Shown piece by piece: positions 1 to 64,000 of a DNA stretch of 64,000 nucleotides. Position 1 is the stretch's first letter; the number at the start of each line of letters is the position of its first letter. The notes under the pieces were generated by a model. That model had not been told where the DNA came from, searched no databases, and saw nothing but the letters and a program-made list of their open reading frames with translations. The DNA comes from Roseinatronobacter alkalisoli (GTDB lineage Bacteria; Pseudomonadota; Alphaproteobacteria; Rhodobacterales; Rhodobacteraceae): NCBI RefSeq assembly GCF_028745735.1, contig NZ_JAQZSM010000005.1, positions 1 through 64,000 on the forward strand, read 5' to 3'. A program made the translations under genes and the position numbers.

Positions 1-95
1 CAACAGGCTCCGTCCAATGGCTCTTCACCAGATACGGCCTCTCAACAAAAGGCATCATCGCTGCAGCCCAAAAAACGCTGCAGCGCAAAGGATAA
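1..95 (+). CDS. C-terminal tail of an upstream gene, probably a transketolase C-terminal subunit (partial)
   Basis: The third forward frame is open from the window edge to a TAA at 93-95 and gives about 30 residues ending GIIAAAQKTLQRKG. The tract SVQWLFTRYGLS followed by GIIAAA resembles the extreme C-terminus of split transketolase C-terminal subunits, but only this tail is visible, so the assignment is tentative. It lies three bases before the FGGY kinase start, so the two are almost certainly co-transcribed. A kinase next to a transketolase would fit phosphorylation of a ketose or polyol feeding pentose-phosphate chemistry. Confidence 0.45.
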   Translation, partial: TGSVQWLFTRYGLSTKGIIAAAQKTLQRKG

Positions 96-98
96 GCA

Positions 99-1550
99 AT
101 GCGCGTACTCGCAATCGATCAGGGGACGACCAACACCAAGGCTGTTCTGGTGGATGATCAGGGCCGCGTGCTGGCCAGTGCCAGTGCGGCGCTGACAACC
201 GACTATCCCCGGCCCGGTTGGGCGGAGCAATCGGCCATGTCTATCTGGACCTCGGTGCGCGATGTGATCGGGCAGATTGTCCGGTCCGAAGGGGTGCCGG
301 ACGCCATCGGCATCGCAAACCAGCGCGAAACACTGGTGGTCTGGGACGCCGGAACTGCACAGCCGATATGCCCCGCACTGATCTGGCAATGCCGCCGCAC
401 GGCAGAAAGCTGCGCCGCGCTGATCGCAGCCGGTCATGATGCGGAGGTGGTTGCCGCCACCGGTCTTGGGATCAACCCGCTGTTTCCGGCCAGCAAGCTG
501 GCATGGGTATTTGCACATGTGCCGCAGGCGCGTGCCTTGCATGAGCAGGGCATGCTCAGGGCGGGCACGGTGGATACATGGCTGTTGTGGTGCCTGACCG
601 CGGGGGCGTCCTTTGCCACCGATCATTCAAATGCGTCCCGCATGCAATTATTTGACACGCGAAATCTGCAATTCAGCGCCGGACTTGGCCGGATTTTCGG
701 CGTCCCGACAGACTGCCTGCCAACGCCGCACGCATCTGACAGCGAGTTCGGTGAAACCGCTGCGGGGGTGACGGACCTTCCTGCGGGGGTGCCGGTTCTG
801 GCGATGATGGGCGACAGCCATGCCGCCCTTTACGGGCATGGCGTGCGCGCGCCGGGGCAGGTGAAGGCCACCTATGGCACCGGATCAAGCCTGATGACAC
901 TGACGCCAACGCGGGTAAACTCGGCGCATGGTCTGTCGGGCACCATTGCATGGAGCACTGCGGCAGGGCCGGTCTATGCGCTGGAAGGCAATATTACCGT
1001 GTCGGCGCAGGCAGCGTCATTCATGGCCGGGCTGATGGGCGTGGCGGACCCGGCTGCGCTGTCGGCGTTGGCGCAGACAGTTCCCGACACTGGCGGTGTC
1101 TGTTTTGTGCCTGCGCTTGCAGGGCTGGGGGCACCGCATTGGGATGATGCTGCGCGCGGCCTGCTGGCGGGTATGACCCTGAGCACCACCCGCGCCCATG
1201 TTGCCCGCGCCACATTCGAGGCGATCGCCCAGCAGGTTGCCGATGTGTTTGATGCGATGGGGCGCGATGTCGGCCAGCCGCCGGAACGGATCAGGGCCGA
1301 TGGCGGCGCGTCCGGCAATCCATTTCTGATGCAGCTTCAGGCGGATATGCTGGGTTGCCCGGTGCAGACTGCCGATATCGCTGAAATCGGCGCATTGGGG
1401 GTCGCTGCCATGGCGTTTGGCAATCTGGGCGTGGACATGCCCTTGCCTGCACCTGCGCAAACATATTCGCCACGATTGTCCGCCGATATCCGCGCGTCCC
1501 GCCGGACCGCGTGGCAACAGGCAATCCAGCGTGCCGGTTTTACGCCATAG
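99..1550 (+). CDS. FGGY-family carbohydrate kinase, glycerol-kinase-like
   Basis: A 483-residue protein of typical FGGY length. The N-terminal ATPase-fold phosphate loop AIDQGTTNTKAVLVD is at residues 5-19. The glycerol-kinase-like tract ANQRETLVVWD and the following RR pair lie near residues 73-103. The C-terminal half carries YGTGSSLM, a central GGVCFVPALAGLGAP tract and the adenosine-binding region RADGGASGNPFLMQLQADM. FGGY kinases phosphorylate glycerol, pentuloses, hexuloses or tetritols using ATP. Sequence alone does not settle the substrate here, although the QRET and FLMQLQADML tracts are closest in style to glycerol kinase. The ATG at 99 follows an AAGGA ribosome binding site by six bases. 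Its upstream neighbour looks like a transketolase piece, which argues for a sugar or polyol other than glycerol. The gene converges on the TRAP operon. Confidence 0.85.
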   Translation: MRVLAIDQGTTNTKAVLVDDQGRVLASASAALTTDYPRPGWAEQSAMSIWTSVRDVIGQIVRSEGVPDAIGIANQRETLVVWDAGTAQPICPALIWQCRRTAESCAALIAAGHDAEVVAATGLGINPLFPASKLAWVFAHVPQARALHEQGMLRAGTVDTWLLWCLTAGASFATDHSNASRMQLFDTRNLQFSAGLGRIFGVPTDCLPTPHASDSEFGETAAGVTDLPAGVPVLAMMGDSHAALYGHGVRAPGQVKATYGTGSSLMTLTPTRVNSAHGLSGTIAWSTAAGPVYALEGNITVSAQAASFMAGLMGVADPAALSALAQTVPDTGGVCFVPALAGLGAPHWDDAARGLLAGMTLSTTRAHVARATFEAIAQQVADVFDAMGRDVGQPPERIRADGGASGNPFLMQLQADMLGCPVQTADIAEIGALGVAAMAFGNLGVDMPLPAPAQTYSPRLSADIRASRRTAWQQAIQRAGFTP

Positions 1551-1590
1551 GGAAATGCGCATTCAGCCCGGATTGTCAGGAAACGCGCTG

Positions 1591-3819
1591 TCAGTCCTGC
1601 GGGCGGGGTACGCCCGTATCGGCGGGTTTGCGGGTGTTGCGCCACAGAATAGTCAGCACCACTGCGGCGCTTAGCACGATTGCCGTCAGATTATGTGCCA
1701 CCAGCACCAGCCCGGCAAGGCTGAGTACCCATTTTTCCCAACGCGCCACGCTTGTCTTGAAAAACCCGATATAGGCCACTGACAGCGCAACGATAGACAG
1801 AACCCCTGATGACAGTGCCAGCATGAAATCCCACCAGGTGAAATCGATGAACAACAGCGCGGGCGCATAGATGAACATCATCGGCACCAGTGCCTTGCCC
1901 ATCGACAGGCGGAACGCGGTCATGCCGGTTTTCATGGGGTCGGATTTGGCGATCCCTGCGCCGGCATAGGCGGCCAATGCCACAGGTGGTGTGATGTCTG
2001 CCAGAACCCCATAATAGAACACGAAGAAATGTGTGGCCAGCAGTGGCACGCCCAGTTGCTGCAACGCGGGCGCGGCAATGGCAGCAAGAATGATGTAGGT
2101 GGGGGTTGTGGGGATACCCGCACCCATGATGATGCAGGCGATGGCAACGAAAATCAGCGCGAAAAACAGCGTTGTGCCATTTTGCGACAGGAACCCGAAC
2201 GGGTCCAGCGCGGAAATCGCAGCCCCCATCCATGCGGCCCCATCAATTACGGCACCGGAAAACTTGAATCCCATGCCGGTCAGGGTGGTTACCCCCAGAA
2301 TGAAACCTACACAGGCACAGGCGGCGGTGATGGCGATGGATTGCTGCGCGCCGCTTTTCAGCGCGTCCTGCAGCTTCATCGGTGTCAGCGCACTGCTGGC
2401 ATCCATGCGCCGCCCCAACCCGACAAGTTGCAGGGTTACCGGAATATAGGAGCACACAATCGTCAGGATGATCCCCCAGAAGGCGGCAAGGAAGGGCGTG
2501 AATTTCATCAGCAAAAGCGTGACCATCACCACCAGCGGAATGAACAGGTGCCATGACCGGACCAGCACATCCAGAAATTGCGGCAGCTTGTCAGGCGCGA
2601 TCCCTTCCAGATTCAGGCGCTTGGCTTCCAGATGGACCATGAACAGCGTTGACAGATAATGAAACGCTGCCGGTATGATCGCGATCAGGATCAGTTCATT
2701 ATAGGGTACGCCCAGCATTTCGGTCATCACAAAGGCCGCGGCCCCCATGATCGGCGGGGTTACCTGTCCCCCGCAACTGGCCGAGGCTTCGGTCGCGGCG
2801 GCAAAGCGGCCTGAAAATCCCTTGGCCTTCATCATGGGAATGGTAAATGCGCCAGTGGTGACCGTATTGGCCACGGGCGAGCCGGAGATCATGCCGAAAA
2901 ACCCCGATGACACGACGGCCACTTTCGCGGGTCCGCCCGCATAGCGACCCGCGACAATGCTGGCCAGATCGATGAATAACTGCCCCAGCCCGGATTTCTG
3001 TGCCAGCACCCCAAACAGCACGAAATGGAACACGAATGTTGCCACGACACCGATGGCGATGCCATAAATCCCTTCGGTGCCCAGATACAGATGGTTGACC
3101 AGCCGGATGATATTATAGCCCCGATGCGCCAGATCACCCGGCAGATAGGGGCCGAAAACAGCATAAAGCAGCGCCAATGTGCCAATCACCGGCAGTACCT
3201 CGCCCATGGTGCGGCGGGCGGCTTCCAGCACCATGATGATGGCCAGCAGGCCCATCACATAATCCAGCGGTTGCGGGAACCCGACATTGCGAATGAAAAT
3301 TTCGTCAAAGAATATAATCAGATACAGGGACGACCCGCCCCCGGCGATGGCCAGCGGCCAGTCCGTCACCGATACCCGGTTGCCCTGCCCACCCAGGGCG
3401 GAGATGGGCAGCGCGGTCAGGGCCAGCGCAAAGCTGACACCAATCAGCCCCCAGCGCGCCATGTCAGGTATGCGCCCGCTCAGCGCATCGGCCAGTTGCA
3501 CGCCCAGGAAGACATAAAACGCAGCGAATGCCAGCCCGAACCCCCAGGCGCGCACGGGCTTTTCCACGCGCGCACGCGGAAACAGCAGGAATACCAGCGG
3601 CATGATGAAGCTCATATGCACGGAGCGGTGCATGACTTCATTCAGCAAACCGAAACCGGATGTGTAAATGTGGAACACACTCAGCACGATGCAGGCCAGC
3701 GTCACCGCAAACCCCGTCACCCCCGTCAGCCGCCGGAAATTGGTTTCGCTGTCATACTTGCGGACAAGCGCTTCCATTTCCGCGTCGGTCAGGGTGCTTT
3801 GGGGTGCAGATGTGCTCAT
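1591..3819 (-). CDS. TRAP transporter fused permease (DctQM fusion, TAXI type)
   Basis: A 742-residue, very hydrophobic protein. An N-terminal set of about four membrane segments (DctQ-like) is fused to the large DctM permease, the usual architecture of TAXI-type TRAP systems. Diagnostic DctM tracts include SGSPVANTVTTGAFTIPMM near residue 310, ATEASASCGGQVTPPIMGAAAF, and ITPPVALAAYAGAGIAKSDP near residue 610. It is a secondary importer in the inner membrane, driven by an ion gradient and fed by a periplasmic binding protein. The start overlaps the stop of the DUF1850 gene by four bases, and the TAXI binding protein and hutG lie further upstream on the same strand. The substrate is unknown; the shared unit with hutG suggests a histidine- or glutamate-related acid. 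Confidence 0.93.
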   Translation of the reverse strand: MSTSAPQSTLTDAEMEALVRKYDSETNFRRLTGVTGFAVTLACIVLSVFHIYTSGFGLLNEVMHRSVHMSFIMPLVFLLFPRARVEKPVRAWGFGLAFAAFYVFLGVQLADALSGRIPDMARWGLIGVSFALALTALPISALGGQGNRVSVTDWPLAIAGGGSSLYLIIFFDEIFIRNVGFPQPLDYVMGLLAIIMVLEAARRTMGEVLPVIGTLALLYAVFGPYLPGDLAHRGYNIIRLVNHLYLGTEGIYGIAIGVVATFVFHFVLFGVLAQKSGLGQLFIDLASIVAGRYAGGPAKVAVVSSGFFGMISGSPVANTVTTGAFTIPMMKAKGFSGRFAAATEASASCGGQVTPPIMGAAAFVMTEMLGVPYNELILIAIIPAAFHYLSTLFMVHLEAKRLNLEGIAPDKLPQFLDVLVRSWHLFIPLVVMVTLLLMKFTPFLAAFWGIILTIVCSYIPVTLQLVGLGRRMDASSALTPMKLQDALKSGAQQSIAITAACACVGFILGVTTLTGMGFKFSGAVIDGAAWMGAAISALDPFGFLSQNGTTLFFALIFVAIACIIMGAGIPTTPTYIILAAIAAPALQQLGVPLLATHFFVFYYGVLADITPPVALAAYAGAGIAKSDPMKTGMTAFRLSMGKALVPMMFIYAPALLFIDFTWWDFMLALSSGVLSIVALSVAYIGFFKTSVARWEKWVLSLAGLVLVAHNLTAIVLSAAVVLTILWRNTRKPADTGVPRPQD

Positions 3820-4289
3820 CGCGGGGTGTCCTTGCAGTCGGGCGACAGAATTTCAAGCGGGGTGGCGGGCCACTGGGTCAGGTCGATTGTCGTGTCACCG
3901 GCAATCAGGCGGTTTTCATGCGCAGGTGCGCTGCGCAGGATCAGGCGCCCCACGTCGCGGTGCAACTCGATCGCCATCTGGTCATTTTCCACGCGCCAGC
4001 CAGTGCCGTCATGGGCCATGCCGGGGCCATGGGCCGCAAACCGCTCTGCGATCTGAATGATCTGCCCGCCATCGCCAAGGATATAATCGGCCTGCACCAT
4101 CGTCAGGGTCACGGAATTGCGCCAGACCAATGTGAAGGGTCGCGCAGGCAATGTTGCCAGCACCACGCCGTCATGCAGGCGAACCACATCAATCGCGCGC
4201 TGTGCGCAGTCATGGGCGGCACCGGGGCCGCCCGCAACCAGCGTTACGATGGCAAGCGCATTCACGCAGCACTTGCCGAAGCCGATCAC
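3816..4289 (-). CDS. DUF1850 domain protein of the TAXI-TRAP operon
   Basis: A 157-residue protein with a hydrophobic N-terminal segment (roughly residues 8-24) that may be a signal peptide or anchor, followed by a beta-rich body. Small DUF1850 proteins are regularly found beside TAXI-type TRAP transporters and this one sits between the binding protein and the fused permease. Four-base overlaps on both sides imply tight translational coupling. Typical DUF1850 features seen here are FTLVWRNSVTL near residue 52 and YILGDGGQI near residue 69. The molecular role of the family is not established; an accessory or regulatory function for the transporter is an inference from position only. Confidence 0.75.
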   Translation of the reverse strand: MIGFGKCCVNALAIVTLVAGGPGAAHDCAQRAIDVVRLHDGVVLATLPARPFTLVWRNSVTLTMVQADYILGDGGQIIQIAERFAAHGPGMAHDGTGWRVENDQMAIELHRDVGRLILRSAPAHENRLIAGDTTIDLTQWPATPLEILSPDCKDTPR

Positions 4290-5257
4290 TCGATCAGGCC
4301 CATTTCGCGGTAGAACCGTTCCGCACCGGGATGCAGCGGCACCGACACCGATTCCAGTGCGGTTTCCAGCGAAATCTGGCTGCCCATGACATGGACCTGC
4401 GCCAGTGTTTCGGTGTTTTCATACAGCGCCTTGACCATGGCATAGGCCAGATCATCGTCCAGATCAGCATGGGTGGCCCAGATGGCGCGCACGGCCAGCG
4501 TTTCCACATCTTCGTCAATGCCGCGATAAGTACCCGCGGGCAGGGTGACCGATGCGTAATAGGGCTGCACTTCCTGCAGGGCAGCAATTTCAGGGCCGGT
4601 CAGGGGTACAACAGTGACGTCATGCCCATTGGCCAGTTCCGTGATCGAGGCTGTGGGAATCCCCGCCGTGATCAGCGATGCGTCCAGATTGCCATCGCGC
4701 AGCTTGTCTGCCGATTGCGCGAAGGACGAATAATCCTCGGACACGTCTTCGCGGGTCATGCCATGCGCGTCCAGCAGGTCACCCAGAAGCTGCCACTGGC
4801 CCGAACCCGGTGAACCGGACGATACTGATTTTCCCGCCATTTCCGCGAAGCTGGTGACATTTGCACCCGCGCGCGCCACAAGCTGCACGGTTTCAGGATA
4901 AAGCGAGCCAAGCGCGCGGATATTCTCGGCGGCATTGCCTTCGAACTGGTTTGCACCGCGATAGGCGGCATCCAGAATATCAGCGGCGATAAAGGCGGTT
5001 TCAATCTCGCCCTGCGCCAGCAGACCGGCATTGGCAACCGACGCGTTGCCGGTTTCCGCCGTGGCGGAAATACGCTTGCCTTCCAGTTCAGCGGTGTTGG
5101 AAATAAGCTGCGCCAGCATCCCGCCCAGCGGGTAATATGTGCCGCCGGTGCCGCCGGTTGCGATGCCGACAAACACACGTTCCTGCGCCATTGCAGGCGC
5201 ACCAAGCGCCATTGCCGACAGCGTCAGCGCGCAGAAGGATTTCGTGATATGCTTCAT
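4286..5257 (-). CDS. TAXI-family TRAP transporter solute-binding protein
   Basis: A 323-residue periplasmic protein. The signal peptide is about residues 1-24, with likely cleavage after APAMA. The mature N-terminus carries the TAXI signature ATGGTGGTYYPLGGML. Later tracts AETGNASVANAGLLAQGEIE, AGKSVSSGSPGSG and AYAMVKALYEN are also typical. TAXI proteins capture small acids, with glutamate and 2-oxoglutarate reported for some members, and deliver them to the fused permease. The gene is 35 bases downstream of hutG on the same strand, with a clear ribosome binding site (AAGGAGTAACACT before the ATG). It is therefore most simply read as part of the hutG transcription unit. Confidence 0.93.
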   Translation of the reverse strand: MKHITKSFCALTLSAMALGAPAMAQERVFVGIATGGTGGTYYPLGGMLAQLISNTAELEGKRISATAETGNASVANAGLLAQGEIETAFIAADILDAAYRGANQFEGNAAENIRALGSLYPETVQLVARAGANVTSFAEMAGKSVSSGSPGSGQWQLLGDLLDAHGMTREDVSEDYSSFAQSADKLRDGNLDASLITAGIPTASITELANGHDVTVVPLTGPEIAALQEVQPYYASVTLPAGTYRGIDEDVETLAVRAIWATHADLDDDLAYAMVKALYENTETLAQVHVMGSQISLETALESVSVPLHPGAERFYREMGLIE

Positions 5258-5292
5258 AGTGTTACTCCTTGTTGGGGTTTCTTCATTCGTGA

Positions 5293-6105
5293 TCAGGACA
5301 GGTCAAGCGCCGCGATTTCGCGCAGCATTGGTCCCAGAACCGCGCGCAGGCGTGTAGCGCGGCCCTTATCCCAGGCCCAGGGCGGGGATTGTTGCATATA
5401 GGTGGACTGGGCCAGTTCCATCTGGATGGCGTGAATACCCTGATCGGGCTGGCCATAATGCCGCGTTGTCCAGCCGCCGACAAAGCGGCCGTTCAAAACG
5501 CTGGTGAAACCGTTCGCATCAGCGCAATGGCGCATGACAAGCGCCTGCAGGGCAGGCGCGCAGGTCACTCCATGATTGGTGCCGATATTGAAATCCGGCA
5601 AGGTGCCTTCAAACAGGAACGGAATCTGTGACCGGATGGAATGACAGTCATAAAGAATGGCAAAGCCATGCAGCGCCTTTACACGGGCCAGTTCCGCCGC
5701 CAGTGCCGCGTGATAGGGCGCGTGGAATTGCTTGCGTCGCGATTCGATGTCCATGGCACCCGGTTCCTGTGCCCAGATCGGGTTCCCGTCGAAATCAGTC
5801 AGCGGAATAAGGCCGGTAGTGTTCTGGCCGGGATAAAGGCTGGCCCCCGAAGGGTCGCGGTTGGCATCAATGACATAGCGGTGAAAACGTGCGGAAACGA
5901 TGGTCACATCATCCACCAACCCCTCATGAACGCGGTCCATGTGCCAATCGGTATCGGAAATCGCGCGTCCTGTGTCATTCAGGGCTATGCGCACATCATC
6001 GGGAATACAGGTTCCGGCATGCGGGATGCCCAACACCAGCGGGCTGTTCCCCTGATGGATGCCGAAGGGCAGATCCTGTGGGTTGGCTGATGTGATGTCG
6101 TTCAC
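5293..6105 (-). CDS. hutG: N-formylglutamate deformylase (HutG)
   Basis: About 270 residues from the chosen GTG at 6105, which follows an AAGGGA ribosome binding site; an in-frame ATG at 6138 has no visible ribosome binding site and would run through the promoter palindrome. The family marks are GIPHAGTCIPDDV, the metal and substrate tract DTDWHMDRVHEGL, NRDPSGASLYPGQNTTGL, YDCHSIRSQIPFLFEG and DFNIGTNHG. The enzyme hydrolyses N-formyl-L-glutamate to glutamate and formate, the last step of the five-step histidine route. It is divergent from hutF, which makes its substrate, and upstream of a TAXI-TRAP operon. The earlier genes hutH, hutU and hutI are not in the window. Confidence 0.92.
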   Translation of the reverse strand: MNDITSANPQDLPFGIHQGNSPLVLGIPHAGTCIPDDVRIALNDTGRAISDTDWHMDRVHEGLVDDVTIVSARFHRYVIDANRDPSGASLYPGQNTTGLIPLTDFDGNPIWAQEPGAMDIESRRKQFHAPYHAALAAELARVKALHGFAILYDCHSIRSQIPFLFEGTLPDFNIGTNHGVTCAPALQALVMRHCADANGFTSVLNGRFVGGWTTRHYGQPDQGIHAIQMELAQSTYMQQSPPWAWDKGRATRLRAVLGPMLREIAALDLS

Positions 6106-6136
6106 TGGGCTATTCCCTTCGGCTGAAGTTCGTGTC

Positions 6137-6160
6137 ATTAATATGCGTAAGCATAATAAT
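6137..6160. promoter_or_regulatory. Candidate HutC operator between hutG and hutF
   Basis: A 24-base near-perfect inverted repeat, nine of ten arm positions pairing around a four-base GTAA centre. The inner arms are TATGC and GCATA. It lies in the 64-base space between the divergent starts of hutG (GTG 6105) and hutF (ATG 6170). HutC-type GntR repressors bind such sites at hut promoters, and a hutC-like gene follows hutF. The site sequence does not have to match the Pseudomonas consensus; the assignment rests on symmetry and position. Confidence 0.55.
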
Positions 6161-6169
6161 AGTGTCAAT

Positions 6170-7549
6170 ATGAAGATGAACAACGATCAGATGATTTGGG
6201 CACGGCAGGCCTTGCTGCCGAACGGATGGGCAAATGATGTGCTGATCTGCGTTGACGCACAGGGGCGGATCGCCTCCGTCACCGCAGATGCGCCACCTCA
6301 GGGGCATAGGGTGGACACGCTGCTGCCCGCGCCGGTGAACCTGCATAGTCACGCATTCCAGCGTGCCATGGCTGGCATGACCGAAGCGCGCGGCCCCGAT
6401 CCGCATGATACATTCTGGACATGGCGGCGGTTGATGTTCCGCTTCCTAGACCACCTGACTCCCGATGACGCCCGTGCGATCGCGGCCATGGTGCAAATGG
6501 AAATGCTGGAAGCGGGTTTTGGCGCGCTGGCGGAATTTCACTATCTGCATCACCGGCCTGACGGGCAGCCCTATGACAAACTGTCCGAAATGGCGGATGG
6601 AATTTGCGCCGCCGCCGAACAGACGGGCATGGGGCTGACGCTGCTGCCGGTGCTGTACCAGTATGGGGGCTGTGACCGCCGCCCCCTTGCGCCCGGACAA
6701 CGGCGTTTCGGCAATGACCGTGACCAGTTCGCACGACTGTTTGCAGATTCGGAGAAAACCATCGGCGCGCTACCCGAAGACAGCGCCATGGGCGTGGCAC
6801 CGCATTCCCTGCGCGCTGTGCAGCCAGATGATCTGGCATTTTGCACAGAACTGGCGGGGACGCGCGTTATGCATATGCATCTGGCGGAACAACAGGAAGA
6901 AGTCACCGAAATTCAGGCCGCATTTGGCGCCCGCCCGGTAGAATGGTTGCTGGACAATGCCCCGGTATCCGCCCGGTGGTGTTTGATCCATTGCACCCAG
7001 ATGACCCCGGCTGAAACTGTGGCGCTGGCCCGGACACATGCGGTTGCGGGTCTTTGCCCGATTACTGAAGCCAGCCTTGGGGACGGAATATTCGATGGCG
7101 CACGCTATCTGGGGCATGGCGGCAGGTTTGGCATTGGCAGTGATTCCAATATCCGCATTTCGCTGACCGAAGAACTGCGCGGGCTGGAATATTCCCAGCG
7201 CTTGCGTGACCGGCGCCGGGCTGTGCTGGCAGTTCCCGGCTATTCGACAGGGCGTATCCTGTGGGAAGGCGCTGCATCGGGCGGCGCGCAGGCCGCCGGG
7301 CGCGCGGCGGGTGCCATTGCAACGGGGCTTTGGGCGGATATGGTTGCACTGGACGGGCAAACGCCCGATCTTGAAGGGCGCGACGGGGATCTGTTTCTTG
7401 ATACCCTGATATTTTCCGGCGATAATCGTTGCATTGCTGATGTGTGGTCAGCAGGCCGGCATGTTGTGCGTGCTGGTGAACATATCAACAAGGCTGCGAT
7501 CGTCGCGGATTACCGGCGCGTTCTGGCACGATTGAGAGATGCGATGTGA
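6170..7549 (+). CDS. hutF: Formimidoylglutamate deiminase (HutF)
   Basis: About 459 residues from ATG 6170; ATG codons at 6176 and 6191 are alternatives. It is an amidohydrolase-superfamily enzyme. The metal-binding tract NLHSHAFQRAMAG is near residue 57, HMHLAEQQEEV follows the central barrel, then LIHCTQMT, GLCPITEASLGDGIF and IGSDSNI with the C-terminal metal aspartate. It deiminates N-formimidoyl-L-glutamate to N-formylglutamate and ammonia, the fourth step of the five-step histidine pathway and directly upstream of HutG. The stop codon overlaps the GTG of hutC in ATGTGA, so the repressor is translationally coupled. The longer open frame upstream of 6170 overlaps the hutG start and is unlikely to be translated. 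Confidence 0.93.
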   Translation: MKMNNDQMIWARQALLPNGWANDVLICVDAQGRIASVTADAPPQGHRVDTLLPAPVNLHSHAFQRAMAGMTEARGPDPHDTFWTWRRLMFRFLDHLTPDDARAIAAMVQMEMLEAGFGALAEFHYLHHRPDGQPYDKLSEMADGICAAAEQTGMGLTLLPVLYQYGGCDRRPLAPGQRRFGNDRDQFARLFADSEKTIGALPEDSAMGVAPHSLRAVQPDDLAFCTELAGTRVMHMHLAEQQEEVTEIQAAFGARPVEWLLDNAPVSARWCLIHCTQMTPAETVALARTHAVAGLCPITEASLGDGIFDGARYLGHGGRFGIGSDSNIRISLTEELRGLEYSQRLRDRRRAVLAVPGYSTGRILWEGAASGGAQAAGRAAGAIATGLWADMVALDGQTPDLEGRDGDLFLDTLIFSGDNRCIADVWSAGRHVVRAGEHINKAAIVADYRRVLARLRDAM

Positions 7550-8250
7550 CAGCGCCGTCTGGCAAGGTTGACTGGAAGGCCATTCGCCGTGATCTTCTTG
7601 GCCGTATCCAGTCGGGTGCGTGGAAACCCGGCGACCAGATCCCGCGAGAGGTGGAACTGGCCGCGCATTATGACTGCACACGGTCCACTGTCGGGCGCGC
7701 GCTGCGTGATCTGGCAACAGCAGGGTTTCTGGACCGCAAGCGCAAAGGGGGAACCACCGTTTCGGCGAACCCTGTGCGCAAGGCCCCACTTGATGTGCCC
7801 ATTATCGCCGAAGCCATCCGCAAGGCGGGGCATGTCGCCGGGTATCATATGCTGGATGCAGGTGTCAGACCTGCCAGCCCCGCCATCGCGGCAGAGATGG
7901 GAGTGCCTGCAGGCACCTCGTTCCTGTTCGTATCAGCGCTGCATCTGGCCGATGACAGGCCCTATCAGGTTGAACAACGCTGGTTACTGCCCGCCACAGT
8001 TGTGGGGTTGACGCCAGAGATACTGGAAACCATGCCTGCCGATGAATGGCTGTTGCGCAATGTACCGCTGACGCGCGCGCATATCGCGATCGAAGCCGCG
8101 CACCCCCCCGCCGAAGTGGCGGACGCCCTGAAGATTGCGCCCGACATGCCCACGCTGCTGATTACACGGACAAGCTGGCGACAGACGCGGTTGATCGGCA
8201 TGTTGCGGCTTTATCACGTACCCGGGCATCGATTGCTGACCGGGATATAG
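7546..8250 (+). CDS. hutC: GntR-family regulator with UTRA domain, HutC-like
   Basis: A 234-residue protein. The N-terminal GntR winged helix covers about residues 8-75, with GDQIPREVELAAHYDCTRST and VGRALRDLATAGFLDRKR. A UTRA ligand domain follows, with the tracts LFVSALHLADDRPYQVEQRW and a C-terminal RLYHVPGHRLLTG. HutC proteins repress hut genes and are released by urocanate. Assignment as HutC rests on its coupling to hutF and on the UTRA type. The start is a GTG inside the hutF stop region (overlap of four bases). A palindrome at 6137-6160 is the obvious target. Confidence 0.8.
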   Translation: MTAPSGKVDWKAIRRDLLGRIQSGAWKPGDQIPREVELAAHYDCTRSTVGRALRDLATAGFLDRKRKGGTTVSANPVRKAPLDVPIIAEAIRKAGHVAGYHMLDAGVRPASPAIAAEMGVPAGTSFLFVSALHLADDRPYQVEQRWLLPATVVGLTPEILETMPADEWLLRNVPLTRAHIAIEAAHPPAEVADALKIAPDMPTLLITRTSWRQTRLIGMLRLYHVPGHRLLTGI

Positions 8251-8359
8251 CCAATATCCGGTTGTGCCGGTCGGGGAACGCGGCCTGCATCCACCCGTTT
8301 TTTGCCATGGCCTGCCGGATCAGTAACGCCCTGCGTGACGCCGGGCAGCGCATGCGGTG

Positions 8360-9529
8360 TTACAATCCGAACTCGGCGCGGATTTGCGCGCTGTCCGCGC
8401 CGATCAGCGGCGCGGCGGCGCGGGTGCCGGGGCGGATGCCGTCAATGCGCAGCGGTGTGCGGGTCGTGGCCACCGACAGTTCGTCCCCACGTGTGACTGT
8501 CTGCAGCATGTCCAGCCGCTGGAACGCATCGCTTTGCAACAGCGTGGGCCAGTCCATGACACGGGCACACCAGATATCTGCGGGTTCCAGCAGGTCCAGC
8601 CACGCGCTCAGCGGGCGTTTGGCGATGGCAGCGGCAATCACTGCCTTGATCTGGTCGCGCGCAGTGAACCAGCTTTTCGGGTCATCGCACCATGGGGCCA
8701 GTTCGGGTAGGTCCATGATGTCCATCAGTCGGGGCAGGGGGGTCATTGCCAGCGCCAGATACCCGTCCGTCGCGCGATAAATCCCGTAAGGGGCGGCAAG
8801 ATAGGCATGCGCACTCCGGTCTGCTGCGCGCTGCGGCAGGCGGCCACCGTCGTTCAGATGGGTGGTCAGCACTTCGAATTGCAGGTCAATCAGAACTTCC
8901 AGCAGACTGGTTTGCACCAACCCCCCGCGCCCGGTGATTCCGCGCCGCACCAGCGCGGCAAGAATGCCCTGAACCGCCGTCGCACCTGCCAGCATGTCCG
9001 CAATAGCCAGACCGAAGGGAACCGGCCCCTGATCCGCATCGCCGTTCAGCCACATGATCCCTGAACGTGCCTGTGCCAGCAAATCCTGACCGGGACGGGC
9101 AACCCACGGACCATCTTCGCCATAACCAGAGATTGACGCGTAAACCAGGCGGGGGTTCAGGGCGCGCAGTTGCGTATAATCCAGGCCCAGCCGTTCGATC
9201 ACACCGGGGCGGAAGTTCTGGATCAGCACGTCTGCCTGCGTGATCAGTTTGCGCAGCGCCGCAAGGTCATCCGGCGATTTCAGGTTCAGGGCCAAGCTTT
9301 CCTTGCCGCGGTTTATGGCATGAAACAGCGTGGAGTCGCCACCAAGTTCGGTATCGGACAGATACAGGCTGCGCGTCAGGTCGCCGCCATCCGGGCGTTC
9401 GATCTTGATCACCCGCGCGCCCAGATCGGCCAGCCGCAAAGAACAGTATGGTCCCGACAGGAACTGGCTGAGATCGAGCACCAGAAGCCCGGCAAGCGGG
9501 GCGGTTTCATCATTACAGGTATCTGTCAT
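8360..9529 (-). CDS. CaiB/BaiF class III CoA-transferase (copy 1)
   Basis: About 389 residues from ATG 9529; the longer open frame to 9724 runs into the iclR gene. Family tracts are GLLVLDLSQFLSGPYCSLRLADLGARVIKIE near the N-terminus, NRGKESLALNLKSP, QNFRPGVIERLGLDY and the catalytic aspartate region GQDLLAQARSGIMW. Class III CoA-transferases move CoA between carboxylic acids such as carnitine, oxalate, mesaconate or itaconate derivatives. The protein is clearly paralogous with the product of 13282-14463; the two share long blocks such as FEVLTTHLNDG and a matching PADIWCA tract. It is divergent from the IclR regulator and shares a 68-base promoter region with it. The acid activated is unknown. 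Confidence 0.9.
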   Translation of the reverse strand: MTDTCNDETAPLAGLLVLDLSQFLSGPYCSLRLADLGARVIKIERPDGGDLTRSLYLSDTELGGDSTLFHAINRGKESLALNLKSPDDLAALRKLITQADVLIQNFRPGVIERLGLDYTQLRALNPRLVYASISGYGEDGPWVARPGQDLLAQARSGIMWLNGDADQGPVPFGLAIADMLAGATAVQGILAALVRRGITGRGGLVQTSLLEVLIDLQFEVLTTHLNDGGRLPQRAADRSAHAYLAAPYGIYRATDGYLALAMTPLPRLMDIMDLPELAPWCDDPKSWFTARDQIKAVIAAAIAKRPLSAWLDLLEPADIWCARVMDWPTLLQSDAFQRLDMLQTVTRGDELSVATTRTPLRIDGIRPGTRAAAPLIGADSAQIRAEFGL

Positions 9530-9561
9530 GGCTGTTGGCCCTTTAAGCTTGTCAGCATGTG

Positions 9562-9575
9562 TTTCATATGTGAAA
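9562..9575. promoter_or_regulatory. Candidate IclR-family operator (site 1)
   Basis: TTTCATATGTGAAA has inverted arms TTTCA and TGAAA around four bases. It lies midway between the divergent CoA-transferase start (9529) and iclR start (9598). Short TTTCA-type palindromes of this size are common among IclR-family binding sites. A near copy, TTTGACAAGTGAAA, lies at 12009-12022 in the other divergent promoter of this cluster. Confidence 0.5.
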
Positions 9576-9597
9576 TTCGCCGAAGGGGAGTGCGCTG

Positions 9598-10437
9598 ATG
9601 CCGACAACAGGGACAGAAGGTGCCGCTGCACAGAAATATACGGCGCCAGCGCTGGAAAAAGGGCTGGATATCCTTGAATTGCTGTCGACCGAAGATGCCG
9701 GGCTGATGCAGACTGACATCGCACGGCAGTTGAACCGCTCCGTCAGCGAGATTTTCCGGATGCTGGTGGTGCTGCAGGCGCGGGGGTATGTCGCGCAGAA
9801 CCCCGAAACCGACCGCTACATGCTGACCACCCGCCTTTTCGAGATTGCCCATCGTACCCCCTTGATCAAGCGACTGACGGCCTTGTCCGGTCCGGTGATG
9901 CAAGGACTGGCGCGGGATGTGAACCAGTCTGTGCATCTGGTGGTCATAAGCGGGGATGTCGTGCTTGTGGTCGGGCAGGTGGACAGTCCCGGCAACAACA
10001 TCATGAGCGTGCGGTTGGGCGCCCGGATCGAGATGTGGCGCGCGTCCTCCGGCAGGGTGATCATGGCGCATCTGCCCGAAGAAGCACTGACCGATGCGCT
10101 TGCGCGGGTACCGCTGCCTGCGGAACTGAATGAAGCGACGCTGCGGCGCGATCTGGCCAGAATCCGCGAAACCGGGCACGAAGTCAGGGACAGTTTCATC
10201 GTGCGCGGGGTCGTCAATATTTCTGCCCCGGTGATAGACCATACCGGCTGGGCAATCGCGGCCATGACCGTGCCCTATATTGAACGGTTTCAGGACACAG
10301 TGACGTTTGAAGAATGCCGTGCCGCATTGCTGCGCGCCACCACGATGCTGACGCGCAATCTGGGCGGCGGCATTGCACGCGATACCGGGCAGGGGCTTCC
10401 GGATGATCCTGACACTGCGCTGGACCACCGGGACTAG
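9598..10437 (+). CDS. IclR-family transcriptional regulator
   Basis: A 279-residue protein with an N-terminal winged helix (about residues 15-75; ALEKGLDILELLSTED, QTDIARQLNRSVSEIFRMLVVLQARGYV) and a C-terminal IclR effector domain containing HLVVISGDVVLVVGQVDSPG and RGVVNISAPVIDHTGWAIAAM. IclR proteins sense small organic acids. The ribosome binding site is AAGGGGAG before ATG 9598. The gene is divergent from CoA-transferase copy 1 and its stop codon overlaps the stop of the convergent oxidoreductase in a shared CTAG. It is the only DNA-binding regulator inside the cluster 8360-24422, so it probably controls both divergent promoters. Confidence 0.92.
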   Translation: MPTTGTEGAAAQKYTAPALEKGLDILELLSTEDAGLMQTDIARQLNRSVSEIFRMLVVLQARGYVAQNPETDRYMLTTRLFEIAHRTPLIKRLTALSGPVMQGLARDVNQSVHLVVISGDVVLVVGQVDSPGNNIMSVRLGARIEMWRASSGRVIMAHLPEEALTDALARVPLPAELNEATLRRDLARIRETGHEVRDSFIVRGVVNISAPVIDHTGWAIAAMTVPYIERFQDTVTFEECRAALLRATTMLTRNLGGGIARDTGQGLPDDPDTALDHRD

Positions 10438-11504
10438 TCCAGTTCCGGCGGTTGCGCCGGTATTGCCATGGCGCGAAAGCAGGCTTCAACCAGCGCCATG
10501 GTCTGATAGGCATCCTCTACACCAGTGAACAGCTGTTCATCCTCTCCTGCGTCGAACCGTTGCAGGTTGCGCATCGGTCCCATGAACGCCTCTATGAACC
10601 AGCTTCCGGTCAGCGGCACCTGTTCCCAGTCGCCGCCATTGCGGCAGAACCACAGCTCGTCCGGCTCACCGTTCGGATAGTCATAGCACACACCAAGCTT
10701 GACCATCATCGCACCTTCCGTCCCCTCGATCCGGAACCCGGCGGACTGAAACTTGCGACCGCAACGGTGGTTATGGTTGATGCTCATGATCGCGCGCAAT
10801 GGCGCCGGATAATCCAGAATGACCGATGTGCGCGTCTGCGCGAAATCTGCGGCGCGCGGATCGGCAATGCTGCGGGCGAAAACGCCTGTCGGGTTGCCCG
10901 CAAGCGCGCGGATCGTGTCAAGGTAATGGATCGAATGCACGGCAATCTCGACCCGTTCCATCGGGATCAGGAACGGGAATATCTGCCATGGGGTATAGAT
11001 GTTCAGGTGGACCTCTATCTCAAGCAATTCACCGATGCGACCGCGTTCGATGAATTGCCGCGCCGCCATCATCATTGGCGCAAAACGAAGCTGAAAATTG
11101 ACTGCGGCCTTCAGCCCCTTCTCGCGGCAGATACGGCGGATGTCGCGCGCCTGCGCTTGATCACTGCCCATGGGTTTCTGGATCAGCACCGCTGCCCCGT
11201 CGGGCAGGGCGGTCAGAATGTCGTTGATCGCGTGGGGCGGCACTGCAATGTCATAGACGGCACCGGTGCCATGGGTTGCCGCATCTGCGACTGATGCGTG
11301 AACATGCGCGATGCCATGGTCGCGGGCAAGCGCCTGCGCGCGGCCGGGATCCAGATCGGTGACCCCCACAACCGGCAGCCCTGCCATCGCATAGGCGGGC
11401 AGATGCGCGTCGCGCACAATGCCACCCGCGCCGATGATCACAATCGGCTTGGCGCGCGACGGCGCGGGCCAGTCCTGTGCGGTGGTGGTGGTCGTCTTCG
11501 TCAC
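10434..11504 (-). CDS. Gfo/Idh/MocA-family NAD(P)-dependent oxidoreductase
   Basis: About 356 residues from the GTG at 11504, which overlaps the stop of the MaoC gene as GTGA; an in-frame ATG at 11555 lies inside that gene and is less likely. The Rossmann tract [18 protein letters not shown] and the acidic [10 protein letters not shown] segment are near the N-terminus. [10 protein letters not shown] takes the place of the usual EKP motif, keeping the lysine but with Q instead of E. HSIHYLD supplies the usual active-site histidine and aspartate. Members oxidise sugars, inositols and sugar acids. It could be the missing sugar 1-dehydrogenase of the downstream pathway, but its closer link is to the MaoC gene. 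The reaction is not determined. Confidence 0.85.
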
Positions 11505-11962
11505 GGTGTGTCCCCCTGCTGCTTGCGCATTTCCACGAGCAGGACATGTTCGCAATACATGACTGTCTTGTCATTCTGATTCCGGGTGTCGCATATCTCG
11601 ACAACCTGTCCGAAACCGGGTCTTTTGGGGTCAGCGGCCTTGCGCCCGATCGTGACCGTGGTGCGGATGGTATCGCCGGGATGAACCGGCGTCGGAAAGC
11701 GCAGCCTTTCATAGCCATAGGTGAATGCGCGCGGATTTATCTCGGTCGCGGTCAACCCGATTCCGATGGCGAAAGTCATGGTGCCATGGGCGATGCGCTG
11801 ACCGAAGGCCTGGGTCTTGCAGAATTCAGCATCCATGTGATGCGGGAAAAAATCGCCCGAATGCCCGGCATGAACGACGATGTCGGTCTCCGTGATGGTG
11901 CGCCCGAATGTTCGCCGCGTATGGCCGGGTTCATAATCTTCAAAGTAGCGTTCGTTTTCCAT
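11501..11962 (-). CDS. MaoC-like hot-dog hydratase/dehydratase
   Basis: A 153-residue MaoC-domain protein. The start is [28 protein letters not shown], written here only as a landmark for its N-terminal strand. The hydratase 2 catalytic tract is [19 protein letters not shown], with D and H about residues 37 and 42. [12 protein letters not shown] and [14 protein letters not shown] complete the fold. MaoC enzymes add or remove water from enoyl-CoA or beta-hydroxyacyl-CoA esters such as mesaconyl-CoA. With two CoA-transferases nearby, a CoA-bound intermediate is likely. A strong AGGAGGA ribosome binding site precedes ATG 11962, and the oxidoreductase follows with a four-base overlap. Confidence 0.9.
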
Positions 11963-12008
11963 GGTTTCCTCCTGTCAGTCTTCCAGAGTTTTTATATACG
12001 AAAAAAGA

Positions 12009-12022
12009 TTTGACAAGTGAAA
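12009..12022. promoter_or_regulatory. Candidate IclR operator (site 2) overlapping a promoter
   Basis: TTTGACAAGTGAAA has arms matching TTTCA/TGAAA with one mismatch and shares the right half GTGAAA with the site at 9562-9575. It overlaps a TTGACA hexamer at 12010-12015, with a possible -10 CTACTT at 12033-12038 (17-base spacer) reading towards the gene at 12146. The 183-base region 11963-12145 is AT-rich in its left half and also serves the divergent MaoC gene; no gene is visible in it. Confidence 0.45.
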
Positions 12023-12145
12023 AGTTTTACTGCTACTTGATCCGCAAGGCCCGGCCTGCACCGCATGGCTGCGCAGTATTGCAACCCGGAACGGTTCGCG
12101 GGCAACGCCGTCACAATGGCAAGACAGCCGCGAAGGAGGCCAGGA

Positions 12146-13285
12146 ATGACGAAGCAGATTGTCCTGCGGGGCATGACATGGGACCACGCGCGCGGTTTTG
12201 ACCCGATGGTTGCGACATCTCGCACGTTTGCGCAGGACCATCCCGGGGTCGTGATCACGTGGGAAAAGCGGTCATTGCAGGCTTTTGCTGACCGGCCAAT
12301 TGCCGAAATGGCCGAAACCTATGACCTGATGGTGATTGATCACCCCCATGTCGGAGAGGTCGCGCGCCACGGGCATTTGCTGGCGCTGAACGGGCGCGGG
12401 CGCGACGCGGAACTGGCCACCCTTGCGGCGCAGTCGGTGGGGGCGTCCCATCCGTCCTATGAATTTGACGGGCAGCAATGGGGGCTGGCGATAGATGCAG
12501 CGACGCCGGTTGCCTGCTATCGCCCCGACCTGATCGACACGGCACCGCGCCGCTGGGATCAGGTGATCGCGCTGGCGCGTGCGGGCAAGGTCGGGTTCGC
12601 GCTGATCCCGATTAACGCGCTGATGACATTCTTCGGGCTGGCCCGGAATCTGGGCGTGGCTATTGCTGAAGACCCCGCAGAACTGATCGCACCGGATGCC
12701 GCCGCGCAGGTATTTGATGCATTGCATGAGATTGTGGCGCTGATTGACCCGCGCTGTCTGACACTGGACCCGATCGGCATTTATGAATGGATGGGACGAA
12801 GCGATGTGGCACCTGCCTATTCGCCCTTTGGGTATGGGTATACCAATTACAGCCGTAACGGCTATTGCCCCCATCCGCTGGTTTTTGCTGATGCGCCGGG
12901 TTTTGGGGATAACGGCCCGCGCGGCACAGTGATTGGCGGCACCGGTATTGCCGTGTCGGCCCGCTGCCGCAACCCGGATGTGGCGGTGGATTACGCATTC
13001 CACATCGCAGGTGCAGACTGTCAGCGCGGGCTGTTCTTTCAGTCCGGGGGCCAGCCCGCCAATGCCGCCGCATGGGAAGATGACGCCTGCAACACCGCGA
13101 CGCGCAACTTTTTCCGCAACACCCGTGAAACGCTGGAAACATCCTGGCTGCGGCCACGCTATGACGGGTATATGCGCCTGCAGGAACAGGGCGGCGATAT
13201 TGTCCATGCATGCCTGCGCGGCGAGATTGATACCCCGGCGGCAATCATGCAGTTGCAGGCCGCCTATGCCGAAAGCCGCAAATGA
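12146..13285 (+). CDS. Family 1 solute-binding-protein homologue without a signal peptide
   Basis: About 379 residues from ATG 12146, chosen because GAAGGAGG precedes it by about seven bases; the open frame continues to 12065 but that extension is arginine-rich and not a signal peptide either. The fold marks are those of CUT1 solute-binding proteins: TYDLMVIDHPHVGEV, QQWGLAIDAATPVACYRPDL, GTVIGGTGIAVSARCRNPDVAVDYAFHIAG is a long tract around residue 260-290, then FFQSGGQPANAAAW. Starting MTKQIVLRGMTWDH, it has no hydrophobic segment and should be cytoplasmic. A role as an intracellular binding or sensing protein for the CoA-transferase pathway is an inference. The stop overlaps the CoA-transferase start (ATGA). 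Confidence 0.85.
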   Translation: MTKQIVLRGMTWDHARGFDPMVATSRTFAQDHPGVVITWEKRSLQAFADRPIAEMAETYDLMVIDHPHVGEVARHGHLLALNGRGRDAELATLAAQSVGASHPSYEFDGQQWGLAIDAATPVACYRPDLIDTAPRRWDQVIALARAGKVGFALIPINALMTFFGLARNLGVAIAEDPAELIAPDAAAQVFDALHEIVALIDPRCLTLDPIGIYEWMGRSDVAPAYSPFGYGYTNYSRNGYCPHPLVFADAPGFGDNGPRGTVIGGTGIAVSARCRNPDVAVDYAFHIAGADCQRGLFFQSGGQPANAAAWEDDACNTATRNFFRNTRETLETSWLRPRYDGYMRLQEQGGDIVHACLRGEIDTPAAIMQLQAAYAESRK

Positions 13286-14463
13286 TGAACGCGCTGCCAC
13301 AGAACAAGCGGCCACTTGCCGGGCTTCTGGTGCTGGATTTCAGTCAGTACCTGTCGGGGCCGTTCTGCGGGCTGAAACTGGCGGATCTGGGTGCGCGTGT
13401 CATCAAGGTCGAACGACCGGGCACTGGCGATCCCTGTCGCGGGCTGTTCATCTCGGACCCGGTCGGCGGCGAGAACCCACTTTTCCACGCGATCAACCGC
13501 AACAAAGAAAGCATCACCGCGGATCTGCGCAACCCGCAGGACCGCGCGCGGTTGACTGCGCTGGTCGCGCAGGCCGATGTTCTGATCCAGAATTTCCGCC
13601 CTGGCGTGATCGCGCGGCAGGGTCTGGGCTATGATGATGTCGCGCAGATCAACCCGCAGCTGGTCTACGGGTCAATTTCGGGCTTTAGTGATACGGATTG
13701 GCGCGATCTGCCGGGGCAGGATCTGCTGGCGCAGGCGCGGTCAGGGCTGATGTGGCTGACCGGCAGCGGTGACCATCCGCCAATGCCCATGGGGCTGTCA
13801 GTTGCGGATATGCTGGCGGGAGAGGCGCTGACGCAGGGTATCCTTGCCGCACTGGTCGGGCGCGGCGTGCATGGTCGCGGCGCGCTGGTGGAAACCAGCC
13901 TGCTGGAAGCGCTGCTTTCGCTTCAGTTTGAAGTGCTGACCACGCATCTGAATGACGGCCACCAGCTGCCGCAACGGCCCGCGGCGAATGGCGCGCATGC
14001 CTATATCGGTGCGCCCTACGGGGTTTACGCCACAAGGGACGGTCATCTGGCGATTGCCATGACACCATCGCTGCGTCATCTGGCCGGGCTGATGCAGATC
14101 GACGGGCTGGACCCCTGGCTTGATGATCCGCAGGCGGCGCGCGCAGCGCGCGATGACATCAACGCGGTGATCGCGGCACAGGTCGCAACGCGCAGCACCA
14201 CTGAATGGCTGGCGATGTTGCAGCCCGCCGATATCTGGTGCGCCGAGGTGCTGGACTGGCACGCGCTGATGGCGGCCCCGGCATTTGGTCAGTTGGATAT
14301 GGTGCAGCGGATTGGTGGGGCGACCGGGCTTGACACGCTGCGCGGCCCGTTGCGGCTGGACCGGCAGACATTGGCATCGGGGCGGGGCGCGCCACGCTTG
14401 GGCGCGGACACTGCGCGGGTTTTTTCTGAATTCGGCTGTGACGCAAACGCGGCGCGCGGCTGA
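13282..14463 (+). CDS. CaiB/BaiF class III CoA-transferase (copy 2)
   Basis: A 393-residue protein paralogous with the product of 8360-9529. The N-terminal tract is GLLVLDFSQYLSGPFCGL; QNFRPGVIARQGLGYDD and the catalytic aspartate region GQDLLAQARSGLMWL follow. FEVLTTHLNDGHQLPQRP is nearly identical to copy 1. By eye the two proteins match over their entire length at roughly half of positions. The gene starts inside the stop of the cytosolic binding-protein homologue, so these two are translated as a pair. One copy may act on the acid and the other on an isomer or on a downstream acid, or they may form a heteromer; this cannot be decided from sequence. Confidence 0.92.
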   Translation: MMNALPQNKRPLAGLLVLDFSQYLSGPFCGLKLADLGARVIKVERPGTGDPCRGLFISDPVGGENPLFHAINRNKESITADLRNPQDRARLTALVAQADVLIQNFRPGVIARQGLGYDDVAQINPQLVYGSISGFSDTDWRDLPGQDLLAQARSGLMWLTGSGDHPPMPMGLSVADMLAGEALTQGILAALVGRGVHGRGALVETSLLEALLSLQFEVLTTHLNDGHQLPQRPAANGAHAYIGAPYGVYATRDGHLAIAMTPSLRHLAGLMQIDGLDPWLDDPQAARAARDDINAVIAAQVATRSTTEWLAMLQPADIWCAEVLDWHALMAAPAFGQLDMVQRIGGATGLDTLRGPLRLDRQTLASGRGAPRLGADTARVFSEFGCDANAARG

Positions 14464-14473
14464 ACTGATATCG

Positions 14474-14488
14474 CCGCCTGTATGGCGG
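14474..14488 (+). other. Intercistronic hairpin before the binding-protein gene
   Basis: CCGCC-TGTAT-GGCGG forms a five-pair stem 58 bases before the start of the next gene, and a second GC-rich pairing (GGGCC... with GGCCC) follows at about 14499-14516. No T-run follows, so termination is unlikely. Hairpins here commonly cap processed mRNA and raise the amount of the following binding-protein message. The gene itself has an AGGGAGGA ribosome binding site. Confidence 0.4.
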
Positions 14489-14546
14489 AATGTAGCGGGG
14501 CCGGGAAGAGGCGGCCCGGAAATGGTAATCAAGGGAGGAACGAAGA

Positions 14547-15875
14547 ATGACGACACGAATCCTGAAGGCGCTGGCGCTTGGGGTGGCATTGCCTGCCCTG
14601 ACAGCGGGTATGGCGGCTGCTGAATATGATTATGGCAGCTTTGATGGCACGGTTCTGCGGGTCAAGCTGATCGGTGGCGCGCAATATGAGCCGCTTTATG
14701 CCGAGATCGGCAAATGGGAAGAATTGACCGGCGCGACGGTCGAGATCCTGAGCCGCAAGAACCATTTTGAACTGGACCGCGAAATCAAGCAGGATATCGC
14801 GGCGCGCACTCTGAACTGGTGCGTCGGGTCGAACCACACATCCTTTGCACCGCAATACGGCAATATCTATGCCGATCTGAATGATCTGATCGACCCCGAG
14901 GTGCTGGCCGGGTTCACGCCATTGCTGCTGGAACATTCGACAGTCGGCGGGCGGCTGGTACAACTGCCGCGCCATTCCGATGTGTCGAACCTGTTCTATA
15001 TCAAATCGCTGTTTGAAGATGCCGACAATCAGGAACGTTTCGTGGCGGAATATGGCTATGATCTTGCACCTCCTGAAACCTGGGAACAGGTCGCAGATCA
15101 GGCGAAGTTCTTTGCCAACCCGCCCCAGTTCTATGGCACCCAGTTCGTCGGCAAGGACGAAGCCATAACCGGGCGTTTCTTTGAACAGCTTGTCGCGAAT
15201 GGCGGCCAGATGTTTGACGATGACATGCGCCCGGTCTTCAACTCGGAAGCCGGTGTTGCGGCGCTGAGCTGGTTTGTCGATCTGTATGAGGCGGGCGCAG
15301 TCCCCGCAGGTGTGCCGAATTACTTGTGGGATGATACCGGGCTGGGCTTTGCATCGGGTACCGTGGCACTGAATCTGGACTGGGCTGGCTGGTCGGCATT
15401 CTTCAACGATCCCGAAAATTCAAGCATCGCCGGCGATGTGGGCGTGGTCCGCGCGCCAAAGGGCACAGCGGGGCTGCGCAGCGGCTGGTCGGGATCGCAT
15501 AGTTTCTCGATCACCGAAACCTGCGGTGAAAAGGAAGCGGCGGCAAGCTTTGTCACTTTCCTGACCGATCATGACCGCCAGATGGTGGAGGCGCGCACCG
15601 GCATCCTGCCGACACGCACCGCAGTCTGGGACGATGCGATTGCCGAATTTGACAGCCGTGGCGACAGCTTCCTTGTTGAAGTGTTCGAGACTTTCCGCGC
15701 GTCAATGGCCGAAGATGCGTTCACCCCGCCGCTGATTCCCGAATGGATCGAGGTGTCGAACGTGCTGTGGCCGCAGTTGCAGGCAGCAATGGTCGGTGAC
15801 CGCAGCCCGCAGGATGCGCTTGACCGGGCGGCTGCCTCCGCCGTCGAAGTCATGGAGGATGCGGGCTATTACTAG
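14547..15875 (+). CDS. CUT1-type ABC transporter substrate-binding protein
   Basis: A 442-residue periplasmic binding protein of family 1. The signal peptide is about residues 1-25, with cleavage near GMAAA. The body has YEPLYAEIGKWEELTGATVEIL, QLPRHSDVSNLFYIKSLFE, APPETWEQVADQAKFFANPP and GWSGSHSFSITETCGEKEAAA, all typical for sugar-binding members. It captures the sugar or sugar acid for the two permeases that follow. Downstream are permeases, an MalK-type ATPase and then the dehydratase and hydrolase genes on the same strand with short gaps, so the binding protein belongs to one long operon with its catabolic enzymes. Confidence 0.93.
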   Translation: MTTRILKALALGVALPALTAGMAAAEYDYGSFDGTVLRVKLIGGAQYEPLYAEIGKWEELTGATVEILSRKNHFELDREIKQDIAARTLNWCVGSNHTSFAPQYGNIYADLNDLIDPEVLAGFTPLLLEHSTVGGRLVQLPRHSDVSNLFYIKSLFEDADNQERFVAEYGYDLAPPETWEQVADQAKFFANPPQFYGTQFVGKDEAITGRFFEQLVANGGQMFDDDMRPVFNSEAGVAALSWFVDLYEAGAVPAGVPNYLWDDTGLGFASGTVALNLDWAGWSAFFNDPENSSIAGDVGVVRAPKGTAGLRSGWSGSHSFSITETCGEKEAAASFVTFLTDHDRQMVEARTGILPTRTAVWDDAIAEFDSRGDSFLVEVFETFRASMAEDAFTPPLIPEWIEVSNVLWPQLQAAMVGDRSPQDALDRAAASAVEVMEDAGYY

Positions 15876-15952
15876 GCCCGCATGAACGGGCATTTGCCCA
15901 CCCTTTCCCTGCGCGGTGGCACCGCCGCGCAGGGCCTTGAACGGACCAATGC

Positions 15953-16864
15953 ATGATCGCCTTTCTCCGCACACGCCGCACAGCGCTAATACCGCTTTTG
16001 CTGTTGTCGCCCGCATTGCTGACGATGCTGTTTGTCGTCGCACTTCCACTGGGGTTTTCGTTCTATACCAGTCTGACCGCCTATCGGCTGGTCCGGCCCG
16101 AAACGATCGAGATATTCGTAGGCCTGCGCAACTACATCCGCCTGCTGGAGGATTGGGAATTCTGGCGCGTATTCGGCCGCACGATCCTGTTTCTGGCCAT
16201 CGCGCTGAATGTCGAATTCCTGCTGGGTCTGGGCATCGCGCTGCTGATCGCCAAGATCACCTGGGGTCAGCGGACCTTGCGCACGATCATGATGTTTCCG
16301 ATGATGTTTTCCCCGATCCTTGTCGGGTTTCAGTTCAAGTTCATCTTCAATGACAATATCGGCATTCTGAACAACGCGCTGCAATCGCTGGGCCTGACCG
16401 ACCGGGCCATACCGTGGCTGGTGGACGGGCGGCTGGCGATGTTCTCCATTATCTTTGCCGAAGTCTGGATGAGCACGTCGGTATTTGCCATCCTGTTGCT
16501 GGCAGGGCTTTTCGCCATGCCGCGCGACCCGCTGGAGGCCGCCAAGGTCGATGGCTGCAATTCGTGGCAGGTTTTCCGCCATATCACTCTGCCGTTCATC
16601 ATGCCCTTTGCCTTTATCGCGATGACCATTCGCAGTCTGGATGTGGCGCGGGCCTATGACATCGTGCATGTGATGACGGGCGGTGGTCCGGCGGGCCGGA
16701 CCGAACTGTTATGGACGCTGATCGCGCGCACCGGCTACATGGATGCGCGGATGGGGCAGGCCAATGCGATGGCCTATCTTTCGACGCTGCTGTCGATCGC
16801 CTTTACCTGGTATTTTTACACGAAACTGATGCAGGCGCGCAGATACATGGGGGGTGTGCAATGA
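15953..16864 (+). CDS. CUT1 ABC transporter permease (MalF/UgpA type)
   Basis: A 303-residue inner-membrane protein with about six membrane spans. The EAA loop that docks the ATPase is EAAKVDGCNSWQVFRHITLP near residues 195-214, followed by FIMPFAFIAMTIRSLDVARAYD and the common CUT1 tract VMTGGGPAGRTELL. It is the first permease of the pair; its stop overlaps the start of the second by four bases (ATGA at 16861). The 77 bases before it hold no gene. The imported substrate is probably a deoxysugar, a sugar acid or a glycoside, judged from the downstream enzymes. Confidence 0.93.
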   Translation: MIAFLRTRRTALIPLLLLSPALLTMLFVVALPLGFSFYTSLTAYRLVRPETIEIFVGLRNYIRLLEDWEFWRVFGRTILFLAIALNVEFLLGLGIALLIAKITWGQRTLRTIMMFPMMFSPILVGFQFKFIFNDNIGILNNALQSLGLTDRAIPWLVDGRLAMFSIIFAEVWMSTSVFAILLLAGLFAMPRDPLEAAKVDGCNSWQVFRHITLPFIMPFAFIAMTIRSLDVARAYDIVHVMTGGGPAGRTELLWTLIARTGYMDARMGQANAMAYLSTLLSIAFTWYFYTKLMQARRYMGGVQ

Positions 16865-17763
16865 GCAGAACCGCAATACCGGTCCGCACCGCCGACAGGC
16901 CCTTGCCACGCCCACCGCTGAAAAAACGCGCACAGGCGTTCGGCTTGTGGCTGCTGACATTCCTGCTGATGGTCATCATGTGCGTGCCCGGTCTTTGGGT
17001 GGTACTATCCGCCTTCCGTCCCAACCGCGAGATTCTGGCCAAACCGCCGATCTGGGTGCCTGAAACCCTGACGCTGAATAATTTTGCCAAGATATTCGGC
17101 ATCGGGCAGGATCAGGTGGCAATACCGGTGCTGGCGTATTTTTCCAATTCGCTGATCATCGCGCTGACCTCGACTGTCATTGCGCTGATCATCGGCATGT
17201 CAGGCGGCTATGCTTTCGCGCGCTACCGGTTCCGGTTCAAGGGTGGCATCTTTCTGGGGCTTATGCTGTTCCGCGCGGTGCCGGGGATTGCGCTGTCGCT
17301 GCCGATCTTCATGGTCTGGTCGCGGCTTGGTCTGATCGATGCCAAGCTGGGTCTGATCATTGTCTATATCTCGTTGAATGTGCCGTTCACGATCTGGCTG
17401 ATTGACGGGTTTTTCCGGCAAATCCCGATGAGTCTGTCTGAAGCCGCGCAGGTCGATGGCTGCACCCGCTGGCAGGCGTTCTGGAAGATCGAGTTTCCGC
17501 TGGCCCGGTCCGGTATCGCGGCGGCGGGGGTCTTTGCGTTCCTGACGTCATGGAACGAATATGCGCTGGCCAGCCAACTGACACGTTCGACCGACAGCAA
17601 GACGCTGCCGGTGGGGCTGATGGATTTCACAGCGCAATTCACGATTGATTGGGCAGGCATGTGCGCAATGGCGGTGATCATCATCGTTCCGGCGCTGATC
17701 ATGACCTTCCTTGTGCAGAAACACCTAATAGCCGGACTGACATTCGGCGGGGTCAAGGGATAA
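16861..17763 (+). CDS. CUT1 ABC transporter permease (MalG/UgpE type)
   Basis: About 300 residues from ATG 16861; a longer open frame from 16711 lies inside the previous permease and is rejected. It has about six membrane spans and a soluble N-terminal tail rich in arginine and proline. The EAA loop is EAAQVDGCTRWQAFWKIEFP near residues 198-217. SGGYAFARYRFRF and LTSWNEYALASQLT are typical of the MalG family. It forms the heterodimeric channel with the 15953 product and is followed three bases later by the ATPase gene. Confidence 0.93.
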   Translation: MSRTAIPVRTADRPLPRPPLKKRAQAFGLWLLTFLLMVIMCVPGLWVVLSAFRPNREILAKPPIWVPETLTLNNFAKIFGIGQDQVAIPVLAYFSNSLIIALTSTVIALIIGMSGGYAFARYRFRFKGGIFLGLMLFRAVPGIALSLPIFMVWSRLGLIDAKLGLIIVYISLNVPFTIWLIDGFFRQIPMSLSEAAQVDGCTRWQAFWKIEFPLARSGIAAAGVFAFLTSWNEYALASQLTRSTDSKTLPVGLMDFTAQFTIDWAGMCAMAVIIIVPALIMTFLVQKHLIAGLTFGGVKG

Positions 17764-17766
17764 GAT

Positions 17767-18861
17767 ATGGCAGGCATTTCCATAAGGGCGGTCGAAAAGG
17801 CCTATGGTGCGGTGCGGGTGGTGCATGGCATCGACCTTGAGATTGCACATGAAGAATTCGTGGTGCTGGTCGGGCCTTCCGGCTGCGGAAAATCCACCAC
17901 GCTGCGGATGATCGCCGGGCTGGAGGATATCTCCGGCGGGGATGTCTGGATTGGCCAAACACGGGTCAATGACCTGCCGCCGCGCAAGCGCAACATCTCC
18001 ATGGTGTTCCAGAACTACGCGCTTTATCCGCATATGAATGTGCGCGACAATCTGGGTTTCGGACTACGCATCGCGGGACAAAGCCCGCAGGTCGTCACCG
18101 AGCGGGTGAACGAGGCGGCGGGCATCCTGGGACTGTCGGAACTGCTGGACCGCACGCCTGCGGAATTGTCCGGCGGCCAGCGCCAGCGCGTGGCAATGGG
18201 CCGCGCCATCGTGCGTCACCCCGATGCGTTCCTGTTTGATGAACCACTGTCGAATCTTGACGCCAAACTGCGTGGACAGATGCGCGCCGAGATAAAGAAG
18301 CTGCACCAGAAGGTGCGGACAACGGTGGTCTATGTCACCCATGATCAGGTGGAGGCGATGACGCTGGCGGACCGGATCGTGGTCATGCGCGACGGTCATA
18401 TCGAACAGGTCGGCACGCCGATGCAGGTGTTCAACCATCCCGTCAACACCTTTGTCGCAACTTTTATCGGTTCTCCGCCGATGAACCTGCTGCCAGCGGT
18501 GATCCATGAAGGGCAGGTGCTGCTGCGTGATGGCAGCCTTGTTCCGGTGCCCGCTCGCCTGCGTGCGAAAACGCATGAAGGGCAGGACGTGGTTCTGGGC
18601 ATCCGGCCAGACGATATCTGCCCGGTCGGCCATGGACTGGGCGAAACGGACGAGGGCACCGACATCGCGCTGACAGTGGATCTGGCGGAACCGCTTGGCA
18701 TGGAAAGCCTTATCTATACCAGTATCGCCGGGCAGGAAGTGCAGGCCAAGCTTTATGGCCCGCGGATTGTTCAGGCGAGTGAGACGCTGTCCTTCCGGCT
18801 GGCACTGGACCGGGCGCATCTGTTTGACGCGGCTACCACGCGCTCGCTCGACGTGCTCTGA
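17767..18861 (+). CDS. CUT1 ABC transporter ATP-binding protein (MalK/UgpC type)
   Basis: A 364-residue ATPase. Walker [10 protein letters not shown] is at 36-44, the Q-loop in VFQNYALYPHM at 80-90, the signature LSGGQ at 134-138, Walker B FLFDEP at 155-160 and the switch histidine in [12 protein letters not shown]-terminal TOBE-like domain of about 125 residues follows, with PPMNLLPAVIHEG and LGIRPDDICPVG. It energises import by the two preceding permeases. Its stop overlaps the start of the dehydratase gene in TGATG, which ties transport directly to catabolism. Confidence 0.95.
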   Translation: MAGISIRAVEKAYGAVRVVHGIDLEIAHEEFVVLVGPSGCGKSTTLRMIAGLEDISGGDVWIGQTRVNDLPPRKRNISMVFQNYALYPHMNVRDNLGFGLRIAGQSPQVVTERVNEAAGILGLSELLDRTPAELSGGQRQRVAMGRAIVRHPDAFLFDEPLSNLDAKLRGQMRAEIKKLHQKVRTTVVYVTHDQVEAMTLADRIVVMRDGHIEQVGTPMQVFNHPVNTFVATFIGSPPMNLLPAVIHEGQVLLRDGSLVPVPARLRAKTHEGQDVVLGIRPDDICPVGHGLGETDEGTDIALTVDLAEPLGMESLIYTSIAGQEVQAKLYGPRIVQASETLSFRLALDRAHLFDAATTRSLDVL

Positions 18862-19976
18862 TGGCGTTGATCCGGTCGGTTGAAATCAGGATGGTGGATC
18901 TGGCGCCTCGCACGCGCCGGACCGACGCAATCCAGAGTTTTGTCAGCCAGGAAACGCCGCTGGTGACAATCACTGATGCCGACGGGGCGCAGGGCACAGG
19001 GTATTGTTATACGATCGGCACGGGTGGCGCTGCGGTAATCAGCCTGTTGCAGCAGGTTTTCGCGCCCCGGCTGATCGGCCGGGAGGCAGAGGAAATCGAA
19101 AGCATCTGGCGTGATCTTCTGTTCGCCACGCATGCCACATCGGTGGGCGCAATCACCTCTCTGGCGCTGGCGGCAGTGGATATCGCGTTATGGGATATGC
19201 GCTGTCGGCGGGCGGGCCTGCCGCTATGGCGCATGGCGGGCGGCGCGAAGCGGTCGGTGCCGGTCTATTCCACCGAAGGCGGCTGGCTGCATGTGGAACC
19301 GCAGGCGCTGGTCGATGATGCGCTGGCGGTTCAGGAACAGGGCTTCGCGGGGGCCAAGGTCAAAATTGGCCGCCCGCATCTGGCCGAAGATGCCGCGCGC
19401 CTTGGCGCGGTGCGCGCGGCTGTCGGCGATGCCTTTCATCTGTTCACGGATGCCAATCAGGCCTTCAGCCTGTCGCAGGCGATGCTGCGCGCGGACATGC
19501 TGGCCGATCATGCCATCGGCTGGTTCGAAGAACCGATGCCCGCTGACGACATTGGCAGCCATGCCGCCCTTGCGCGCCATTCGCGCGTCCCGGTCGCTGT
19601 GGGCGAAAGCCTGTATTCGCTGGGCCAGTTCAAGGATTACGTGCAACAAGGTGCAGCCAGCATTGTGCAGGTGGATGCTGCGAGGATCGGCGGGATCACA
19701 CCATGGCTGAAGGTCGCCCATCTGGCAGAGGCTCATAACATCATGGTCTGCCCGCATTTCCTGATGGAATTGCATGTCAGCCTGATCTGCGCAGTGCCGA
19801 ATTCCTGGATGCTGGAATATATTCCGCAGCTTGATGCGATCACCACATCGCGACTGGATCTGCGCGCCGGTCAGGCACACCCGCCCGACACGCCGGGAAT
19901 AGGCATCGACTGGGACATGGCGGCAATCGCGGCACAGACTGTGGCGGGCAGTCATTCGCAGACAGGGAAAGGGTAG
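18861..19976 (+). CDS. Enolase-superfamily (mandelate racemase type) sugar-acid dehydratase
   Basis: A 371-residue enzyme with an N-terminal capping domain and a TIM barrel. The KxK acid-base motif is K166 and K168 in AKVKIGRPH. Metal ligands are D about 197 in FTDANQAF, E about 223 in WFEEPMP and E about 249 in AVGESLYSL. The D-H dyad is formed by QVDAARIGG and CPHFLMELH. These residues fit aldonate dehydratases that convert a sugar acid to its 2-keto-3-deoxy acid. At 371 residues it is shorter than classical L-fuconate dehydratases (about 430-440). L-rhamnonate, L-fuconate or another aldonate are all possible. A UxaA-type dehydratase is encoded in the same operon. Confidence 0.88.
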   Translation: MALIRSVEIRMVDLAPRTRRTDAIQSFVSQETPLVTITDADGAQGTGYCYTIGTGGAAVISLLQQVFAPRLIGREAEEIESIWRDLLFATHATSVGAITSLALAAVDIALWDMRCRRAGLPLWRMAGGAKRSVPVYSTEGGWLHVEPQALVDDALAVQEQGFAGAKVKIGRPHLAEDAARLGAVRAAVGDAFHLFTDANQAFSLSQAMLRADMLADHAIGWFEEPMPADDIGSHAALARHSRVPVAVGESLYSLGQFKDYVQQGAASIVQVDAARIGGITPWLKVAHLAEAHNIMVCPHFLMELHVSLICAVPNSWMLEYIPQLDAITTSRLDLRAGQAHPPDTPGIGIDWDMAAIAAQTVAGSHSQTGKG

Positions 19977-19977
19977 C

Positions 19978-20310
19978 ATGATGGAACGTCATGGCAGCGT
20001 GATCCGGGTCCATCCGGACCATATTGCAGAATACAAGCGGCTGCATGCCGCGGTCTGGCCAGAGATTCTGGCGATGATCACGGCCTGCAACATCCGCAAT
20101 TATTCGATCTATCTGAAAGAACCTGAAAATCTGATGTTCGCCTATTTCGAATATCACGGCACGGATTTCGCAGGCGACATGGCAAGAATGGCCGCCGATC
20201 CCCGCACGCAGGAATGGTGGGCCGTCTGTATGCCCTGTCAGGTGCCCATGGGCGCGCGCAAACAAGGCGAATGGTGGGCAGAGATGCAGGAGGTGTTTCA
20301 CCATGACTGA
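19978..20310 (+). CDS. rhaM: RhaM-family L-rhamnose/L-fucose mutarotase
   Basis: A 110-residue single-domain protein of the ferredoxin-like RhaM (YiiL) family. The family's histidine and aromatic residues are visible in RVHPDHIAEYKRLHAAVWPE, IRNYSIYLKEPENLMFAYFEY and the tryptophan-rich TQEWWAVCMPCQ. It interconverts alpha and beta anomers of L-rhamnose; members in non-phosphorylative fucose clusters have been described as L-fucose mutarotases (recalled family knowledge). It starts one base after the dehydratase stop. Its presence shows that the free 6-deoxysugar, not only the acid, reaches the cytoplasm. Confidence 0.9.
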   Translation: MMERHGSVIRVHPDHIAEYKRLHAAVWPEILAMITACNIRNYSIYLKEPENLMFAYFEYHGTDFAGDMARMAADPRTQEWWAVCMPCQVPMGARKQGEWWAEMQEVFHHD

Positions 20311-20361
20311 CACATCCGCCCATTCGCGCAACGCCACATATCTGCAACATGGGGAATTCTG

Positions 20362-20691
20362 ATGACGGATATCACGACTGATCCCCGGCTTTTGCTGCTG
20401 GCCCCGGATGACACGGTTTATGTGCTGCGCGCGCAGATCGACGCCGGCGAAACAGTGCTGGTCGAAGGGCGTGCGGTCACGGTTCCCCATCGTCTGGGGC
20501 TGGGCCACAAGATCGCGCGGCAGCCCGTCGCGCCGGGGGGCAAGGTGGTGAAATACGGCGCGCCCATCGGTTCCGCGAGCCATGCCATCGCGCCGGGGGA
20601 TCATGTGCATACCCATAATCTGCAAAGCGACTACACACCGACCTATTCGCTGGACTCAGCACAGGCGCACACATCAGGGAGCACGGGATGA
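20362..20691 (+). CDS. UxaA-family dehydratase small subunit (SAF domain)
   Basis: A 109-residue protein matching the N-terminal SAF domain of altronate dehydratase. The tract VPHRLGLGHKIA is near residue 45, then KVVKYGAPIGSASHAIAPGD and the metal/substrate-loop HVHTHNLQSDY. In UxaA of E. coli this is fused to the large domain; here it is a separate gene whose stop overlaps the next start by four bases. With the large subunit it should dehydrate an aldonate. A 51-base gap separates it from the mutarotase gene. Confidence 0.9.
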   Translation: MTDITTDPRLLLLAPDDTVYVLRAQIDAGETVLVEGRAVTVPHRLGLGHKIARQPVAPGGKVVKYGAPIGSASHAIAPGDHVHTHNLQSDYTPTYSLDSAQAHTSGSTG

Positions 20692-21890
20692 ACACGGCGG
20701 GACAAATGCGTGGCTGGCTGCGCGCAGACGGGCGCAAGGGTATCCGCAATGTGGTTGCAGTGGCCTATCTGGTCGAATGTGCGCATCATGTCGCGCGCCA
20801 GATCACGGTTGCGCAGCCCGACACCGCGCATGTGATCGGCTTTCCCGGCTGTTTTCCCAACCCCTATGCCCAGACGATGATGGAGCGGCTTTGCACGCAT
20901 CCCAATGTGGGCGCGGTGCTGCTGGTGTCGCTGGGCTGCGAAAGTTTCAACCGGTATCAGCTTGAACAGGTGGTGCGCGACAGCGGCAGGCCGGTGCGGA
21001 CCCTGACCATCCAGAATGACGGTGGCACACGCGCAACCATTGCGGCGGGCCGGGACTGGGTGACGCAACAGGCGGCAGCACTGGCACAGGCCCCGAGCGT
21101 GCCGATGGATATATCCGAATTGGTTGTCGGCACGGTCTGTGGCGGATCGGACGGCACCAGCGGGATTACCGGCAACCCGGCTGCAGGGATCGCCTTTGAC
21201 AAACTGGTCGCGGCAGGTGCAACCTGCATATTCGAGGAAACGGGCGAATTGATCGGCTGCGAGGAAATTATGGCATCGCGTGCGCAGACGCCCGCACTGG
21301 CTACTGAACTGCGCGCATCGGTCGCCAAGGCGGCGCATTATTACGCAACGCTGGGCTATGGCAGTTTTGCTGCGGGCAATGCCGATGGCGGCTTGACCAC
21401 AATCGAGGAAAAGTCGCTGGGGGCTTATATGAAATCCGGGCAGTCGCCGATTTCAGGCTTGATCAAGCCTGGCGATATTCCGCCGCGCGGCGGGCTTTAC
21501 CTGATGGATGTGGTGCCCGATGGCGAGGTGCGCTTCGGTTTCCCCAACATTTCGGACAATGCCGAGATTGTCGAGATGATGGCCTCTGGCGCGCATATGA
21601 CACTATTTGTGACCGGGCGCGGTTCAGTCGTCGGGTCGGCCCTTGCGCCGGTGCTGAAGATCGCGGCCAATCCGCATATGTACCGGCGGCTGGCGGATGA
21701 CATGGACATAAACGCGGGCCGCGTTCTGGAAGGCGAGGCCACGCTGGAACAGGTGGGCGCGGAAATCTTTGACCATGTGCTGGCACTGGCCGCGGGTGCG
21801 CAAAGCAGGTCGGAAGAACTGGGTCATACCGAATTTATCCTGACTTACAAAAGTTTTGAACCGATCGGCCCCGCATGCCTGCCGGTCTGA
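20688..21890 (+). CDS. UxaA-family dehydratase large subunit
   Basis: A 400-residue protein of the altronate/galactarate dehydratase C-terminal family. Typical tracts are GWLRADGRKGIRNVVAVAYLVECA, GCFPNPYAQTMMERLCTHPNVGAVLLVSLGCE is the cysteine-bearing segment around residues 52-85, then CGGSDGTSGITGNPAAG, FEETGELIGCEE and GGLTTIEEKSLGA. The conserved cysteines fit the iron-dependent active site of the family. Family members act on altronate, and related split enzymes act on L-fuconate and D-arabinonate in non-phosphorylative clusters. Together with the enolase-family enzyme at 18861, the operon encodes two unrelated dehydratases, perhaps for two epimeric acids. Confidence 0.9.
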   Translation: MNTAGQMRGWLRADGRKGIRNVVAVAYLVECAHHVARQITVAQPDTAHVIGFPGCFPNPYAQTMMERLCTHPNVGAVLLVSLGCESFNRYQLEQVVRDSGRPVRTLTIQNDGGTRATIAAGRDWVTQQAAALAQAPSVPMDISELVVGTVCGGSDGTSGITGNPAAGIAFDKLVAAGATCIFEETGELIGCEEIMASRAQTPALATELRASVAKAAHYYATLGYGSFAAGNADGGLTTIEEKSLGAYMKSGQSPISGLIKPGDIPPRGGLYLMDVVPDGEVRFGFPNISDNAEIVEMMASGAHMTLFVTGRGSVVGSALAPVLKIAANPHMYRRLADDMDINAGRVLEGEATLEQVGAEIFDHVLALAAGAQSRSEELGHTEFILTYKSFEPIGPACLPV

Positions 21891-21933
21891 CGGACCGTCC
21901 GGCATATGGGGGCCGCAATGACAAGGAGCGAGC

Positions 21934-22680
21934 ATGGGACGACTTGACAACAAGACAGCGCTGGTAACAGCGGCGGGGCAGGGGATCGGGCGGGCAAGTG
22001 CGCTGATGATGGCACGCGAAGGCGCGCGGGTCATCGCCACGGACATCAACCCGAAAACGCTGGAAGCGCTTGCGGCAGATGCACCGGCAGGACTGGTGGA
22101 AGTTCGGCTGCTTGACGTCTGCGATCCAGCGGCGATTTCCGCACTCGCGGGGGACATTGCGCCGGATGTGCTGTTCAACTGCGCGGGTTTTGTCGCCAGT
22201 GGCACCATTCTTGATTGCGACGAGGATCAGTGGGCATTCTCACTCGATCTGAACATGACAGCGATGTACCGTATGTGCCGGGCTTTTCTGCCGGGCATGA
22301 TTGCGCGCGGGGGCGGCAGTATCATCAACATGTCCTCGGTCGCGTCGTCGGTGATCGCTGCGCCCAACCGCTTTGTCTATGGCGCAACCAAGGCCGCCGT
22401 GATCGGCATGACGAAGGCCATCGCCGCTGATTTCATCGCCCATGGCATTCGCTGCAACGCGATCTGCCCCGGCACCGTGGAAAGCCCCTCGCTTGAAGAA
22501 CGCCTGCGCGCGACCGGCGACTACAATGCCGCGCGTGCCGCATTCATTGCCCGCCAGCCGATCGGACGGATCGGAACGCCCGACGAAATCGCGGCGCTGG
22601 TGGTCTATCTGGCCAGCGATGAAAGCAGCTACACCACCGGAACCGCCCACGCGATTGATGGCGGCTGGTCAAACATCTGA
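21934..22680 (+). CDS. SDR oxidoreductase, likely 2-keto-3-deoxy-L-fuconate/rhamnonate dehydrogenase
   Basis: A 248-residue classical SDR. The cofactor motif TAAGQGIGRA is at residues 12-21, D37 in ATDINPK favours NAD, NCAG is near residue 82, the catalytic serine is in NMSSVASS and the YxxxK motif is Y149 and K153. The overall pattern (LVTAAGQGIGRASAL, FNCAGFVASGTILDC, SSVASSVIAAPNRFVYGATKAAV) is that of 2-keto-3-deoxy-L-fuconate 4-dehydrogenases, which make the 2,4-diketo acid. The next gene encodes the hydrolase that cleaves that diketo acid. A ribosome binding site AAGGAG precedes ATG 21934. Confidence 0.88.
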   Translation: MGRLDNKTALVTAAGQGIGRASALMMAREGARVIATDINPKTLEALAADAPAGLVEVRLLDVCDPAAISALAGDIAPDVLFNCAGFVASGTILDCDEDQWAFSLDLNMTAMYRMCRAFLPGMIARGGGSIINMSSVASSVIAAPNRFVYGATKAAVIGMTKAIAADFIAHGIRCNAICPGTVESPSLEERLRATGDYNAARAAFIARQPIGRIGTPDEIAALVVYLASDESSYTTGTAHAIDGGWSNI

Positions 22681-22690
22681 AAGGACGACA

Positions 22691-23536
22691 ATGAAACTTC
22701 TGCGCCATGGCCCGCAAGGGGCCGAAAAGCCCGGTCTGTTGCATGATGACGGCACCATCCGTGACCTGAGCGGCATTGTGAAGGATATTGGCGGCGATGT
22801 GCTGTCGGATGCAGGTCTTGCCCATCTGCGCACAGTTGACGCCGCCGCGCTGCCGGTCGTTGCACCGGACACGCGGCTCGGCCCCTGTGTGGGGGGCACC
22901 GGAAAATTCATCTGCATCGGGCTGAACTATGCGGATCACGCGGCTGAATCGGGCATGGCAGTCCCGTCAGAACCGGTGATCTTCATGAAGGCAACAAGCG
23001 CGATCTGCGGTCCCGATGACGACGTGCGCATTCCGCGGGGATCGGTCAAAACCGACTGGGAGGTTGAACTGGCGGTCATCATCGGCACCAGGGCCAAATA
23101 TGTGTCCGAAGCCGATGCGCTGGCCCATGTCGCGGGCTATGCGGTGACCAATGATGTGTCCGAACGCGCCTTTCAGGCCGAACGACAGGGCCAGTGGACC
23201 AAAGGCAAAAGCTGCGACACGTTCGGACCGCTTGGCCCGTGGCTGGTGACGCGCGACGCTGTGGCCAACCCGCAGGATCTGGCGATGTGGCTGACGGTCA
23301 ACGGCGAAAAGGTTCAGGACGGATCGACCCGGACCATGGTTTATGGCGTCGCGCATCTGGTCAGCTATCTGTCGCAGTTCATGACGCTGCATCCGGGCGA
23401 TGTGATTTCGACCGGGACGCCGCCGGGCGTGGGGCTGGGAATGAAACCACCGCGCTATCTGAAACCCGGCGATGTCGTGGAACTGGGTATCGCGGGGCTG
23501 GGCCAGCAACGCCAGCGTTTTGTGGCTGATGACTGA
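22691..23536 (+). CDS. FAH-family 2,4-diketo-3-deoxy-sugar-acid hydrolase
   Basis: About 281 residues from ATG 22691 with an AAGGA ribosome binding site; the longer open frame from 22442 overlaps the SDR gene and is rejected. FAH-family marks are KFICIGLNYADHAAESG, PVIFMKATSAICGPDD, the metal ligands E124 and E126 in DWEVELAVIIG, and TNDVSERAFQ. The C-terminal GDVISTGTPPGVGLGMKPP loop is diagnostic. The family splits 2,4-diketo-3-deoxy-L-fuconate or -rhamnonate into pyruvate and L-lactate. This completes the non-phosphorylative deoxyhexose route encoded here. Confidence 0.9.
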   Translation: MKLLRHGPQGAEKPGLLHDDGTIRDLSGIVKDIGGDVLSDAGLAHLRTVDAAALPVVAPDTRLGPCVGGTGKFICIGLNYADHAAESGMAVPSEPVIFMKATSAICGPDDDVRIPRGSVKTDWEVELAVIIGTRAKYVSEADALAHVAGYAVTNDVSERAFQAERQGQWTKGKSCDTFGPLGPWLVTRDAVANPQDLAMWLTVNGEKVQDGSTRTMVYGVAHLVSYLSQFMTLHPGDVISTGTPPGVGLGMKPPRYLKPGDVVELGIAGLGQQRQRFVADD

Positions 23537-23567
23537 AGCACGCCCGCATCAGCACGAGAGGTCTGCC

Positions 23568-24422
23568 ATGCCCGCGCTTATCGACACCCATCTGCACCTG
23601 ATCTATCGCAAGTCGCTGGGCTATGGCTGGACGTCGGAAATACCGGCGCTGGCCACGGGCGATTTCACCCTTGATGATGCGCGCGCGCTGATGGGGGACC
23701 GGGTGGCGGGCGCCGTGTTCATGGAAGCGGCAGTTGATGATGCCGGTTACAAGGACGAAGCGCGGCTGATCGGCGGGCTGATAGGACAGTCCGGTGGCGT
23801 CCTGCTGGGGCAGATCGCGTCCTGCCGCCCGGAAGAACCCGCCGGGCTGGATGACTGGATCGACGAAGGGCAGGGGCTGGGCGTGGTCGGTTACCGCCGC
23901 GTGCTGCATGTGGTGCCCGACGCATTGTCGCAATCAGATATTTTTCGACGTAATATCAGTATGATAGGCGCGCGCGGCCTGACATTCGACATGTGTTTCA
24001 CGGCGCGGCAACTGGGGCTGGCACAGGCATTGGCACAGGCCTGCCCCGATACGAAGCTGGTTCTGGACCACTGCGGTGTTCCCGACATTGCCGGTGGCGG
24101 GTTCGATGCGTGGCGCGCGGGCATAGACGCAATCGCGAAGCTGCCGCATGTGACCTGCAAGCTGTCGGGCCTTATGGCCTATTGCGCGCCGGGCACTGCC
24201 GGTTTTGCGACAATCCGGCCTTATGTGGATCACGTGTTCACGCGCTTCGGGCCGGACCGGGTGGTGTGGGGCAGTGACTGGCCGGTGGTGAACCTTGGTG
24301 GTGGTCTGGTGGACTGGCTGGATGTCACGGCGCAAATCCTTGATATGCTTTCCGCCGAAGAACGCATAGCGGTGGCGCATGGCAATGCCCGACAGGTTTA
24401 CGGGCTTCCTGCGGCCCCCTGA
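23568..24422 (+). CDS. Amidohydrolase-family sugar lactonase
   Basis: About 284 residues from ATG 23568; the open frame extends to 23472 but that part overlaps the FAH gene. The metal motif DTHLHLIY is at residues 6-13. A barrel with RVLHVVPDAL, DMCFTARQLGLAQAL, LVLDHCGVPDI and the terminal WGSDWPVVNLG aspartate follows. Members of this amidohydrolase group hydrolyse L-fucono-1,5-lactone or L-rhamnono-1,4-lactone. It is the second enzymatic step of the pathway but is the last gene of the operon. No dedicated L-fucose or L-rhamnose 1-dehydrogenase is seen next to it. Confidence 0.88.
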   Translation: MPALIDTHLHLIYRKSLGYGWTSEIPALATGDFTLDDARALMGDRVAGAVFMEAAVDDAGYKDEARLIGGLIGQSGGVLLGQIASCRPEEPAGLDDWIDEGQGLGVVGYRRVLHVVPDALSQSDIFRRNISMIGARGLTFDMCFTARQLGLAQALAQACPDTKLVLDHCGVPDIAGGGFDAWRAGIDAIAKLPHVTCKLSGLMAYCAPGTAGFATIRPYVDHVFTRFGPDRVVWGSDWPVVNLGGGLVDWLDVTAQILDMLSAEERIAVAHGNARQVYGLPAAP

Positions 24423-24513
24423 TCATCGTGGATGACTCCGCAAGGCTGGTCCTTTCCGGTCGCAATGGACCTTCATCACCCCCCCACGTGGCTGCGTGTC
24501 CGCCAATCGCCGT

Positions 24514-25755
24514 TCAGGCCACCAATGCGCGGTAGAGCATGGACCCCCAGGAACCGGACCTTTCGCGGAATTGGTGGCGTTTCGTGGCCAGTGCGGCGCA
24601 CAAAGCGCCGTATTCGGCCGGGGTGTCCACAATGCCCCGCAGTGCGGCTGTCAGCGCGGCGCTGTCGTCGGCGGGGAAGGTGACGCACGCACCGGGCAGC
24701 AGCGCTTTGGCGGGAACGATGGAACTGAGCAGCGCTGGCACCCCATGCACTGCCGCCTCGACCACCACCAACGCCAGACCTTCGGCAAAGTCAGTGCGGG
24801 TGGGGCAGATCAGCAGATCAGCGGCGTCCAGCCGGTCATGCACATCGCGTGCCTGCAACTGACCATGAAAGGTAATGCGCGCCGCATGGGGGGAGGCCGC
24901 AATAGCCGCGCGCAGCGGCGCATCTGCGGTGCCGGTCCCCGCAATGTCCAGCGTCAGGGTGGGGCGGTCGGCGGCAATGGCGTCAAACGCGCCAAGCAGG
25001 TCGAACACCCCTTTGTTCGCCTCTATCCGGCCCAGATACAGCAGGCGTTCTGCGGTGGGCGCGGGTGTCAGGGTTTCGGGATACCAGTCGGGCAGAACCT
25101 GTGGAATCTCGGTGAAGCTGCGGGTGCCGGAAGGACCGCTGAGTGCCGCGACCTGTGCGGCGCATTCACCGGACGTATTCACAACGGCATCAACCCGGCG
25201 CAAGGCCCATGATTTTGCCCGCAGCCGCAGCCGAGCCTTCAGCGAAACCGGGCGGCGGCCCATCGGCCAAAAGGTGTTATGCGCCGTCAGAATGACACGC
25301 CGCGTCGCTGGCAACCCCGCGATCAGGGCATTGGGCGCATCAGTACCGACAATAATGACATCAGGGCGGAAATCACGCAGATGGCGTAACACGCAGGCGG
25401 TGAAGGCGCGTTCGTCCAGCCGGTAACCGATGCCGCGCCTGCCGCGCCTGCGCGGCGTATGAATGAAACGGAAACGCGGGTCGGGTGCGGCGGGCTGCCT
25501 GTCCTGTTCGACCAGCATCAGCACATCTGCTGCAAGCGCGTCTGCAACGCTATAGAACATCGAGGAATAGGCGATTACCGGGGTGCGTGGATCATGCGCG
25601 CCCTTCTGCCAGTGATCGAAGGTGCCAACGGCATCACCCGGCCCCGCAACGAAGGCGATGCGCAGCGCGGATTGCGCGCCCAGTCCAAGGGACTGCCGGA
25701 CAGCATGGGCGGCATCGGGGGGCAGGGAAACAGATTGGGTGACGGGTTCTGGCAT
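24514..25755 (-). CDS. GT4-type glycosyltransferase (GT-B fold)
   Basis: A 413-residue GT-B enzyme. The N-terminal domain has IIVGTDAPNALIAGLP and VILTAHNTFWPMGRRP; the C-terminal domain has LLYLGRIEANKGVFDLLGAFDAI, LDIAGTGTADAPL, ITFHGQLQARDVHDRLDAADLLICPTRTDFAEGLALVVVEA in separate short blocks, with the EGLALVVVEA segment supplying the nucleotide-sugar-binding glutamate pair. GT4 enzymes retain configuration and build surface polysaccharides or glycolipids. There is no signal peptide or membrane span. It has no polysaccharide genes beside it, so it is an orphan between two catabolic operons. The 265 bases upstream (25756-26020) contain no gene and only a weak hairpin at 25969-25982. Confidence 0.88.
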   Translation of the reverse strand: MPEPVTQSVSLPPDAAHAVRQSLGLGAQSALRIAFVAGPGDAVGTFDHWQKGAHDPRTPVIAYSSMFYSVADALAADVLMLVEQDRQPAAPDPRFRFIHTPRRRGRRGIGYRLDERAFTACVLRHLRDFRPDVIIVGTDAPNALIAGLPATRRVILTAHNTFWPMGRRPVSLKARLRLRAKSWALRRVDAVVNTSGECAAQVAALSGPSGTRSFTEIPQVLPDWYPETLTPAPTAERLLYLGRIEANKGVFDLLGAFDAIAADRPTLTLDIAGTGTADAPLRAAIAASPHAARITFHGQLQARDVHDRLDAADLLICPTRTDFAEGLALVVVEAAVHGVPALLSSIVPAKALLPGACVTFPADDSAALTAALRGIVDTPAEYGALCAALATKRHQFRERSGSWGSMLYRALVA

Positions 25756-26020
25756 AGCGGGATTTCACATTTGGTCAGGAACAGGAAGCCTAACCCAGCT
25801 GACCTGCCGCCAAAAGGGGAATTCGCGCAGCAGCTTTGCTGTTCTGCCTCTGGCGGCAAAATGATAACACCCACGCGCAGGGTCGTCTGGCGTGGTTGCT
25901 TTTGCATTCAGGCGCGGTCATGTCCGGTGGACCCGCAGGTCGCAGAACGGCCGGACTCATGGCGCGGCGGCCGCTTTCGGCCTTTGCTGCGCCCCGGCAT
26001 TGCCGTTTCCCGGTTGTTGA

Positions 26021-27469
26021 TTAGGCGACCATGGCCTTGTCGCGGCCCATCGCTGCGGCGATGTCTGATCCTTGCGCCGCAAACCGCTGCACATCGTCCG
26101 AAACCTTGTCGATCAGCGCTGCGTCATGGCTGACCAAGGCGATTGACAGCCCTTCATCGCGGGCCAGATCGGCCAGCATCGTGATGACGTCGCGTTGGGT
26201 AATGGGGTCAAGGCGCGAGGTCGGCTCGTCTGCAAACAACATGCGCGGTTGTGCCAGCATCGCGCGCAGTAGGGCAAGCCGTTGCAATTCGCCACCCGAC
26301 ACTGCACCGGGCCTGCGCGCCAAAAGTGCGGGATCAAGGCGCAGGCGGGCCAGCAGGGTTTCGATCCGCCCTGCGGGGGCCCGATGAAGTCGCGCCACAT
26401 CCGTAAGGGTCTGGCCCAGACTGCGCTTGCGTGCAAAGGCCGCGACGGGATCCTGATACAGCTTCTGGCACGCTGTCGGGGGCAGGTACGGTGCGCGGAT
26501 CACCTGCCCTGCATCGGGGGGCAGCAGGCCCAGAAGCGCATCGCCAAGACTGGATTTTCCACAACCCGATGGCCCGGTGATACCAAGGATACGCCCGGTC
26601 TGCAGCGTCAGGTCAAGCCCTTCCACCAGCACCTGTCCCCGCCGGGACAGTGTCAGACCCTGGGCGCGCAGGACCGTTTCCCCGGTCCCGGCACCTGTTT
26701 TCCGTGCGGGCAAGTGTTCCGGATCGGCGGCGATCAGGTCGCGGGTATACGCGGCTTTTGGGTCGGCAAAGACCTGCTCAGTCAGACCGGTTTCGATCAC
26801 GGTCCCTTCGCGCAACACGATCAGCCGCCCGCCAATCATGCGGGCAAGTGCAAGATCATGGGTAATGACCATCAGCCCGCCGCCCTGGCCGAGTTCCCCC
26901 AGCAGCAGTGCGGCAACATCGTTGCGTCGGGCGGCATCCAGCCCCTTCGTCGGTTCATCAGCAATGACAATCGGTGCCCCGCCTGCGCGGGCGGCGGCAA
27001 TGGCCACGCGCTGCGCCATGCCACCCGACAATTCATGCGGATAGCGCGCCACGGCCGCGCCCAGCCCGAAGGCCGCCAGATCGTTTCCTGCCTGCATACG
27101 GGCTTGCGCGGGGGCAAGGCCACGGACCAGCCTGTGTGCCTCTGCCACCTGCGCGCCAGCGCGCATCAGTGGATCAAGTGACAGCCAGGGTTCCTGTGGC
27201 AAGACCGCAATCTCGCGCCCCCACAGCTTGCGGAATGCCGCCCGGTCTGCGCCTGCGCGCAGGCTGCGATTGCCCAGTCTGACCTGTCCTTCAGCGCGCA
27301 GGTTTTCCGGCAACGTGCCCATGATGGCCTGCGCCAGCAGGCTTTTGCCCGAACCCGTCTCGCCCAGAATGACCAGCGGCTCGCCCGGTTCAAGTGTGAC
27401 GGAGACAGGGTCCAGCAGTCGGTTCGTGCCGTCGAAAACCGCAATGTCGGTTGCGTGCAGAAGTGTCAT
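26021..27469 (-). CDS. Fused double ATP-binding protein of a nickel/peptide-type ABC importer
   Basis: About 482 residues from ATG 27469, which overlaps the permease stop (ATGA); the long open frame up to 27829 is antisense-frame noise inside the permease. Two complete ATPase units are fused. The first has Walker A GETGSGKS, signature LSGGMAQR and Walker B IVIADEPTKGLD. The second has [17 protein letters not shown] and LFADEPTSRLDP. In most Dpp/Nik systems these are separate D and F proteins. The second unit has an unusual VSGGE signature and lacks the usual C-terminal substrate-type extension, as does the first. It energises the two permeases at 27466-29192. Confidence 0.92.
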   Translation of the reverse strand: MTLLHATDIAVFDGTNRLLDPVSVTLEPGEPLVILGETGSGKSLLAQAIMGTLPENLRAEGQVRLGNRSLRAGADRAAFRKLWGREIAVLPQEPWLSLDPLMRAGAQVAEAHRLVRGLAPAQARMQAGNDLAAFGLGAAVARYPHELSGGMAQRVAIAAARAGGAPIVIADEPTKGLDAARRNDVAALLLGELGQGGGLMVITHDLALARMIGGRLIVLREGTVIETGLTEQVFADPKAAYTRDLIAADPEHLPARKTGAGTGETVLRAQGLTLSRRGQVLVEGLDLTLQTGRILGITGPSGCGKSSLGDALLGLLPPDAGQVIRAPYLPPTACQKLYQDPVAAFARKRSLGQTLTDVARLHRAPAGRIETLLARLRLDPALLARRPGAVSGGELQRLALLRAMLAQPRMLFADEPTSRLDPITQRDVITMLADLARDEGLSIALVSHDAALIDKVSDDVQRFAAQGSDIAAAMGRDKAMVA

Positions 27470-28266
27470 GCTTTTTGTCCTCCGGCCAGCAGGGTCAACC
27501 CCAGAAGCAGTGCAAATGTGGCAAGCACCGGGGTCAGCAGCGCCATGGGGGCTTCGCGCCAGTAGGGCAGCAGTTCCACCATCATCAGGCCCAGTTCGGG
27601 CGTGGGCGCGCGCATTCCGACACTGACAAACCCAAGTGCCGCGATGCCCATGATCGCCGTGGCCGTGCCAAAGGCGGCAGCAGTCAGCATCAGGGGGGCA
27701 ATTTCGGGCCAAAGATGCGTGCGGAACACATAGGGCCAGCGAAACCCCAGCAGCCGCGCTGCCTGCACTGCCGGGCTGGCCAGCGTGGACCGCGTGGCCG
27801 CGCGCGTCAGGCGAAAGAATTCCACCCATAAAACCAGCGACAGCCCCGCCCAGAAGCCCATGGCAGTGCCCGGCATGATGGCCAGCACGATCAGCACCAG
27901 CAACAGCCCTGGTAGTGCCATCAGCGCATCGGCAAGGATCATCAACAAGCGTTCGACCCAGCCGCCCCGCGCAGCAGCCAGCGTGCCAAGGACCAACCCG
28001 GCCGCGCCAGCCGTGACCACAGCCGCCAGCGCGATGGCAGGCGACAGGCGCAGCGCATGCGCCAGCCGGTGCCAGAGCGACCGGCCCAGATGGTCATAGC
28101 CGAAGGGGGCGCCCGAGTCCGGCCCGGCCAGCGATTTCATCAGCGACTGCGCGAAGGGATCACCGGGCACCAGTAACGGACCAACAAGCGCGAAACCCAG
28201 CATCAGTGCCAGCACCACAGCCCCGATCGCGCGACCTGGCGGCAGGGTATTGGAAAATGTCGTCAT
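27466..28266 (-). CDS. ABC importer permease (DppC/NikC type)
   Basis: A 266-residue inner-membrane protein. The N-terminal DppC-type segment reads LVPGDPFAQSLMKSLAGPDSG before GYDHLGRSLWHRL, the usual external loop followed by the D-x-x-GR tract. About five to six membrane spans follow, and AARLLGFRWPYVFRTHLWPEIAP is the docking loop. Four-base overlaps join it to the upstream permease and the downstream fused ATPase. It transports an unknown nickel-complex, peptide or metallophore; see the Zur-like site at 30810. Confidence 0.92.
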   Translation of the reverse strand: MTTFSNTLPPGRAIGAVVLALMLGFALVGPLLVPGDPFAQSLMKSLAGPDSGAPFGYDHLGRSLWHRLAHALRLSPAIALAAVVTAGAAGLVLGTLAAARGGWVERLLMILADALMALPGLLLVLIVLAIMPGTAMGFWAGLSLVLWVEFFRLTRAATRSTLASPAVQAARLLGFRWPYVFRTHLWPEIAPLMLTAAAFGTATAIMGIAALGFVSVGMRAPTPELGLMMVELLPYWREAPMALLTPVLATFALLLGLTLLAGGQKA

Positions 28267-29192
28267 CTTGCCCCCCTCGGATCGATCCGTGTGACAGCCA
28301 GATCAATCAGCGCGTTGACCAGCACAAAGCCAAGACCCAGCATCAGCGCGGTGCCTTGCACCATCGGCACGTCGCGTGCAAAGACCGCATGGACCAGCGC
28401 ATGCCCGATGCCCGGCCAACCAACGATGGATTCAATCACCACGACACCTTCAACCAGTGTGACGAATTGCAGACCCAGATAGGTCAGCAGTGGCACCGAA
28501 ACATTGCGCAGACCGTGCCGCCACAGAACCTGACGGCGCGACAGCCCTTTCCATTGGGCGAAGTGGTAGAAGGGCATCGCCGCAATGCTGGCCATGGCAT
28601 CGCGGGCAATCCGGGCATTCACCGCAGCCAGTCCCAGTGCCAGCGCCAGAGCAGGCAGGATGAAATGCCGCGCCTGTCCGTGGCCTGCCGCAGGCAGCCA
28701 GCCAAGCTGCACCGACAGCACAAGGATCAGGATCAGCGCCATCAGGAATTGCGGAATAGCCTTCAGGGCCGCGGACACAACAAGCAGCCCCCGGTCCAGC
28801 GCGCCCCCCGGCCGCAGCCCTGCAAGCACGCCCAGCGGCGGGCCGATCAGTAATGACAGGCCGACTGCGGTCAGTGCGAGCCAAAGTGATGCCCCCAGTT
28901 GATGGGTGATTTCCGCGATCACCGGCTGCCCCGATACCAGCGATACGCCGAAATCGAAGCGCAGCAGATCGCCCATCCATTGCGTGAAAGCCGGGAACCA
29001 ATGCCCCCCCAGCCCCAGTTCTGCGCGCACCGCATCGGCGGCGGCGGTATTCACATTGTCGTATCCGTAGCGCCCCGCCGCAATGCGCCATGCGGCGTCA
29101 CCCGGCAGGCTGCGCATCATGGCGAAAGTTGCCGCCCCGACAAGGACCGCCACGGTGGCGGCCTGTACCAGTCGCGAAATCAGGATATTCAT
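28263..29192 (-). CDS. ABC importer permease (DppB/NikB type)
   Basis: About 309 residues from ATG 29192, overlapping the binding-protein stop by four bases; the extended open frame to 29234 lies within that gene. The DppB hallmarks are an N-terminal membrane span, ATFAMMRSLPGDAAW, GDLLRFDFGVSLVSGQPV, and the docking loop FAQWKGLSRRQVLWRHGLRNVSVPLLTYLG in its usual place. The end ALVHAVFARDVPMVQGTALMLG is typical. It pairs with the DppC-type permease downstream. Confidence 0.92.
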   Translation of the reverse strand: MNILISRLVQAATVAVLVGAATFAMMRSLPGDAAWRIAAGRYGYDNVNTAAADAVRAELGLGGHWFPAFTQWMGDLLRFDFGVSLVSGQPVIAEITHQLGASLWLALTAVGLSLLIGPPLGVLAGLRPGGALDRGLLVVSAALKAIPQFLMALILILVLSVQLGWLPAAGHGQARHFILPALALALGLAAVNARIARDAMASIAAMPFYHFAQWKGLSRRQVLWRHGLRNVSVPLLTYLGLQFVTLVEGVVVIESIVGWPGIGHALVHAVFARDVPMVQGTALMLGLGFVLVNALIDLAVTRIDPRGAR

Positions 29193-30697
29193 TCGGTGAA
29201 CCGCAGCCTTGCCAGACCGAAATTGCGTTCCCACGGGTCAATCACCGCCCCGTCGATTCCGGCCTTGACTGCCAATGTCTGCTGATACCAGGCAATCGGG
29301 ATCACCGGCAGTTCGGTTTGCAGAATGGCGCTGACACGCGCGCGATCCGCGTCTGTCCCTTCGCCACGCGCAATGGCTTGCGCCAGTGCCACAATCTCGG
29401 GGTTATCCCAGCCCATCGCGCCCCAGTCACCGGTGGGCGCATAGTCCGACAGGATAGTACCGATCGGTTCGGGGATCAGCGCGAAGTTGCGCGCCAGAAG
29501 GCCCAGTTCCAGCGTGCCGGCCTGATGGCCCGCCGGAATTTCCGACGAGTTGGTGCTGTTGATCGTCAGTTCCACCCCGATGGTGCGAAATTGCTGTTCC
29601 AGCACAGCGGCTACAAGCGGCAATTCCGGCCGGTCCGGGTAGGTGGTCAGCGTCAGGGCAAAGCGCTGTCCGTCGCGGGCCAGAATGCCATCTGCGCCCG
29701 GTGCCCAGCCCTGTTGCGCCAGCAGCGCCTGCGCTGCGGCAACGTCATATTGCAAAGGATCCATCCCAGCATTGTGCCATGACCCGATGGCAGGCGGGAA
29801 CAATTGATCCGCCCCTTCGGGGTAACGCAGCACCGCTTGCGCAAGGCCTGCGCGATCAATGGCAAGGCTAAGCGCCTGCCGCGCTTCCGGCGTGTTCAGA
29901 AACGGATGCGCGGCGTTCACCTTCAACAGCAGCGTGCGCGGAATCGCCACCGATATTACCTGCACCGCTTCAGATTGTGACAGGCGCGTCACACTGGCTG
30001 GGTCGAGGTTGAAAACGAAATCCGCATCGCCCGATTCCGCCATCAATGCGCGTGTCTCTGCCCGGCTGACGGCGGTATAGCTTACATCCGGTACATGGGG
30101 TTGCGCGCCCCAGTAATCGGCAAAGGCTGTGGCACGTAGCGACAAGGGCGGCGTCAGATCGGTTATGCGGTAGGGGCCGGTGCCTATGACCGCCACGGCC
30201 TGCCCGTCCGGACCATAGGCGGCAGGGGCCAGAATCTGCGTCCGGCTTTCGGCCAGAAACGCAGGCAGCGCGGCGCGTGGTTCCGTCAGGGTGATGACCA
30301 CGGCATCATGGTCCGCTGTGATTGCCGCAACCGGCAACCCGCTGATGGGGCCGGGCTTAGCCCGCGCGATTTCCAGTGCATTGACTACTGCCGCAGGCGT
30401 CATCGGGCTGCCATCATGGAAACTGACATTCTCGCGCAGGGTGAATCGCCATGTCAGACCATCCTCTGATGTGTCCCATTCTGTGGCAAGACCCGGCAGC
30501 AACCGGCCCTGCGGATCTGCATCCACCAGCGTTTCAGCGATACCCATATTGGTGAAGATATGGCCGGTGGTCGAAGGGTCGGGCGACTGAATTTCAAACG
30601 GCGCGGCAACGCCTATCATGCTATCCGCAAGCGCAGGCGTGCCAAGTGACAGACCGAGCAGAGCGGCGATGAGCGGGCGTTTCAACTGTATCATCAT
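29189..30697 (-). CDS. Family 5 (nickel/peptide type) substrate-binding protein, possible metal or metallophore binder
   Basis: A 502-residue periplasmic protein with a signal peptide of about 24 residues ending TPALA. Family 5 marks are TGHIFTNMGIAETLVDADPQG, LLPGLATEWDTSEDGLTWRF, LRENVSFHDGSPMTPAAVV, GTGPYRI and QALSLAIDRAGLAQAVLR. The size and the NMGIAETLV tract resemble nickel/opine-type binding proteins (NikA/CntA group) as much as peptide-binding DppA. A zinc-regulator-type palindrome lies 113-135 bases upstream in the only promoter region of the operon. Import of a metal chelate rather than peptide is therefore favoured. The specific ligand cannot be read from sequence. Confidence 0.88.
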   Translation of the reverse strand: MMIQLKRPLIAALLGLSLGTPALADSMIGVAAPFEIQSPDPSTTGHIFTNMGIAETLVDADPQGRLLPGLATEWDTSEDGLTWRFTLRENVSFHDGSPMTPAAVVNALEIARAKPGPISGLPVAAITADHDAVVITLTEPRAALPAFLAESRTQILAPAAYGPDGQAVAVIGTGPYRITDLTPPLSLRATAFADYWGAQPHVPDVSYTAVSRAETRALMAESGDADFVFNLDPASVTRLSQSEAVQVISVAIPRTLLLKVNAAHPFLNTPEARQALSLAIDRAGLAQAVLRYPEGADQLFPPAIGSWHNAGMDPLQYDVAAAQALLAQQGWAPGADGILARDGQRFALTLTTYPDRPELPLVAAVLEQQFRTIGVELTINSTNSSEIPAGHQAGTLELGLLARNFALIPEPIGTILSDYAPTGDWGAMGWDNPEIVALAQAIARGEGTDADRARVSAILQTELPVIPIAWYQQTLAVKAGIDGAVIDPWERNFGLARLRFTE

Positions 30698-30809
30698 GAT
30701 ATCCTAAGGTCATAGCTTCGTTGCAGGTCAAAGCACCGCGTTCATGCGTGGCGGCGCCCGGTCCCACAGTTTCAGGCCGACGACATGCCGGGGATTCGGG
30801 AAGATAGTA

Positions 30810-30832
30810 GTTATGTAATATGATAACATTAC
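30810..30832. promoter_or_regulatory. Zur-box-like palindrome in the metal-importer promoter
   Basis: A 23-base imperfect palindrome starting GTTATGTAATATG and ending ATAACATTAC. By eye it agrees at 17 of 22 informative positions with the Zur consensus that has ATGTTATA and TATAACAT half-sites, and 7 of 11 base pairs are symmetric. On the minus strand it overlaps the spacer between a TTGCGT hexamer (about 30833-30838) and a TAACTA hexamer (about 30810-30815). Repressor binding here would block the promoter of the 30697-26021 operon. The rest of 30698-30958 holds no gene. Confidence 0.6.
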
Positions 30833-30958
30833 GCAAGAGGGACACAGGGCAACGTGTATAATTGCGCCGGAAATGCAGATGCCCGCTACACCCGCACATG
30901 GCGCAGAAAACCGGGCGCCGGATTTCCGGACCTTGTATGTCATGCAGTTGGAATAGAG

Positions 30959-31002
30959 AAAGACACCCGTTCACCCCATTTGGGTGCGATCATAGTGTCT
31001 TT
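30959..31002 (-). terminator. Likely terminator of the lacI-type gene
   Basis: A nested inverted repeat immediately after the regulator stop codon. The outer arms AAAGACAC and GTGTCTTT (eight pairs) enclose an inner CACCC-CATTT-GGGTG stem. On the minus strand the outer arm ends in TCTTTCTC, a short pyrimidine tract. The structure separates the regulator from the metal-importer promoter downstream. Confidence 0.5.
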
Positions 31003-31004
31003 AG

Positions 31005-32021
31005 CTAAATACTTGATCTGATAACAAGATTTGGCGCAACAAGGATGTGTTCGGGCGATTTTCGGCCTTCTATCCGCGATAGTAGTGTGCGCGCGGCGAT
31101 TTCACCCAATCTGGGCGCGTCCTGATTAATGCTTGTCAGATCGATCAGATGCATGCGGGCCGGGGGGCTGTCATCGCAGCCGATGATGGCCAGATCTGCG
31201 GGCACGCGAATGCCGCTGGTTTTCGCCAGGTTGATCATGGGGACGGCGTGCAGATCACTCCAGCAATAGAACGCGGTGGGGCGGTCGGGCGCGCGCAACA
31301 GCGTCAGCATGTCCGCCTCCATCTGCGCTGTCCGGTCCGGCAATCGTATGATGCGGCTATATTGTTCCAGCCCGGCGTTAACCATGGCATAGGTATAGCC
31401 CGCTTCGCGTTCAAGAACGACATCATGGTCACTAAGCCGCGTGTGTTGCAGGCTGGTCATCATGATATCGCGGTGGCCGCGCGCAATAAGGGCGTTGACC
31501 GCCATCTGCGCACTTTCGCGGTCGTCGGAATTGACTGTGTCATAGACCTGCGACACCGGTTCGTGGTGGCCGATGACGACCATCGGAATTTCACCCGCCG
31601 CCTGTGCCATCGGCGCAGAACCCAGATGTGGCGAAATGAGAATCAGCCCGTCCATCTGGAAATCGACCATCCGTTCGATCAACGAGGTTTCCAGCTGTTC
31701 TTCGGCTTCACCCACGCCGATCATGGTCTTGTAGTTCAGCGCCCGGAGTGTGGCGTCGATACCCGCAATCACATCCGACAGAAACGGGTTTGCCATCTCG
31801 ACCAGCAGAATGCCGACTGTTCTGGTTTTGCCGCGCATTCCACGGGCTGCCATATTGGGGCGATAGCCCAGAGTTTCGATTGATTTAAGAACCTTGGCGC
31901 GCAATGCGTCACTGACGCCGTAAGCATCGCGCAGCACTTTTGACACGGCTGCGACAGAAACGCCTGCGTCATCCGCGACAGTGCGGATTGTGACTTTGGT
32001 CTTGGGTGTTTGCGTCGGCAT
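31005..32021 (-). CDS. LacI-family transcriptional regulator of the rhamnoside unit
   Basis: About 338 residues from ATG 32021; the upstream open frame to 32324 is noise that would cross the promoter. The LacI helix-turn-helix is TIRTVADDAGVSVAAVSKVLRDAYGVSDAL at residues about 11-40, with the hinge ETLGYRPNMAARGMRG. A periplasmic-binding-protein-like sugar domain follows (TVGILLVEMANPFLSDVIAGIDATLRALNYK, GLILISPHLG, FYCWSDLHAVPMINLAKTSG, IIGCDDSPPARMHLIDLTSINQD in short blocks). It is divergent from the alpha-L-rhamnosidase gene, with a perfect palindrome on the shared promoter, so it probably represses the rhamnosidase and CUT1 genes until the sugar is present. Confidence 0.92.
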   Translation of the reverse strand: MPTQTPKTKVTIRTVADDAGVSVAAVSKVLRDAYGVSDALRAKVLKSIETLGYRPNMAARGMRGKTRTVGILLVEMANPFLSDVIAGIDATLRALNYKTMIGVGEAEEQLETSLIERMVDFQMDGLILISPHLGSAPMAQAAGEIPMVVIGHHEPVSQVYDTVNSDDRESAQMAVNALIARGHRDIMMTSLQHTRLSDHDVVLEREAGYTYAMVNAGLEQYSRIIRLPDRTAQMEADMLTLLRAPDRPTAFYCWSDLHAVPMINLAKTSGIRVPADLAIIGCDDSPPARMHLIDLTSINQDAPRLGEIAARTLLSRIEGRKSPEHILVAPNLVIRSSI

Positions 32022-32085
32022 TTCATGGCGCTCCCTCGTTGCTGAACAAAAATACAGAAAAACGCTTGCCAGACAATCCGTTTTG

Positions 32086-32105
32086 TATAATGTTCTACGT
32101 AGAAC
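32086..32105 (+). promoter_or_regulatory. Promoter -10 box and perfect LacI-type operator
   Basis: A consensus TATAAT at 32086-32091 is followed directly by the perfect 14-base palindrome GTTCTACGTAGAAC at 32092-32105, with a central CG as in LacI-family operators. Flanks TATA on both sides extend the symmetry. A TTGCC-type hexamer lies upstream with a short spacer. Repressor bound here would cover the start of transcription of the rhamnosidase operon, and autoregulation of the divergent repressor is also possible. Confidence 0.75.
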
Positions 32106-32162
32106 GATATACGAAATATGGTCCGGTCTCTCAGACCCGCGGACCGGACATCGGGGGGATTT

Positions 32163-34457
32163 ATGAATATCGACGCAAAAACCCGTGGATTCGGACGGAA
32201 TTCGCTGCGCGTGCGTGACTGGACAGGGCAGATGATTGCGCCGCTTGCTGATGCAGGTGCGGGGTCGCAGGCAAGCTTTGTTGCGACGGATTTTCAATAT
32301 GACGGCGGCAATGCCGTGTTGCATGTTTCGGCGCAGGGTTTGTACCGGGCTTTCATCAATGGCAGGCGGGTGGGCAATGATGTCCTGACGCCGGGATGGA
32401 CCTGCTATGACGACCGCATCGCTTATCAGAGCTATGATGTGGCGGATCTGTTGCGCAAAGGTGCAAACCGTATCGAAATCTGGCTGGGTGATGGCTGGTA
32501 TAGGTCAACATTGATGTGGCGTGACATCAAGATCACGAATACATGGGGTGACCGGATTGCCGCGATCGCCGATCTGGTTGTCGATGGCCAACCGCATCTG
32601 GCGACATCCGGGGCGTGGGCGTCTGGTTTGTTGCCGGTGACGAAAACCGGAATCTACTGGGGCGAGGATTTTGATGCCCGCCTTGACACGCTGGACGCGA
32701 CCGACGGGGTAGAGGTGCTGGCGTTCAACACCGCCCTGCTGGTTCCGTCCGAAACTCGTCCGGTCACCGAATTGCCACCGATTGCCCCGGTCAAAAGCTG
32801 GCAGGACAGTGCAGGGCGCAGGATTTATGACTTTGGCCAGAATGCAGTCGGCTATCAGCGGATCACGGTGAGGGGTGCTGAGGGCGCAAGGCTGTATATT
32901 GACCACGCCGAGGTGCTGGACAAGGACGGTGCCTTTGACAACCGCAACTACCGAGCGGCGCGCGCGGCATTTTCCTATACTTTGAAGGGGCAGGGCGAAG
33001 AAACCTGGGCACCGATGTTTTCCTTTGTCGGCTTTCGCTATGCGCGCGTTGCCATCACCGGCGATGCAGAACTGATCGACATTGTTTCCGTCCCTGTTAC
33101 ATCAGTGCCGCAAATTGCGGGCGGGTTCGATTGTGCTGTGGCCCCTGTGAACCGGCTGGTGGAGAATACCGTCTGGTCACAGCGGGGCAATTTCATTGAA
33201 GTCCCGACCGATTGCCCGCAGCGCGATGAACGCCTTGGCTGGACAGGCGATGCGCAGGTTTTTGCGGGAACCGCGTGCTGGCTGGCCGATTCCGAAGATT
33301 TCCTGCGCAAATACCTGCGCGATGTGATGCATGACCAGCGGCCGGATGGCGGCATTTCGCATTTTTCACCTGATCCGACCCTGCGCGCGCATTCTGCCGC
33401 GCCGGGGGACTGGGCGGGATCGACTGGCTGGGGCGATGTGATTGTCATCATGCCATGGCAACTTTATCTGCATTACGGGCGCGACGACGTGCTGCGCGAA
33501 TGTTTTCCCGCCATGGTCAGATGGCTGGACTACCTGTGGAGCATTTCTGACGGTCCCATCATCCGCCCGCATGCGGTCTGGGGTGAGAAGGGATTCACCT
33601 TCGGGGACTGGTTGCAGCCCACAGGCGATAGCCGCAAACCGCGGCCAACAGTGTCCGACGACTGCGCCGCAACCCTGTATCATGCGATTTCCACTGATCT
33701 GGCCGGGAAAATCGCGCAGATCATTGGCGCGCAGGCAGAAGCAGACCGCCTTGCTGCCCGCGCCACGGAGATACGCCGCGCATTTTCTGCGGAATATTTT
33801 TCGGCCACCGGGCGGCTGGCGCATAATGACCAGACATCTTACGCGCTGGCGTTCCTGTATGACCTTGTGCCTGATCAGCATTTCGAGGCCGCGAAAGCCT
33901 ATTTCCGCCGGGTCATCGAGGATGCTGACTACCTGATCGGCACAGGCTTTATCGGCACGCCGGCCCTGTTGCCCGCGCTGACCAAGCTGGGCATGACCGA
34001 TCTGGCAGAACGGGTGTTTCTGAACCGCAAGGTGCCGGGCTGGCTGTATCAGGTTGAACGGGGTGCCACGACGATCTGGGAACGTTGGGATGCCATTGGC
34101 GAGGATGGCACAATCTATGACCCGATGATGAACAGCTACAATCACTATGCCTATGGCGCGGTGTGTCAGTGGTTGTTCGAAGATGTTGCCGGTGTCCGCC
34201 CCGTGCCCGAAGCGCCGGGTTTTGACCGGGTGCGGCTGAACCCCACCATCCTGCCGGAACTTGGGCAGGTGTCGATGTGGCATGATTGCCGTCACGGGCG
34301 GATCGAAGCCGCGTGGAAGATGGACGGGAACCGCGTGATTTACACTGTCACGCTGCCCGAAGGTTGCGAAGGTGAGATTGTCGCCGGAAGTCTGAAAAAC
34401 GCCAGCGCCGAGGGGCGGCTTCCGGCTGGACGACACGAAATAAGCTTCGATCTGTGA
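32163..34457 (+). CDS. GH78 alpha-L-rhamnosidase, probably cytoplasmic
   Basis: About 764 residues from ATG 32163 (GGGGGA upstream); an in-frame start at 32118 is less likely. The N-terminal beta domain has HVSAQGLYRAFINGRRVGND and WLGDGWYRSTL. The six-hairpin catalytic domain carries the GH78 motif DCPQRDERLGWTGDA at about 349-363, with the acidic catalytic residues, and the second motif TTIWERWDAIG near 636. A C-terminal beta domain ends the protein. GH78 enzymes release terminal L-rhamnose from glycosides. There is no signal peptide, and the protein is shorter than secreted GH78 enzymes, so it should hydrolyse rhamnosides that the adjacent CUT1 importer brings in. Confidence 0.93.
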   Translation: MNIDAKTRGFGRNSLRVRDWTGQMIAPLADAGAGSQASFVATDFQYDGGNAVLHVSAQGLYRAFINGRRVGNDVLTPGWTCYDDRIAYQSYDVADLLRKGANRIEIWLGDGWYRSTLMWRDIKITNTWGDRIAAIADLVVDGQPHLATSGAWASGLLPVTKTGIYWGEDFDARLDTLDATDGVEVLAFNTALLVPSETRPVTELPPIAPVKSWQDSAGRRIYDFGQNAVGYQRITVRGAEGARLYIDHAEVLDKDGAFDNRNYRAARAAFSYTLKGQGEETWAPMFSFVGFRYARVAITGDAELIDIVSVPVTSVPQIAGGFDCAVAPVNRLVENTVWSQRGNFIEVPTDCPQRDERLGWTGDAQVFAGTACWLADSEDFLRKYLRDVMHDQRPDGGISHFSPDPTLRAHSAAPGDWAGSTGWGDVIVIMPWQLYLHYGRDDVLRECFPAMVRWLDYLWSISDGPIIRPHAVWGEKGFTFGDWLQPTGDSRKPRPTVSDDCAATLYHAISTDLAGKIAQIIGAQAEADRLAARATEIRRAFSAEYFSATGRLAHNDQTSYALAFLYDLVPDQHFEAAKAYFRRVIEDADYLIGTGFIGTPALLPALTKLGMTDLAERVFLNRKVPGWLYQVERGATTIWERWDAIGEDGTIYDPMMNSYNHYAYGAVCQWLFEDVAGVRPVPEAPGFDRVRLNPTILPELGQVSMWHDCRHGRIEAAWKMDGNRVIYTVTLPEGCEGEIVAGSLKNASAEGRLPAGRHEISFDL

Positions 34458-34471
34458 AGTTGCACAAGGAT

Positions 34472-34493
34472 AACCGGACGAGGAGGTCCGGTT
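34472..34493 (+). other. Intercistronic hairpin between rhamnosidase and binding-protein genes
   Basis: AACCGGAC and GTCCGGTT form a perfect eight-pair stem with the loop GAGGAG. There is no T-run, and a GGAGGA ribosome binding site follows for the binding protein at 34513. The stem may stop exonucleases and raise the binding-protein message over that of the enzyme. The loop itself is purine-rich and SD-like. Confidence 0.5.
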
Positions 34494-34512
34494 GATAATG
34501 GGAGGAACCGAA

Positions 34513-35793
34513 ATGACAGTGAAGCATACCGGACTGACGGCGCTGACCTCAGTGCTTGTTCTGGCGTCAGGGGCTGCGGGCGCGCAGCAACTTTCGATCC
34601 TGATCGACAACAACCCCGATACCATCGCCATCACCGAAGCGCTGACAGCGGCCTATAGCGCAAAAAACCCCGGTGTGAGTTTTGACATCGAAACCCGCCC
34701 CGGTGGGGGCGAGGGGGAAAACGTCGTCAAAACCCGTCTTGCGACCGGGGAAATGGGGGACATGTTTTCCTATAATGCCGGCGCGCTGCTACAGGCATTG
34801 CGCCCCGCGCGCACGCTGGAGCCGATAAACGACATTCCGAATTTCGGCGCGATCTTTGACAGTTATATTTCGACCGTGTCCGACCCCGACGGGAATGTCT
34901 ACGGCGTTCCGCACAAGGCGGCAATGGGCGGCGGGATCCTCTATCATGTTCCGACATATGAACGCCTTGGTCTGGAAATACCCCTGACATGGGAAGCGTT
35001 CATGGAAAACAACGCGGTAATTGCGGCGGATGGGCAGGTCGCGCCGATTGCGCAGACCTATCGCAACCCCTGGACATCGCAGCTTTTCATCCTGGCGGAT
35101 TACTACAATGTTCAGATGCAGGAACCTGATTTTGCGGATAGGTATACTGCAAACGAAGCAAAATATGCGACGACACCAGCCGCGATGCGCGGGTTTGAGC
35201 TGTTGCAACAAGCCTATGAGGCCGGTTATTTCAACGCGGATTTCGGGGCCGCGACCTATAATGACGGACTCAGAATGGTCGCGTTGGGCGAGGCGGCGCA
35301 TTATCCGATGCTGACCTTTGCGATTGCCGCGATTCAGCAAAACCACCCTGATGAACAGGATGATGTGGGGTTCTTCGCGCAGCCGGGCGATTCTGCGGAT
35401 GCAAACGGTCTGACGGTCTGGATGCCGAATGGTTACTTCATTTCAAAGGACAGTGCCCATATCGACATTGCCAAGGATTTCGTGAATTTCATCGCGACGC
35501 CCGAAGCCTGCGATGTGATTACCGAAAGCGTTGGTGCGGGCGGCCCCTACCTGATCGAAGGGTGCACATTGCCGGATGATGTCCCGACAGCGGTGGCGGG
35601 GATGCTGCCCTATTTTGAACAGGCGGGGCGCACAGCCCCGGCGCTTGAATTCCTGTCCCCGATCAAAGGCCCGGCGCTGGAACAGCTGACAGTCGAAGTT
35701 GGTTCCGGCATTCGTGATGCGCAAAGTGCTGCGGCGTTGTATGATGGTGATGTTGCCAAACAGGCGCGTCAGCTCGGTCTGCCGAACTGGTAA
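34513..35793 (+). CDS. CUT1 ABC substrate-binding protein, probably for a rhamnoside or L-rhamnose
   Basis: About 426 residues from ATG 34513, selected by the GGAGGA site nine bases upstream. The signal peptide covers residues 1-24 (TALTSVLVLASGAAGAQ). Family 1 marks are FDIETRPGGGEGENVVKTRLATGEMGDMF split over residues 55-85, VYGVPHKAAMGGGILYHVPTYERLGLEIPLTWEAFM around 135-170, and a late GYFISKDSAHIDIAKDFVNFIATPEAC segment. It delivers substrate to the two permeases that follow. Because a cytoplasmic rhamnosidase precedes it in the same operon, an L-rhamnose-containing oligosaccharide or aryl glycoside is the likely ligand. Confidence 0.93.
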   Translation: MTVKHTGLTALTSVLVLASGAAGAQQLSILIDNNPDTIAITEALTAAYSAKNPGVSFDIETRPGGGEGENVVKTRLATGEMGDMFSYNAGALLQALRPARTLEPINDIPNFGAIFDSYISTVSDPDGNVYGVPHKAAMGGGILYHVPTYERLGLEIPLTWEAFMENNAVIAADGQVAPIAQTYRNPWTSQLFILADYYNVQMQEPDFADRYTANEAKYATTPAAMRGFELLQQAYEAGYFNADFGAATYNDGLRMVALGEAAHYPMLTFAIAAIQQNHPDEQDDVGFFAQPGDSADANGLTVWMPNGYFISKDSAHIDIAKDFVNFIATPEACDVITESVGAGGPYLIEGCTLPDDVPTAVAGMLPYFEQAGRTAPALEFLSPIKGPALEQLTVEVGSGIRDAQSAAALYDGDVAKQARQLGLPNW

Positions 35794-35860
35794 TCCTTCC
35801 GCCGGTTCATGCAAACGGCCCGTGCAATGCGCGGGCCGTTCATCACCAAGGATGCCCGAT

Positions 35861-36721
35861 ATGAAACGCAAGTCACACTATCCCTATTGGTTCATGTTGC
35901 CCGCGATTTCTGTGTTTTTCGTGCTGTTCATCGTGCCCACCCTTGCGTCCCTGTATTTCAGCCTGACCATCTGGGACCCGTTCGAGGCCCGCTTTTCCGG
36001 GTTTGAAAACTACGTTCAGTTCTTTTCTGAACCGTTTCTTGTGCGCGGTGTCGTGAACACAGTGGGCTTCGCGATTGTGACATGCGTGCTGAAAACCATA
36101 TTGGGGCTTTTACTTGCTGTCCTGCTGACCTCCGGGGTCTGGGGGCAGGGGCTTTTGCGGTCCATCGTGTTCTTTCCTGTGCTGGTATCGACTATTGGTG
36201 TTGGCCTGCTGTTTCAGGAAATGATGCACCCGACACAGGGGGCCATCAATGTGGCGCTGTCCTGGATTGGCATAAACGGGCCGGGATGGCTGACCAACCC
36301 GTCGCTTGCGTTGTTTTCGGTGGCGTTGGTCGATGTGTGGCGCGGGGTGGGTCTGGCAACGCTGATCTATATCGCGGGTCTGGCGACCATCAGCCCCGAT
36401 TATTATGAAGCCGCGCGCATTGACGGTGCCACCCGCCTGCAACAGTTCTGGCGCGTGACCGTGCCGCTGGTCTGGCCTGCAACGACAACTGTGGTGATGC
36501 TGTCGCTGATTTCCGGGCTGCGCCTGTTCGATCTGGTCTGGGCGATGACACGCGGTGGTCCGGGCTTTTCGTCCGATGTGCTGGCCAGCGTGATCTATAA
36601 GCAATACCAGTCCGGCTTCTGGGGGTTATCGACTGCAGGCAATGTCATCCTGTTCATCATGATTGCGGTGATCATCGCGCCACTGACCTATTGGTTCAAT
36701 AAACGAGAGGTGGAGTCATGA
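35861..36721 (+). CDS. CUT1 ABC transporter permease (MalF type)
   Basis: About 286 residues from ATG 35861; the open frame up to 35699 overlaps the binding protein. It has six membrane spans starting with PYWFMLPAISVFFVLFIVPT. The EAA loop is EAARIDGATRLQQFWRVTVP near residues 184-203 and the CUT1 tract WAMTRGGPGFSSDVLASVIY follows. Its stop overlaps the next start by four bases. It forms the channel with the product of 36718-37542. Confidence 0.93.
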   Translation: MKRKSHYPYWFMLPAISVFFVLFIVPTLASLYFSLTIWDPFEARFSGFENYVQFFSEPFLVRGVVNTVGFAIVTCVLKTILGLLLAVLLTSGVWGQGLLRSIVFFPVLVSTIGVGLLFQEMMHPTQGAINVALSWIGINGPGWLTNPSLALFSVALVDVWRGVGLATLIYIAGLATISPDYYEAARIDGATRLQQFWRVTVPLVWPATTTVVMLSLISGLRLFDLVWAMTRGGPGFSSDVLASVIYKQYQSGFWGLSTAGNVILFIMIAVIIAPLTYWFNKREVES

Positions 36722-37542
36722 AGCGCCGCCAATATGTCATCGGCGCAGTGTCTTTTGCGGTCGCTTTCGTGATCTTCGTGATCCCCTTCATTTTTGTTGT
36801 GATCAACGCAATGAAATCGGCGGCTGAATCAGCAAGGCTGGATTTCAGGCTGCCGCAGAAATGGCAGTTCTGGCAGAATCTGACGGATGTTGTGCAGGCC
36901 CGCGACTACATGCTGCTGCTTGCCTATTTCAATTCAACCGTCATCACGGTTGGGGCCGTGACCTTGCTGGTCATCTTCGGGGCGTTGGTTGGGTATGTTC
37001 TGCAACGCCGTCCGTCACGGTTCAGCAGTTTCGTTTATGCGTTCGTGCTGACCGGTCTGATGATACCGCCCGCAGTGGTGCCGACCATCTGGGTTTTGCA
37101 GGAAATAAACCTGTTCAAGACGCTGCACGGAATGATCCTGATTCAGGTTGCCTATGGGCTTGGATTTACGGTTTTGTTGTACCGGGCGTTCATCGCCTCG
37201 ATCCCGCGCGATCTGGATGAAGCCGCAATTGTGGATGGAGCGCGCCCGCTTCAGGTGTTTTTCCGCGTGATCCTGCCATTGTTAGAACCGGTAACCGTGA
37301 CTGTGATCGTCGTGCAGTCCATCGCGATATTCAACGATTTCACCCATCCGCTATATTACCTGCCGGGCCGCGAGAATGTGACCGTGCAACTGACGCTGTA
37401 TAATTTCCAAAGTCAGTTTGTCAGCCAGATGAACCTGTTGTTCATGAACATCCTGCTCGTGACGATTCCACCACTGATCGTGTTCATCTTCTTTAATCGC
37501 CAGATCGTTGCCGGAATGACTTCTGGCGCGGTGAAAGGATAG
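36718..37542 (+). CDS. CUT1 ABC transporter permease (MalG type)
   Basis: A 274-residue membrane protein with about six spans. VGYVLQRRPSRFSSFVYAFVLTG stands at the usual central place, VAYGLGFTVLLYRAFIASIPRDLDEAAIVDGARPLQVFFRVILP contains the EAA loop (EAAIVDGARPLQVFFRVILP, about residues 165-184), and NDFTHPLYYLPG follows. It pairs with the preceding permease and is three bases before the ATPase gene. Confidence 0.93.
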   Translation: MKRRQYVIGAVSFAVAFVIFVIPFIFVVINAMKSAAESARLDFRLPQKWQFWQNLTDVVQARDYMLLLAYFNSTVITVGAVTLLVIFGALVGYVLQRRPSRFSSFVYAFVLTGLMIPPAVVPTIWVLQEINLFKTLHGMILIQVAYGLGFTVLLYRAFIASIPRDLDEAAIVDGARPLQVFFRVILPLLEPVTVTVIVVQSIAIFNDFTHPLYYLPGRENVTVQLTLYNFQSQFVSQMNLLFMNILLVTIPPLIVFIFFNRQIVAGMTSGAVKG

Positions 37543-37545
37543 ACC

Positions 37546-38535
37546 ATGTCGCGTGTTGAACTGAAACAATTGCGCAAAAGCTACGGTGCCGTCGAGGTCA
37601 TGAAAGGCATCGATCTGGTGGTGGAACCGGGCGAATTCTGCGTTTTCGTCGGGCCGTCAGGTTGTGGCAAATCCACCTTGCTGCGGATGATTGCGGGACT
37701 GGAAGAACAGACATCAGGGCAGATCGAAATTGCGGGCCGTGATGTCAGTTTTGACGAACCCTCAAAACGGGGTATCGCCATGGTGTTCCAGTCCTACGCG
37801 CTATATCCGCATCTGAGTGTGCGCGACAACATTGGTTTTGGCCTGTCGCTGGCGCGGCGGCCAAAGGCCGAGATCAGGCAGAAGGTCGATGCAGTGGGCG
37901 AAATCCTGCAACTTGGGCCATTCATGGACCGCAAACCCAAGGCGCTGTCCGGCGGGCAGCGCCAGCGTGTTGCGATCGGGCGCGCCATTGTCCGCGACCC
38001 GCAGGTTTTTCTGTTCGATGAACCCTTGTCCAACCTTGATGCCGCGTTGCGCAGCCAGATGCGCCTTGAACTGACCGAACTGCATGCGCGGTTGGGCGCG
38101 ACCATGATTTATGTGACCCATGATCAGGTCGAGGCGATGACCATGGCCGACAAGATTGTGGTAATGAACGCAGGCAGGATTGAACAGGTCGGCACCCCGA
38201 TGGAACTGTACCAACGCCCGGCAACCCCCTTTGTTGCAGGGTTTATCGGATCACCCCGGATGAACCTGTTCGACGGCGATGTTGCGCGGCGGATGGGTTG
38301 TGATGTTTACGGAATCCGGCCTGAACATCTGCTGATTTCCGAAAGCGACGGGCGCTGGACGGGGCAGGTGCGCCATGTGGAGCGGCTGGGCGCGGATACG
38401 ATCCTTCATCTGGACGTGCCGGAGCTTGGCGCGCTTGTTGCCCGGACGGATGGCAATTGCAGTTTTCACCCGGGGCAGGTCGTTCAGGCGTCACCGCAAC
38501 CGGACATGGAATTTTTCTACGCGGCGCCGGGTTGA
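37546..38535 (+). CDS. CUT1 ABC transporter ATP-binding protein
   Basis: A 329-residue ATPase. Walker [10 protein letters not shown] is at 36-44, the Q-loop in [11 protein letters not shown], the signature LSGGQRQR near 134-141, Walker [11 protein letters not shown] and the switch segment [11 protein letters not shown]. The C-terminal regulatory domain is about 35 residues shorter than that of the other CUT1 ATPase at 17767. [24 protein letters not shown] marks the start of the TOBE domain. The gene is the last of the rhamnoside operon; the sRNA at 38664 follows it. Confidence 0.94.
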
Positions 38536-38663
38536 CGGTATGACCGCGCGGCGGCACCCGGAAATGCCCAAATTTTACGCCAAGATCCTACCGGAATGCC
38601 GCATTGCAGCAATAAAGCTTCCGGACTGACTTGAATCGGGCTATGATTTTACTACGTTTACAG

Positions 38664-38740
38664 AAAGGCTCCTCCTCCTCCCGGGGCTTTTCATACAAGG
38701 CGGCGATGCTCTCCTCCTCCCGGCATCGCCGCCAATTGTA
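38664..38740 (+). ncRNA. CcsR/cuckoo-type small RNA with two anti-Shine-Dalgarno loops
   Basis: Two adjacent hairpins. Hairpin 1 has arms AAAGGCTCC (38664-38672) and GGGGCTTTT (38683-38691), nine pairs with two wobbles. Hairpin 2 has perfect 11-pair arms GGCGGCGATGC (38699-38709) and GCATCGCCGCC (38723-38733). Both loops display CTCCTCCTCCC or TCCTCCTCCC, complementary to purine-rich ribosome binding sites. This is the architecture of the alphaproteobacterial cuckoo family, including CcsR1-4 of Rhodobacter sphaeroides, which respond to stress. A CTTGAAT hexamer at about 38630 with ACGTTT 17 bases later may be its promoter, and the CTTGAA form suits an RpoH-type sigma factor. No DUF1127 gene, the usual partner of CcsR, precedes it. 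The 38536-38663 stretch has no gene. Confidence 0.72.
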
Positions 38741-38838
38741 TTTCATGCAATGCGGGAATTGATGACCGGCCCTTCACGGGGCGGGTTACCGGCCAGCCGC
38801 AAGTGCCCGGAGAAAGCAGCGCGCGCCCAAGGCGCAGC

Positions 38839-39885
38839 TCAGCGGTGCTTGCCGGGGGTTTTGGTTCGCTTATTTCCGCGCGGCCCGGTCTGGACAGGCG
38901 TGTTGGCGCGGTTTTCATCCAGAAGTTTACGCCACCGCGCCAGGCGCGCGGGGTCCAGCGTCCCGGCGGCAACGGCCGCCTGAACTGCACAGCCGGGCTC
39001 ATGCGCATGGGTGCAATCGCGGAACCGGCACAGGGGCGCAAGCTCGGTGATTTCGGCAAATAACTGGTCCAGCCCGGCCAGATTATCGCTGACATGAAGG
39101 GTCCGCATTCCGGGCGTGTCAATGACCCATCCGCCGCCGGTAATCGGGTGCAATGAGCGGGACGTGGTTGTGTGGCGGCCCTTTGCATCATCTTCGCGAA
39201 TGCTGCCGGTTAACTGCGCATCTTCGGGTGATTTTCCCGCAAGCGTGTTCAGCAAGGATGACTTGCCCACCCCGGACGACCCGACAAGTGCAACTGTCTG
39301 CCCCTCGCTGCACCAGGGGGCCAATTTCAGGGCCGCATCCGGGGCATTCGCGTTCAGGGCGACCGCATCCAGCCCGCGCTGCAACCCGGATACCTGCGCC
39401 AGAAAGGGTGTGGCGTCGTCAACCTGATCGGCCTTTGTCAGCACGATCACGGGTCTTGTGCCTGCCTCGTTCGCAAGGGCCAGATACCGTTCCAGCCGCG
39501 CCGGGTTCAGGTCATCATTGCATGATGTCACGATGAAAAGCGTGTCGACATTGGCCGCGATCAGCTGCGGTACGCGCCCCCCTTCGGTGCGGCGTTGCAG
39601 CAGGGCCTTGCGGTCCAGCCTGCGGGTCAGCATTCGCGTATCGCTGTCCACCAGCACCCAGTCCCCGACGGCATAATCCGCCGTATGCACATGCGGCGGC
39701 AGGTTCAGCCGGACCGTGCCAAGCTGCGAGGCGGCGGTCATTCTGGCCCGGTGGACAGTTGCAATGCGCATGCGGGCAAGGCCCGATTCTTCCGGTTGCA
39801 ACTGATCGTCAAAGAATGACGACCACCCAAGGGCTGCCAATGAATGCGATGTCTGTTCTGCGCAATGGGTCACGCATACTTGCAT
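38839..39885 (-). CDS. rsgA: Ribosome small-subunit-dependent GTPase RsgA
   Basis: About 348 residues from ATG 39885; no strong ribosome binding site is seen and an ATG at 39936 is an alternative. An N-terminal OB-fold is followed by a circularly permuted GTPase: TKAD near 150, the P-loop GSSGVGKSSLLN near 202-213, the switch RHTTTSRSLHPI and DTPGMRTL. The C-terminal zinc knuckle is CRFRDCTHAHEPGC. RsgA binds the 30S subunit and releases RbfA during late assembly. It is a housekeeping gene in the middle of an accessory region, flanked by a sRNA and by gene remnants. Confidence 0.95.
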   Translation of the reverse strand: MQVCVTHCAEQTSHSLAALGWSSFFDDQLQPEESGLARMRIATVHRARMTAASQLGTVRLNLPPHVHTADYAVGDWVLVDSDTRMLTRRLDRKALLQRRTEGGRVPQLIAANVDTLFIVTSCNDDLNPARLERYLALANEAGTRPVIVLTKADQVDDATPFLAQVSGLQRGLDAVALNANAPDAALKLAPWCSEGQTVALVGSSGVGKSSLLNTLAGKSPEDAQLTGSIREDDAKGRHTTTSRSLHPITGGGWVIDTPGMRTLHVSDNLAGLDQLFAEITELAPLCRFRDCTHAHEPGCAVQAAVAAGTLDPARLARWRKLLDENRANTPVQTGPRGNKRTKTPGKHR

Positions 39886-39966
39886 GAGCGTGATGCAAGC
39901 CGAATGCAAGCCCCGCTGTGCAGAACTTCGCGCCAAATCCGCGCAAGCCCGTCAGCAGAAGCGTGT

Positions 39967-40150
39967 TCAAAGAGATTCCGGCAACCACAGGACGGGATCA
40001 AAGACCGTGGAATATGCGGTGCGACCCGCAGCCCGCCCCTGCGCCGCATCAACCATCCGCGTCACCAGATTTCGGGTCAGTGCTGCAAGTGGTGTGGCGG
40101 TGGCCAGCAACGCATAGCGGTCCGTCAGGGCGGCGGGGTTGGGCACGGGC
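39967..40150 (-). pseudogene. C-terminal remnant of an unidentified gene
   Basis: On the minus strand about 60 codons with codon usage like the neighbouring genes end in a TGA at 39967. The peptide contains PVPNPAALTDRYALLATATP and ends FDPVLWLPESL. Upstream of about 40150 the frame becomes antisense to other remnants and loses coding character. I do not recognise the family. It may be the tail of a gene truncated by the deletion that also damaged panB. Confidence 0.35.
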
Positions 40151-40279
40151 CAAAGCGTGGCAAAGGATATCCGCCTTGCGGAAATGCTGATCGTGACGGG
40201 TGCGAGACCGGACCTTGCCGCGCTTGCCAACCCGGAACGCGCGCTGAAGGCGCTGTTGAAACAGGCCAAAGCGGCCTGA
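40121..40279 (+). pseudogene. Remnant of an unidentified gene directly upstream of panB
   Basis: A plus-strand frame without a plausible start runs to a TGA at 40277-40279, immediately before the panB ATG. The peptide includes AKDIRLAEMLIVTGARPDLA and ends ALKALLKQAKAA, with normal codon usage. It overlaps the end of the minus-strand remnant, so the two fragments probably meet at a junction near 40140-40170. It could be the C-terminus of the former panB operon partner, but I cannot name it. Confidence 0.35.
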
Positions 40280-40698
40280 ATGAACAAGGAAATGACCATG
40301 ACCATATCCCGGCCCACCGTTGCGGATATCCGCGCGCTGAAGGGTAAACGCCCGAAGATGCGGGTGTCTTCGGGGCGGATCTGGAAGTTGTGTCCGACCG
40401 CGTTGCTGCCGAAATTTCCGGTCGCACGCCGCTGGGCATGGGGGCCAGGGCGGGGGCGGACGCGCAATATCTGTTTGCCGAAGATGTGCTGGGCTGCACC
40501 AGTGGGCACAAGCTGCGTCACGCCAGAACCCATGCCGATTTTGCGACCGAGTATTCGCGGCTGCAACGGTTGCGGGTGGCAGCGTTCGCCGCATTTCAGG
40601 CCGATGTGGAACAGGGGGTCTATCCTGCACCCGAACATCAGGTGGCCATTGAAGATGCAGAATTCGCAGGGTTTCTGCAGGGACTGCACGCAAGCTAG
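40280..40698 (+). pseudogene. panB: panB remnant with internal deletion and frameshift
   Basis: The first frame begins MNKEMTMTISRPTVADIRAL and continues KGKRP, the N-terminus of ketopantoate hydroxymethyltransferase. From about 40360 the coding character moves to another frame: GADLEVVSDRVAAEIS, GMGARAGADAQYLFAEDVLG and YPAPEHQVAIEDAEFAGFL, the PanB C-terminal third. About 150 central codons, with the magnesium and most ketoisovalerate-binding residues, are missing at 40350-40370. The product cannot be active. A full panB must exist elsewhere if the cell makes pantothenate. The break falls between rsgA and small lipoprotein genes, next to two other gene fragments, which marks a deletion scar. 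Confidence 0.82.
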
Positions 40699-40898
40699 GG
40701 CTTGTCATTGAAACGCAGCCCCTCCCGCACGGAGAGGTCGGGAAAAACCTGACGGTTCCGGCGGCGCGCGCATGCTGCACGACAGGCTTGTCCGATGTGA
40801 TATCTTGATGCAATATATTGTGAATGCGTTCGGACCGGCCGCACTGGTCCGCGACGATTGAATATTTGTCCTGAAATGCAATCCTTATGAGGCTGGTC

Positions 40899-41030
40899 AT
40901 GAAACGTCTTCTTGTTGGAATGGTGTTGTTTCTGGCCGCCTGTACTGTCGCGCCGGTAGAAGACGCCCCTGCGACACATTCCTGCGTAACCGCCCCATCG
41001 GGTCTGGTTGAATGCAGCGAGGTGGAATGA
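40899..41030 (+). CDS. Small lipoprotein, 43 residues
   Basis: The protein starts MKRLLVGMVLFLAACT. LAAC is a good lipobox, giving a mature lipopeptide of about 29 residues with two further cysteines (in HSCVTAPSGLVECSEVE). It was too short for routine calling. The stop overlaps the next start as ATGA. Upstream, TTGTCC and CAATAT hexamers at 40787-40815 could form a promoter. Its role is unknown; entericidin-like small lipoproteins are similar in size. Confidence 0.6.
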   Translation: MKRLLVGMVLFLAACTVAPVEDAPATHSCVTAPSGLVECSEVE

Positions 41031-41293
41031 CCGGGTTCAGACAGTTTCCGATTTCTGAGATGATCTTTCGCGCATTCTGCATGGGGATTGCCCTGCTGGT
41101 GGTCGTGCCGATGCTTGGCTATATTGCTGCGCTGCCCCTGATGCATGTGATCGGCATATGTGAGCCTGACGCGCCCGTATTGTGTGAATTTGCGGCAAGC
41201 GATTTTGCCCTTCTTGGCGCGCTTCCGGCTTTTGCATGCGGGGTGGGCATGTCAGTATGGCTTGATCGCCGCCAGCCTGCGGCAGGTATATAA
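41027..41293 (+). CDS. Small membrane protein, two predicted spans
   Basis: About 88 residues from ATG 41027, coupled to the lipoprotein gene by ATGA. Two hydrophobic stretches are visible, FCMGIALLVVVPMLGYIAAL and DFALLGALPAFACGVGMSVW, with CEPDAPVLCEF between them. It ends in a basic tail. I do not recognise a family. It converges on another small membrane gene 19 bases away. Confidence 0.55.
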   Translation: MTGFRQFPISEMIFRAFCMGIALLVVVPMLGYIAALPLMHVIGICEPDAPVLCEFAASDFALLGALPAFACGVGMSVWLDRRQPAAGI

Positions 41294-41311
41294 TCTGGCC
41301 TGTGCATCCGC

Positions 41312-41521
41312 CTAGCGTATTCGCCGCCCTGCCAGGATCATGGCGATCCCCAGCCCGACTGGAACGATCAGGGCCGCAACAGCGCCCAGCGAAAGTGTCG
41401 GCAAGATACTGCTACACCCTGCTGTGTTGAAGCTGCATCCGAAACGGTCCAGCAGCCACCAGCCGCCCACAAACAGGATTATCAGAACCGTTCCTGCCAA
41501 CTGAAGCATGATGCTTTTCAT
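41312..41521 (-). CDS. Small membrane protein, two predicted spans
   Basis: From ATG 41521 (GGGAAG about eleven bases upstream) it has 69 residues; ATG 41548 would add nine. The spans are MLQLAGTVLIILFVGGWWLL and LSLGAVAALIVPVGLGIAMIL with a cysteine-bearing loop FGCSFNTAGCS between. The C-terminus is basic (AGRRIR). The layout resembles the opposite-strand neighbour at 41027, with a cysteine loop between two spans, although sequence similarity is not evident. Function unknown. Confidence 0.5.
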   Translation of the reverse strand: MKSIMLQLAGTVLIILFVGGWWLLDRFGCSFNTAGCSSILPTLSLGAVAALIVPVGLGIAMILAGRRIR

Positions 41522-41548
41522 AAGTTGTGGCTTCCCAATTGCTGACAT

Positions 41549-41899
41549 TTCCGGGGCCTGCGTGCAGCGTATCTCAACCCAGATAAACCTGCACTGTCAA
41601 TGTGGATTTCAACAGAACGCAGATACTGAACTAATGCATGCGCCTTTGCCGCTTGTGCGTGCTGGCAGGCCGGAACACGGCGCCATCTTGGCGGTCACAG
41701 GAACCATCCGGGGAACCGGCGCCTGATCGTCCGTATGACGCGCGACATCTGCTACATCATGGTCGCAAAATGGCGTCGCTGTTCGCCGCCGCTTCGCGCG
41801 GTTCAGCCGCTGAGTGCCAGGAGGGTTTGACCTGTGTCGCATTTACGTCCCTGTCCTGAACAGCCTGTGGCACGTGTGGTGGAAAGACTGCCACCCGGA
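41549..41899. other. Intergenic region without a supported gene
   Basis: Short open frames exist on both strands but none has a good start, family signature or steady codon usage. The right half (41720-41890) is GC-rich and may be degenerate coding sequence. No repeats or RNA genes are visible. It adjoins the remnant region at 39967-40698 and may belong to the same eroded segment. Confidence 0.5.
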
Positions 41900-42781
41900 T
41901 CATTTCTGCAGAATGCCGTGCGCGACATCTCGGATATGCCGGGAAAACGCCGCCAATGTCCGTGGGCGTGACGGGTTTTTCAGATACGCCAGTGAAAAGC
42001 TGTGCTGTAGCGCGGATGAAAACGGCCTGCATACCAGCCCATCCCCGGATTCACCCCGCGCAAGAAGCGCATTGGCGATTGTGACACCCAGCCCTTCGCG
42101 CACAAAACTGCACGCCGCGCTGACGGCCTGCGTTTCTATCAGGATTTCCGGCCTGATTCCGGCCTGAAGGAACAGTTGATCCAGTTGAACGCGAAACGGC
42201 CGGTTCCGGCCCAGCAGGATCAGACTTTCTGCGCGCAGGTCAGCAGGCGCAATCTGGTGTCGCCGCGCAAGCGGGTGATCCGCCGGAAGCACGACATCCG
42301 TGCCGACGGTGACCAGATCAAACGAATCGAGTGCCGGATGCTCGACCGGGGCCTTGACGAAACCCAGATCAACGCGCCCCGACGCGACCGCGGCAACAAT
42401 TTCGTAATAGGACATGATTTCGGCAATGATTTTCTGACCGGGCCGGTCCCCCTGTAACCGGCGCATCGCGGGTGCGATGATCCGAGTCACGACACCCGCA
42501 GGCGCAGCAATGCGCAGCGGCATGGCGCTACGATCAACCTGATTCAGAAGCCCCTCGACACCGGCAAGTGTGCGCTCAACATCCGGCAGCAGCAATTCGG
42601 CCACCTCGCGCGGGGTCAGCCTGCCATTGGCGCGGATGAACAACCGCTCGCCCGTTGCAGCCTCGAATTCTGCCAGCAACCGGCTGATTGAAGGCTGCGA
42701 GACCCCCAGCAGTTTTGCTGCCTCTACCGTTGATCCGGTCTGCATGATTGCCCTGAAGGCGCGGATGTGGCGAATTTCCAT
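41900..42781 (-). CDS. LysR-family transcriptional regulator
   Basis: A 293-residue LysR protein. The N-terminal winged helix is MEIRHIRAFRAIMQTGST with VEAAKLLGVSQPSISRLLAEFEAATGERLF and a C-terminal two-lobed effector domain (PGQKIIAEIMSYYEIVAAVASGRVDLGFVKAPVEHPALDSF in its usual place). It is divergent from the peptide-type ABC importer at 42916, so regulation of that operon is likely. LysR regulators with this layout often sense the transported solute or its product. The start ATG at 42781 is the only reasonable one. Confidence 0.92.
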   Translation of the reverse strand: MEIRHIRAFRAIMQTGSTVEAAKLLGVSQPSISRLLAEFEAATGERLFIRANGRLTPREVAELLLPDVERTLAGVEGLLNQVDRSAMPLRIAAPAGVVTRIIAPAMRRLQGDRPGQKIIAEIMSYYEIVAAVASGRVDLGFVKAPVEHPALDSFDLVTVGTDVVLPADHPLARRHQIAPADLRAESLILLGRNRPFRVQLDQLFLQAGIRPEILIETQAVSAACSFVREGLGVTIANALLARGESGDGLVCRPFSSALQHSFSLAYLKNPSRPRTLAAFSRHIRDVAHGILQK

Positions 42782-42915
42782 CTATTCGTTATACAAATAC
42801 CTTCATCAAAAATCATCATAAGATTGCAACATGATCTATGAAAACCGATGCTTCAGGCAAATCAGTGGGTTCATGCACCCACAGGACTGCCCACGCATAA
42901 ACAGGGAGTGCAGTT
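42782..42915 (+). promoter_or_regulatory. Divergent promoter region between lysR and ABC importer genes
   Basis: This AT-rich 134-base interval contains ATTCGTTATACAAATAC close to the regulator start, which has a LysR-like A/T-rich dyad character. A GTGGGT-TCATGC-ACCCAC hairpin lies at 42865-42882. The importer starts at TTG 42916 behind AGGGAG. The operator cannot be fixed by eye. Confidence 0.35.
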
Positions 42916-43890
42916 TTGGTCTATGTCATCAGACGCTTGTTGCAGGCCGTCTTTCTGGCGCTGGTCATGTCCTTTCTGGTGTTCACCGGCATTTTTGCAG
43001 TGGGCAACCCGGTGGATATTCTGATCGACCCGGAGGCAACGCAGGCAGAGCGGGTGCGGTTGATCGCGCAGCTTGGGCTGGACCGCCCGTTCCACGAGCA
43101 ATACCTGATATTCCTTGGCAATGTCCTGCAGGGTGATTTCGGCAACAGCTTTGTTTATAACCGCCCCGCGCTTGGCCTGATCCTTGAACGCATGCCCGCC
43201 ACGCTGGAACTGGCATTTGCGGCGATTGTCATTGCCGTGGTGCTGGGCATTCCGCTGGGCATGTATGCCGGGTTGCGCCCCGGAAGCGCTGGCAGTCAGG
43301 CCGTCATGGCGGGGTCCATTCTTGGGTTCAGCGTGCCTAATTTCTGGCAGGCGATCATGCTGATCATGATTTTTGCGGTCATGCTGGGCTGGTTTCCGGT
43401 ATCCGGGCGCGGGCAGGTTGGCGAATTCTTCGGTGTCCGGTCCAGCCTGTTCACGCTGAACGGTCTGCAACATATCGCGTTGCCCGCGATCAATCTGGCA
43501 ATCGGGCATCTGGCGCTGGTCATCAGGCTGGCACGGTCAGGCACGCAGGAGGTGAAGGCGCAGGATTTCATCCGCTTCGCCCGCGCCAAGGGGCTGCATG
43601 AATCGCGTATCGTGCTGGTCCATTTGCTGCGCAACATCCTGATCCCGATCGTCACGCTTGTGGGCATGTCCTTTGGCGGGCTGATCGCCTTTGCCGTGGT
43701 GACAGAATCCATCTTCGCATGGCCCGGCATGGGCAAGCTGATCATCGACTCAATCCGCCAGCTGGATCGCCCTGTCGTGGTGGCCTATCTGATCGTGATT
43801 GTCGTGATTTTCATCATCCTGAACCTGCTGGTTGATCTTCTGTATTCGCTGATTGACCCGCGCATCCGGCTGGACGGGGCGAAGCAATGA
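42916..43890 (+). CDS. Peptide-type ABC importer permease (DppB type), TTG start
   Basis: A 324-residue inner-membrane protein. It begins VYVIRRLLQAVFLALVMSFLV after the initiator. TTG at 42916 is the only start in frame close to the AGGGAG site at 42903-42908. DppB features are FHEQYLIFLGNVLQGDFGNSF, VPNFWQAIMLIMIFAVMLGWFPVSG and the docking loop FARAKGLHESRIVLVHLLRNILIPIVT. It forms a channel with the product of 43887-44810. Confidence 0.92.
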   Translation: MVYVIRRLLQAVFLALVMSFLVFTGIFAVGNPVDILIDPEATQAERVRLIAQLGLDRPFHEQYLIFLGNVLQGDFGNSFVYNRPALGLILERMPATLELAFAAIVIAVVLGIPLGMYAGLRPGSAGSQAVMAGSILGFSVPNFWQAIMLIMIFAVMLGWFPVSGRGQVGEFFGVRSSLFTLNGLQHIALPAINLAIGHLALVIRLARSGTQEVKAQDFIRFARAKGLHESRIVLVHLLRNILIPIVTLVGMSFGGLIAFAVVTESIFAWPGMGKLIIDSIRQLDRPVVVAYLIVIVVIFIILNLLVDLLYSLIDPRIRLDGAKQ

Positions 43891-44810
43891 GCGAGACCGC
43901 AATATCCGCCGCTGCGTCGCCGGACGTAACACCCCCGCCAGAGCGCCCGGTGTGGCGGATCATCCGTGATTTCCGCAAAAGCCCGCTTGCGCTGTTCGGG
44001 CTGGCGCTGCTGGTGGTGATTATTGCCGCGGCCTTTCTGGCACCATGGATCACGCCGCAAAACCCATATGACCTGCGCAGTCTGAATATTATGGACAGTC
44101 GCCTTGCACCGGGCGAGGTTGGGTTTTCCGGGATTTCCTTCTGGCTGGGCACGGACGGGCAGGGGCGTGACATGTTCTCGGCCATATTATTTGGGCTGCG
44201 CATTTCACTGATGGTGGGCCTGATCGCCTGCACGGCGGCGCTGATCATCGGGCTGACACTTGGCCTGATCGCGGCGTATTTCGGCGGGCGGATCGATACT
44301 ATCGTCATGCGGCTGGTTGATCTGCACCTGTCCTTCCCGCCCATTCTTGTGGCGCTTATTCTGTTGGCAATACTGGGGCGCGGGCTGGAGAATATCATTT
44401 TCGCACTCATCATCGTGCAATGGGCGACATTCGCGCGCATGGCCCGCGCCACCGCCCTTTCAGAGCGTGGCCGCGAATATGTTGAAGCGGCCCAAAGCCT
44501 TGGCCTGTCGCAAACGCGCATTCTGTTTGGCCACCTGCTGCCCAACTGCCTGCCGCCGCTGATGGTGCTGTATACGGTGGAAATTGCCAGTGCGATTGCG
44601 CTGGAAGCGACGCTTTCGTTCCTGGGCGTTGGCCTGCCTGCCACGCAACCCAGCCTTGGCCTGTTGATCGCAAACGGGTTTCAGTTCGTGCTGTCCGGCC
44701 AATACTGGATCAGCGTGTTTCCCGGCATCGCGCTGCTTCTGCTGATTGTCGCAATCAATCTGGTGGGTGACCGGCTGCGCGATGTGCTGAACCCAAGGAA
44801 CATTACATGA
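43887..44810 (+). CDS. Peptide-type ABC importer permease (DppC type)
   Basis: A 307-residue membrane protein with the cytoplasmic N-terminal tail typical of DppC (about 30 residues). FLAPWITPQNPYDL, FWLGTDGQGRDMFSAILFGLRISL and the docking loop EYVEAAQSLGLSQTRILFGHLLPNCLPP stand in the family order. The start overlaps the previous stop by four bases and its own stop overlaps the first ATPase by four. Confidence 0.93.
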   Translation: MSETAISAAASPDVTPPPERPVWRIIRDFRKSPLALFGLALLVVIIAAAFLAPWITPQNPYDLRSLNIMDSRLAPGEVGFSGISFWLGTDGQGRDMFSAILFGLRISLMVGLIACTAALIIGLTLGLIAAYFGGRIDTIVMRLVDLHLSFPPILVALILLAILGRGLENIIFALIIVQWATFARMARATALSERGREYVEAAQSLGLSQTRILFGHLLPNCLPPLMVLYTVEIASAIALEATLSFLGVGLPATQPSLGLLIANGFQFVLSGQYWISVFPGIALLLLIVAINLVGDRLRDVLNPRNIT

Positions 44811-45778
44811 GCCTGCTGGAAATCGACAATCTGCAGACGCATTTCTTCACCTCTGGCGGGGTGGTGAAGGCGGTGGATGGCGTCAGTTATCATGTGAACC
44901 GGGGCGAGGTTCTGGCGGTGGTGGGCGAATCCGGGTCGGGAAAATCGGTCACCGGCCTGTCGGTAATGGGGCTGATCGATGCGCCGGGGCGCGTGGTCGG
45001 TGGCTCTATCCGTTTTGACGGGCGCGAGATTGCGAACTTGCCATCGCATGAGATGCGGCAGCTGCGCGGTGCGCGCATTGCCATGATCTTTCAGGACCCG
45101 ATGATGACGCTGAACCCCGTCCTGCGGGTCGATACCCAGATGGTCGAGACGATCCATGCCCATCGCGATATGCCGAAACAGGAGGCATGGGCGCTGTGCC
45201 GCGACACTTTGGGCCGTGTGGGCATTCCGGCCCCTGACGAGCGCATGTGCGCCTACCCACACCAGTTTTCCGGCGGCATGCGCCAACGTGTAGCCATCGC
45301 CATTGCGCTGCTGAACAAACCCGACCTGATCATCGCGGATGAGCCGACAACAGCGCTGGATGTAACCATTCAGGCGCAGATCCTGCACCTGATGCAAGGG
45401 TTGGTCGAGGAGGACGGCACCGGCCTTGTCTGGATCACGCATGATCTGTCGGTGGTGGCGGGTTTCGCCGACCGGGTCGCGGTCATGTATGCGGGCGAAA
45501 TTGTTGAACAGGCCACGACTGACGGGCTGATAGAGGCCCCGCAACACCCATATTCGCGCGGACTGATCGGGTCTGTCCCATCGCGCAATCGGCGCGGCGC
45601 GCGGCTGGCGCAAATTCCGGGCGGCGCGCCCCCTGCGGTGAACCGCCCTGTCGGGTGTCGCTTCGCACCGCGCTGCGCCTATCGGATGGAGGGGTGCGCC
45701 GCGCCGCAGGTGTTGCGCGACAATGTGCGCTGCTGGCGCGCTGCTGACTTGCCAGCCTTTGAAGAGGTGCTGGCATGA
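44807..45778 (+). CDS. Peptide-type ABC importer ATP-binding protein (DppD type)
   Basis: A 323-residue ATPase: Walker A GESGSGKS near 42-49, signature [12 protein letters not shown] near 158, Walker [15 protein letters not shown] near 178 and the switch [10 protein letters not shown]. The C-terminal extension has the oligopeptide-type iron-sulfur-like cysteine cluster [17 protein letters not shown]. The gene lies in the fixed order permease-permease-ATPase-ATPase-binding protein. Confidence 0.94.
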
Positions 45779-46755
45779 CTGCGCTTCTGACCCTTGAGAA
45801 TGTGTCCAAACGGTTTTCCAAGCCGCAGGACATTGCCGTGCGGCTGGCGCGTCGGCTTGGGGCGAACATCCCCAATGAAACCGTGCATGCGGTGGATGAC
45901 GTGACGCTTTCGGTGAATGCGGGCGAAGTGGTGGGTTTGGTGGGCGAATCCGGCTGCGGCAAGTCCACCCTTGGGCGGGTTGCGGCGGGCATCCATGCGC
46001 CCAGCGACGGGCGGCTTTTGTGGAAGGGCGAACAGGCCACCGGCACGCGCGAAGCACGGCTGAAAGTGCAGATGGTGTTTCAGGATCCCATGTCCTCGCT
46101 CAACCCGCGGCACAGGGTGGACCGGATCATCACTGAAGCACCGCGTTTCCATGGCCAGATCACGGCACGCGAAGCGGATAGTTTTGCCGCCGCATTGTTG
46201 GAAAAAGTCGGGCTGGACCCGAATTTCCGCGCCCGCTATCCGCATCAGTTTTCCGGCGGTCAGCGTCAGCGCATTGCGATTGCGCGGGCACTGGCGGTGA
46301 AGCCGGAAATCATTGTGGCTGATGAATCCGTGTCAGCGCTGGATGTGTCGGTGCAGGCGCAGGTGCTGAACCTGTTCATGGACCTGCGCAGCGAACTGGG
46401 GCTGGCATATCTGTTCATCAGCCATGATCTGGGCGTGGTTGAACATATCGCGGACCGGGTTGTCATCATGTATCTGGGCCGCGTCGTGGAAGAGGCCCGC
46501 ACAGAAGATTTGTTTGCCAATCCGCTGCACCCCTATGCGCAGGCCCTTCTGAATGAAGTGCCCCGCCTGACGACCGGCAAGCGCCGGTTTCAGCCGATCA
46601 AGGGGGAAATCCCTTCACCACTCAACCCGCCAACGGGTTGCCATTTTCACCCTCGTTGCCCCTTGGCCGACGGGGAATGCCGTGCCCTGCGCCCTGCGCT
46701 ACGTCAGGTCGCACCGGGGCGCACAGTTGCCTGTCACAAAGTGACAGGCCCATAA
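45775..46755 (+). CDS. Peptide-type ABC importer ATP-binding protein (DppF type)
   Basis: A 326-residue ATPase: Walker [10 protein letters not shown] near 59-67, signature [15 protein letters not shown] and Walker B IIVADESVSALDVS. The P of the common DEP motif is S, which is frequent in this subgroup and not inactivating. The C-terminal cysteine cluster is CHFHPRCPLADGECRALRP. There is an unusual insert VRLARRLGANIPNETVHA before the Walker A domain. It overlaps the DppD gene by four bases and is followed after 17 bases by the binding protein. Confidence 0.93.
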   Translation: MTALLTLENVSKRFSKPQDIAVRLARRLGANIPNETVHAVDDVTLSVNAGEVVGLVGESGCGKSTLGRVAAGIHAPSDGRLLWKGEQATGTREARLKVQMVFQDPMSSLNPRHRVDRIITEAPRFHGQITAREADSFAAALLEKVGLDPNFRARYPHQFSGGQRQRIAIARALAVKPEIIVADESVSALDVSVQAQVLNLFMDLRSELGLAYLFISHDLGVVEHIADRVVIMYLGRVVEEARTEDLFANPLHPYAQALLNEVPRLTTGKRRFQPIKGEIPSPLNPPTGCHFHPRCPLADGECRALRPALRQVAPGRTVACHKVTGP

Positions 46756-46772
46756 CAGGGAGATACGAGACC

Positions 46773-48326
46773 ATGACAAAACTATCGCAATACTTGGGTG
46801 CAACGGCGCTGGTCGCCCTTATGGCTGGTACTGCCGGGGCGCAAAGCATTACCGCAGGGCTTGCTGCTGCGCCATCCTCGATGGACCCGCATTTCGCCAC
46901 CACGGGCCAGAACCAGCAGCTTGCTGCCATCCTTTATGACCGGTTGATCCATATCGGCCCCGATGGCAATTTTGTCCCCGGTCTGGCAACGGAATGGAGC
47001 GTGTCGGACGACCGCCTGACCTGGACCTTCACACTGCGCGAAGGCGTTACCTTCCATGATGGCAGCCCGTTCACGGCGGCAGATGCGGTGTTCACATTCG
47101 AACGCATCCCCGAAGTGCCCAACAGCCCCGCGCCCTTCACCCAGCGCCTTGCCGCGATTGAAAGTGCTGAAGCTGTGGATGACCACACGCTGGTCATTAC
47201 CACATCGGCACCGGCACCGGGCCTGCCCACGGACCTGTCCACCATCTATATCGTGTCGCAAAACGTTGGCGACGCGGAAAGTGCCGATTTCGACCGTGGC
47301 ACGGCGGCTATCGGCACCGGGCCTTACCGTCAGGTCAGCTATAGCCCCGGCGAAAACCTGATGATCGAACGCAATCCGGATTATTGGGGCGATGCGCCGG
47401 ATTTTGAGGATGTCACGATCCGCTTTCTGGAGAATTCGGCCAGCCGCGTGGCGTCCTTGCAGGCGGGCGAGGTGGATTTCATCGATGCAGTGCCGCCCAA
47501 TGATCTGGACCGCCTGCGCGGGATGGATGCGGTGACTGTGGTGGCGGCCCCTTCGGCGCGGATGCTGTATATGGGCGTTGATCAGATGGAAGACACCACC
47601 ATCCGGATTGACCCGTCGGTTGGCAACCCGTTCCGCGACCAGCGCGTGCGCGAGGCGCTGAGTCTTGCAATTAACCGAGAAGCCATCATCGACCGTATTC
47701 AGTTCAATTCCGGTGCGCCTGCCAACCAGTTCGCGCCAGAAGGTATCTTTGGCCATAACCCCGACATTCCACAGCCCGAATATAACCCGGAACGCGCCCG
47801 CGAGTTGCTGGAGGAAGCAGGCTATGGTGATGGCTGGTCGATGACCATTCACGGCCCCGCCGGGCGCTATGTGAACGACACCGATGTGTTGCTGGCCGTC
47901 GGGCAGATGTGGTCTCAGATCGGCCTTGATATCGAGGTAGAGAATGTGCCCGCCAATGTCTATTTCGGGCAGGCGACAGCGCGCGAATTCTCGGCCTTCA
48001 TGGTTGCCTTCGGGATTACTACAGGCGAAAGCAGCCTTGCATTGCGCAATGTGCTGGGAACCGCGGACGAGGAACGCGGCTGGGGCTCCAACAACCGTTT
48101 CCGCTATTCCAGCGAGGCATTTGATGACGCCCTTGCCCGCGCGTTTGACGCATTCGAGGATGATGAACGCGAAGCCGCCCTGCAGGAAGCCGCCGCCATA
48201 GCAGCCGAAGATGTGGCGGTCATCCCGCTTTACTGGGAAGGGAACAACTGGGCCGTGCGCGGAGAGATAGAGTTCACACCCAGCCCTGATGGCCGTTCGC
48301 TGATCACCAATATCAGCCAGCGGTAA
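46773..48326 (+). CDS. Family 5 (peptide type) ABC substrate-binding protein
   Basis: About 517 residues from ATG 46773 with AGGGAG upstream; the extension from 46638 overlaps the ATPase. The signal peptide is about residues 1-24, cleaved after TAGAQ or earlier. Family marks are SMDPHFATTGQNQQLAAILYD, LREGVTFHDGSPFTAADAVFTFER, GTGPYRQVSYSPGENLMIERNPDYWG in separate blocks, and VREALSLAINREAI. Despite the peptide-family fold, its neighbour is an esterase-like hydrolase, so the ligand may be an ester, acyl peptide or amide. Confidence 0.93.
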   Translation: MTKLSQYLGATALVALMAGTAGAQSITAGLAAAPSSMDPHFATTGQNQQLAAILYDRLIHIGPDGNFVPGLATEWSVSDDRLTWTFTLREGVTFHDGSPFTAADAVFTFERIPEVPNSPAPFTQRLAAIESAEAVDDHTLVITTSAPAPGLPTDLSTIYIVSQNVGDAESADFDRGTAAIGTGPYRQVSYSPGENLMIERNPDYWGDAPDFEDVTIRFLENSASRVASLQAGEVDFIDAVPPNDLDRLRGMDAVTVVAAPSARMLYMGVDQMEDTTIRIDPSVGNPFRDQRVREALSLAINREAIIDRIQFNSGAPANQFAPEGIFGHNPDIPQPEYNPERARELLEEAGYGDGWSMTIHGPAGRYVNDTDVLLAVGQMWSQIGLDIEVENVPANVYFGQATAREFSAFMVAFGITTGESSLALRNVLGTADEERGWGSNNRFRYSSEAFDDALARAFDAFEDDEREAALQEAAAIAAEDVAVIPLYWEGNNWAVRGEIEFTPSPDGRSLITNISQR

Positions 48327-48331
48327 GCCCT

Positions 48332-50179
48332 ATGCCTGTTGTCAGCCACACGCCCGATGCAGACACACTACGCGACATCATGGTGCCCATGCGTGACGGT
48401 GTCCGGCTGGCGACAGATGTGTTTTTTCCACAGAATGCGGGCCGTGGTCCATGGCCCGCGATCCTTGAACGCACGCCCTATGACAAGCACGAAGCGCGGG
48501 TGAATGAATATACCCAGCGTCATCCGCAGGTCTTTGGCCGCGAAGAACTGGCACGGTTCTTCACCGATGCGGGCTTTGTCGTGGTGTTTCAGGATTGTCG
48601 TGGACGCTACGGGTCAGAAGGTCGTTTCACCAAATACCGGGGCGAGGCTGAGGATGGTTTCGACACCATCGGTTGGATTGCGCGGCAGGACTGGTGCGAC
48701 GGGCAAGTGGCCACGATGGGCATGTCCTACTCCGCTCATACCCAGATGGCTGCGGCCTGCCTGAACCCGCCTGCATTGGCGGCCATGATATGCGATTGCG
48801 GTGGGTTCTCCAACGCGTATCAGGGCGGTATCCGTTTTGGTGGGGCGCTGGAACTGAAACAGGTGACATGGGCCTTCCGCCATGCGCTGCGGTCCCGCGC
48901 GGCTGCCGCCGACCCGGTGGCGAAGGCCGCCCTTGAAGCCACTGATCTGCGCGACTGGATGCACCGCCTGCCATGGACACAAGGCCATTCCCCGCTATCG
49001 CCTGTCCCTGATTACGAGCAGTTCCTGTTCGAACAATGGACACATAATATGTTTGACGACTACTGGAAAATTCCGGCCCTTTATGCCGCCGGTTGGCATA
49101 AAACCATGCGCCGGATTCCCAGTGTGCATATCTCCGGCTGGTATGATCCCTATGCCGTTACAGCGGTTGAGAATTTCACCGGCTTGCGTGACGCCGGACA
49201 TGAGACAAGCCTTATTCTGGGTCCATGGACCCATGGCGACCGTTCGCGTTCCTATGCGGGCGATGTGGATTTCGGCGCGGATTGCACGTTTGATACGGGC
49301 ATGGGGCAGGATTTCGTTCAGTTCCGCATCGACACATTCCGCCGCCATCTGCTGGGGGCCGAACTGCCGCCCGGTCCGCGCGTGCGGTATTTTGTAATGG
49401 GTGGGGGCGATGGGCGGCGCAACGGCGCGGGGCGCATGTATCACGGCGGCACATGGCATGTCGCGAATACATGGCCGCCCGAGGATTCGGTGCCCACCAG
49501 ATTGTTTCTTGACGCAATGGGCCACCTGACCGGGGCGCCGCCCCAGGCTGTGGGTGCGCGGTCCTTTCTGTTTGATCCGGAAAGGCCGGTGCCGACAACA
49601 GGCGGACCGATCACCTCTGGTGCGCCGTTGATGGTCGGCGGTGCGTTCGATCAGACAGAGCGGCCAGACCTGTTCAACGCCACTGCGCCGGGAATGCCGC
49701 TGGCCAGCCGCGCTGATGTGCTGATCTTTGAAACCGCGCCGCTTGACCGGGCCGTGACGATTGCGGGCGATGTGTCTGTGTCGCTTTTTGTCAGCTCGGA
49801 CCGCCCGACAACGGATTTCACCGCAAAGCTGGTGGATGTGTACCCTGCTACGTCAGATTACCCGCATGGCTATGCTATGAACCTGTCAGACGGCATTCTG
49901 CGCACATGCTATCGCGACGGGTTTGACAAACAGCGCCCGCTTGAAAGTGGCGAAATTGTCGAGGTTCTGGTGCGGCTTTACCCGACCGCAAACCGGTTTG
50001 AACCCGGTCATCGCATCCGGCTGGAAATATCGTCATCCAATTTTCCGCGTTTTGATGTTAATCCCAACGATACGGTCGGGAATGACCTGAGTGGCACGAA
50101 GTTCAGGGCACTTAACGCGGTGCATTGCGGGCCGGGGCATTTATCCTGTCTTCTGGTGAACCTGCTTCCCTCTCGTTAG
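48332..50179 (+). CDS. CocE/NonD-family serine hydrolase
   Basis: A 615-residue enzyme with the X-Pro dipeptidyl-peptidase-like alpha/beta hydrolase domain and a C-terminal jelly-roll domain. The nucleophile is S132 in MGMSYSAHTQM, the acid lies in SGWYDPYAVTAVENF near residue 275 and the histidine in LGPWTHGDRS near 300. VPMRDGVRLATDVFFP and RTPYDKHEAR are family tracts at the N-terminus, and C-terminal FEPGHRIRLEISSSNFPRFDVN completes it. The family hydrolyses esters, amides and proline peptides. There is no signal peptide, so it works on imported substrate. It is six bases downstream of the binding protein. Confidence 0.93.
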   Translation: MPVVSHTPDADTLRDIMVPMRDGVRLATDVFFPQNAGRGPWPAILERTPYDKHEARVNEYTQRHPQVFGREELARFFTDAGFVVVFQDCRGRYGSEGRFTKYRGEAEDGFDTIGWIARQDWCDGQVATMGMSYSAHTQMAAACLNPPALAAMICDCGGFSNAYQGGIRFGGALELKQVTWAFRHALRSRAAAADPVAKAALEATDLRDWMHRLPWTQGHSPLSPVPDYEQFLFEQWTHNMFDDYWKIPALYAAGWHKTMRRIPSVHISGWYDPYAVTAVENFTGLRDAGHETSLILGPWTHGDRSRSYAGDVDFGADCTFDTGMGQDFVQFRIDTFRRHLLGAELPPGPRVRYFVMGGGDGRRNGAGRMYHGGTWHVANTWPPEDSVPTRLFLDAMGHLTGAPPQAVGARSFLFDPERPVPTTGGPITSGAPLMVGGAFDQTERPDLFNATAPGMPLASRADVLIFETAPLDRAVTIAGDVSVSLFVSSDRPTTDFTAKLVDVYPATSDYPHGYAMNLSDGILRTCYRDGFDKQRPLESGEIVEVLVRLYPTANRFEPGHRIRLEISSSNFPRFDVNPNDTVGNDLSGTKFRALNAVHCGPGHLSCLLVNLLPSR

Positions 50180-50282
50180 AGAACCGCAAACCTGCCACTG
50201 CCTTCCGGGGGGGGGTGGTCGGACTGTCTGCTTTATGCGAACCTGCGCGCAATATTCTGCTGCGAGCCGTGATGCGCAGCGA

Positions 50283-50308
50283 TTGACTTGGCATATTGTG
50301 CGAGTCAA
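50283..50308. promoter_or_regulatory. Candidate promoter and operator of the second lysR gene
   Basis: TTGACT at 50283-50288 and AGTCAA at 50303-50308 form perfect six-base inverted arms separated by 14 bases. The left arm also reads as a -35 box with CAAATG 17 bases later. A LysR autoregulatory site at this distance (42 bases) from ATG 50350 is plausible. The rest of 50180-50349 holds only a G-run at about 50205-50213. Confidence 0.45.
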
Positions 50309-50349
50309 ATGTAAATATAGCCAAAAAACATAACGGAAATGGTATACAG

Positions 50350-51318
50350 ATGTCGCAACGCACAGCCCTGTCGGGGCTTCATGACGATTTTATCCGGCGC
50401 GGATTGCGTTTGCCACATCTTCGGTTGCTGGTAGCGTTGAAAAGTACCGGGCAGATGTCAGGCGCTGCATCGAATATCGCCATAACGCAACCGGCGGCGT
50501 CACGGCTGATGGGGGAGCTTGAGAAGATCGTTGGCGCCCCACTTTATGAAAGGCACGCCAAAGGCGTGTCCCTGACACTTTCGGGGTCGTTGCTGGCCGA
50601 CAAAGCCCATGCAATGCTGCGTCAGCTGGACGATGCAAGGAACGAAATCCGCGAACTTGTTGACGGTGTTCGCGGTCACGTCCGCATCGGGGCTGTGACC
50701 GGGCCGGCATTGGAAATCGTTATTCCCGCGCTGCGTAAACTGCGCGACGCATTTCCGGAAATCGAGATTTCGGTTGATGTGGAAACATCAGATAAACTGA
50801 TCGACTCCTTATTATCGCGTGATCTGGATTTTTATATCGGGCGCTTGCCGCATGGCATTGACGCGCGCGCTGTGCGCATGCGCTGTATCGGACCGGAACC
50901 TTTGGCACTTATTACGCATGTGAATCACCCGCTGACGCAGCTGCGCAACGTGTCGATACACCAGTGTCTGCCCTATGACTGGGTCATGCAGCCGCCGAAC
51001 GGGTTGATGCGCCGCGAAGTTGAAACCTATCTGCTGGAAAATGGTTATCCGATCCCGGAGCGTATCCTGAGCACATCGTCGCTGCTTCTTACATTGGGGA
51101 TCATCAGCGAGACCAACGCAATTGCGCCGGTCGCCCGCTCGGTCGCAGAGTTCTATTCACGGCGCAGCGGTCTGGGCGGCAATATCGCCTTGCTGGACAT
51201 GGTCGACGAAATTGCCATCTCGCCCTATTCCATCGTGCTTCCGTCCGGAACGGAGCTGTCACCAGCGGCCCGGCGCGTGCTGTCCGCGCTTGAGCTGCAG
51301 CCTGAACACGCGCCCTGA
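50350..51318 (+). CDS. LysR-family transcriptional regulator (GbpR/PcaQ-like)
   Basis: About 322 residues from ATG 50350; an in-frame GTG at 50296 would add 18 residues without a better ribosome binding site. The winged helix is LRLPHLRLLVALKSTGQMSG with NIAITQPAASRLMGELEKIVGAPLYERHAKGVSLT. The effector domain has VRGHVRIGAVTGPALEIVIPALRKL, DFYIGRLPHGIDARAVRM and HPLTQLRNVSIHQCLPYDWVMQPP. This arrangement recalls the GbpR/PcaQ branch that controls sugar or aromatic-acid genes. Its target is not obvious; the hydrolase operon ends 170 bases upstream and cfa lies convergent. Confidence 0.9.
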   Translation: MSQRTALSGLHDDFIRRGLRLPHLRLLVALKSTGQMSGAASNIAITQPAASRLMGELEKIVGAPLYERHAKGVSLTLSGSLLADKAHAMLRQLDDARNEIRELVDGVRGHVRIGAVTGPALEIVIPALRKLRDAFPEIEISVDVETSDKLIDSLLSRDLDFYIGRLPHGIDARAVRMRCIGPEPLALITHVNHPLTQLRNVSIHQCLPYDWVMQPPNGLMRREVETYLLENGYPIPERILSTSSLLLTLGIISETNAIAPVARSVAEFYSRRSGLGGNIALLDMVDEIAISPYSIVLPSGTELSPAARRVLSALELQPEHAP

Positions 51319-51393
51319 TACGCTATGACCCCCGCGACAACCGGCCGACAGCAAAATGCATCAGCTGATGCCTGACGGCCGGTCTTGCTGTGC

Positions 51394-52686
51394 TTATTCC
51401 GCTGCCTTCGCCATTGCGTCGTCGTGCAATTCTGTCTCGCGCTGGCGATAAGCGTCTTCGGCTGTCTGAATGTAGTTGCGCGCAAGTGGCAAGACATTCT
51501 GATCGCGCACCATCTGAATCTGGTGGACAACAAGCCCCTGATAGCGAAAAGCGCTTTCGGATGCGGCAAGGTAGAATTCCCACATCCGCGCGAAACGTTC
51601 GTCATAAAGTGCGACCGCCTGTTCCCGTCTGGCCATGAATCGCTCCCGCCAGTGGCGCAGAGTTTCGGCGTAATGCAGGCGCAGCACCTCTATATCTGTG
51701 ACCACAAGCCCCTGCCGTTCGATTTCAGGCAGCACCTCGGAAAGGGACGGCATGTGACCGCCGGGAAAGATATATTTCAGGATCCAGGCGTTGGTTTCAG
51801 TCGGTGGCGTTGTCCGGCCAATATAATGGAGAACCGCAACACCGTCATCGGCAAGCAGACTGCGGACCTTTGAGAAGAACTCATGATAACTTTTGCGCCC
51901 CACATGCTCGAACATCCCGACTGAAACAATCCGGTCGAAACGTTCGTCCAGCAAGCGATAGTCCCGCAGTTCAAAATTCAGACGACCCTGAAGACCTTCG
52001 TCTTCCGCCCGTGCCCGTGAAACGGCAAGCTGTTCTTCAGACAGTGTAACGCCCTTGACGCGCGCTTTGGCGTAACGGGCCAGATATATGCCCAGACCGC
52101 CCCAGCCTGATCCGATATCCAGCACGCTGTGTCCCGGTTGCACATGGAGCTTGGCAACAAGATGCCGCTTCTTGGCCATTTGCGCATCTTCCAGTGTAGT
52201 TTCCGGCGTTTCGAAATAGGCGCAGGAATACTGCTGGTCGCTGTCAAGGAACAGTTCGTAAAGTCGTCCATCCAGATCATAGTGATGGGCAACGTTCCGC
52301 TTTGATTTGCCGACCGAATTATAGCTGGTGAAACGCAGCACCAGCCGGAACACGCTGCGCGTGACGCGCGACATCCCCGGGGGGTCATCGGATCCGAGAT
52401 TCTGAAAGATGACAGCAAGAAGATCATAGATCGATCCCTTGATCATCTGTACATCACCATCCATGAACCCCTCACCCAAGGCCAGGTCGGGGTTCAGTAC
52501 CAGACGGAACACCCTGTCCCAGGTTGCGATGCGGATGTGAACCTTCGTGCCGGTCTGATCGCCCATCCGGTAGCGCTGTCCGTCCGGGCCATCAACGATA
52601 AGCGTTCCGCTACGGAAGATTGCGGTGATCAGGGCTTCAAACCGCTTGCGCGCAAATTTGCGCATGACCTTTGGCATTATCTTCAT
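51394..52686 (-). CDS. cfa: Cyclopropane-fatty-acyl-phospholipid synthase family methyltransferase
   Basis: A 430-residue protein. After an N-terminal region (MPKVMRKFARKRFEALITAI, SGTLIVDGPDGQRYRMGD, LALGEGFMDGDVQMIKGSIYDLL) comes a class I SAM methyltransferase with motif I VLDIGSGWGGLGIYLARYAK near residue 193 and VTLSEEQLAVSRARAEDEG. The segment FDRIVSVGMFEHVGRKSYHEFFSKV follows. The conserved Cfa tracts YSCAYFETPETTLEDAQ and FIFPGGHMPS (here YIFPGGHMPSLSE) are present. It adds a methylene from SAM to unsaturated acyl chains of membrane lipids. Family members with other lipid-modifying roles cannot be excluded. Confidence 0.9.
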   Translation of the reverse strand: MKIMPKVMRKFARKRFEALITAIFRSGTLIVDGPDGQRYRMGDQTGTKVHIRIATWDRVFRLVLNPDLALGEGFMDGDVQMIKGSIYDLLAVIFQNLGSDDPPGMSRVTRSVFRLVLRFTSYNSVGKSKRNVAHHYDLDGRLYELFLDSDQQYSCAYFETPETTLEDAQMAKKRHLVAKLHVQPGHSVLDIGSGWGGLGIYLARYAKARVKGVTLSEEQLAVSRARAEDEGLQGRLNFELRDYRLLDERFDRIVSVGMFEHVGRKSYHEFFSKVRSLLADDGVAVLHYIGRTTPPTETNAWILKYIFPGGHMPSLSEVLPEIERQGLVVTDIEVLRLHYAETLRHWRERFMARREQAVALYDERFARMWEFYLAASESAFRYQGLVVHQIQMVRDQNVLPLARNYIQTAEDAYRQRETELHDDAMAKAAE

Positions 52687-53066
52687 TTCCGTACACGCTG
52701 TTATTCACAGAACGCTGCTATCCGGCGAAATGGTGTCGGATAAACAAAACCGGATACAAATTGAACATGTTCAGCAACGTTCAATATTGCCGGGGGATAG
52801 GCGCCCGGAGAAGCCACTCGGCGAAGCCGAGTCCAGTTCAGCAAATTTTTTGAAGGATGCTCCGGAATTTGTAAAGATGTGTTCAAGCTAGGGGTTTACT
52901 TTTTTGAACAGGTGTGTGCCGGACTGACATGCAAACGGATGATCAGTTCGCGGATTGCGGAATATCATTGGTCCGGCCCCGGGCATCCGGAAATGCCAAG
53001 TAAACCGGCATGATCACGCCAGACGGGCCATTGTGTTCCTTGTGCAGTATCGGCGATAGTGCCCGG
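52687..53066. other. Intergenic region upstream of cfa and of the YcaQ-type gene
   Basis: No gene is supported. A perfect 12-base palindrome TGAACATGTTCA lies at 52762-52773, 76 bases before the cfa start, followed by CGTTCA. A stem ACTCGGC-GAA-GCCGAGT is at 52816-52832, with a T-run 52846-52851. These look like regulatory elements for cfa or a leader structure. Short open frames here lack starts and coding usage. Confidence 0.5.
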
Positions 53067-54263
53067 ATGATACGCCCGTTCCTGAACAACCAGCACGCCC
53101 GCCGCCTGTTTCTGGACCGGCATCTGTTGTTGCGTCCGGGGTCAGGCCCCGGCAAAGGCAAGGATCTGGACGGCGTACTTCAGGGCCTTGGTTTTGTTCA
53201 GGTCGACAGTGTTAACACACTTGCGCGTGCGCATGATCTGATCCTGTGGTCCCGCCGTGGGCAGTACCGGCCGCAGGCCCTTGAACGCCTTGTCGCAGCG
53301 TCCCGGACTGCGTTTGAACACTGGACCCATGATGCCGCCGTTATCCCGATGCAGTTTTACCCGATGTGGCGCCTGAAATTTGCCCGCGACGCGGCGCATA
53401 TGCGGGCACGCTGGCCACAATGGCGCCGCGACGGGTGGCAGGCCGAACTCGATACCGTGTTGCAGCATATCGCCGATAACGGCCCCGCCTGCTCGCTTGA
53501 TGTTGGCGGGGATGAAAAGAAAGGGACATCGGGGTGGTGGGACTGGCACCCGTCCAAGACCGCGCTGGAATTCTTGTGGCGGTCCGGGCAATTGGCGATC
53601 TGCCATCGTCGGGGGTTCCGGAAATTCTATGACCTGACAGAACGTGTCATCCCGGCTGTGCATCTGAATATCCGCCATGATGATCATGAAGTCATCGACT
53701 GGGCCATGTCAGAAGCGCTGCGACGGATCGGTTTTGGTACACATGGTGAACTGGCCGCTTTCTTCGATATCGTGACCAATAGCGAAGCAAAATCCTGGTG
53801 CGCGGCAGCACTTGCCCGCGGCCATATCATCGAAGCGGATATCGGGATGGCGGACGGGTCCGTGCGGCGCAGCTTCACGACCGAAGTCGCCCTGAAAAGT
53901 GCCGCTGCGCTGCCCGAGCCGTCTTCGCGTGTGCGCCTTTTGTCGCCGTTTGATCCCGTTTTGCGTGACAGGGCGCGCGCAGAGCGCCTTTTCGGTTTTC
54001 GCTACCGGATTGAGATATTCGTTCCCGAAGCCCGGCGGCAATACGGGTACTATGTCTTTCCGGTGCTTCAGGGTGACCGCATGATTGGGCGTCTTGATGT
54101 GAAGCGCGCGAATAACGCGCTTGTTGTGCGCCGCTTCTGGCCGGAAGCCGGTGTGCGGATGGGAAAGGCGCGGATAGCTGGTCTGTTGTCGGAACTCGAC
54201 CGGGTGCAGGCCCTCGCCGGGGCGCACACTGTCCAATACGGGGCGGATTGGATGCAGGTCTGA
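53067..54263 (+). CDS. YcaQ-family winged-helix protein (possible crosslink DNA glycosylase)
   Basis: About 398 residues from ATG 53067; the frame is open to 53010 but no ribosome binding site favours either. Features of the DUF1006/YcaQ family are LQGLGFVQVDSVNTLARAHDLILWSRRGQYRP near the N-terminus, HDAAVIPMQFYPMWRLKF, and LLSPFDPVLRDRARAERLFGFRYRIEIFVPEARRQYGYYVFPVLQGDRMIGRLDVK in the usual C-terminal order. E. coli YcaQ and actinobacterial AlkX unhook DNA interstrand crosslinks by glycosylase action. This protein has the QVDSVN tract in the place where the family keeps its catalytic glutamine. It is a single gene, not part of a transport operon. Confidence 0.88.
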   Translation: MIRPFLNNQHARRLFLDRHLLLRPGSGPGKGKDLDGVLQGLGFVQVDSVNTLARAHDLILWSRRGQYRPQALERLVAASRTAFEHWTHDAAVIPMQFYPMWRLKFARDAAHMRARWPQWRRDGWQAELDTVLQHIADNGPACSLDVGGDEKKGTSGWWDWHPSKTALEFLWRSGQLAICHRRGFRKFYDLTERVIPAVHLNIRHDDHEVIDWAMSEALRRIGFGTHGELAAFFDIVTNSEAKSWCAAALARGHIIEADIGMADGSVRRSFTTEVALKSAAALPEPSSRVRLLSPFDPVLRDRARAERLFGFRYRIEIFVPEARRQYGYYVFPVLQGDRMIGRLDVKRANNALVVRRFWPEAGVRMGKARIAGLLSELDRVQALAGAHTVQYGADWMQV

Positions 54264-54559
54264 CCCCCCCCCCACCGCAAGTTGAGAAATACTTTCCCGC
54301 TCGCGGCGCTAAGTTTAACATCAGTAATATGAGTATTTCTTTACATTTAGGCGTGATCTTCGTATTGTCCGCCGGATGAAGGCGTTGGAAACCCGCAGAT
54401 GTAAGCCAAGGATTTGGAAAAATTCAAAGGTTCAATAGAAGATCAAGAAATATCTGGCCATGGGTGACGGTAGCACAACAGAAATTCGTTGGATGAAGGC
54501 ATATCATGTGTGTTATGATGTTAAGGCCGTAATTCCAGCGGAAATGGTGGGGCGCACAT
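54264..54559. other. AT-rich leader region before the monooxygenase gene
   Basis: No gene found. A long inverted repeat with arms AGAAATACT (54285-54293) and AGTATTTCT (54332-54340) is separated by 38 bases and may be a terminator-like stem of the YcaQ gene, since the right arm continues CTTTAC. A C-run of nine is at 54264-54272. The A/T content rises from 54310 onward, which fits promoter DNA for 54560. Confidence 0.4.
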
Positions 54560-56161
54560 ATGAAGTGTGATGTTATCATCAATGGCGGCGGGCCGGTTGG
54601 CATGGGGCTTGCTATTGAGTTGGCGCAGCGCGGGTGCGATGTCACTGTGATAGAGCGGTATCACAAACCGCAGCCGATACCGAAAGGCCAGAACCTTACC
54701 CAGCGCACCACAGAGCATTTTCATTTCTGGGGTTGCGAAGCCGCGCTGCGCAGTGCCCATCCCATTCCTGAAGGTGGTGGTATCGGGGGGCTTACGGTTT
54801 ATGGCACGCTGCTGGGAGATCATGCGCAAAACTGGCTGGACCGTTCCAAAGTGGGGCAGTTTTATCACACCCGCCATGCCCGCCTGCCACAATACGTGAC
54901 CGAGCGGGTGCTGCGCGACAGGGTGGCGGAATTGCCCAATATCGAAGTGCGTTATGGATTTGAGGGGGTGGCGCTGGCCCAGGATCAGAACGGTGTGACG
55001 CTGGAAATTGCCAGACGGGGCGGCACATCGACCGAAAGCCTGCGCGCGCGCTATCTGGTCGGTTGCGATGGCAGTCATTCCTTTGTGCGCAAAGCGGCGG
55101 GCATCACCGAAACACGAGAGGACCACGAAAGGCAGATGGCGCTGCTGGTGTTTGAAAGCGAAGAGCTGGACCGCCTGCTTGCGCGCTATCCGGGCAAGGC
55201 ATTCTACAATGTGCTGAACCCGGAAAATGACGGGTATTGGTGGTTTTTTGGCCGGGTCGATCACGGCAGAAGCTGGTTTTTCCATGCCCCGGTGCCGACA
55301 GGGACCACCGCAGAAAACTATGATTTCGCAGCGCTGCTGCACCGCGCTGTCGGGCAACGGTTCGACCTGCGGCTGGATCATGTCGGGTTCTGGGATATGC
55401 GGTTCTCGCTTGCTGACCAGTACCGCAAGGGCCGTGTTTTTATCGCAGGTGATGCAGCGCACAGTCACCCACCCTATGGCGGATATGGGGTCAATAGCGG
55501 GCTGGAGGATGCGGTGAATCTTGGCTGGAAGCTTGCCGCAACCGGCGCGGGTTGGGGCAGTGAAGCGCTGCTCGACAGCTATCAGGAAGAGCGGCGCGCA
55601 GTGTTCGAATCGACCGCACGCGATTTTATTGCGCGTTTCATTGAGCAGGACCGCGCGTTTCTGGAGCAATATGACCCGGTACGGAACGAAGCAGCGTTCC
55701 GGGATGCCTGGGCGCGCCGTGCCGATATGGATGAGGTGGTGAATTTTGCGCCGAACTATGCCGGATCATCGATTGTCAGCGGGTCGGGCGGGCAACCGGG
55801 TGCGCGGGGTGATCACTGCTTCAAAGCGCGGGCGGGGCATCATCTGGCACCCGCGCCGGTGAATGGCGCCGGGCATTTGTATGATGCGCTGGGGCCATGG
55901 TTCACGCTTTTCATTTTTGATGGTGACGTGGGCGCGCGTGCGCACAGGTTCAGGACTGCGGCGGCGGCACTGGCCCTGCCGCTGGTCATACGTCATCTGC
56001 CTGACCCGGCGCTGGCCGAAAGATATGGTGCGGCTGCGGTTCTGGTCCGGCCTGATCAGTTCGTGGCCTGGGCTGGGTCTGATGGCGTGGCGGCCGAAAT
56101 CCTTGGTGCAGCGATAGCTGTGCAGGACTCGGTCCTGCGGGAACGCATGTCCGATTCTTAG
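54560..56161 (+). CDS. Class A FAD-dependent aromatic monooxygenase
   Basis: A 533-residue flavoprotein. The dinucleotide motif IINGGGPVGMGLAIELAQRG is at 6-25 and is unusual in lacking the first small residue of GxGxxG (GGGPVG is kept). The DG motif is YLVGCDGSHSFVRKAAG near residue 167. The GD motif VFIAGDAAHSHPPYGGYGVNSG near 300 is followed by LEDAVNLGWKLAA. The closest family is that of 3-(3-hydroxyphenyl)propionate and related hydroxylases, which hydroxylate aromatics with NAD(P)H and O2. It is the first gene of the region 54560-63987. The C-terminal thioredoxin-like domain is present, so the protein is full length. Confidence 0.9.
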   Translation: MKCDVIINGGGPVGMGLAIELAQRGCDVTVIERYHKPQPIPKGQNLTQRTTEHFHFWGCEAALRSAHPIPEGGGIGGLTVYGTLLGDHAQNWLDRSKVGQFYHTRHARLPQYVTERVLRDRVAELPNIEVRYGFEGVALAQDQNGVTLEIARRGGTSTESLRARYLVGCDGSHSFVRKAAGITETREDHERQMALLVFESEELDRLLARYPGKAFYNVLNPENDGYWWFFGRVDHGRSWFFHAPVPTGTTAENYDFAALLHRAVGQRFDLRLDHVGFWDMRFSLADQYRKGRVFIAGDAAHSHPPYGGYGVNSGLEDAVNLGWKLAATGAGWGSEALLDSYQEERRAVFESTARDFIARFIEQDRAFLEQYDPVRNEAAFRDAWARRADMDEVVNFAPNYAGSSIVSGSGGQPGARGDHCFKARAGHHLAPAPVNGAGHLYDALGPWFTLFIFDGDVGARAHRFRTAAAALALPLVIRHLPDPALAERYGAAAVLVRPDQFVAWAGSDGVAAEILGAAIAVQDSVLRERMSDS

Positions 56162-56471
56162 AAACATGCTGGAACTGCCTAATTTTCCAGTTTTTCCGAG
56201 AGTTTTCTGTTGAATCCTGCCTATTCATCATTGTCTGGACATTAAGCTTTATAAAAAAAATATATAAAAATAATTAGTTACATGTATTTTATGGTGGAGT
56301 GCTGAGCACACGAAGGGTTGATCATATGGCTGCAATAAATTTCATCTGTAATATGATTATTAGTTGCTCTATATCCAAATCTCGCTTAGCCTGACCGAAG
56401 AACGGCAATGGTCGGAACGGTGTTTGATGCCCTGGGGGAGGGCGTCGCCGATACCGGCAGGGGGGATACCA
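56162..56471. other. Very AT-rich promoter region before the binding-protein gene
   Basis: No gene found in 310 bases. The tract at about 56250-56276 is almost pure A and T and probably bent. Several -35/-10 like pairs are possible, so no single promoter is assigned. The GGGGG run at 56460-56465 may act as the ribosome binding site of the gene at 56472. Its AT content contrasts sharply with the flanking genes and may be a transferred or regulatory segment. Confidence 0.4.
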
Positions 56472-57992
56472 ATGACAGCTATGGCAAAGGTCGTGACGGC
56501 GGGGGCATTGCTATTGTCGGCATCAGGCAATGCGCTGTTTGCGCAAGCCACGCCGGATAATTTCAGTGTCGCGGTAGCGGAAGAACCGGACACGCTGGAC
56601 ATGACGTCCACCGCGCATGCGCCGGGTGCGCGCGTTAGTCTGGAAAACATCACCGAAGGATTGTGGAGCACGGCGACGGATGGCGCGCTGACCTCAACTG
56701 TCGCTGATTGGGAAATATCCGATGACGGGCTGGAAATCGTGTTTCGTATCCGTGACGGCATAACATTCCATTCCGGCGACCCGCTGACCGCAGAGGATGT
56801 CTTGTTCAGCCACAATCGCATGCTGGAAAATGCCCCACAATACGCCCGCCGGGCGCGCGCGCTGGACGCGGTGGATGTCGTGGACGAACGTACCGTCAGG
56901 TTCACATTCCATACGCCGGACGCTGGCATGATGCCCTCGCGCAGTCTGTCGATTGTGTCAAAAGCCTATTTCGACCGCGTCGGTGAAACCCAGTTCATGC
57001 GCCACCCTGTCGGCACCGGACCATATGAATTCGTGTCCTACACGCCCGGCACCCAATTGGTTCTGAAGCGATATGACAATTACCATGGTGATCTGCCGCA
57101 GGTTGAGCACGCAACCCTGCGCTATGTGCGCGAAGCGGGCACCCGGCTGGCGCAGTTGCAGGCCGGTGAGGTGGGCATGGTGATGGATATTCCCTATCCC
57201 GATGTACCCAGACTGGAAGCGGACGGGTTCAGGATGGAATATCTGGCGGCACATCCGACCATCGCGATTCAGTTCCATAACCTGAACCCGGATGTGCCGT
57301 GGTATGATGTCCGTGTCCGCAAGGCGATGGCCCATGCCGTGGACCGGCAGTCCATCATCGACGGCTTGCTTGCCGGGGTTCCGGAAGTGACAGCAACCGT
57401 GGCAGAGGGGGAACTGGGCCATGACCCGACGATCACGCCCTATGCCTATGACCCGGACCGCGCGCGCGAACTGTTGGCGGAGGCCGGGTATCCGGACGGG
57501 TTCGATCTGCCGCTTGATATCTGGGGTGGTGGATTCGCTGGGCTGCGCGAAACGGCTGAGGCCGCATCGCTGTATCTGCGTGAACTGGGCATCAATGTAG
57601 AGGTCCAGACACTGGATGCCGCGCAGTTCCTGGGCAAGATCCGTAATGTTTCCGGTGATCCGGAAGGCGTGTATGTTGGTATCAGTGCCTTGCCCTATGC
57701 CAATCAGTCCGACCCGATAGAGGCGCTGAACGTGGCCTATACATCGCGTTCTCCCTTCACGCCGTTTCGGGATGACCGGCTGGACCAGTATATCGACGAA
57801 GCCAACGCGCTGCTTGATCCCGACGCCCGAGGGGAGGTTCTGAAGAAGGCCTTTGGTCTGATGCATGAAGAAGCAGCCGTGATCCCGCTTTGGAATTTTG
57901 TCGCGGTCTACGCCATGGACAGCGGCGTCAGATTCACCCCGACCGAGAAGTTCTTTCCAGTGGTGATGCTCAAGGATGTCAGCTTCGAATGA
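56472..57992 (+). CDS. Family 5 (peptide type) ABC substrate-binding protein
   Basis: About 506 residues from ATG 56472. The signal peptide is MTAMAKVVTAGALLLSAS and extends to about residue 24 (ALFAQ). Family marks are EEPDTLDMTSTAHAPGARVS, RIRDGITFHSGDPLTAEDVLFSHNRML, GTGPYEFVSYTPGTQLVLKRYDNYHG in blocks, and VRKAMAHAVDRQSIIDGLLAG. It delivers substrate to the permeases at 60186 and 61089. Because the other genes are a monooxygenase, a DUF3237 protein and a GMC oxidoreductase, the ligand may be a cyclic alcohol, aromatic glycoside or terpenoid rather than a peptide. Confidence 0.93.
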   Translation: MTAMAKVVTAGALLLSASGNALFAQATPDNFSVAVAEEPDTLDMTSTAHAPGARVSLENITEGLWSTATDGALTSTVADWEISDDGLEIVFRIRDGITFHSGDPLTAEDVLFSHNRMLENAPQYARRARALDAVDVVDERTVRFTFHTPDAGMMPSRSLSIVSKAYFDRVGETQFMRHPVGTGPYEFVSYTPGTQLVLKRYDNYHGDLPQVEHATLRYVREAGTRLAQLQAGEVGMVMDIPYPDVPRLEADGFRMEYLAAHPTIAIQFHNLNPDVPWYDVRVRKAMAHAVDRQSIIDGLLAGVPEVTATVAEGELGHDPTITPYAYDPDRARELLAEAGYPDGFDLPLDIWGGGFAGLRETAEAASLYLRELGINVEVQTLDAAQFLGKIRNVSGDPEGVYVGISALPYANQSDPIEALNVAYTSRSPFTPFRDDRLDQYIDEANALLDPDARGEVLKKAFGLMHEEAAVIPLWNFVAVYAMDSGVRFTPTEKFFPVVMLKDVSFE

Positions 57993-58051
57993 CCGGGAAT
58001 TGCGCGCGCGTGGTCCATTCCCCACGCGGGCTGATAGGAGATGCAGGACAC

Positions 58052-58549
58052 ATGAAAGATCTGACCAACGAAGCACCGATCTGGCTGCCAAACATGACGC
58101 CGCAACTGGAATTCGCTTTTGCGACCAAGGTGACAGTGAACCCGGCGCGCAATATCGGCAATCTGCACGGCTCGGGTGAACGGCTGATCATGACGGTTGG
58201 CGGCGGTACTGTCGAAGGCCCCGGTATTCGTGGTGAAATCCTGCCCGGTGGCACCGAATGGCCGCTTGTGCGCCCCGATGGTGTGGACAGCATTGACGCG
58301 CGGTATTCGTTCGAAACCGATGACGGTGTGCTGGTGAATATCCGTAATACGGGATACCGCGTGATCGCGCCCGAATTGCGCGACCAGATGAAAACGCGCG
58401 TGGTGGATGCGGGACAATACTATTTCCGCACCTATTCCGTGTTTGAAGCCCCGGTCGGCAAATATGACTGGCTTACCCGCACTGTGTTCATAGGCTTTGG
58501 CGAGCGGCATCCGGAAACGCTGCACCTGTGGTATTATAAGGTGCTCTGA
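58052..58549 (+). CDS. DUF3237 protein
   Basis: About 165 residues from ATG 58052. It fits DUF3237: the beta-barrel tract [31 protein letters not shown] and [24 protein letters not shown], followed by [19 protein letters not shown] and [19 protein letters not shown]. The open frame extends to 57890 but that part lies in the binding-protein gene. Members are found in aromatic and terpenoid clusters; the activity is not known for certain. A GGAG site precedes the ATG by about nine bases. It is encoded between the binding protein and the GMC enzyme. Confidence 0.82.
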
Positions 58550-58551
58550 AC

Positions 58552-60162
58552 GTGGCAGACTATGATTTCATCATCGTGGGGGCCGGGTCTGCGGGTTGCG
58601 TGTTGGCCAACCGGCTAAGTGCTGATCCGCGCCACCGCGTGCTGTTGCTGGAAGCGGGCGGCAGCGATGCACACCCCCTTATCCGGATGCCGCTAGGTTT
58701 CATGCGCGCACTTCGAATGCCGCAGTTTACATGGCCTTATCTGTCGGAACCCGAAGAACGCACAGGCAATCGCGCAATCCCGATACCGCGGGGCCGGCTG
58801 ATGGGGGGGTCATCTTCGATCAACGGCATGTTCCACATTCGCGGGCATCGCGGCGATTACGACGAATGGCGTGATCTGGGCTGCGACGGCTGGGGGTACG
58901 ATGATGTTCTGCCCTATTTCAAACGGTCCGAAAACCATTGGCGCGGCGAAGGCGCCTATCACGGCGGGTCCGGTCCGGTCAGCGTGCAGCCGATCAGGAA
59001 TGAGGCGCTGTTTCACGAACCGCTGCGCGATGCTTTCGCCGCTGCCGGGCACGTGATTACCGAAGATTACGACGGCGCGGTGCAGGAAGGCTTCGGGCCG
59101 GGAAACATTGCGGTGGACATGCGCGGGCGGCGGGCATCGTCATCGCGCGCCTATCTGACGCGCGACGTGCGTGCGCGGGCCAACCTGACTGTGCTTGACC
59201 ACACGACGGTCGAACGGCTGAGTTTCGACGGGGACCGGGTGAGCGGGGTTGAAGGAATGCGCAAGGGCAAGCGGCACAAATGGTGTGCGGCGCGCGAGGT
59301 GATCCTGTCTGCAGGCGCATATAATTCGCCGCAGATCATGATGGTCTCGGGGCTTGGTCCGCAGGCCGAACTGCGTGCGCATGGGATCACGGTGCGCCGC
59401 GACCTGCCGGAGGTGGGCCAGAACCTGCTGGAACATCCCCGGCTTGACCTGATCTATGAAGCCGCACAGCCTACAACATTTTCCAACCGCCTGCGCTATG
59501 ACCGCGCGGCGCTGGCCTTTGCCCGATGGGCATTGACCGGGAAAGGGCCTTTTGCCAGTCATGTGTGTTCCGGCACAGCGCTTCTGCGCGTGTCCGAGGG
59601 GGCGCAAAGACCCGATGTGCAGCTTTTGTGCTCGCCCATATCGATCCGTGCGGATCTGTGGTTTCCGGGGCTGACTGCGCCGCCGCCGCATGCGTTCTAT
59701 GCATCAATCTGCCTGCTTCATCCCAGAAGCCGTGGTCGGATGGCGCTGCGTTCCGGTGATGTGCGCGATGCGCCGCGCGTGCATCTGAACCTGCTGGGTG
59801 ACGACGAAGATATCGCAGTGCTGCGCCGCGCCCTGCGTGAAGCGCGCCGTGTCTACGGCATGGAAAGTCAGGCCGCGCTGATCGGCAAGGAAATCATGCC
59901 GGGGGCCGAATTTACGGATGACGATGCAATCGATGCAGCAATCCGGGCGAAAGCGGGGGTGACCCAGCATCCGGTCGGCACATGTCGGATGGGGCGTGAC
60001 GCGGGTGCTGTGGTTGCACCGGACCTGAAGGTGAACGGCATTGCCGGGCTGCGGGTGGTCGACGCGTCGATCATGCCGACAATCCCCGGCGCGAACACGA
60101 ATGCCGCTGTCTACATGATCGGTGAAAAAGCCGCCGACATGATTCTTGGGGACGCGGCCTGA
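58552..60162 (+). CDS. GMC-family FAD alcohol oxidoreductase (GTG start)
   Basis: A 536-residue GMC oxidoreductase. The FAD motif [19 protein letters not shown] is at 4-22 and [24 protein letters not shown] near residue 83. The catalytic histidine lies in [11 protein letters not shown] near 470, and the C-terminal motif [30 protein letters not shown], near 505, supplies the second histidine position as N. The family oxidises primary and secondary alcohols, choline and polyethylene glycols. The start is GTG at 58552, two bases after the DUF3237 stop. It probably oxidises the hydroxyl group of the substrate imported here, or of one made by the monooxygenase. Confidence 0.92.
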
Positions 60163-60185
60163 GACAAAATGGGAGGACCGGAGCA

Positions 60186-61085
60186 GTGGCTTCGACCGAT
60201 ATGACGAATGAAACAAGCATACAGGCCCCGCCACGAAAGCGGCGTTATGCAATGCGGCGGGTATTCGAGTACCCGATCATCCCGGTGCTGTTGCTGTTGC
60301 CGATGGTTGTCTGCGGGCTGTTCGGTCCGTGGATATGGCCGCACGACCCCACTGCCATCAACTTTACTGTCAGGCAGACACCACCCGTATGGCTGGAGGG
60401 GGGCGAGTGGCGATATTTTTTGGGCACTGACCAGTTCGGACGCGACCTGCTGTCGCGGTTGATTGAAGGGGCGCGGATTGCGCTGATCGTTTCAACCGTC
60501 ACGGTCACGACGGCGGCCATCATCGGCACTGCCGTCGGCATGCTTGCGGGGTATTACGGTGGTATCGTGGACACGATTCTGATGCGAATCGTGGACGTCA
60601 AGATGTCAATCCCGCCAGTGCTGCTGACCATCCTGATCGGGGCGGTGTTGGGTGGTGGTCTGACGACGATTCTGGTCGCGATCATCCTTGTGTTCTGGGC
60701 CGATTACGCGCGCGTGATCCGGGGTGAGACGCTGGCGTTGAAGTCGCGCGGCTTCGTGCAGCTTGCGCGCGTCGCGAATGCCAGCGACTGGCGCATTTTC
60801 ACCCGGCATCTGCTGCCCAACCTGCTGCCAACCTGCATTGTTCTGATCACCCTGCAATTCGGTGCTGCGCTGGTGATCGAAGCCGCGATCACCTTTATCG
60901 GGCTGGGTATTCAGCCCCCTGCATCTGCATGGGGGCTACTGGTCGCGGATGGGCGGGCGTATCTGACTTCAGCATGGTGGATACCGACCTTTGCCGGGAT
61001 GGCGATTGCCCTGACGGCTCTTGGCGCAAACCTGCTGGGTGACTGGCTGCGCGATTACTTCGATCCCAGACTGAAGAAGAGGTAA
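60186..61085 (+). CDS. Peptide-type ABC importer permease (DppC type), GTG start
   Basis: A 299-residue membrane protein. GTG 60186 follows GGAGG by about ten bases; ATG 60201 is an alternative. The N-terminal tail has the basic PRKRRYAMRR and the family pattern FLGTDQFGRDLLSRLIEGARIAL follows. The docking loop is SRGFVQLARVANASDWRIFTRHLLPNLLP. In this operon the DppC-type gene comes before DppB, reversed from the importer at 42916. Confidence 0.93.
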   Translation: MASTDMTNETSIQAPPRKRRYAMRRVFEYPIIPVLLLLPMVVCGLFGPWIWPHDPTAINFTVRQTPPVWLEGGEWRYFLGTDQFGRDLLSRLIEGARIALIVSTVTVTTAAIIGTAVGMLAGYYGGIVDTILMRIVDVKMSIPPVLLTILIGAVLGGGLTTILVAIILVFWADYARVIRGETLALKSRGFVQLARVANASDWRIFTRHLLPNLLPTCIVLITLQFGAALVIEAAITFIGLGIQPPASAWGLLVADGRAYLTSAWWIPTFAGMAIALTALGANLLGDWLRDYFDPRLKKR

Positions 61086-61088
61086 GCC

Positions 61089-62006
61089 ATGACGAATTAC
61101 ATACTCAAACGGTTGGGACTGGCCGTCATTACGGTGCTTGGCGTGCTTCTTCTGATCTTTGTTGCCACCCGGATGTCCGGGGACGTGGCGCTGCTGATGC
61201 TGCCACAGGATGCCAGCGACGAACAGATTGCGGCCTATCGCGCCCGGCACGGGCTGGACCGCGCGATCCCGGTTCAGTTCCTGAACTTCATGCGTGGTAT
61301 GCTGACTCTCGATTTCGGGGAGTCGCTGCGCTATCAGCGCCCCGCGCTTGAAGTGATCCTTCAGCGCTTGCCTGCCACGGTAGAGCTTGCGCTGATGGCG
61401 TTCGTTCTGGCGCTTGTGGTCGGGGTGTCGCTGGGCCTTGTCGCGGCCTATTACCGTGGCGGATGGGCGGACCGCAGCATTCGCACCAGTGCAGTTCTGC
61501 TGCAGTCAATGCCGAATTTCTGGATCGCGATCATGGCGATTTTACTGTTTGCGGTAATGCTGCGCTGGTTGCCCACGTCCGGGCGGGACGGGGCCGCATC
61601 GTATATCATGCCCGCCATGACGCTGATGTTGTTTCCGCTGGCCGCAATCATGCGCATGACTCGATCCGCGATTCTGGAAACGATCGAGAGTGAGTATGTC
61701 AAGTTCTTGCGCATCAAGGGCGTGTCCGAAGGGCGCATCCTGTGGCGGCATGCCTTGCGCAATGCGCTGATCCCGGTGATCGCGCTGTCGGGTCTGCAAC
61801 TTGGCAACCTGATGGGCGGCACTGTGATTACCGAAACGATCTTCAACTGGCCGGGACTTGGCAGTCTGATGATCGAAAGTTTCATCAGCCGCGACTACCC
61901 GGTGATTCAGGTGGGTGTGTTGCTGATTGCGACGTTCCTTATCCTTCTTAACCTTGCCGTGGATCTGTTGTTCTGCGTCGTTGACCCAAGGATCAGATAC
62001 GCATGA
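61089..62006 (+). CDS. Peptide-type ABC importer permease (DppB type)
   Basis: A 305-residue membrane protein starting MTNYILKRLGLAVITVLGVL. DppB marks are PVQFLNFMRGMLTLDFGESLRY, MPNFWIAIMAILLFAVMLRWLPTSG and the docking loop EYVKFLRIKGVSEGRILWRHALRNALIPVIALSG. It is three bases after the DppC-type stop and overlaps the next ATPase by four bases. Confidence 0.93.
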   Translation: MTNYILKRLGLAVITVLGVLLLIFVATRMSGDVALLMLPQDASDEQIAAYRARHGLDRAIPVQFLNFMRGMLTLDFGESLRYQRPALEVILQRLPATVELALMAFVLALVVGVSLGLVAAYYRGGWADRSIRTSAVLLQSMPNFWIAIMAILLFAVMLRWLPTSGRDGAASYIMPAMTLMLFPLAAIMRMTRSAILETIESEYVKFLRIKGVSEGRILWRHALRNALIPVIALSGLQLGNLMGGTVITETIFNWPGLGSLMIESFISRDYPVIQVGVLLIATFLILLNLAVDLLFCVVDPRIRYA

Positions 62007-62998
62007 GCAGTCAGGAAAAACTTGAACCATTCGTGCTGGATGTCGCGGGTCTGACGGTTGAGATTGCGGGCCGCGAGGGGCGCGTAGTCCGCCCCGCGCG
62101 TGATCTGACGTTCCGGGTGGGACGGGGTCGCGTTGTCGGTGTGATCGGGGAATCCGGCTGTGGCAAAAGCATGACTGCGCTGTCGGTGATGCGCCTGTTG
62201 CCCGCATCCGCGAAAGTGACCGGCGGCACGGTCCTGTTCAATGGCGAAGATCTGCTGACAAAATCGCCCCGCGCGATGCGTGCGATCCGCGGCAAATCCA
62301 TCGGTATGGTGCTGCAGGATCCGTCAGTGTCGCTTGATCCGCTGTTCACCATTGGTGACCAGATCGACGAGGCATTGTGCATGCATGGCCGGATGCCTGC
62401 CGCCCGTCGCCGCGCGCGTGCCATTGAACTGCTGGAAGCGGTGGGCATTCCCGCCCCGCAGGACCGGTTGACGCAGTATCCGCATGAATTGTCCGGCGGA
62501 ATGTTGCAACGTGTGGTCGCCGCCATCGCGATTGCCTGGAACCCCGCCCTGCTGATTGCGGATGAACCGACAACCGCGCTGGACCCGACGATTCAGGTTC
62601 AGGTTCTTGACCTGCTGGGCCATTTACGTGACACGCTGGGTGTATCGATCATGATCATCACCCATGATTTCGGCGTCGCTGCGCATATCTGCGATGACAT
62701 CATGGTAATGTATGCGGGTGAGGTGGTTGAAACCGGGCCGGTGCGCCAGATATTCGACAACCCCGGCCATCCCTATACCCGCGCGCTGATGGAAAGCTCC
62801 ACCGTGCCCAAAGGTAAGGGCCGCCTGCCCACCATCGAAGGTCAGCCACCCGATCTGGGGGATCTGCCGCCCGGCTGCGCCTTTGCGCCACGCTGCCCGC
62901 TGGCGAATGAGCAGTGCCACCACGCGGCGCCACCCCGGATACAGTTGTCTGATATCCACCAAGCCACATGTTGGTACGCGGGAGAGGGAATGACATGA
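62003..62998 (+). CDS. Peptide-type ABC importer ATP-binding protein (DppD type)
   Basis: A 331-residue ATPase: Walker A GESGCGKS near 48-55, signature LSGGMLQRVVAAIA near 164, Walker [15 protein letters not shown] and the switch MIITHDFGVAA. The signature GGMLQR differs from the usual GGMRQR. The C-terminal cysteine cluster is CAFAPRCPLANEQCHHAAP. The gene order is DppC, DppB, DppD, DppF. Confidence 0.93.
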   Translation: MSSQEKLEPFVLDVAGLTVEIAGREGRVVRPARDLTFRVGRGRVVGVIGESGCGKSMTALSVMRLLPASAKVTGGTVLFNGEDLLTKSPRAMRAIRGKSIGMVLQDPSVSLDPLFTIGDQIDEALCMHGRMPAARRRARAIELLEAVGIPAPQDRLTQYPHELSGGMLQRVVAAIAIAWNPALLIADEPTTALDPTIQVQVLDLLGHLRDTLGVSIMIITHDFGVAAHICDDIMVMYAGEVVETGPVRQIFDNPGHPYTRALMESSTVPKGKGRLPTIEGQPPDLGDLPPGCAFAPRCPLANEQCHHAAPPRIQLSDIHQATCWYAGEGMT

Positions 62999-63987
62999 GC
63001 GATATAATTCTGGAAACCCGCGGGCTGCAAAAGTATTTTTATCTGAAATCCGGCCTACCATTCCGGCGTATCCCCAAAGTGGTCAAGTCGGTGGACGGGA
63101 TTGATGTTGCCCTACGCGCCGGAGAGACCCTTGGTCTGGTCGGTGAAAGTGGTTGCGGCAAATCAACCACAGCCCGGTTGATCCTGCGTTTGCTTGACCC
63201 GACCGGCGGCAAGATCCTGTTTGACGGCAAAGAGGTGCAGAACGCGACAGGTCAGGCGCTTCACGATTTCAGATCGAACATCCAGACGGTGTTCCAGGAT
63301 CCTTACGGTTCGCTCAACCCGCGCATGAAAGTGCGCGAGATTATTGCCGAGCCAATGCAGGCGGCCGGGAAGTATTCTGCCAGACAGATTGATGTGCGTG
63401 TCGCCGAATTGCTGGAACTGGTGAACCTGCCAGCCAATGCCGCCCGGCGCGGACCACATGAATTTTCCGGTGGTCAGCGCCAGCGTATTGCGATTGCGCG
63501 CGCGCTTGTGCTGAACCCAAGGCTGTTGATTCTGGATGAACCGGTTTCGGCGCTGGATGTTTCCGTGCGGGCGCAGATTCTGAACCTGCTGGACGACCTC
63601 CAGGAAGAACTGGGGTTGGCCTATTTCCTGATTTCCCATCACCTTGAACTGGTTGCGAATAAATGCGACTGGATCGCGGTCATGTATCTGGGTGGCATTG
63701 TCGAACAAGGCCCGGCGCGTGAAATTGCGGATAACCCGCGCCACCCCTATACGCAGGCGTTGTTTTCGTCGGCGCTGAAGGTCACGCCTGACCGGGCAGC
63801 GGCCCCGGTCAGAATGATCAGGGGAGAGGTGCCTTCACCCCTGAACCCGCCAACCGGGTGCCATTTCCATACCCGTTGCCCAATGGCCATGCCGATCTGC
63901 CGACAGGAAACCCCGCCAGGCGTGCCGGGGCCGAATGGGTCAGTGGCCACCTGTCATGCGCTATGCGGGCAAAAGGCGTTGGCGTGA
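62995..63987 (+). CDS. Peptide-type ABC importer ATP-binding protein (DppF type)
   Basis: About 330 residues from ATG 62995, overlapping the preceding stop by four bases. Walker [11 protein letters not shown] is near 53, the signature [15 protein letters not shown] near 158, Walker [15 protein letters not shown]. The switch segment is [12 protein letters not shown], with HH in place of the usual HD, the catalytic histidine kept. The C-terminal cluster is [17 protein letters not shown]. It ends 13 bases before the window edge, so the operon may continue beyond it. Confidence 0.93.
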
Positions 63988-64000
63988 TGGTGTCATTCAG

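Follow-up and report, generated by a model that had tools for sequence, protein, structure and literature searches.

Organization of the importer genes and the predicted Zur box

The window, which is the whole stretch of 64,000 nucleotides analysed here, lies on contig C76 of a genome of 4.84 Mb in 130 contigs, and it carries four importer genes on the minus strand. The periplasmic binding protein of family 5 (cluster C) was encoded at 29189..30697 (minus strand), with an SBP_bac_5 match of 228.5 bits and a signal peptide recognized by eye. Two ABC permease genes followed on the same strand. Permease 1, of the NikB/DppB type (28263..29234), matched BPD_transp_1 at 118.1 bits and Opp2B at 254.9 bits, below the cut-off of 350; its listed start is GTG, and a likelier ATG, chosen by eye, overlaps the end of the binding protein gene. 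Permease 2, of the NikC/DppC type (27466..28266), matched BPD_transp_1 at 63.1 bits and Opp2C at 139 bits, below the cut-off of 300. The remaining gene (26021..27469, minus strand) encoded a fused double ATPase of 482 aa of the NikD-NikE / YejF / GsiA type, matched by ABC_tran in two stretches. Its two nucleotide-binding domains possessed the Walker A motifs GETGSGKS and GPSGCGKS and the signatures LSGGM and VSGGE. All four genes were complete, in agreement with the preliminary description, which had proposed a complete NikA/DppA-type importer with a fused double ATPase.

The predicted Zur box, the palindrome GTAATGTTATCATATTACATAAC, lies 112 bases before the start codon of the binding protein gene, within the 307 bases that separate this gene from the stop codon of an unrelated gene of the LacI type (31005-32039). 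The 23-base palindrome reported earlier was located at 30810..30832, where GTAATGTTATCATATTACATAAC is the minus-strand reading, and 8 of its 11 pairs were symmetrical when counted by hand. The earlier count of 17 matches at the 22 specified positions was also obtained, with the gammaproteobacterial Zur consensus as the reference. The palindrome had further been described as overlapping the likely promoter, and this part was not borne out: the scan of 30600-31100 with the sigma-70 consensus gave a single site, within a gene, and none at the Zur box, where a promoter can be drawn by eye only.

Score of the Zur site and its conservation in relatives

The palindrome was scored with a symmetrical Zur matrix of 21 positions, for which the training set was the DNA upstream of zur in 29 relatives of the family. 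The training loci were the best 30 matches of a search that gave a match in 283 of 295 genomes, with the window's own genome excluded. The score of the palindrome was 25.7 bits, and the best sites in the 29 training regions ranged from 17.5 to 31.6 bits. The runner-up independent position within the 64 kb reached 14.3 bits, so that the palindrome was 11 bits higher. As a background, 150 sequences of 64 kb were simulated with the window's dinucleotide composition (first-order Markov, 9.6 million bases in total); 15 bits was reached at 12 positions and 20 bits at none. Moreover, the preliminary description had considered a weak score beside the genuine znu promoters as evidence against the site, and the palindrome was not weak beside them, since the genome's own znu/zur sites (C54) scored 23.6 and 17.7 bits.

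Across all 4.84 Mb of the genome, a search with the pattern RTWATGTWATNNTATWACATWAY at 0-1 mismatches found the window palindrome only. With 3 mismatches it gave two further sites, which carry no meaning because the reversed pattern matched equally often (4 vs 4). The core TGTTATNNNATAACA had 4 exact sites and 6 sites with one mismatch, the window palindrome among the latter; with up to 2 mismatches it matched 40 times per strand vs 35 for the reversed pattern, and the core alone is therefore unspecific. The genome sites scored with the matrix were the 10 with at most one mismatch to TGTTATNNNATAACA. Sites of at least 21 bits were located before zur/znuA (C54), an AztD-like gene (C37; 361.5 bits, cut-off 400), a COG0523 GTPase gene (C87), the phosphoribosyl-AMP cyclohydrolase gene hisI (C42), a fused MFS/spermidine-synthase-like gene (C43), and the window importer operon. 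HisI paralogs and COG0523 are known companions in Zur regulons (PMC2770081). For three sites of 23.0-23.7 bits, the genes concerned, named by eye, had no evident link to zinc. The site on C2 falls within a coding gene, that on C40 immediately follows a lytic transglycosylase-like gene, and that at C87:11609 precedes a sugar-binding-protein-like gene. Because of these three sites, a high matrix score alone is no proof of function. The exact-core site on C98 scored 17.0 bits only. The genome also encoded a Zur protein, a Fur-family protein divergent from znuA, for which the top NCBIfam match was Zur PRK11639 (110.5 bits, below the cut-off of 167).

Among the 295 family genomes, nine copies of the binding protein in eight genomes formed one group, including the window's own copy, to which the others were 47-70% identical. 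The next matches among those listed were at 26-37% identity, with E-values no stronger than 1e-42. In the stretches fetched, a Zur site of at least 13 bits lay upstream in five of the nine copies, namely in the window and in L045 (25.3 bits at -230), L048 (20.5 bits at -120), L050 (32.7 bits at -81), and L044 (21.7 bits at -2626, with a COG0523 reading frame between; same record as L111). No upstream site of at least 13 bits was present in the stretches fetched for L046, L047, L049, and L051, the last with just 313 bases upstream.

A wider comparison was made with the best 80 of at least 392 confirmed relatives, which included close strains and shared some records with the 295-genome sample. 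The permease and ATPase clusters were present in 77-80 of these loci. A Zur site of at least 17 bits lay upstream in 60 of the 80, within 420 bases of the gene in 48 and within 4 kb in 12 more. Of the remaining 20, nine scored 13-17 bits close to the gene; the other 11 stayed below 13 bits there, and three of these 11 (L109, L110, L113) showed 14-17 bits further upstream. In the downstream control, with stretches of up to 4 kb, none of the 80 loci reached 17 bits. At 15 bits, 0 of 234 promoter-length control windows vs 54 of 80 upstream regions had a site, the control stretches being coding and hence probably less AT-rich than promoters. Many loci are close strains, and the counts over the best 80 are therefore not independent trials. 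Since these relatives are alpha- and gammaproteobacterial, a site of at least 17 bits in 60 of them suggests that a Zur-controlled cluster C importer would not be peculiar to one strain. Control can change, because an Rrf2-type regulator lay upstream in 4 of the 20 relatives with no strong box.

The recurrent neighbours in the best 80 loci were COG0523 (20), DUF6525 (18), DUF1826 (14), ZrgA (9), the ABC-3 permease (5), Zur (5, by eye), and ZnuA (4). Of these, ZrgA is a zinc uptake protein of another kind. Naming was restricted to clusters in at least 4 loci, with nine cluster representatives named by Pfam and the others by eye. At least one of six zinc-linked kinds (COG0523, DUF1826, ZrgA, ZnuA, ABC-3 permease, and Zur; DUF6525 excluded) occurred within about 6 kb in 26 of the 80 loci, and a strong box or a zinc-linked gene was found in 67. 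The TonB-dependent receptor was considered as a fixed partner and rejected. Nine distinct proteins, picked by eye from 62 large neighbouring ORFs, included four receptors by Pfam (L104, L107, L131, and L138), and these are not taken as a conserved partner because only L104 and L131, both from Rhodovulum, had them at a shared position. A receptor search by sequence motif was worthless, as it found none and missed even the four Pfam receptors.

Precedent in Paracoccus denitrificans and comparison with known importers

The binding protein of the window was 62% identical to a copy from Paracoccus denitrificans DSM 413 (L133). In L133, GTAATATAATAACAT lies 26-40 bases before the binding protein gene start and GTAACGTAATAACAT lies 19-33 bases before COG0523. 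Table 7 of PMC5387054 gave the same motifs and positions for pden1341 and pden1338 of P. denitrificans PD1222, and L133 was taken as the pden1338-1344 locus because of this match. As reported there (Table 1), pden1341, pden1342, pden1343, and pden1344 were up 16-, 13-, 12.6-, and 14.8-fold, respectively, by RNA-seq in the absence of zinc, and 8.2-, 7.7-, 7.9-, and 9.0-fold with TPEN (PMC5387054). Furthermore, the pden1341 promoter was bound by Zur in vitro in an EMSA (PMC5387054). The authors of that paper termed it 'somewhat unusual' that a cluster C importer is controlled directly by Zur, and they left the specificity open. In the open-access literature searched, pden1341 and pden1338 were named in PMC5387054 alone, and no other publication naming the importer was found in titles and abstract openings.

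Both systems have orthologous binding proteins, two permeases, and one ATPase gene, and in both a Zur box precedes the gene for the binding protein. They differ in that COG0523 and two small genes come before the importer in a single operon in P. denitrificans, whereas the window importer stands alone. The two small genes of L133 were DUF1826- and DUF6525-like by clustering. None of the three was in the window operon, where the next gene upstream is of the LacI type, and COG0523 with its own Zur box is located on C87. The linkage to COG0523 was also absent from most relatives, being present in 20 of the best 80. The nearest published precedent is pden1341-1344 rather than Cnt.

Zur control of a family 5 importer, as proposed in the preliminary description, is thus strongly supported by the matrix score, the conservation in relatives, and the RNA-seq and EMSA of the ortholog. 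For the window organism itself, the predicted control of the operon by Zur is well supported, and the importer is very probably switched on when zinc is short. Such a switch is known in kind, since measurements exist for a corresponding importer under the same control in a related bacterium.

Compared with NikABCDE, the window importer has a family 5 binding protein of the same fold, two permeases, and two ATPase domains. NikABCDE is under nickel control. The differences are that the window protein falls under the NikA cut-offs and has no His416, that the window ATPases are fused, and that the window importer has a Zur box. The transporter class of CntABCDF, the zinc-responsive uptake system for the metal chelate staphylopine, is shared with the window importer; the ATPase genes CntD and CntF are separate, whereas the window ATPase is fused, and opine synthesis genes were not found in the window's genome by PF10100 and PF03059, the former without a working control. 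The two-domain ATPase resembles those of YejF (217.1 bits) and GsiA (211.6 bits), but both scores are below the cut-offs of 834 and 1077, respectively, and the GsiA and YejF importers have gene neighbours that differ from those in the window.

Probable ligand and role of the importer

The AlphaFold model of the binding protein had a pLDDT of 91.6 and the NikA/DppA fold. The nearest solved folds were NikA 2noo (TM 0.85) and B. halodurans 3t66, and the PDB structural neighbours with similar scores included NikA, DppA, AapF, and opine binders. The NikA family cut-offs were missed (153.1 bits against 393, and 204.7 bits against 600). The title of 3qim names the metal-binding His416 of NikA as essential. 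In the profile alignment to NikA, the aligned loop SDYAPTGDWGAMGW of the window protein had no histidine, and the same held for the other eight members of set A1. The nearest histidine to the loop was His390, about 30 residues off. The nearly invariant residues of the binding protein group included His307, His390, Arg355, Glu357, Asp423, and the GDWGAMxW loop.

The genes at 26021-30697 are probably a Zur-repressed cluster C importer, orthologous to pden1341-1344, with chelated zinc as the most likely ligand; the probability of this reading is put at roughly 0.7. When zinc is sufficient, zinc-loaded Zur on the box at 30810-30832 would block transcription. Under zinc starvation, Zur would leave the box, and the importer would be made along with ZnuA, AztD, and the COG0523 GTPase. 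The binding protein would catch a small ligand in the periplasm, and the two permeases would pass it across the inner membrane in a step driven by the fused double ATPase. The ligand would most likely be zinc on a small chelator (an amino acid, a peptide, or a metallophore-like molecule) that ZnuA cannot use. The role is most likely the import of a zinc chelate, or of a zinc-sparing nutrient, in zinc starvation, and the regulation and the gene company make a zinc chelate the best guess for the ligand. For the window organism, we infer the repression, the ligand, and the benefit.

The importer could also be Zur-controlled and carry a ligand that is no zinc complex, such as peptides, amino acids (e.g. 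histidine, cysteine), or nickel/cobalt, aiding life at low zinc. This is rather unlikely. It would fit the alike scores of NikA, DppA, AapF, and the opine binders, the absence of NikA His416, and the specificity left open by the authors of PMC5387054, whereas the dedicated zinc uptake genes (znuA, zrgA, and COG0523) linked in 26 of the best 80 relatives argue for zinc.

Zinc control is known for the uptake of opine-type metallophores, and this counts for an importer of the staphylopine/pseudopaline class, as does the presence of CntA 5yh8 among the solved relatives (E 1.2e-50 with the profile). However, the score with the CntA model was 116.8 bits, far under the cut-off of 800, and an opine metallophore importer by family membership was rejected on such scores. 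In addition, the recurrent neighbours that were annotated (clusters in at least 4 of the best 80 loci) included no gene for metallophore synthesis. Nicotianamine synthase (PF03059) had no match in the genome, and neither had staphylopine dehydrogenase (PF10100), in a search that matched 0 of 14 controls and so leaves its absence unproven. An importer of this class is very unlikely, and a self-made metallophore of the staphylopine or nicotianamine type is unsupported, the PF10100 search having no working control. Of the possible metallophore importer with zinc control in the preliminary description, the Zur-controlled family 5 importer was upheld and the Cnt kind was not. Uptake of a chelate made by other organisms is possible, and a foreign metallophore would not require synthesis genes in the genome. 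The Zur-regulated c06450 of Sinorhizobium fredii was also considered and set aside, being a protein of another kind, COG5266 (PMC7029138).

That the palindrome is a chance match or the site of another regulator is extremely improbable: the missing sigma-70 match, the three other 23-23.7-bit genome sites, and the Rrf2-type regulators would suit it, but the empty simulation at 20 bits, the sites in 60 of the best 80 relatives, and the ortholog EMSA (PMC5387054) tell against it.

A Zur-controlled importer of the pden1341-1344 kind was already known, though little studied, and the breadth of Zur-site conservation is added here; because of this breadth, the question of the ligand is worth a bench test, with P. 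denitrificans PD1222 as a laboratory strain ready for it. Should the ligand prove to be a zinc chelate, the importer would be a further zinc route beside ZnuABC and AztABCD. Tentatively, the clade with GDWGAMxW, His307, and His390 may be Zur-repressed, distinct from NikA and CntA, and a widespread undescribed route for zinc on foreign small chelators. The clade so proposed spans alpha- and gammaproteobacteria, including Rhodobacteraceae, Rhizobiaceae, Erwinia, Pantoea, Cobetia, and Marinobacterium. As a separate observation, family 5 proteins of about 30-33% identity (L052-L058, with separate ATPase genes where read), which were kept out of the ortholog clade and of which L052, L053, and L055 were in structure alignment A2, likewise occurred in COG0523 operons or behind Zur boxes.

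Rrf2-type regulator genes near the importer

The surroundings of the importer were compared in the best 80 of the 392 confirmed relatives carrying its binding protein. Four of these 80 (L112, L113, L119, and L125) had a gene for an Rrf2-type regulator no more than 3 kb upstream of the importer, and these regulators formed a single cluster. All four loci belonged to the 20 of the 80 relatives without a strong Zur box (at least 17 bits with the Zur matrix trained on the zur upstream regions of 29 relatives). The regulator was possibly switched from Zur to Rrf2. At another locus of the set, from Thalassococcus profundi (L127 6001-7434), the copy of the binding protein gene contained one in-frame stop, indicating either a broken gene or a sequencing error.

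Further family 5 genes

Besides the orthologs, a separate clade of family 5 proteins, about 30% identical, was observed. Its gene was positioned downstream of a COG0523-containing operon at five loci (L052, L054, L055, L057, and L058) and downstream of a single Zur box at L053 and L056. As judged by eye, an EamA-like transporter gene came next after the family 5 gene in L052, L053, and L056, and the COG0523 operons of L052, L054, L057, and L058 were preceded by similar Rrf2-type genes.

The 64-kb window of the importer also encoded family 5 binding proteins at 46638-48326 (+), with 34% identity to the binding protein studied, and at 56364-57992 (+). For the latter, a weak Zur-like position (14.1 bits) was detected at 56344, 20 bases before the listed start.

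Zur sites elsewhere in the genome

In the Roseinatronobacter alkalisoli genome (G000), a gene for an AztD-like zinc metallochaperone (L090 / L011, contig C37:83589) had a 28.2-bit Zur site, and no aztABC was seen near it by eye among ORFs of at least 180 aa in the 9 kb fetched. A 25.1-bit Zur site stood immediately upstream of hisI, encoding phosphoribosyl-AMP cyclohydrolase (L094 1501-2011, contig C42:66181), which is perhaps a zinc-starvation copy. A fused MFS/spermidine-synthase-like gene (L095 1501-3015, contig C43:333483) with a 21.5-bit Zur-like site immediately upstream was an unexpected candidate target of zinc control. Furthermore, the ZnuA of this genome (L008 1435-2751) possessed a very long HDH-rich repeat stretch, exceeding the usual length of the histidine-rich loop of ZnuA.
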